The notes below the pieces were generated by a model. That model was not told the origin of the DNA. It made no database searches and worked only from the letters and a program-made list of their open reading frames with translations. Shown in pieces: positions 1-11,765 of a stretch of 11,765 nt of DNA. The position numbers were made by a program, and so were the translations under genes. Source of the DNA: Rhodoferax sp. (GTDB lineage: Bacteria > Pseudomonadota > Gammaproteobacteria > Burkholderiales > Burkholderiaceae_C); assembly GCA_018882485.1 (NCBI GenBank), contig VERU01000040.1:1-11765 (forward strand). Reading direction: 5' to 3'. The number at the start of each line of letters is the position of its first letter. Positions within the stretch are counted from its first letter, which is position 1.

Positions 1-76
1 GTGCGGAGCCTGGACCGTGGTCGTGCGGGATACCCGGACCCACGAGCTCCACCCTGCCGGGGACACGCATGGATGA
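1..76 (+). CDS. soxD: Sarcosine oxidase delta subunit, C-terminal end (partial)
   Basis: Only the last 24 codons lie in the window (reading frame starting at base 2, stop TGA at 74-76). They read CGAWTVVVRDTRTHEL then a short tail. This matches the family's C-terminal pattern, in which a zinc-ligand Cys is followed by a W/F-rich strand and RDT-x-T-x-E. The first visible Cys would be that last zinc ligand; the other ligands are off the edge. SoxD is the small zinc subunit of heterotetrameric sarcosine oxidase (alpha-beta-gamma-delta). The stop overlaps the soxA start by 8 bp (ATGGATGA), matching the usual soxB-soxD-soxA-soxG order. The call rests on a short stretch plus the neighbours. Confidence 0.72.
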   Translation, partial: CGAWTVVVRDTRTHELHPAGDTHG

Positions 77-3029
77 CCGGTTGCGCCTGCCGGCCGGAGG
101 GCTCATCCAACGCGACAAGCCCATCACCTTTCGGTTCAACAACCGCGACTACCAGGGCTTCGAAGGCGACACCCTGGCCTCGGCACTGCTGGCCGCCGGA
201 GTCCGCCTGACGGCCCGCAGCTTCAAGTTCCACCGTCCACGGGGCGTCACATCGGCCGGTGTTGACGAGCCATCATCCATCGTGGAACTGCTCGGCCCCG
301 AGCAATCCGGCAATCACCCGATCACGCAGGTCGCTCTGCGCCACGGCCTGGTTGCACGCTCGGTCAATTGCTGGCCCAGCGCGAACTTTGACCTGATGTC
401 CGTGAACCAGTGGTTCTCGAGACTGCTGCCCGCAGCGTTCTATTACAAGACATTCATGTGGCCCAACTGGCACCTGTGGGAGCCAGGTATCCGCCGCCTG
501 GCCGGACTGGCCCGGGCACCCGCGGTCGCCCCTACAGCGGGTAGTTATGAAACCCGCTACGGGCATTGTGATGTGCTGGTGGTAGGGGCCGGGCCGGCGG
601 GATTGATGGCTGCACGGGTCGCTGCGCGTGCCGGATGCAGGGTGATGCTGGTCGATGACGGCGCGCAGCCAGGGGGGCGGTTGCTGGATCACCGAAGTCA
701 AATCGACGGGATCGCAGGGCAGGACTGGGTGGCCCGTGTGGTCGCGGAACTGGACTCCGTCCTGAAGGTTCGACGCCTGCAGTCGACCAGCGTCTGGGCC
801 TATCGGGAAGGCAATCTTCTCATCATGACCCAGCGTCACCCCGAGAGAGCGGGACTGGTTCAGCGAACCTGGCGCGTTCGGGCTCAACAGGTGGTCCTCG
901 CCACCGGCGCCAACGAGCGGCCTCTGGTCTTCCCGGACAACGATCGGCCCGGCATCATGCTGGCGTCGGCAGCGCAAGCCTATCTTCATCGGTATGCGGT
1001 GCGGCCCGGACGGCGCGCTGTGGTCTTCACGAACAACAGCAGCGCCTACGAAGTCGCTGCCGACCTGTCGGCCGCGGGTGTCCGTGTGATGCCCATTGTG
1101 GACGCCAGAACGCAGATACCGACCGATGCGCTGGAGCGAGTACCCGGCATCGAAGTCCTTGCGGGACACATCGTGGATGGAACCCGGGGTTATCGCCAGC
1201 TCGGCGCCGTTCGAGTCAGCGCGCGGGAGTCCTCGCCATCCCAATCGGGGCATCGCTGGCTGGAGTGCGATCTGTTGGCCGTTTCAGGTGGATGGAACCC
1301 AGTGGTTCACCTGTATTCACAGTCTCGCGGCGAATTGCGCTACGAAGATGGGTTGGCGGCCCTGGCACCCGGCAAGCCGGCACAACCCGTCGTGTGCGCC
1401 GGCGCAGCGTCCGGCGTCCTGGATCTGTCCGATGTGCTGGCCGATGGTGCGATCCGTGGACGCATGGCTGCAGAACGCTGCGGCCGTGACCCAGCCGAGG
1501 GTGCGCCGATCGTTCCCCACGCCGATGCCGGGCTCCGATGGGACATCCAGGCGGTCTGGAGTGTCGACACCTGCAAACCGGGCGACAAGGCCTTCGTCGA
1601 TCTCCAGCACGACGTCACGGTAGATGATCTTCACTTGGCAGTCCGTGAAGGATATGCTGCTGCCGAACACGCCAAACGCTACACCACTGCGGGAATGGGT
1701 TTCGATCAGGGTAAGACAGGGCACCTGAATGTGGCTGGAATCCTGGCCCAGGCTCGACAGCTTCCCGTGCAGGAAGTGGGTACGACGACCATGAGATCCC
1801 CCTACGTACCGATCGACTTCGGAGCACTGGTCGGCGCTCGGGGTGCCAGCGTTTTCCTGCCCTATCGTCACACACCCATCACACCCTGGAACCTGGCGCA
1901 TGGCGCGGTGATGTTCGAAGCGGGTGCCCGCTGGCGCAGACCCGGTTACTACCCCAGACAGGGAGAAGGCCTGCCACAAGCCCTGCAACGCGAATGCATG
2001 ACGGTCCGAAACCAGGTTGCGGTCTACGACGGTTCGCCTCTAGGCAAGTTCGAGATCCGGGGGGCGGATGCACTACGGCTGACCGAGATGCTCTACACCA
2101 CAAGCCAGGCTAGTTTGAAAGACGGCCAGGGTCGGTATGGACTGATGCTGACGGACGACGGCCTGGTACTCGACGACGGCGTTTGTTTCAGGCTCTCCGA
2201 GAACCATTACCTGCTGTCCACCTCGACCGCCAATGCGGACGAGGTCTACCGCCACATTGAGCACTTCCTGCAAGTCGAACGCCCCCTGTGGAAAGTGCAG
2301 GTCACTCCCGTCACCGCCGCCTGGGCCAATGTAACGGTCTGCGGTCCCGACGCCCGCCGGTTGCTGGGCAAATTGGCAACCGATCTGGACCTGTCCAATC
2401 AAGGGTTTCCGTTCATGGGCCTGCGCATCGGCCACATCGCGGGCATTCCGGTTCGCGTCGCCCGCGTGAGCTTTACCGGCGAACTCAGTTTTGAGATCAA
2501 CGCCCCTGCCTCACGGGGCCTGGAACTCTGGGAAACGCTGCTTGAAGTTGGCGCCTCGATGGGCATCTGCCCCGTTGGGTCGGAGGCCAACCATGTTCTC
2601 AGGGTCGAGAAGGGATTTCTATCGCTGGGCCATGAGGTCGACGGTACAGCAGACCCCCACGACTTGGGCATGGCCTGGGCCATGTCGCAGGCCAAGCCCG
2701 ATTTCCTAGGTAAACGGGCCGTCGAAATCCGTCGCTCATCGGGCAGGGTCAGGCGCGAATTGGTCGGACTTCTGACCGATGACCCAGCCCGTCTGGTCAT
2801 TGAAGGCGCTCCGCTGACCCCGGGTGGGCGGCGCGAGGCGTCGGAAGGATTCGTCAGCGCCTGCGTGCACAGTCCGGTTATGGCGCGTAGCGTGGCACTG
2901 GGTTTGTTGTCGAACGGCAGAGCCCGCCACGGCGAGAAAGTCTACATCCGCATGAAGAACGAGATCGTCCCTGCCACCGTGACGAGCCCCTGTTTCTACG
3001 ATCCCTCGGGACACAGGATGCGTTCATGA
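69..3029 (+). CDS. soxA: Sarcosine oxidase alpha subunit (heterotetrameric, folate-binding)
   Basis: This 986-aa protein has the usual length and layout of the large subunit of cytoplasmic heterotetrameric sarcosine oxidase, which oxidises sarcosine or related N-methyl amino acids and passes the one-carbon unit to tetrahydrofolate. Residues about 10-95 form the cysteine-free ferredoxin-like N-domain (GDTLASALLAAGV, RSFKFHRPRG). A dinucleotide-binding Rossmann motif GAGPAG lies at 173-178 with acidic D196/D197 ending the next strand. A second nucleotide-binding region follows at about 317-327 (VVFTNNSSAY). The typical linker KRYTTAGMGFDQGKT comes next. From about residue 585 to the end is the GcvT-like aminomethyltransferase/folate domain. 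The ATG at 69 overlaps the soxD stop, and the TGA at 3027-3029 overlaps the soxG start as ATGA, so expression is probably translationally coupled. In known complexes the covalent flavin is on SoxB, which is not in the window. The true substrate could be another N-methyl amino acid. Confidence 0.93.
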   Translation: MDDRLRLPAGGLIQRDKPITFRFNNRDYQGFEGDTLASALLAAGVRLTARSFKFHRPRGVTSAGVDEPSSIVELLGPEQSGNHPITQVALRHGLVARSVNCWPSANFDLMSVNQWFSRLLPAAFYYKTFMWPNWHLWEPGIRRLAGLARAPAVAPTAGSYETRYGHCDVLVVGAGPAGLMAARVAARAGCRVMLVDDGAQPGGRLLDHRSQIDGIAGQDWVARVVAELDSVLKVRRLQSTSVWAYREGNLLIMTQRHPERAGLVQRTWRVRAQQVVLATGANERPLVFPDNDRPGIMLASAAQAYLHRYAVRPGRRAVVFTNNSSAYEVAADLSAAGVRVMPIVDARTQIPTDALERVPGIEVLAGHIVDGTRGYRQLGAVRVSARESSPSQSGHRWLECDLLAVSGGWNPVVHLYSQSRGELRYEDGLAALAPGKPAQPVVCAGAASGVLDLSDVLADGAIRGRMAAERCGRDPAEGAPIVPHADAGLRWDIQAVWSVDTCKPGDKAFVDLQHDVTVDDLHLAVREGYAAAEHAKRYTTAGMGFDQGKTGHLNVAGILAQARQLPVQEVGTTTMRSPYVPIDFGALVGARGASVFLPYRHTPITPWNLAHGAVMFEAGARWRRPGYYPRQGEGLPQALQRECMTVRNQVAVYDGSPLGKFEIRGADALRLTEMLYTTSQASLKDGQGRYGLMLTDDGLVLDDGVCFRLSENHYLLSTSTANADEVYRHIEHFLQVERPLWKVQVTPVTAAWANVTVCGPDARRLLGKLATDLDLSNQGFPFMGLRIGHIAGIPVRVARVSFTGELSFEINAPASRGLELWETLLEVGASMGICPVGSEANHVLRVEKGFLSLGHEVDGTADPHDLGMAWAMSQAKPDFLGKRAVEIRRSSGRVRRELVGLLTDDPARLVIEGAPLTPGGRREASEGFVSACVHSPVMARSVALGLLSNGRARHGEKVYIRMKNEIVPATVTSPCFYDPSGHRMRS

Positions 3030-3553
3030 ATCGCCAGAGGACCTCTTGCCGATACGCCTGCGAGGTGGGGCGCATGCCCTCACCCGCATTGCTGGACATC
3101 AAGGGCGCTGGCCCTGAGATAGCTGGCCGCTTGGCAGAACTCGGATTGGTCATCCCCCAGAGGTCGCGGTTCAGCACGGCCGGTGACCTGCATCTGGTGC
3201 TCCCAAGGGCAACCCATGGGCTGTTGCGAGCGCCGCTTGCCCGTCGGACCGAATTGCTCGAAAGGTTGAACCGTCCCCCGACCGGACCCGATACGCTCAT
3301 CATCGACCTGACCGAGGCCTGGGCCTGGTTTTCCATTCAAGGTCCCGAGTCAAACGAAGTGATGGCCGTGATTTGCCCCCTGGATCTAGACCCATCGTCG
3401 ATGGCGGTCGATGGAGCCACCTTTACCGAAGTCGTCGGAATCAAAGCCTTGCTGTGGCGTATGGGAAATGGCTTTGAATGGGCAGTTGAGCGCAGCCACG
3501 CCCACTGGATGGCCGATTGGCTGGCCCGTGTGCAATCGCCCGACGCCCATTAG
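3026..3553 (+). CDS. soxG: Sarcosine oxidase gamma subunit
   Basis: This 175-aa protein begins at an ATG that overlaps the soxA stop by 4 bp (ATGA). The first 60 or so residues are poorly conserved. The C-terminal part carries the family's recognisable features: IDLTEAWAWFSIQGPES, then CPLDLDP, then a strand-rich segment ending ALLWRMGNGFEWAVERSHA. In known complexes the gamma subunit is a small GcvT-like fold that packs on alpha and beta. The family is poorly conserved, so gene order and the GP...CPLDL...LWR pattern carry the call. It is a little short for the family from memory, but not obviously truncated. It is the last gene before a 220-bp gap. Confidence 0.85.
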   Translation: MNRQRTSCRYACEVGRMPSPALLDIKGAGPEIAGRLAELGLVIPQRSRFSTAGDLHLVLPRATHGLLRAPLARRTELLERLNRPPTGPDTLIIDLTEAWAWFSIQGPESNEVMAVICPLDLDPSSMAVDGATFTEVVGIKALLWRMGNGFEWAVERSHAHWMADWLARVQSPDAH

Positions 3554-3565
3554 CACCAGTGGGCG
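3544..3565 (+). other. Stem-loop spanning the soxG stop codon
   Basis: CGCCCATT and AGTGGGCG flank a 6-nt loop (AGCACC), giving an 8-bp stem with one G-T wobble; six pairs (CGCCCA/TGGGCG) are perfect. The soxG stop codon (3551-3553) sits at the inner stem and loop. No U-tract follows (ATTGAAAACCG), so it is a poor intrinsic terminator. It may instead block 3'-to-5' mRNA decay and stabilise the sox message. That role is inferred only from the fold. Confidence 0.4.
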
Positions 3566-3700
3566 ATTGAAAACCGCTTTGTTAATGACAGGGTTAGGCC
3601 TGACCGGCATCGGTGCTGCGCAGTCCTATGCTGGCTCGGTATATGCATGTTTCAGTTCAGTATTTAGGGAATCCGGTTCCCATCCCTACAATGAACCAGA

Positions 3701-3714
3701 CGGGGACCACCCCG
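3701..3714 (+). other. Small GC-rich hairpin CGGGG-ACCA-CCCCG
   Basis: Perfect 5-bp arms with a 4-nt loop, in the leader of the binding-protein gene and about 60 bp before its start. There is no T-run after it, so terminator function is unlikely. It may be part of a structured leader together with the repeat that follows. The arms are short enough to occur by chance in such G+C-rich DNA. Confidence 0.3.
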
Positions 3715-3720
3715 CATCGG

Positions 3721-3739
3721 ACCTGTGCAGGGAACAGGT
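3721..3739. promoter_or_regulatory. Inverted repeat ACCTGT-N7-ACAGGT, possible operator or leader hairpin
   Basis: The two 6-bp arms are perfect reverse complements with a 7-nt spacer, centred about 44 bp upstream of the binding-protein start codon. The symmetry and position would suit a dimeric regulator's operator or an mRNA hairpin. No regulator gene is present to pair with it, and the family of any binder cannot be named. Confidence 0.33.
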
Positions 3740-3763
3740 GTTTGGCACCCTCTTGAACTTTTT

Positions 3764-3767
3764 GGAG
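3764..3767 (+). promoter_or_regulatory. Ribosome binding site of the binding-protein gene
   Basis: GGAG lies 6 nt before the ATG at 3774 (TTTTTGGAGTGACTGATG). It is the clearest Shine-Dalgarno sequence in the forward block and fixes the start of the binding protein just ahead of a good signal peptide. Strong initiation here fits the need for excess binding protein over permease. Confidence 0.75.
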
Positions 3768-3773
3768 TGACTG

Positions 3774-4583
3774 ATGAATCGATTCAAACGCATGCTGGGC
3801 ATCGCTGCGATGCTGGTAACGGCCCTGGTCTGGGTACAGCCCGCCAGTGCACAACAGGACAATCTGGTCGATCAAATCAAGAAACGCGGCAAGCTCCAGG
3901 TGGGCTTTTCAAGCTTCGTTCCCTGGGCCATGCGCGACAAGCAGGGCCAGTGGGTGGGCTTCGAGGTTGACGTGGCTACCAAATTGGCCAAGGATCTCGG
4001 CGTGCAACTGGAACTGATGCCCACGGCCTGGGACGGCATCATCCCGTCCCTGATCTCCAGCAAATTCGATGTGATCATCGGGGGCATGTCGGTAACGCCC
4101 GCGCGGCTGGAACAGATCGACTTCACAGAAGCCTACTCGACCTCGGGACAAGGTGTCGCGGCTTCCAAAAAGCTGGCTGCCAAGTTGAAATGGCCTGAGG
4201 AGTACAACAACTCCAATGTCACTTTCACCTGCCGGCGTGGAGCCACACCTTGCAAGTTGATCGAAGAAAAATGGCCAAAGGCCAACCTGCGTCAGTTCGA
4301 TGACGACGCCATCGCGTTCCAGGAGGTCATCAATGGAAATGCCCACGCCACCATCTCGTCCGAACCCAAACCCACGTTCTTCGCCCTGAAGAACCCGGAC
4401 ACCTTGTTCAAGCCGACCCAGGAAAAGCTCGCAGGGTCTTATGAGGGATTTGGGGTGCGCAAGGGAAACAAGGCAGCCCTGGCCACCTTCAATGAATGGA
4501 TCGCCAAAAACAAGGATTTCCTGGCTGCCCGCCACAAGTACTGGTTCGGCTCCCAGGAGTGGACTGCGCTGGTTCCGTCCTGA
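3774..4583 (+). CDS. Polar amino acid ABC transporter, periplasmic substrate-binding protein
   Basis: This 269-aa protein starts with a classic Sec signal peptide: MNRFKR basic end, hydrophobic core at residues 8-21, and AXA cleavage site ASA|QQ after residue 26. The mature part is a family-3 solute-binding protein (SBP_bac_3): the start KKRGKLQVGF, GFEVDVATKLAKDLG, then TAWDGIIPSLISSKFDVIIGGMSVTPAR (R111 is the usual ligand carboxylate contact) and FTEAYSTSGQG. It captures an amino-acid-like ligand in the periplasm and delivers it to the permease encoded 6 bp downstream. An unusual pair, C153 and C160 (CRRGATPC), lies in lobe 2 and could form a disulfide. The ligand cannot be read from sequence; context favours a zwitterionic N-methylated or acylated compound. 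Confidence 0.92.
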   Translation: MNRFKRMLGIAAMLVTALVWVQPASAQQDNLVDQIKKRGKLQVGFSSFVPWAMRDKQGQWVGFEVDVATKLAKDLGVQLELMPTAWDGIIPSLISSKFDVIIGGMSVTPARLEQIDFTEAYSTSGQGVAASKKLAAKLKWPEEYNNSNVTFTCRRGATPCKLIEEKWPKANLRQFDDDAIAFQEVINGNAHATISSEPKPTFFALKNPDTLFKPTQEKLAGSYEGFGVRKGNKAALATFNEWIAKNKDFLAARHKYWFGSQEWTALVPS

Positions 4584-4589
4584 CCCTGA

Positions 4590-5513
4590 ATGGAGCAGGC
4601 CGCTGATCTTCAGGTCGGTCGTCCGCGCCGCAAGACGCGGACCCGGTCATGGCGTTGGCTGGATACGGTGCTGCTGGCCTTGGTGCTGGGCGCCGTGGGC
4701 TTTTTCGCCTGGAAGACCAATGTGGTGTTCAACTACCGTTGGGACTGGAGCACGGTCTGGCCGTTCGTGTTCCGGTTCGATGCGCCCTCGGACCGGTGGG
4801 TACCCAACATCCTCGTCGAAGGATTCCTCACGACCGTCCGGCTGGCGGTATGGGGCATCCTGATATCCGGAATCATAGGCACGCTGATGGGGCTGGCGCG
4901 GAACAGCCGAAGACTGTTCCTGAGGCTGCTCAGCAGCGCTTATGTGATGTTGATTCGGAATATCCCGCCGGTCGTCTTTGTCTTCGTTTTCGTTTTTTTT
5001 ATCGCCAGCCAGATCATGCCGAAACTGGCGGTCACCGGCATGGTGTCGGAGCTTTCGGGAACGGCGCAGTGGTGGATTGCGTTCTTTTTTGGCACACCCA
5101 AACTCCTCGACAACTTCCTGCTGGGCCTGATTTGCCTTTCCGTGTTCTCGGGAGCCTATGTCACGGAGATCGTGCGTGCCGGCATCGAGTCGGTACCCCG
5201 TGCCCAGATCGAAGCCGGTCAGAGCCTGGGAATGTCGCCATTCAACATCGCGCGGGATATCGTGTTGCCACAGGCCCTGCGCAACGTGCTGCCCCCCATG
5301 GCGGGGCAATTCATCCAGTTGATCAAGGACTCGTCCCTGGTTTCACTGGTCTCCATCCAGGAGCTGTCGTTCATGGCACAGGACGTACAGGTAACCACGC
5401 AGCGTGTGTTTGAGGTCTTTCTGTTCGTGGGCGGTGTCTACTTTGTCATCTGCTTCACCCTGGCACGCCTGTTCGGCAGGCTGGAACGGCGCAACCAGAC
5501 CTCCGACCGCTGA
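4590..5513 (+). CDS. Polar amino acid ABC transporter permease
   Basis: This 307-aa inner-membrane protein of the His/Glu/Gln/Arg permease family has a basic cytoplasmic N-terminus (RPRRKTRTR), a first membrane helix at about residues 24-42, and several more. The EAA loop that docks the ATPase is clear: EIVRAGIESVPRAQIEAGQSLGMS, ending LPQALRNVLPPM. The end LFGRLERR is typical. Between the first helices is a long periplasmic insert (VVFNYRWDWSTVWP...) as in the larger GltK-type permeases. The start ATG follows the binding-protein stop by 6 bp but has no strong Shine-Dalgarno, so translation is probably coupled. It is the only permease in this forward transporter, so it may work as a homodimer. 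An 8-T run at 4993-5000 lies within a V/F-repeat helix. Confidence 0.92.
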   Translation: MEQAADLQVGRPRRKTRTRSWRWLDTVLLALVLGAVGFFAWKTNVVFNYRWDWSTVWPFVFRFDAPSDRWVPNILVEGFLTTVRLAVWGILISGIIGTLMGLARNSRRLFLRLLSSAYVMLIRNIPPVVFVFVFVFFIASQIMPKLAVTGMVSELSGTAQWWIAFFFGTPKLLDNFLLGLICLSVFSGAYVTEIVRAGIESVPRAQIEAGQSLGMSPFNIARDIVLPQALRNVLPPMAGQFIQLIKDSSLVSLVSIQELSFMAQDVQVTTQRVFEVFLFVGGVYFVICFTLARLFGRLERRNQTSDR

Positions 5514-5581
5514 GCGGCCGATCCGAAGCCTGTGTGGACGCCTGAGTCCCTTCATTGATTCGACCTTTACTGAACAAGGCC

Positions 5582-6325
5582 ATGTCCCAGAAGAACATCA
5601 TTGAAATCAGGAACCTGCACAAATGGTTTGGCAACGTGCACGTACTCCGAGGCGTGGACCTGTCGGTGCGCTCAGGGGAGAAAGTGGTGGTGTGCGGCCC
5701 GTCCGGCTCGGGCAAGTCAACCCTGATTCGATGCATCAACCGGCTGGAGGTCCACGACCAGGGCTCCATCGTCATCGATGGCATTGAGCTCAGCGATGAC
5801 ACCGAGAACATATCGGCCATACGGCGTGAAGTCGGGATGGTGTTCCAGAGTTTCAACCTGTTTCCGCACCTGAGCGTTCTGGAAAACTGCGCCTTGCCAC
5901 AGATCCGGGCCCGAGGCACAGCCCGCAAGGATGCGGAGGACAAGGCCATGCAGTACCTGCGTCGGGTGAAGATCCCGGAGCAGGCCAACAAGTTTCCTGC
6001 CCAGCTCTCAGGTGGACAGCAGCAGCGGGTGGCCATTGCGCGCTCCCTGTGCATGGAGCCCAAGATCATGTTGTTCGACGAACCGACATCGGCTCTGGAT
6101 CCGGAGATGATCAAGGAAGTATTGGATGTGATGATCGATCTGGCGCAGTCCGGAATGACCATGATTTGCGTCACCCACGAAATGGGCTTTGCGCGCAAGG
6201 TGGCGGACTCGGTGGTGTTCATGGACGGTGGGACCATCGTCGAGCAGGCCCCACCCAACGAGCTGTTCGCCCATCCCCAATCGGAGCGGACCCAGCGGTT
6301 TCTGGGCAACATCCTGGCGCACTGA
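5582..6325 (+). CDS. Polar amino acid ABC transporter ATP-binding protein
   Basis: This 247-aa ATPase of the GlnQ/GltL/HisP type powers the importer. Walker A GPSGSGKS is at residues 39-46, the Q-loop is in [11 protein letters not shown], the signature [15 protein letters not shown] starts at 142, Walker B is [12 protein letters not shown] (D166, E167) and the switch His is in [14 protein letters not shown]. The end follows the usual pattern [23 protein letters not shown] chose the ATG at 5582 (MSQKNIIEI) over an upstream TTG in the same frame because it gives the normal family N-terminus and follows an AAGG motif. A 68-bp spacer with no gene separates it from the permease. It ends 2 bp before the deacylase start, tying that enzyme to the transporter. 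Confidence 0.95.
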
Positions 6326-6327
6326 CC

Positions 6328-7359
6328 ATGGCAGACCGCACCCCGACGGTAGACCGATCGCTCAGCCTGCTGCGTTGCGACATCGATCTGGAAGCACCAG
6401 GCAGGCACCAGGGCTTCCTCCGACTGCCCCACTCTGTCCATCGTTCGGCATATGGCTGGATCCCGATACCCATCGCCAGCATCCGCAACGGCAGCGGGCC
6501 CCGTGTGTTGCTCGTGGCGGGCAACCACGGCGACGAATGGGAAGGGCAAATGGTCCTGGGTGAACTGCTGCGCGAGCTCACGACCTCGCACATTCGAGGG
6601 CAGGTGGTGATCCTCCCCTCGCTGAACTTTCCAGCTGCCCAGGCCGGTTTGCGAACCTCCCCCATCGACGGCGGAAACATGAACCGCGCCTTCCCCGGCG
6701 ACACGCATGGAACCACAACATCACAAATTGCCTGGTGGATCGAGCATGTGTTGCTGCCAGGATTCGACCTGCTGCTGGATCTCCACTCGGGCGGAAGTTC
6801 ACTGACTTACCTGCCTTGTGTGCTGGCATACCGTCAACCCGAGACGAACGAGATGAACCGGCTGCTGGGGCTGGCCCGTGCCTTTGGGGCACCGGTCAGC
6901 TTTTTCTCGGCCACACCCACCAGCCAGGGCCGGACCCTCTCAGCGGCGGCGCTGCGCCAGGGTGTCCTCGGCTTGGCCACCGAAATCGGCGGAGGCGGTC
7001 TGGTGACACCGGCGTCCATGACGCTGATGCGACGAGGGGTTCGGCGCGTACTCCACACGGCGGGACTGCTGCCGGACATTCGACTGGATCCGCCGGATCC
7101 GACTCGGCTCATGCAGGTGGGTGGCGACGACCATCATGTCTACACGATGGAGTCCGGGCTTTTCGAACCTCTGGTCGAAGTCGGAGATCGGGTCGAAGCG
7201 GGACAGCCTGCAGCGCGGATCCATCACCATGCAAGCCCCTGGATCGCTCCGACCGAACTGCGTTTCGCCCTCTCGGGGACCGTGTTGTGCAAACGGGTTC
7301 CCGCAGTCTGCGAGCCAGGCGACTGCCTCTTCCAACTGGGCTCCGATTTTCTGCCCTGA
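6328..7359 (+). CDS. Succinylglutamate desuccinylase/aspartoacylase-family deacylase (DoeB-like)
   Basis: This 343-aa cytoplasmic zinc carboxypeptidase-fold (M14-like) enzyme is expected to remove an acyl group from the nitrogen of an amino acid. The zinc triad is visible: GNHGDEWEG gives H67 and E70, and LDLHSGG gives H153. The probable catalytic Glu is E219 in ATEIGGGG. The C-terminal part (from about residue 270: VYTMESGLFEPLVEVGDRVEAGQ) is the barrel-like end domain found in AstE and DoeB proteins. GNMNRAFPG is another family motif. The closest characterised group by eye is DoeB, which deacetylates N-alpha-acetyl-diaminobutyrate in ectoine breakdown, but no ectoine hydrolase or other doe gene is here. 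The ATG at 6328 follows the ATPase stop by 2 bp; the frame stays open upstream inside the ATPase gene, but that extension is not real. The substrate is unknown. Confidence 0.86.
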   Translation: MADRTPTVDRSLSLLRCDIDLEAPGRHQGFLRLPHSVHRSAYGWIPIPIASIRNGSGPRVLLVAGNHGDEWEGQMVLGELLRELTTSHIRGQVVILPSLNFPAAQAGLRTSPIDGGNMNRAFPGDTHGTTTSQIAWWIEHVLLPGFDLLLDLHSGGSSLTYLPCVLAYRQPETNEMNRLLGLARAFGAPVSFFSATPTSQGRTLSAAALRQGVLGLATEIGGGGLVTPASMTLMRRGVRRVLHTAGLLPDIRLDPPDPTRLMQVGGDDHHVYTMESGLFEPLVEVGDRVEAGQPAARIHHHASPWIAPTELRFALSGTVLCKRVPAVCEPGDCLFQLGSDFLP

Positions 7360-7366
7360 GCCCAGT
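7335..7366 (+). other. Nine-pair stem-loop spanning the deacylase stop codon
   Basis: ACTGGGCTC (7335-7343) and GAGCCCAGT (7358-7366) are perfect reverse complements around a 14-nt loop. The TGA stop at 7357-7359 lies at the loop edge. The following bases (GCGCCACAATTATT) are not a T-tract, so it is at most a weak terminator. It could attenuate or protect the mRNA between the deacylase and the Rieske gene 33 bp further on. The role is inferred. Confidence 0.45.
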
Positions 7367-7398
7367 GCGCCACAATTATTGAAATCCCGACTGCCACC

Positions 7399-8451
7399 AT
7401 GTCCGATTACCTGAGAAACGCCTGGTACGTCGCCGCGCTGTCACGCGACGTCAACCGCCTACCGGTTGCTCGACGCCTGCTGGGCGAACCCCTGGTCCTG
7501 TTTCGCTCCACGGACGGACGGGCGATCGCTCTCGAGGACGCCTGCCCTCATCGCAAGCTGCCGCTCTCCATGGGACGCGTCCAGGGAGATGCCATCGAGT
7601 GTGGATACCACGGCCTGACCTTCGACTGCACCGGACGTTGCATCAATGCGGCAACCCAGGACCGCATACCGCCCTATGCGCAGGTGCGCAGCTACCCGGT
7701 CAGGGACCGCTATGGCCTCACATTCGTCTGGATGGGGGATCCCGCCATGGCCGACGAATCGACCATCCTGGACATCGAACACCACGATGATCCCGCGTGG
7801 ACCATCACGCAGGGTGACTTCATGCCGGTGCGATGCCACTATCTGTGGCTGGTGGACAACCTGCTGGATCCCTCGCACGTCGCCTGGGTCCACACCACCT
7901 CGTTCGCCGGCGCAGGCACCGATCGCACACCACTGATTGTGGAAGATCAATCCAGTGGCGTGCTATGCAGCCGATGGATGCTGGACCAGCCCCCGCCGCC
8001 CTTTTATGCCCCCCTGGTGCGCTTCGCGGGAAACGCCGATCGGCTGCAGCATTACGAGATGCGCTACCCATCGGTTGGCATCAACAAAGGGATCTACACA
8101 CCGGCGGGTTTGGGAGGCCCCGGGATGCAGGACGGCCCCCTGACCTACCGCATGGCGTCCTACCACTTCATCACGCCCGTCGACGACGACAACACGTTGT
8201 ACTTTTGGTTGCAGCACCGCAATACCGACATCCACGACCAGGAACTCACCCGGCGCATTGCGGCCGGCGCGAGAGCCGCCTTCGAGGAAGACCGTGCGAT
8301 CCTGGAGGCGGTCCACCTCGGCATGAAGAACAGCACCACACGATCCACGGGCTTGCTGCTGGACGCAGGGGCCAACCGGTTCCGCAAGGGACTTTCCGAG
8401 CGGATTGCGCGTGAGCGGGCAATCCATCAGGCCGGGTCGGCCTCCTTGTAA
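7399..8451 (+). CDS. Rieske [2Fe-2S] non-heme iron oxygenase, vanillate O-demethylase-like
   Basis: This 350-aa oxygenase component has an N-terminal Rieske domain (LRNAWYVAALS; cluster ligands C49, H51, C68 and H71 in CPH...CGYHG) and a C-terminal catalytic domain. The mononuclear iron ligands are probably H160 and H165 in NLLDPSHVAWVH, with D157 as the bridging acid, and D298 in FEEDRAILE. Length and motifs fit the VanA/dicamba/caffeine-demethylase branch, which O- or N-demethylates or hydroxylates small rings. It needs a ferredoxin-reductase partner, and none is in the window. It starts 39 bp after the deacylase with no clear Shine-Dalgarno. Its last 25 bp overlap the convergent AhpD-like gene. 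The sarcosine oxidase upstream makes an N-methyl substrate attractive, but this is inference. Confidence 0.9.
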   Translation: MSDYLRNAWYVAALSRDVNRLPVARRLLGEPLVLFRSTDGRAIALEDACPHRKLPLSMGRVQGDAIECGYHGLTFDCTGRCINAATQDRIPPYAQVRSYPVRDRYGLTFVWMGDPAMADESTILDIEHHDDPAWTITQGDFMPVRCHYLWLVDNLLDPSHVAWVHTTSFAGAGTDRTPLIVEDQSSGVLCSRWMLDQPPPPFYAPLVRFAGNADRLQHYEMRYPSVGINKGIYTPAGLGGPGMQDGPLTYRMASYHFITPVDDDNTLYFWLQHRNTDIHDQELTRRIAAGARAAFEEDRAILEAVHLGMKNSTTRSTGLLLDAGANRFRKGLSERIARERAIHQAGSASL

Positions 8452-9014
8452 TAGCCGATGACGTCGCCCTCGGTGGTGACACCCAGACCGTTAAGCAGGC
8501 GATTGGAATAGTTGAAGTAGGCACACACCTGATTCACCTCCAGGATCTCCCCGTCATTGGCTCCGGCCGCTCGCAAAGCCTCGTAGTCCGCACGAACCAT
8601 GTCACCCACATGGGCGGTGAGCTTGCGCGCGTAGCGCAGCAGTTCCAGTTCCTTGCCTGAAAAAACCTGTTCGGGTTGAGCCTGTTGCAGGGCATTCCAG
8701 ATGGCATCCGATCGGGCTTTGTCGTTGAGCAGGCGTCTGGCATTGGTGAAATGGTGCGTCAGGCTGTAATCACACCGGTTGGTCATGCTGACATAGGACG
8801 CAACCACTTCCAGGAACCAGAAAGGAAGGGTGTTGTCGGGGTTGTGCAAGACGTTCTTGTACAACACCAGATGCCCCTCCATGCTGTGCGGCCGCAGGCT
8901 GTGGGCCCGCATCACGTTGTCCACCGTGCCATGGGGTGTGGTCACCCGCTGGTACATCTCCTTGAGTTTGCCGGTGGCCTCCGACAGGGGAATCATTCGA
9001 ATCCAGGCGCTCAT
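8427..9014 (-). CDS. Carboxymuconolactone decarboxylase/AhpD-like peroxidase-related protein (CxxS)
   Basis: This 195-aa protein reads as a member of the AhpD-like, peroxidase-related group of the carboxymuconolactone decarboxylase superfamily, all-helical cytoplasmic proteins that often use a CxxC pair and a His relay. The core motif is at residues 69-88: E69, then SMTNRCDYSLTHH. C81 is kept, but the second Cys is serine (S84), so a normal dithiol peroxidase cycle looks impossible; H87/H88 remain. It is the last gene of the reverse block. Its start overlaps the HD gene's stop (ATGA), with a good AAGGAG ribosome site. Its stop lies inside the Rieske gene. Possible roles are a decarboxylase, isomerase or single-Cys peroxidase partner of the HD protein. 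Confidence 0.82.
   Translation of the reverse strand: MSAWIRMIPLSEATGKLKEMYQRVTTPHGTVDNVMRAHSLRPHSMEGHLVLYKNVLHNPDNTLPFWFLEVVASYVSMTNRCDYSLTHHFTNARRLLNDKARSDAIWNALQQAQPEQVFSGKELELLRYARKLTAHVGDMVRADYEALRAAGANDGEILEVNQVCAYFNYSNRLLNGLGVTTEGDVIGYYKEADPA
8429..8443. other. Small hairpin inside the convergent gene overlap
   Basis: AGGCC-GGGTC-GGCCT is a perfect 5-bp, all-but-one G/C stem with a 5-nt loop, centred in the 25 bp shared by the ends of the Rieske and AhpD-like genes. It is symmetric, so it forms on transcripts from both strands. T-rich tails are lacking, so bidirectional termination is only a possibility. Confidence 0.3.
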
Positions 9015-9637
9015 GGGGTCTCCTTTTCGATGGACCTGCGGTCCTGAGGTGCGCGTGCAAAGATCCTGCGGACCATGGGCACAAAGGTCTCCAGGGGCTC
9101 GCAGGGGTAATCGGGATCGGATGCCGCCTGGTCATACCGGGCGACAAACTCGGCGGTCCAGTCGAAATGGGGATGTCCCCGCCAACGCTCACGCTCGTGG
9201 GGATTTCCCCCCGGCAGATTGGGCGAATGCAGGTTTTGAAATGTGGCGTGGTGCCGCAACATCCAGTGGTTGCGCTCCGACACGTAAGCCCCCAGCAAGG
9301 CGGCTGCAAAATCACCGTGCATCAGCGGACAGGTGATGAAGCCGACGTCGTGCAGCAGGGCAACCACCACGTCTTCTTCTTCCAGACCATCCCGCAGGGC
9401 CATGGTTGCCGACTGCAGGCAATGCCGGTAGTTGTTCACCATGTAGCCAAACGTCGGATCGTGTTCACTGCCCTTGAGCAAACGCAGGACCTGGTCAGCT
9501 TGGAGTTCCGCCATGTACTGCCTGCGCTGTGCGTTCATCACGCCCCAGTCCGAGGCGGAGAAAGACTCGAGTGAACGCTTCTCGATGTAATGCCAGTCGC
9601 CATGGGCCAGCGCGTCGTAGTGCTTGGTCTGCTGCAT
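9011..9637 (-). CDS. HD-domain protein, probable PhnZ/TmpB/MIOX-like diiron oxygenase
   Basis: This 208-aa protein shows the HD-domain metal pattern: H72 in YRHCLQSATMA, H96-D97 in ALLHDVGF, H107 in LMHGDF, H129/H130 in MLRHHATFQN, and D169 in ARYDQAA. The H-x-L-Q-x-A segment before the HD pair and the six-ligand pattern match HD-domain mixed-valence diiron oxygenases such as PhnZ and TmpB, which cleave C-P bonds of hydroxyphosphonates, and the related inositol oxygenase, better than HD phosphohydrolases. The loop between the HD pair and the next His is short (10 residues versus about 21 remembered for PhnZ). A phosphonate role has no other support here: no phn gene is seen. It starts 6 bp after the GST stop without a clear ribosome site and overlaps the AhpD-like gene by 4 bp. 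HD assignment is firm; oxygenase activity is inferred. Confidence 0.78.
   Translation of the reverse strand: MQQTKHYDALAHGDWHYIEKRSLESFSASDWGVMNAQRRQYMAELQADQVLRLLKGSEHDPTFGYMVNNYRHCLQSATMALRDGLEEEDVVVALLHDVGFITCPLMHGDFAAALLGAYVSERNHWMLRHHATFQNLHSPNLPGGNPHERERWRGHPHFDWTAEFVARYDQAASDPDYPCEPLETFVPMVRRIFARAPQDRRSIEKETP
9020..9025 (-). promoter_or_regulatory. Ribosome binding site of the AhpD-like gene
   Basis: On the reverse strand AAGGAG lies 5 nt before the ATG at 9014, inside the end of the HD gene. It supports that start and suggests the AhpD-like protein is made well even though its gene is last in the block. Confidence 0.7.
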
Positions 9638-9643
9638 GTGTGT

Positions 9644-10279
9644 TCAGGAAGTCAACCAGTGATCCGTTGCTTTTTGCCAGGACGCCAGCGCCCGGTGAAC
9701 CCGGGGATCCTGCCAACCCTCGGCCAGCCAGGCGTCGAGTCCGGTGGGAACATCCAGCGACTGGCTCCAACGGGCCAGAATCCGCTGCGCCAAGGGCAGG
9801 GTCACCAAGGGTCCGCAGTCGGCCAGCGTGATCCGATCGCCTGCCAGCCACGGCGAAGGCCTGCAAAAGCCCGCGAGTTGCTGAAGCCGATGTTCGATGG
9901 TCCCACGCAAACGCTGCAACGTGGCTCCGTCCAGAGCTGGATCCCGCACCCTTGGAAACAGGGCCCTCACCGCGGGCTCCAGATAGAGATCATGGAAACG
10001 GGCCAAAAACCGCACGCGAGCCCGCTCATGGAAACCGGCAGGCAACATGGGCGGATCGGCGTAGCGTTCCTCCAGGTACTCGTTGATCGCCTCCGACTCC
10101 GACAGCACCCAGTCGCCCTCCTGAATGGCCGGCAGAGTTCCCATGGGAACCAGAGCGCGGTAACACTCCGATCGGTAGCCACCCGGCGGCTCCCTTTCCT
10201 CAAAATCAACGCCCTTGATACACAAAACCAGCCGCACCTTGGCGCTGTAACTGGACAGGGCCGTGGCATGGAAAATCAC
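9644..10279 (-). CDS. Glutathione S-transferase (zeta/maleylpyruvate-isomerase-like)
   Basis: This 211-aa cytoplasmic GST has a thioredoxin-like N-domain: MIFHATALSSYSAKVR with candidate catalytic Ser at 9, 10 or 12, the cis-Pro motif VPMGTLPAI (P50), and the glutathione gamma-glutamyl site LSESEAINEYLEE (S60-S62). The helical C-domain has the LAGDRITLADCG capping motif. The SS-x-x-x-x-VR motif resembles zeta-class enzymes (SSCxWRVR), which isomerise cis double bonds in ring-cleavage products, but the zeta Cys is Tyr here, so class is uncertain. The start is a GTG at 10279 that overlaps the amidohydrolase stop as GTGA; this gives the normal family N-terminus, while the longer frame upstream only shadows the neighbouring gene. 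It may handle a reactive intermediate. Confidence 0.85.
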   Translation of the reverse strand: MIFHATALSSYSAKVRLVLCIKGVDFEEREPPGGYRSECYRALVPMGTLPAIQEGDWVLSESEAINEYLEERYADPPMLPAGFHERARVRFLARFHDLYLEPAVRALFPRVRDPALDGATLQRLRGTIEHRLQQLAGFCRPSPWLAGDRITLADCGPLVTLPLAQRILARWSQSLDVPTGLDAWLAEGWQDPRVHRALASWQKATDHWLTS

Positions 10280-11052
10280 GCGAGCGGCTCCGTCAGGAAA
10301 TCCTGATAGTCCGCGATCATCGCCTCGGCAGCGGCAGCAACCAGTTCCATCCCCTGCTCTGCCGTGCCCAGAGCAGAATGCGAACCAACCCGACCATCCG
10401 GAAAGTGCGCCCTGTGCAGCGCGGAGTCCGGGTGGTTGTCTCCCGCATGGAGCCGCATGAAAGCGGGCGCCAGCGGAGCCGCAGGCGCAAGTCCGTCTGG
10501 GGGGAGACATCCTGGCAACACATGGCGCGTGATGGCGATCTCGGAGGGCGTGGCATGCAGTCCTTCGCCGCTGCCGTACCAGACCGATCGCAACCGATTG
10601 ACAGACTCGAAATCCCACCAGCTTCGCAGCCGGCAACGAATAGGTGGCAGGCGCCGGCCCGCGATACCCCGCTGCGCATACAGTTCCTGAAACGCGCACA
10701 TCGCCGGGGCGACATTGCCGCCATGCCCGTTGAGCAGGTAGAAATGGGTAAAGCCCTGACAGGCCAGTGATTCGATGTAGTCCACCAGCAGCGCGATCAG
10801 GGTGGTCGGCCGAAGTGAAACGGTCCCGGGAAAACCCAGATTGAACTGTGCCTGGCTCAAGGTCACCGTCGGTCCGATCAGAGCCGACGATGTCCGGCTG
10901 AACGCATGGGCAATGGACTCGGCCGTGATGCTGTCGGTGCCGATCAGGCCCTGGGGGCCGTGCTGTTCGGTGGATCCGGTCGGAATCACCACACCCTGGG
11001 AACGACGCAGATAGGCTTCCACCTCGGGCCATGTGCTGCGATGCAAGATCAT
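10276..11052 (-). CDS. Creatininase-family amidohydrolase
   Basis: This 258-aa protein has the metal-binding motifs of the creatininase family, cytoplasmic hydrolases of cyclic or linear amides: PTGSTEQHGPQGLIGTD (E29, H31, D40), LLNGHGGN (H110), GLHATPSEIA (H166, E171) and DGRVGSHSALGTAEQG near the end. In Pseudomonas creatininase, as I recall, the fourth motif is NGHYEN, whose Glu is a metal ligand; here it is NGHGGN, as in formamidase-like and other members, so creatinine is not an assured substrate. I use the ATG at 11052 rather than a TTG three codons upstream. It lies 13 bp after the permease stop and overlaps the GST start by 4 bp. Linkage to a sarcosine oxidase makes an N-methyl lactam or amide plausible. 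Confidence 0.85.
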   Translation of the reverse strand: MILHRSTWPEVEAYLRRSQGVVIPTGSTEQHGPQGLIGTDSITAESIAHAFSRTSSALIGPTVTLSQAQFNLGFPGTVSLRPTTLIALLVDYIESLACQGFTHFYLLNGHGGNVAPAMCAFQELYAQRGIAGRRLPPIRCRLRSWWDFESVNRLRSVWYGSGEGLHATPSEIAITRHVLPGCLPPDGLAPAAPLAPAFMRLHAGDNHPDSALHRAHFPDGRVGSHSALGTAEQGMELVAAAAEAMIADYQDFLTEPLA

Positions 11053-11065
11053 GGCCAGCAACCAG

Positions 11066-11765
11066 TCAGCGCGAAGGGGACAGGCGGCGCTCCAGACGTC
11101 GCACCAGCCACGACACGAAAAGAATGAGCACCAGATACTCGGCCACCAGCACGGTGTAAACCTCCAGCGGCCTGTACTCCGTCACGTTCAGCTCATTGGC
11201 CTTGCGGGTCAGCTCCTCCAGGCCGATGACCGAAATCAGCGACGACATCTTGAGCACGTAAACGAACTGATTGCCCATCGCTGGCAGGATGACCTTGATG
11301 GCCTGCGGCATCACGATGAACCGCATTTGCTGCGCCCAGCTCAGACCCAGACTGCGCGCCGCCTCGATCTGCCCCCTGGGAACCGACTGGATGCCGGCGC
11401 GAAACACCTCGGCTTCGAAGGCGCTGTCGCTGATGGCCAGGCACAGCATCCCGGCAACGAACACGCTCAATTGCAGGCCGATCAACACCGGCAGGCCGTA
11501 GAAGATCCACAACAGCAGCACCAGCAGGGGAATGGCCCTGAACACTTCCACATAGGCCCGCGATGCCAGGCGCAGCACACGCCCTCCTGCGAGCCCGGCC
11601 AGAGCCACCGAGGCGCCCAACACCACCGACAACAGGATCGCGAGAACCGATACCGACAGGGTGTTGAGCACCCCGCCCATCAGAAACCGGAGATTAGCCG
11701 CACCCTTGTCCTGCACGGGGTTGAAGATGTACCAACCCCAGGTGTAGGACGAGCCCTGGGCCCCC
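11066..11765 (-). CDS. Second polar amino acid ABC transporter permease (5' end cut by window)
   Basis: The frame is open to the window edge. About 232 residues are visible, and the reading continues upstream of the first internal GTG (11716) as YTWGWYIFNPVQDKG, so the true start is outside. It is an inner-membrane permease of the His/Glu/Gln family, with a helix at LMGGVLNTLSVSVLAILLSVVLG, several more, and the ATPase-docking EAA loop EVFRAGIQSVPRGQIEAARSLGLS followed by MPQAIKVILPAMGNQFV. The end, LVRRLERRLSPSR, is typical. It differs clearly from the forward permease, so this locus has two importers. Other components of this one are expected off the right edge. Confidence 0.92.
   Translation of the reverse strand, partial: GAQGSSYTWGWYIFNPVQDKGAANLRFLMGGVLNTLSVSVLAILLSVVLGASVALAGLAGGRVLRLASRAYVEVFRAIPLLVLLLWIFYGLPVLIGLQLSVFVAGMLCLAISDSAFEAEVFRAGIQSVPRGQIEAARSLGLSWAQQMRFIVMPQAIKVILPAMGNQFVYVLKMSSLISVIGLEELTRKANELNVTEYRPLEVYTVLVAEYLVLILFVSWLVRRLERRLSPSR

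Follow-up and report, generated by a model that had tools for sequence, protein, structure and literature searches.

The window, a stretch of 11,765 nt that corresponds to a whole MAG contig (G000:C483), probably, though far from certainly, encodes the larger part of a single aerobic route for degrading a histidine-type compound imported in N-methylated form, i.e., an N-methylhistidine or a member of the histidine betaine (hercynine)/ergothioneine class. A histidine-type substrate is proposed because the gene set is repeatedly found beside histidine utilisation (hut) genes. The earlier note had read the window as a single pathway for an imported N-methyl compound, which our analysis supports, and had suggested a homarine-, trigonelline- or lactam-type substrate; genome neighbours point instead to histidine, and a histidine derivative appears, from sequence, to fit better. 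If the histidine link is true, N-methylated histidines in lakes and the sea have a sink that has so far gone unrecognised, and these genes offer a set of markers for tracking it.

Two tail-to-tail operons

Two operons, arranged tail to tail, hold the gene families previously named and are, as had been described, convergent and tightly packed, with ORFs filling the window and only short overlaps or gaps of up to about 220 nt. The plus strand encodes, in order, SoxA-like and SoxG-like subunits, a family 3 solute-binding protein, a permease, an ABC ATPase, an AstE/AspA deacylase and a Rieske oxygenase, while an AhpD/CMD-like protein, an HD protein, a GST, a creatininase-family protein and a permease are found on the minus strand. 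Overlaps of 4 nt are present at soxA/soxG and at AhpD/HD, the HD and GST genes are 6 nt apart, and the convergent Rieske and AhpD genes share 25 nt at their 3' ends. The base composition is fairly even (GC 0.58-0.66), and an Rfam scan of the window returned no family at its gathering score.

The contig starts just upstream of the gene for the SoxA-like large subunit (69..3029, + strand), a protein of the heterotetrameric sarcosine oxidase type with 2Fe-2S, FAD and folate-binding GcvT domains. It scores 1136.4 bits with TIGR01372 (cut-off 1164) and 656 bits against SoxA of PDB 1vrq, and contains GCV_T and SO_alpha_A3 domains (frame read from base 3). The SoxG-like small subunit (3026..3553, +) is divergent and stays below its NCBIfam cut-off (TIGR01375, 38.4 bits vs 143.95). 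As the contig is complete, any soxB or soxD, as well as the solute-binding protein of importer 2, lie outside the window; SoxB and SoxD are found in relatives (e.g., L023 and L211), the SoxB of L040 scoring 538.5 for a cut-off of 529.45.

Of the two amino-acid-type importers proposed earlier, the second is represented in the window by a cut permease only. Importer 1 comprises a family 3 solute-binding protein, SBP1 (3774..4583, +; SBP_bac_3, 107 bits), a permease of the polar amino-acid type (4590..5513, +; BPD_transp_1, 81 bits; HEQRo_perm_3TM, 55.3 bits for a cut-off of 42.2) and a GlnQ-like ATPase (5579..6325, +; scanned from 5555; ABC_tran, 133 bits; NF007027, 319.8 bits, below the cut-off of 379). 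The permease of importer 2 (11066..11764, -; BPD_transp_1, 90 bits) is cut by the contig end, and in relatives its solute-binding protein adjoins it. By sequence, the nearest solved relative of SBP1 is an L-tryptophan-bound protein (PDB 9e2b, 230 bits), which counts against a histidine pathway; its structure model was too poor to be used (pLDDT 45).

The deacylase, creatininase and GST named in the earlier note hold at the level of the family but score below the cut-offs of the specific functions. The DoeB-like metallo-deacylase of the AstE/AspA family (6322..7359, +; PF24827, 132 bits) is below the DoeB cut-off (TIGR02994, 255.3 vs 402.7), and the creatininase-family amidohydrolase (10276..11061, -), whose nearest solved relative is 3no4 (218 bits), satisfies the Pfam Creatininase domain (PF02633, 178.4 bits) and falls below the creatininase equivalog TIGR04448 (77.4 vs 235). 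The GST family protein (9644..10279, -; alternative start 10303 used for the scan; GST_N_3, 58 bits) had been called zeta-type; its assignment as a zeta-type maleylacetoacetate isomerase is rejected on the cut-off (TIGR01262, maiA, 54 vs 171).

The HD protein, its partner and the oxygenases

The HD-domain protein (9011..9637, -) is a putative mixed-valent diiron oxygenase. Its predicted structure (pLDDT 93) superposes on PhnZ, TmpB and myo-inositol oxygenase (MIOX), and all six iron ligands (H72, H96, D97, H107, H130 and D169) are kept in 30/30 relatives. The YxxE substrate loop of PhnZ and TmpB is absent, the aligned positions 62-65 reading TFGY; across the alignment, position 62 is never Y and position 65 is Y, F, H or W (30/30). 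Membership of the phosphonate branch was rejected on this missing loop, and no phosphonate-specific family in the window exceeds its cut-off. Sequence and structural model together indicate that this protein is part of an uncharacterised branch of HD oxygenases, with 811 homologues at E<=1e-3. For comparison, a 2020 review lists three HD-domain oxygenases: MIOX, PhnZ and TmpB. Plasmid-borne HD homologues (35-49% identity) lie in other gene contexts, according to six inspected records of which two have no annotated features in the stretch, and were rejected as orthologues.

The AhpD/CMD-like protein (8427..9014, -), a candidate partner of the HD protein, exceeds the cut-off of subfamily TIGR01926 (96.0 bits vs 81.8). 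Its motif is CxYS in all 43 aligned sequences (CxxS, not CxxC), and with the redox pair replaced, a function as alkyl-hydroperoxidase was rejected.

The Rieske oxygenase (7399..8451, +; VanA_C, 138.1 bits; Rieske, 76.6 bits) is of the VanA/DdmC type and is proposed to be a demethylase, dicamba demethylase (155 bits) and NdmA being among its solved relatives; its CPHR and CGYHG motifs are kept across nine aligned sequences. In other bacteria, a 2-oxoglutarate (2OG) oxygenase, nearest to the ethylene/succinate-forming enzyme and found in 21/53 loci, largely takes the place of the Rieske gene. The occurrence of the two oxygenases is near-complementary: both are present in 4/41 genomes (41% limit), and both lie inside the module in L031 and L201.

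Recurrence of the set and its genomic neighbours

The gene set recurs, with gaps and exchanged parts, in beta- and alphaproteobacteria, including Ruegeria and Leisingera, and in a SAR324-class group. That the two blocks form one unit is supported by several observations. Importer 1 directly adjoins HD-AhpD in L067-L070, the blocks are side by side in L023, and G104 has both on separate contigs. Moreover, of the 399 genomes covered for the family, five contain a Rieske orthologue (at least 65% to the L123 Rieske) and four contain HD, all four being among those five; in the fifth (G1173), AhpD adjoins the Rieske gene at a contig edge. Independent scattering in relatives, which the note had regarded as contrary evidence, does occur in part, Sox, the deacylase and importer 1 often not being adjacent. 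Counted by tblastn with analyst-chosen identity limits, soxA is near HD in only 14/53 loci and the deacylase in 7/53 (ORF calls were unsuited for counts, one caller giving antisense ORFs and another missing genes in low-GC loci). HD is present in only 5/59 other genomes of the genus and occurs in Chloroflexi without the remainder of the set; there, a locus with HD heading a his operon (L061, genes recognised by eye) was discounted, a second one (L117) being without it. In Ruegeria and Paracoccus, plasmid stretches with Sox, importer 1, AhpD and Rieske have no HD gene, and there is no HD match in the Leisingera M658 or Mameliella stretches; on Rhodobacteraceae plasmids, an unnamed 360-aa protein seems to replace HD.

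Module genes adjoin hut genes, as complete or partial sets, in about seven lineages. Rieske orthologues are inserted within two hut operons, with hutF on one side and hutH on the other (in L123, Rieske and hutH overlap by 4 nt), L054 displays the row HD-AhpD-2OG-creatininase-hutU-hutH, and plasmid relatives traced via AhpD or Rieske also have hut. In the clade of the window (L021-L031, stretches up to 10 kb), no hut gene is found beside HD; Rieske and Sox occur together in L205 with no hut gene within 19 kb, and hut is absent from 5/7 Rhodobacteraceae plasmid clusters viewed (L211-L213, L216 and L221). The hutH search was negative in 11/41 carriers, completeness being known for G000 only, and L040 holds a cut hutH piece, so fragments are missed by this search. 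All these absences count against a histidine pathway, as do the frequencies of Sox (14/53) and HD (5/59), the HD-less plasmid stretches and the Rieske/2OG co-occurrence.

Other explanations were weighed. It is doubtful, although conceivable, that the single pathway degrades a non-histidine N-methylated heterocycle or betaine (of the homarine or trigonelline type, or tryptophan betaine), with hut being incidental and the Sox-like enzyme, since Mgd subunits are Sox homologues, possibly an N-methylglutamate dehydrogenase. Rieske, GST and Sox-type enzymes would, from general knowledge, suit such a substrate, and the tryptophan-binding relative of SBP1 and the presence of the set in Ruegeria and Leisingera agree with it; Mgd is, moreover, cited as a participant in homarine catabolism in PMC13390433. 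Against this explanation stand the hut neighbours observed in about seven lineages, in some cases with the Rieske gene within a hut operon. A similarly tentative and unlikely option is ring-N-methylhistidine in particular, from actin or in the form of anserine, the Rieske or 2OG enzyme being a ring N-demethylase feeding HutH and the creatininase or deacylase a dipeptidase or deacylase. The Rieske/hutH overlap in L123 and the demethylation of ring substituents by VanA/DdmC-type relatives, dicamba demethylase and NdmA among them, are consistent with such a role, which nevertheless leaves HD, AhpD and GST without any.

Even less likely, in our opinion, are two separate pathways sharing one location, the first for N-methyl amino acids (Sox, importer 1, deacylase and Rieske) and the second based on HD. 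The low counts of soxA and the deacylase near HD, the loci L028 and L030, in which only the Rieske gene follows AhpD, and the plasmids without HD would be in line with this separation. Against it speak the near-identical distribution of Rieske and HD within the family, the direct contact between importer 1 and HD-AhpD in L067-L070, and G104, G125 and G127, in which AhpD accompanies block-1 genes with HD on another contig.

Proposed route and comparison with known systems

In the preferred histidine-type pathway, the compound would be imported by the amino-acid-type ABC importers and hydroxylated or demethylated by the Rieske oxygenase, or by the 2OG oxygenase in other bacteria. By analogy with PhnZ and TmpB, which act after a hydroxylase, the HD protein and its AhpD-like partner may then cleave oxidatively a bond of the modified compound, the amidohydrolases and GST finishing the fragments. 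The imidazole part would proceed through Hut to glutamate, and a SoxBDAG-type enzyme would transfer N-methyl groups to folate, before Hut for N-alpha-methylhistidine or after it if N-methylglutamate remains from a ring-methylated histidine; the note's idea that a Sox-type enzyme takes off the last N-methyl is plausible. Simple demethylation would need no HD, AhpD, GST or creatininase, which weighs against the histidine pathway. One speculative, rather improbable version is an ergothionase-independent aerobic route in which ergothioneine or hercynine is stripped to histidine prior to Hut, with N-methyls removed by Rieske/2OG and Sox, and whatever substituent is left (the C2 sulfur in the case of ergothioneine) by the HD branch (in Rhodobacteraceae, the 360-aa protein) and its CxxS AhpD-like partner. 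Among the open-access literature matches listed, none fits a published pathway with this set, a Rieske in a hut operon or hercynine catabolism. The recurring genomic context makes the substrate of the HD branch testable, and named strains carry parts of the set. Among them are Leisingera sp. M658 and NJS201, Ruegeria sp. THAF33 and Paracoccus seriniphilus DSM 14827, whose tested stretches showed no HD, whereas Comamonadaceae G21597-S1 (L031), Falsiroseomonas algicola PeD5 (L066) and Leekyejoonella antrihumi (L060) carry HD.

Several known systems resemble the module in part. Mgd is of Sox type, and homarine catabolism, in which it participates, likewise has an N-methylated amino-acid-like substrate. 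Hut linkage would not be expected there. The homarine pathway is that of Ferrer-Gonzalez (2026). With PhnY-PhnZ and TmpA-TmpB, 2OG hydroxylase and HD diiron oxygenase pairs of phosphonate catabolism, the module has in common the HD fold, the six ligands and, in 21/53 loci, a 2OG enzyme; it differs by the absent YxxE loop, the frequent AhpD partner, the affinity of its 2OG enzyme to the ethylene/succinate-forming enzyme and, in the window, a Rieske instead. Glycine betaine is demethylated by the GbcA Rieske enzyme and next by Sox, a comparable Rieske plus SoxBDAG logic, whereas the window Rieske is of the VanA/DdmC type; GbcA-like Rieske proteins are found in L054 and L208 (scanned, far below the cut-off with 124.5 and 118.9 vs 670) and in L071 and L118 (by similarity). 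Hut itself accompanies the module and houses its Rieske orthologue in two operons, but the Hut pathway is devoid of HD, AhpD, Sox, creatininase, GST and the extra importers. Finally, the ergothionase pathway, based on a trimethylamine lyase, is echoed by a MIO-less HutH homologue in the L201 block, absent from the window, whose best solved match is ergothionase; its MIO site is shortened as in 6s7j, and HutH chains score almost equally. In contrast with that pathway, L054 and L207 possess, by cut-offs, a true HutU and not a thiourocanate hydratase, and the demethylases and HD protein are additional here.

Gene content and recurrence of the set

The window, which is the entire contig C483 of a 3.2 Mb MAG (86% complete), is occupied by 12 genes in two convergent runs: soxA-soxG-SBP1-permease-ATPase-deacylase-Rieske on the + strand and AhpD-HD-GST-creatininase-permease on the - strand, HD being a putative mixed-valent diiron oxygenase with an HD domain and AhpD its AhpD/CMD-like partner. 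The Rieske and AhpD genes of these two operons meet in a 25-nt tail-to-tail overlap (window 8427-8451), and the AhpD-like protein carries CxYS in 43 of 43 aligned sequences. The families assigned to the window genes in the earlier note proved correct; regarding the specific names, DoeB, MaiA, creatininase and SoxG fall below curated cut-offs and SoxA is marginally under.

The set is real and recurring. One pattern-based scan of genome contigs returned 52 loci, titled Comamonadaceae, Rhodoferax, other betaproteobacteria, alphaproteobacteria, deltaproteobacterial/SAR324 MAGs, Leekyejoonella and one Chloroflexi MAG. Among the window and these 52 loci (n=53), many of them cut by contig ends and 29 with 5 kb on both sides, the partners are creatininase (35), perm2 (35) and SBP2 (32) of importer 2, GST (29), the importer-1 ATPase (24), a 2-oxoglutarate (2OG) oxygenase (21), SoxA (14), SoxB (13), Rieske (9), the importer-1 SBP (8) and deacylase (7). 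AhpD adjoins HD in 36 of the 45 loci with 1 kb or more of sequence on each side. Nine loci are without an adjacent AhpD (L026, L052, L055-L058, L061, L066, L071); it lies 2.6 kb from HD in L066, and for L026, L055 and L057 a separate stretch of the same genome, retrieved through Rieske or 2OG, holds AhpD with other block genes. In the Chloroflexi loci L061 and L117, HD is present and the rest of the set absent.

The distribution of HD is patchy across the sampled taxa, the counts per taxon including the centre genomes: orthologues (73-77%) in 5/59 other genomes of the same genus, 4/399 family genomes (E≤1e-60), 11/385 in the class of L054 and 11/52 in that of L065 (both E≤1e-45), 1/246 in the class of L060 and 2/177 in that of L061 (E≤1e-40). 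Four of the 11 in the class of L054 (43-50%; L113-L116) occupy other contexts, one of them with Sox 4-6 kb away.

The proposal that the two blocks form one set is supported by co-occurrence and by gene order. A Rieske orthologue (at least 65% to that of L123) was found in five of the 399 family genomes, which include all four HD genomes; in the fifth, G1173, AhpD adjoins Rieske at the contig edge. A sixth family genome has a 51% Rieske relative in a different context (L141). Moreover, importer 1 stands immediately upstream of HD-AhpD in L067-L070. In the L021 genome, the match to Rieske (L148, G100:C143:4322-5350) contains a single in-frame stop and is either a pseudogene or an assembly error.

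Linkage to histidine utilisation

In L123 (upstream of L047) and L124 (upstream of L038), hutC-...-hutI-hutG-hutF-Rieske-hutH meets a convergent soxGADB, beyond which L047 and L038 continue with SBP2, perm2, ATPase, creatininase, GST, HD and AhpD; HutC, I, G, F and H of L123 and HutF and H of L124 score above NCBIfam cut-offs, and the two Rieske proteins share 66% and 64% identity with that of the window. Parts of this arrangement appear at contig edges in L040 (cut hutH) and L206 (Rieske, hutC, Sox). L054 reads GbcA-like Rieske-HD-AhpD-2OG-creatininase-hutU-hutH, with hutI, F, C, G and soxBDAG alongside. In L062-L064 hutF is divergent to HD, L062 having also a hutC-like gene (32%, by similarity). 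Elsewhere in the genomes of L055 and L026, L207 shows importer 1-AhpD-Sox-2OG-...-deacylase-...-hutU, and L201 hutF-AhpD-2OG-importer 1-deacylase-Rieske-OCD-family protein plus a HutH homologue, its hutF truncated where the contig begins and scoring 384.7 against 413.

Taking lineages as independent, hut linkage at 5/20 within 40 kb of 3.5 Mb gives p ~3e-6, and at 3/15 p ~6e-4, the number of independent lineages being our estimate. Three further cases, reached through AhpD or Rieske alone, stand outside these statistics: Leisingera M658 (L215; creatininase-SBP2-ATPase-perm2-Rieske-360-aa protein-AhpD, with hutU-G-H-I ~6 kb on), Leisingera NJS201 (L220; the part on record shows AhpD, the 360-aa protein and hutU-H-I) and Mameliella alba (L219; two HutD, HisC, LysR, a 53% Rieske, a 2Fe-2S protein, hutU, hutG). 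The closest relatives of the window show no hut gene next to HD, and none appears in L205, L211-L213, L216 and L221. Among 41 carrier genomes, hutH exceeds its curated cut-off in 25, the window's own included (G000:C344), and is missing at E≤1e-60 in 11. The nearest solved relative of SBP1 binds L-tryptophan, which would fit an aromatic amino acid, not histidine in particular.

Enzyme exchanges and neighbouring genes

Window-type Rieske (at least 61% to that of L123) occurs in 17 of the 41 carriers and the 2OG oxygenase (at least 49% to that of L054) in 18, both in none and neither in six, at identity limits chosen after the gap was seen; this exclusion has a Fisher p of 7e-7 if genomes are independent, which the carriers are not. 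At a 41% limit the two enzymes co-occur in four carriers, and the module itself contains the pair in L031 and L201.

On plasmids of the Rhodobacteraceae Leisingera, Ruegeria and Paracoccus, AhpD is accompanied by an unnamed protein of ~360 aa (L215:10750-11853; L216:6894-7997; L211:10695-11768; L212:8127-9212; L213:8109-9194), two members of which gave no Pfam or NCBIfam family match at E≤0.01. The family occurs in 12 plasmid records (E≤1e-30), and the nine at ≥47% identity all fall within the 14 plasmid records with AhpD (E≤1e-40). A Rieske gene lies within ~1.2 kb in six of seven opened clusters with both proteins (at 52-58% identity in the five whose sequences were compared), the view of the seventh, L220, being cut by the record start. 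Testing five of these plasmid stretches for HD gave no match, and the loci retrieved through HD and its partners gave none to the 360-aa family. The protein is possibly a functional stand-in for HD, a second enzyme exchange; its conserved HSWHxGIHPGC...HFHTCG pattern is suggestive of M29/NicX-like metalloenzymes. In L211-L213 it is found with soxBDAG (SoxA 54-57%) and an importer-1-type ABC set, in L211 and L212 also with RidA and the deacylase (37-39%), and the R. conchae cluster additionally holds HisC and a two-subunit decarboxylase.

MIO-less HutH homologues, possibly new amine lyases, lie next to an ornithine-cyclodeaminase-family gene in L201:8480-11108, L127, L130 and L133 (carriers G104, G109 with two, G103 and G102). 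The best solved relative of the L201 protein is ergothionase 6s7j (270.4 bits, against a nearly equal 267 for HutH chains), and the MIO site is shortened in both; PMC13405746 describes ergothionase as lacking MIO.

A HisC-like aminotransferase stands beside module genes in L208:6060-8271, L207, L212, L108, L111 and L112; L208, L207, L212 and L108 also encode a TPP decarboxylase of two subunits. When scanned, the L208 proteins and the L212 HisC (also annotated) were below NCBIfam cut-offs; the other loci were recognised by eye or similarity. A fatty-acid-desaturase-like hydroxylase adjoins the module in L022:13565-14524 (weakly matching the arginine hydroxylase GntB), L054:7654-8640, L067-L070, L120, L121, L212 and L213. 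RidA-family proteins, which would fit imine intermediates, adjoin it in L066, L109, L111, L112 (by eye), L211 and L212 (annotated). In Leekyejoonella (L060:12305-14950), HD-AhpD-2OG is followed by an OsmC-like gene (by eye) and a gene for a monomeric-type N-methyl amino-acid oxidase, which at 250.6 bits falls short of the cut-off of 257; SoxBDAG had no match in this stretch.

A predicted pathway and its place among known systems

Because Rieske or 2OG oxygenases accompany a Sox-type enzyme (in L060, the monomeric-type N-methyl amino-acid oxidase), the substrate most likely carries N-methyl groups, and its class is predicted with moderate confidence. Hut would be the exit of the pathway, the Sox-type enzyme acting either upstream of Hut, on an N-methylhistidine, or downstream of it, on N-methylglutamate; N-methylglutamate dehydrogenase (Mgd) is a Sox homologue. 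The HD-AhpD pair would perform an oxidative cleavage, and since ordinary demethylation does not require such a step, we retain the ergothioneine class as a bold, speculative reading. The catabolic set is undescribed in the literature searched, and the putative HD oxygenases at its core are a new branch of the HD diiron oxygenases.
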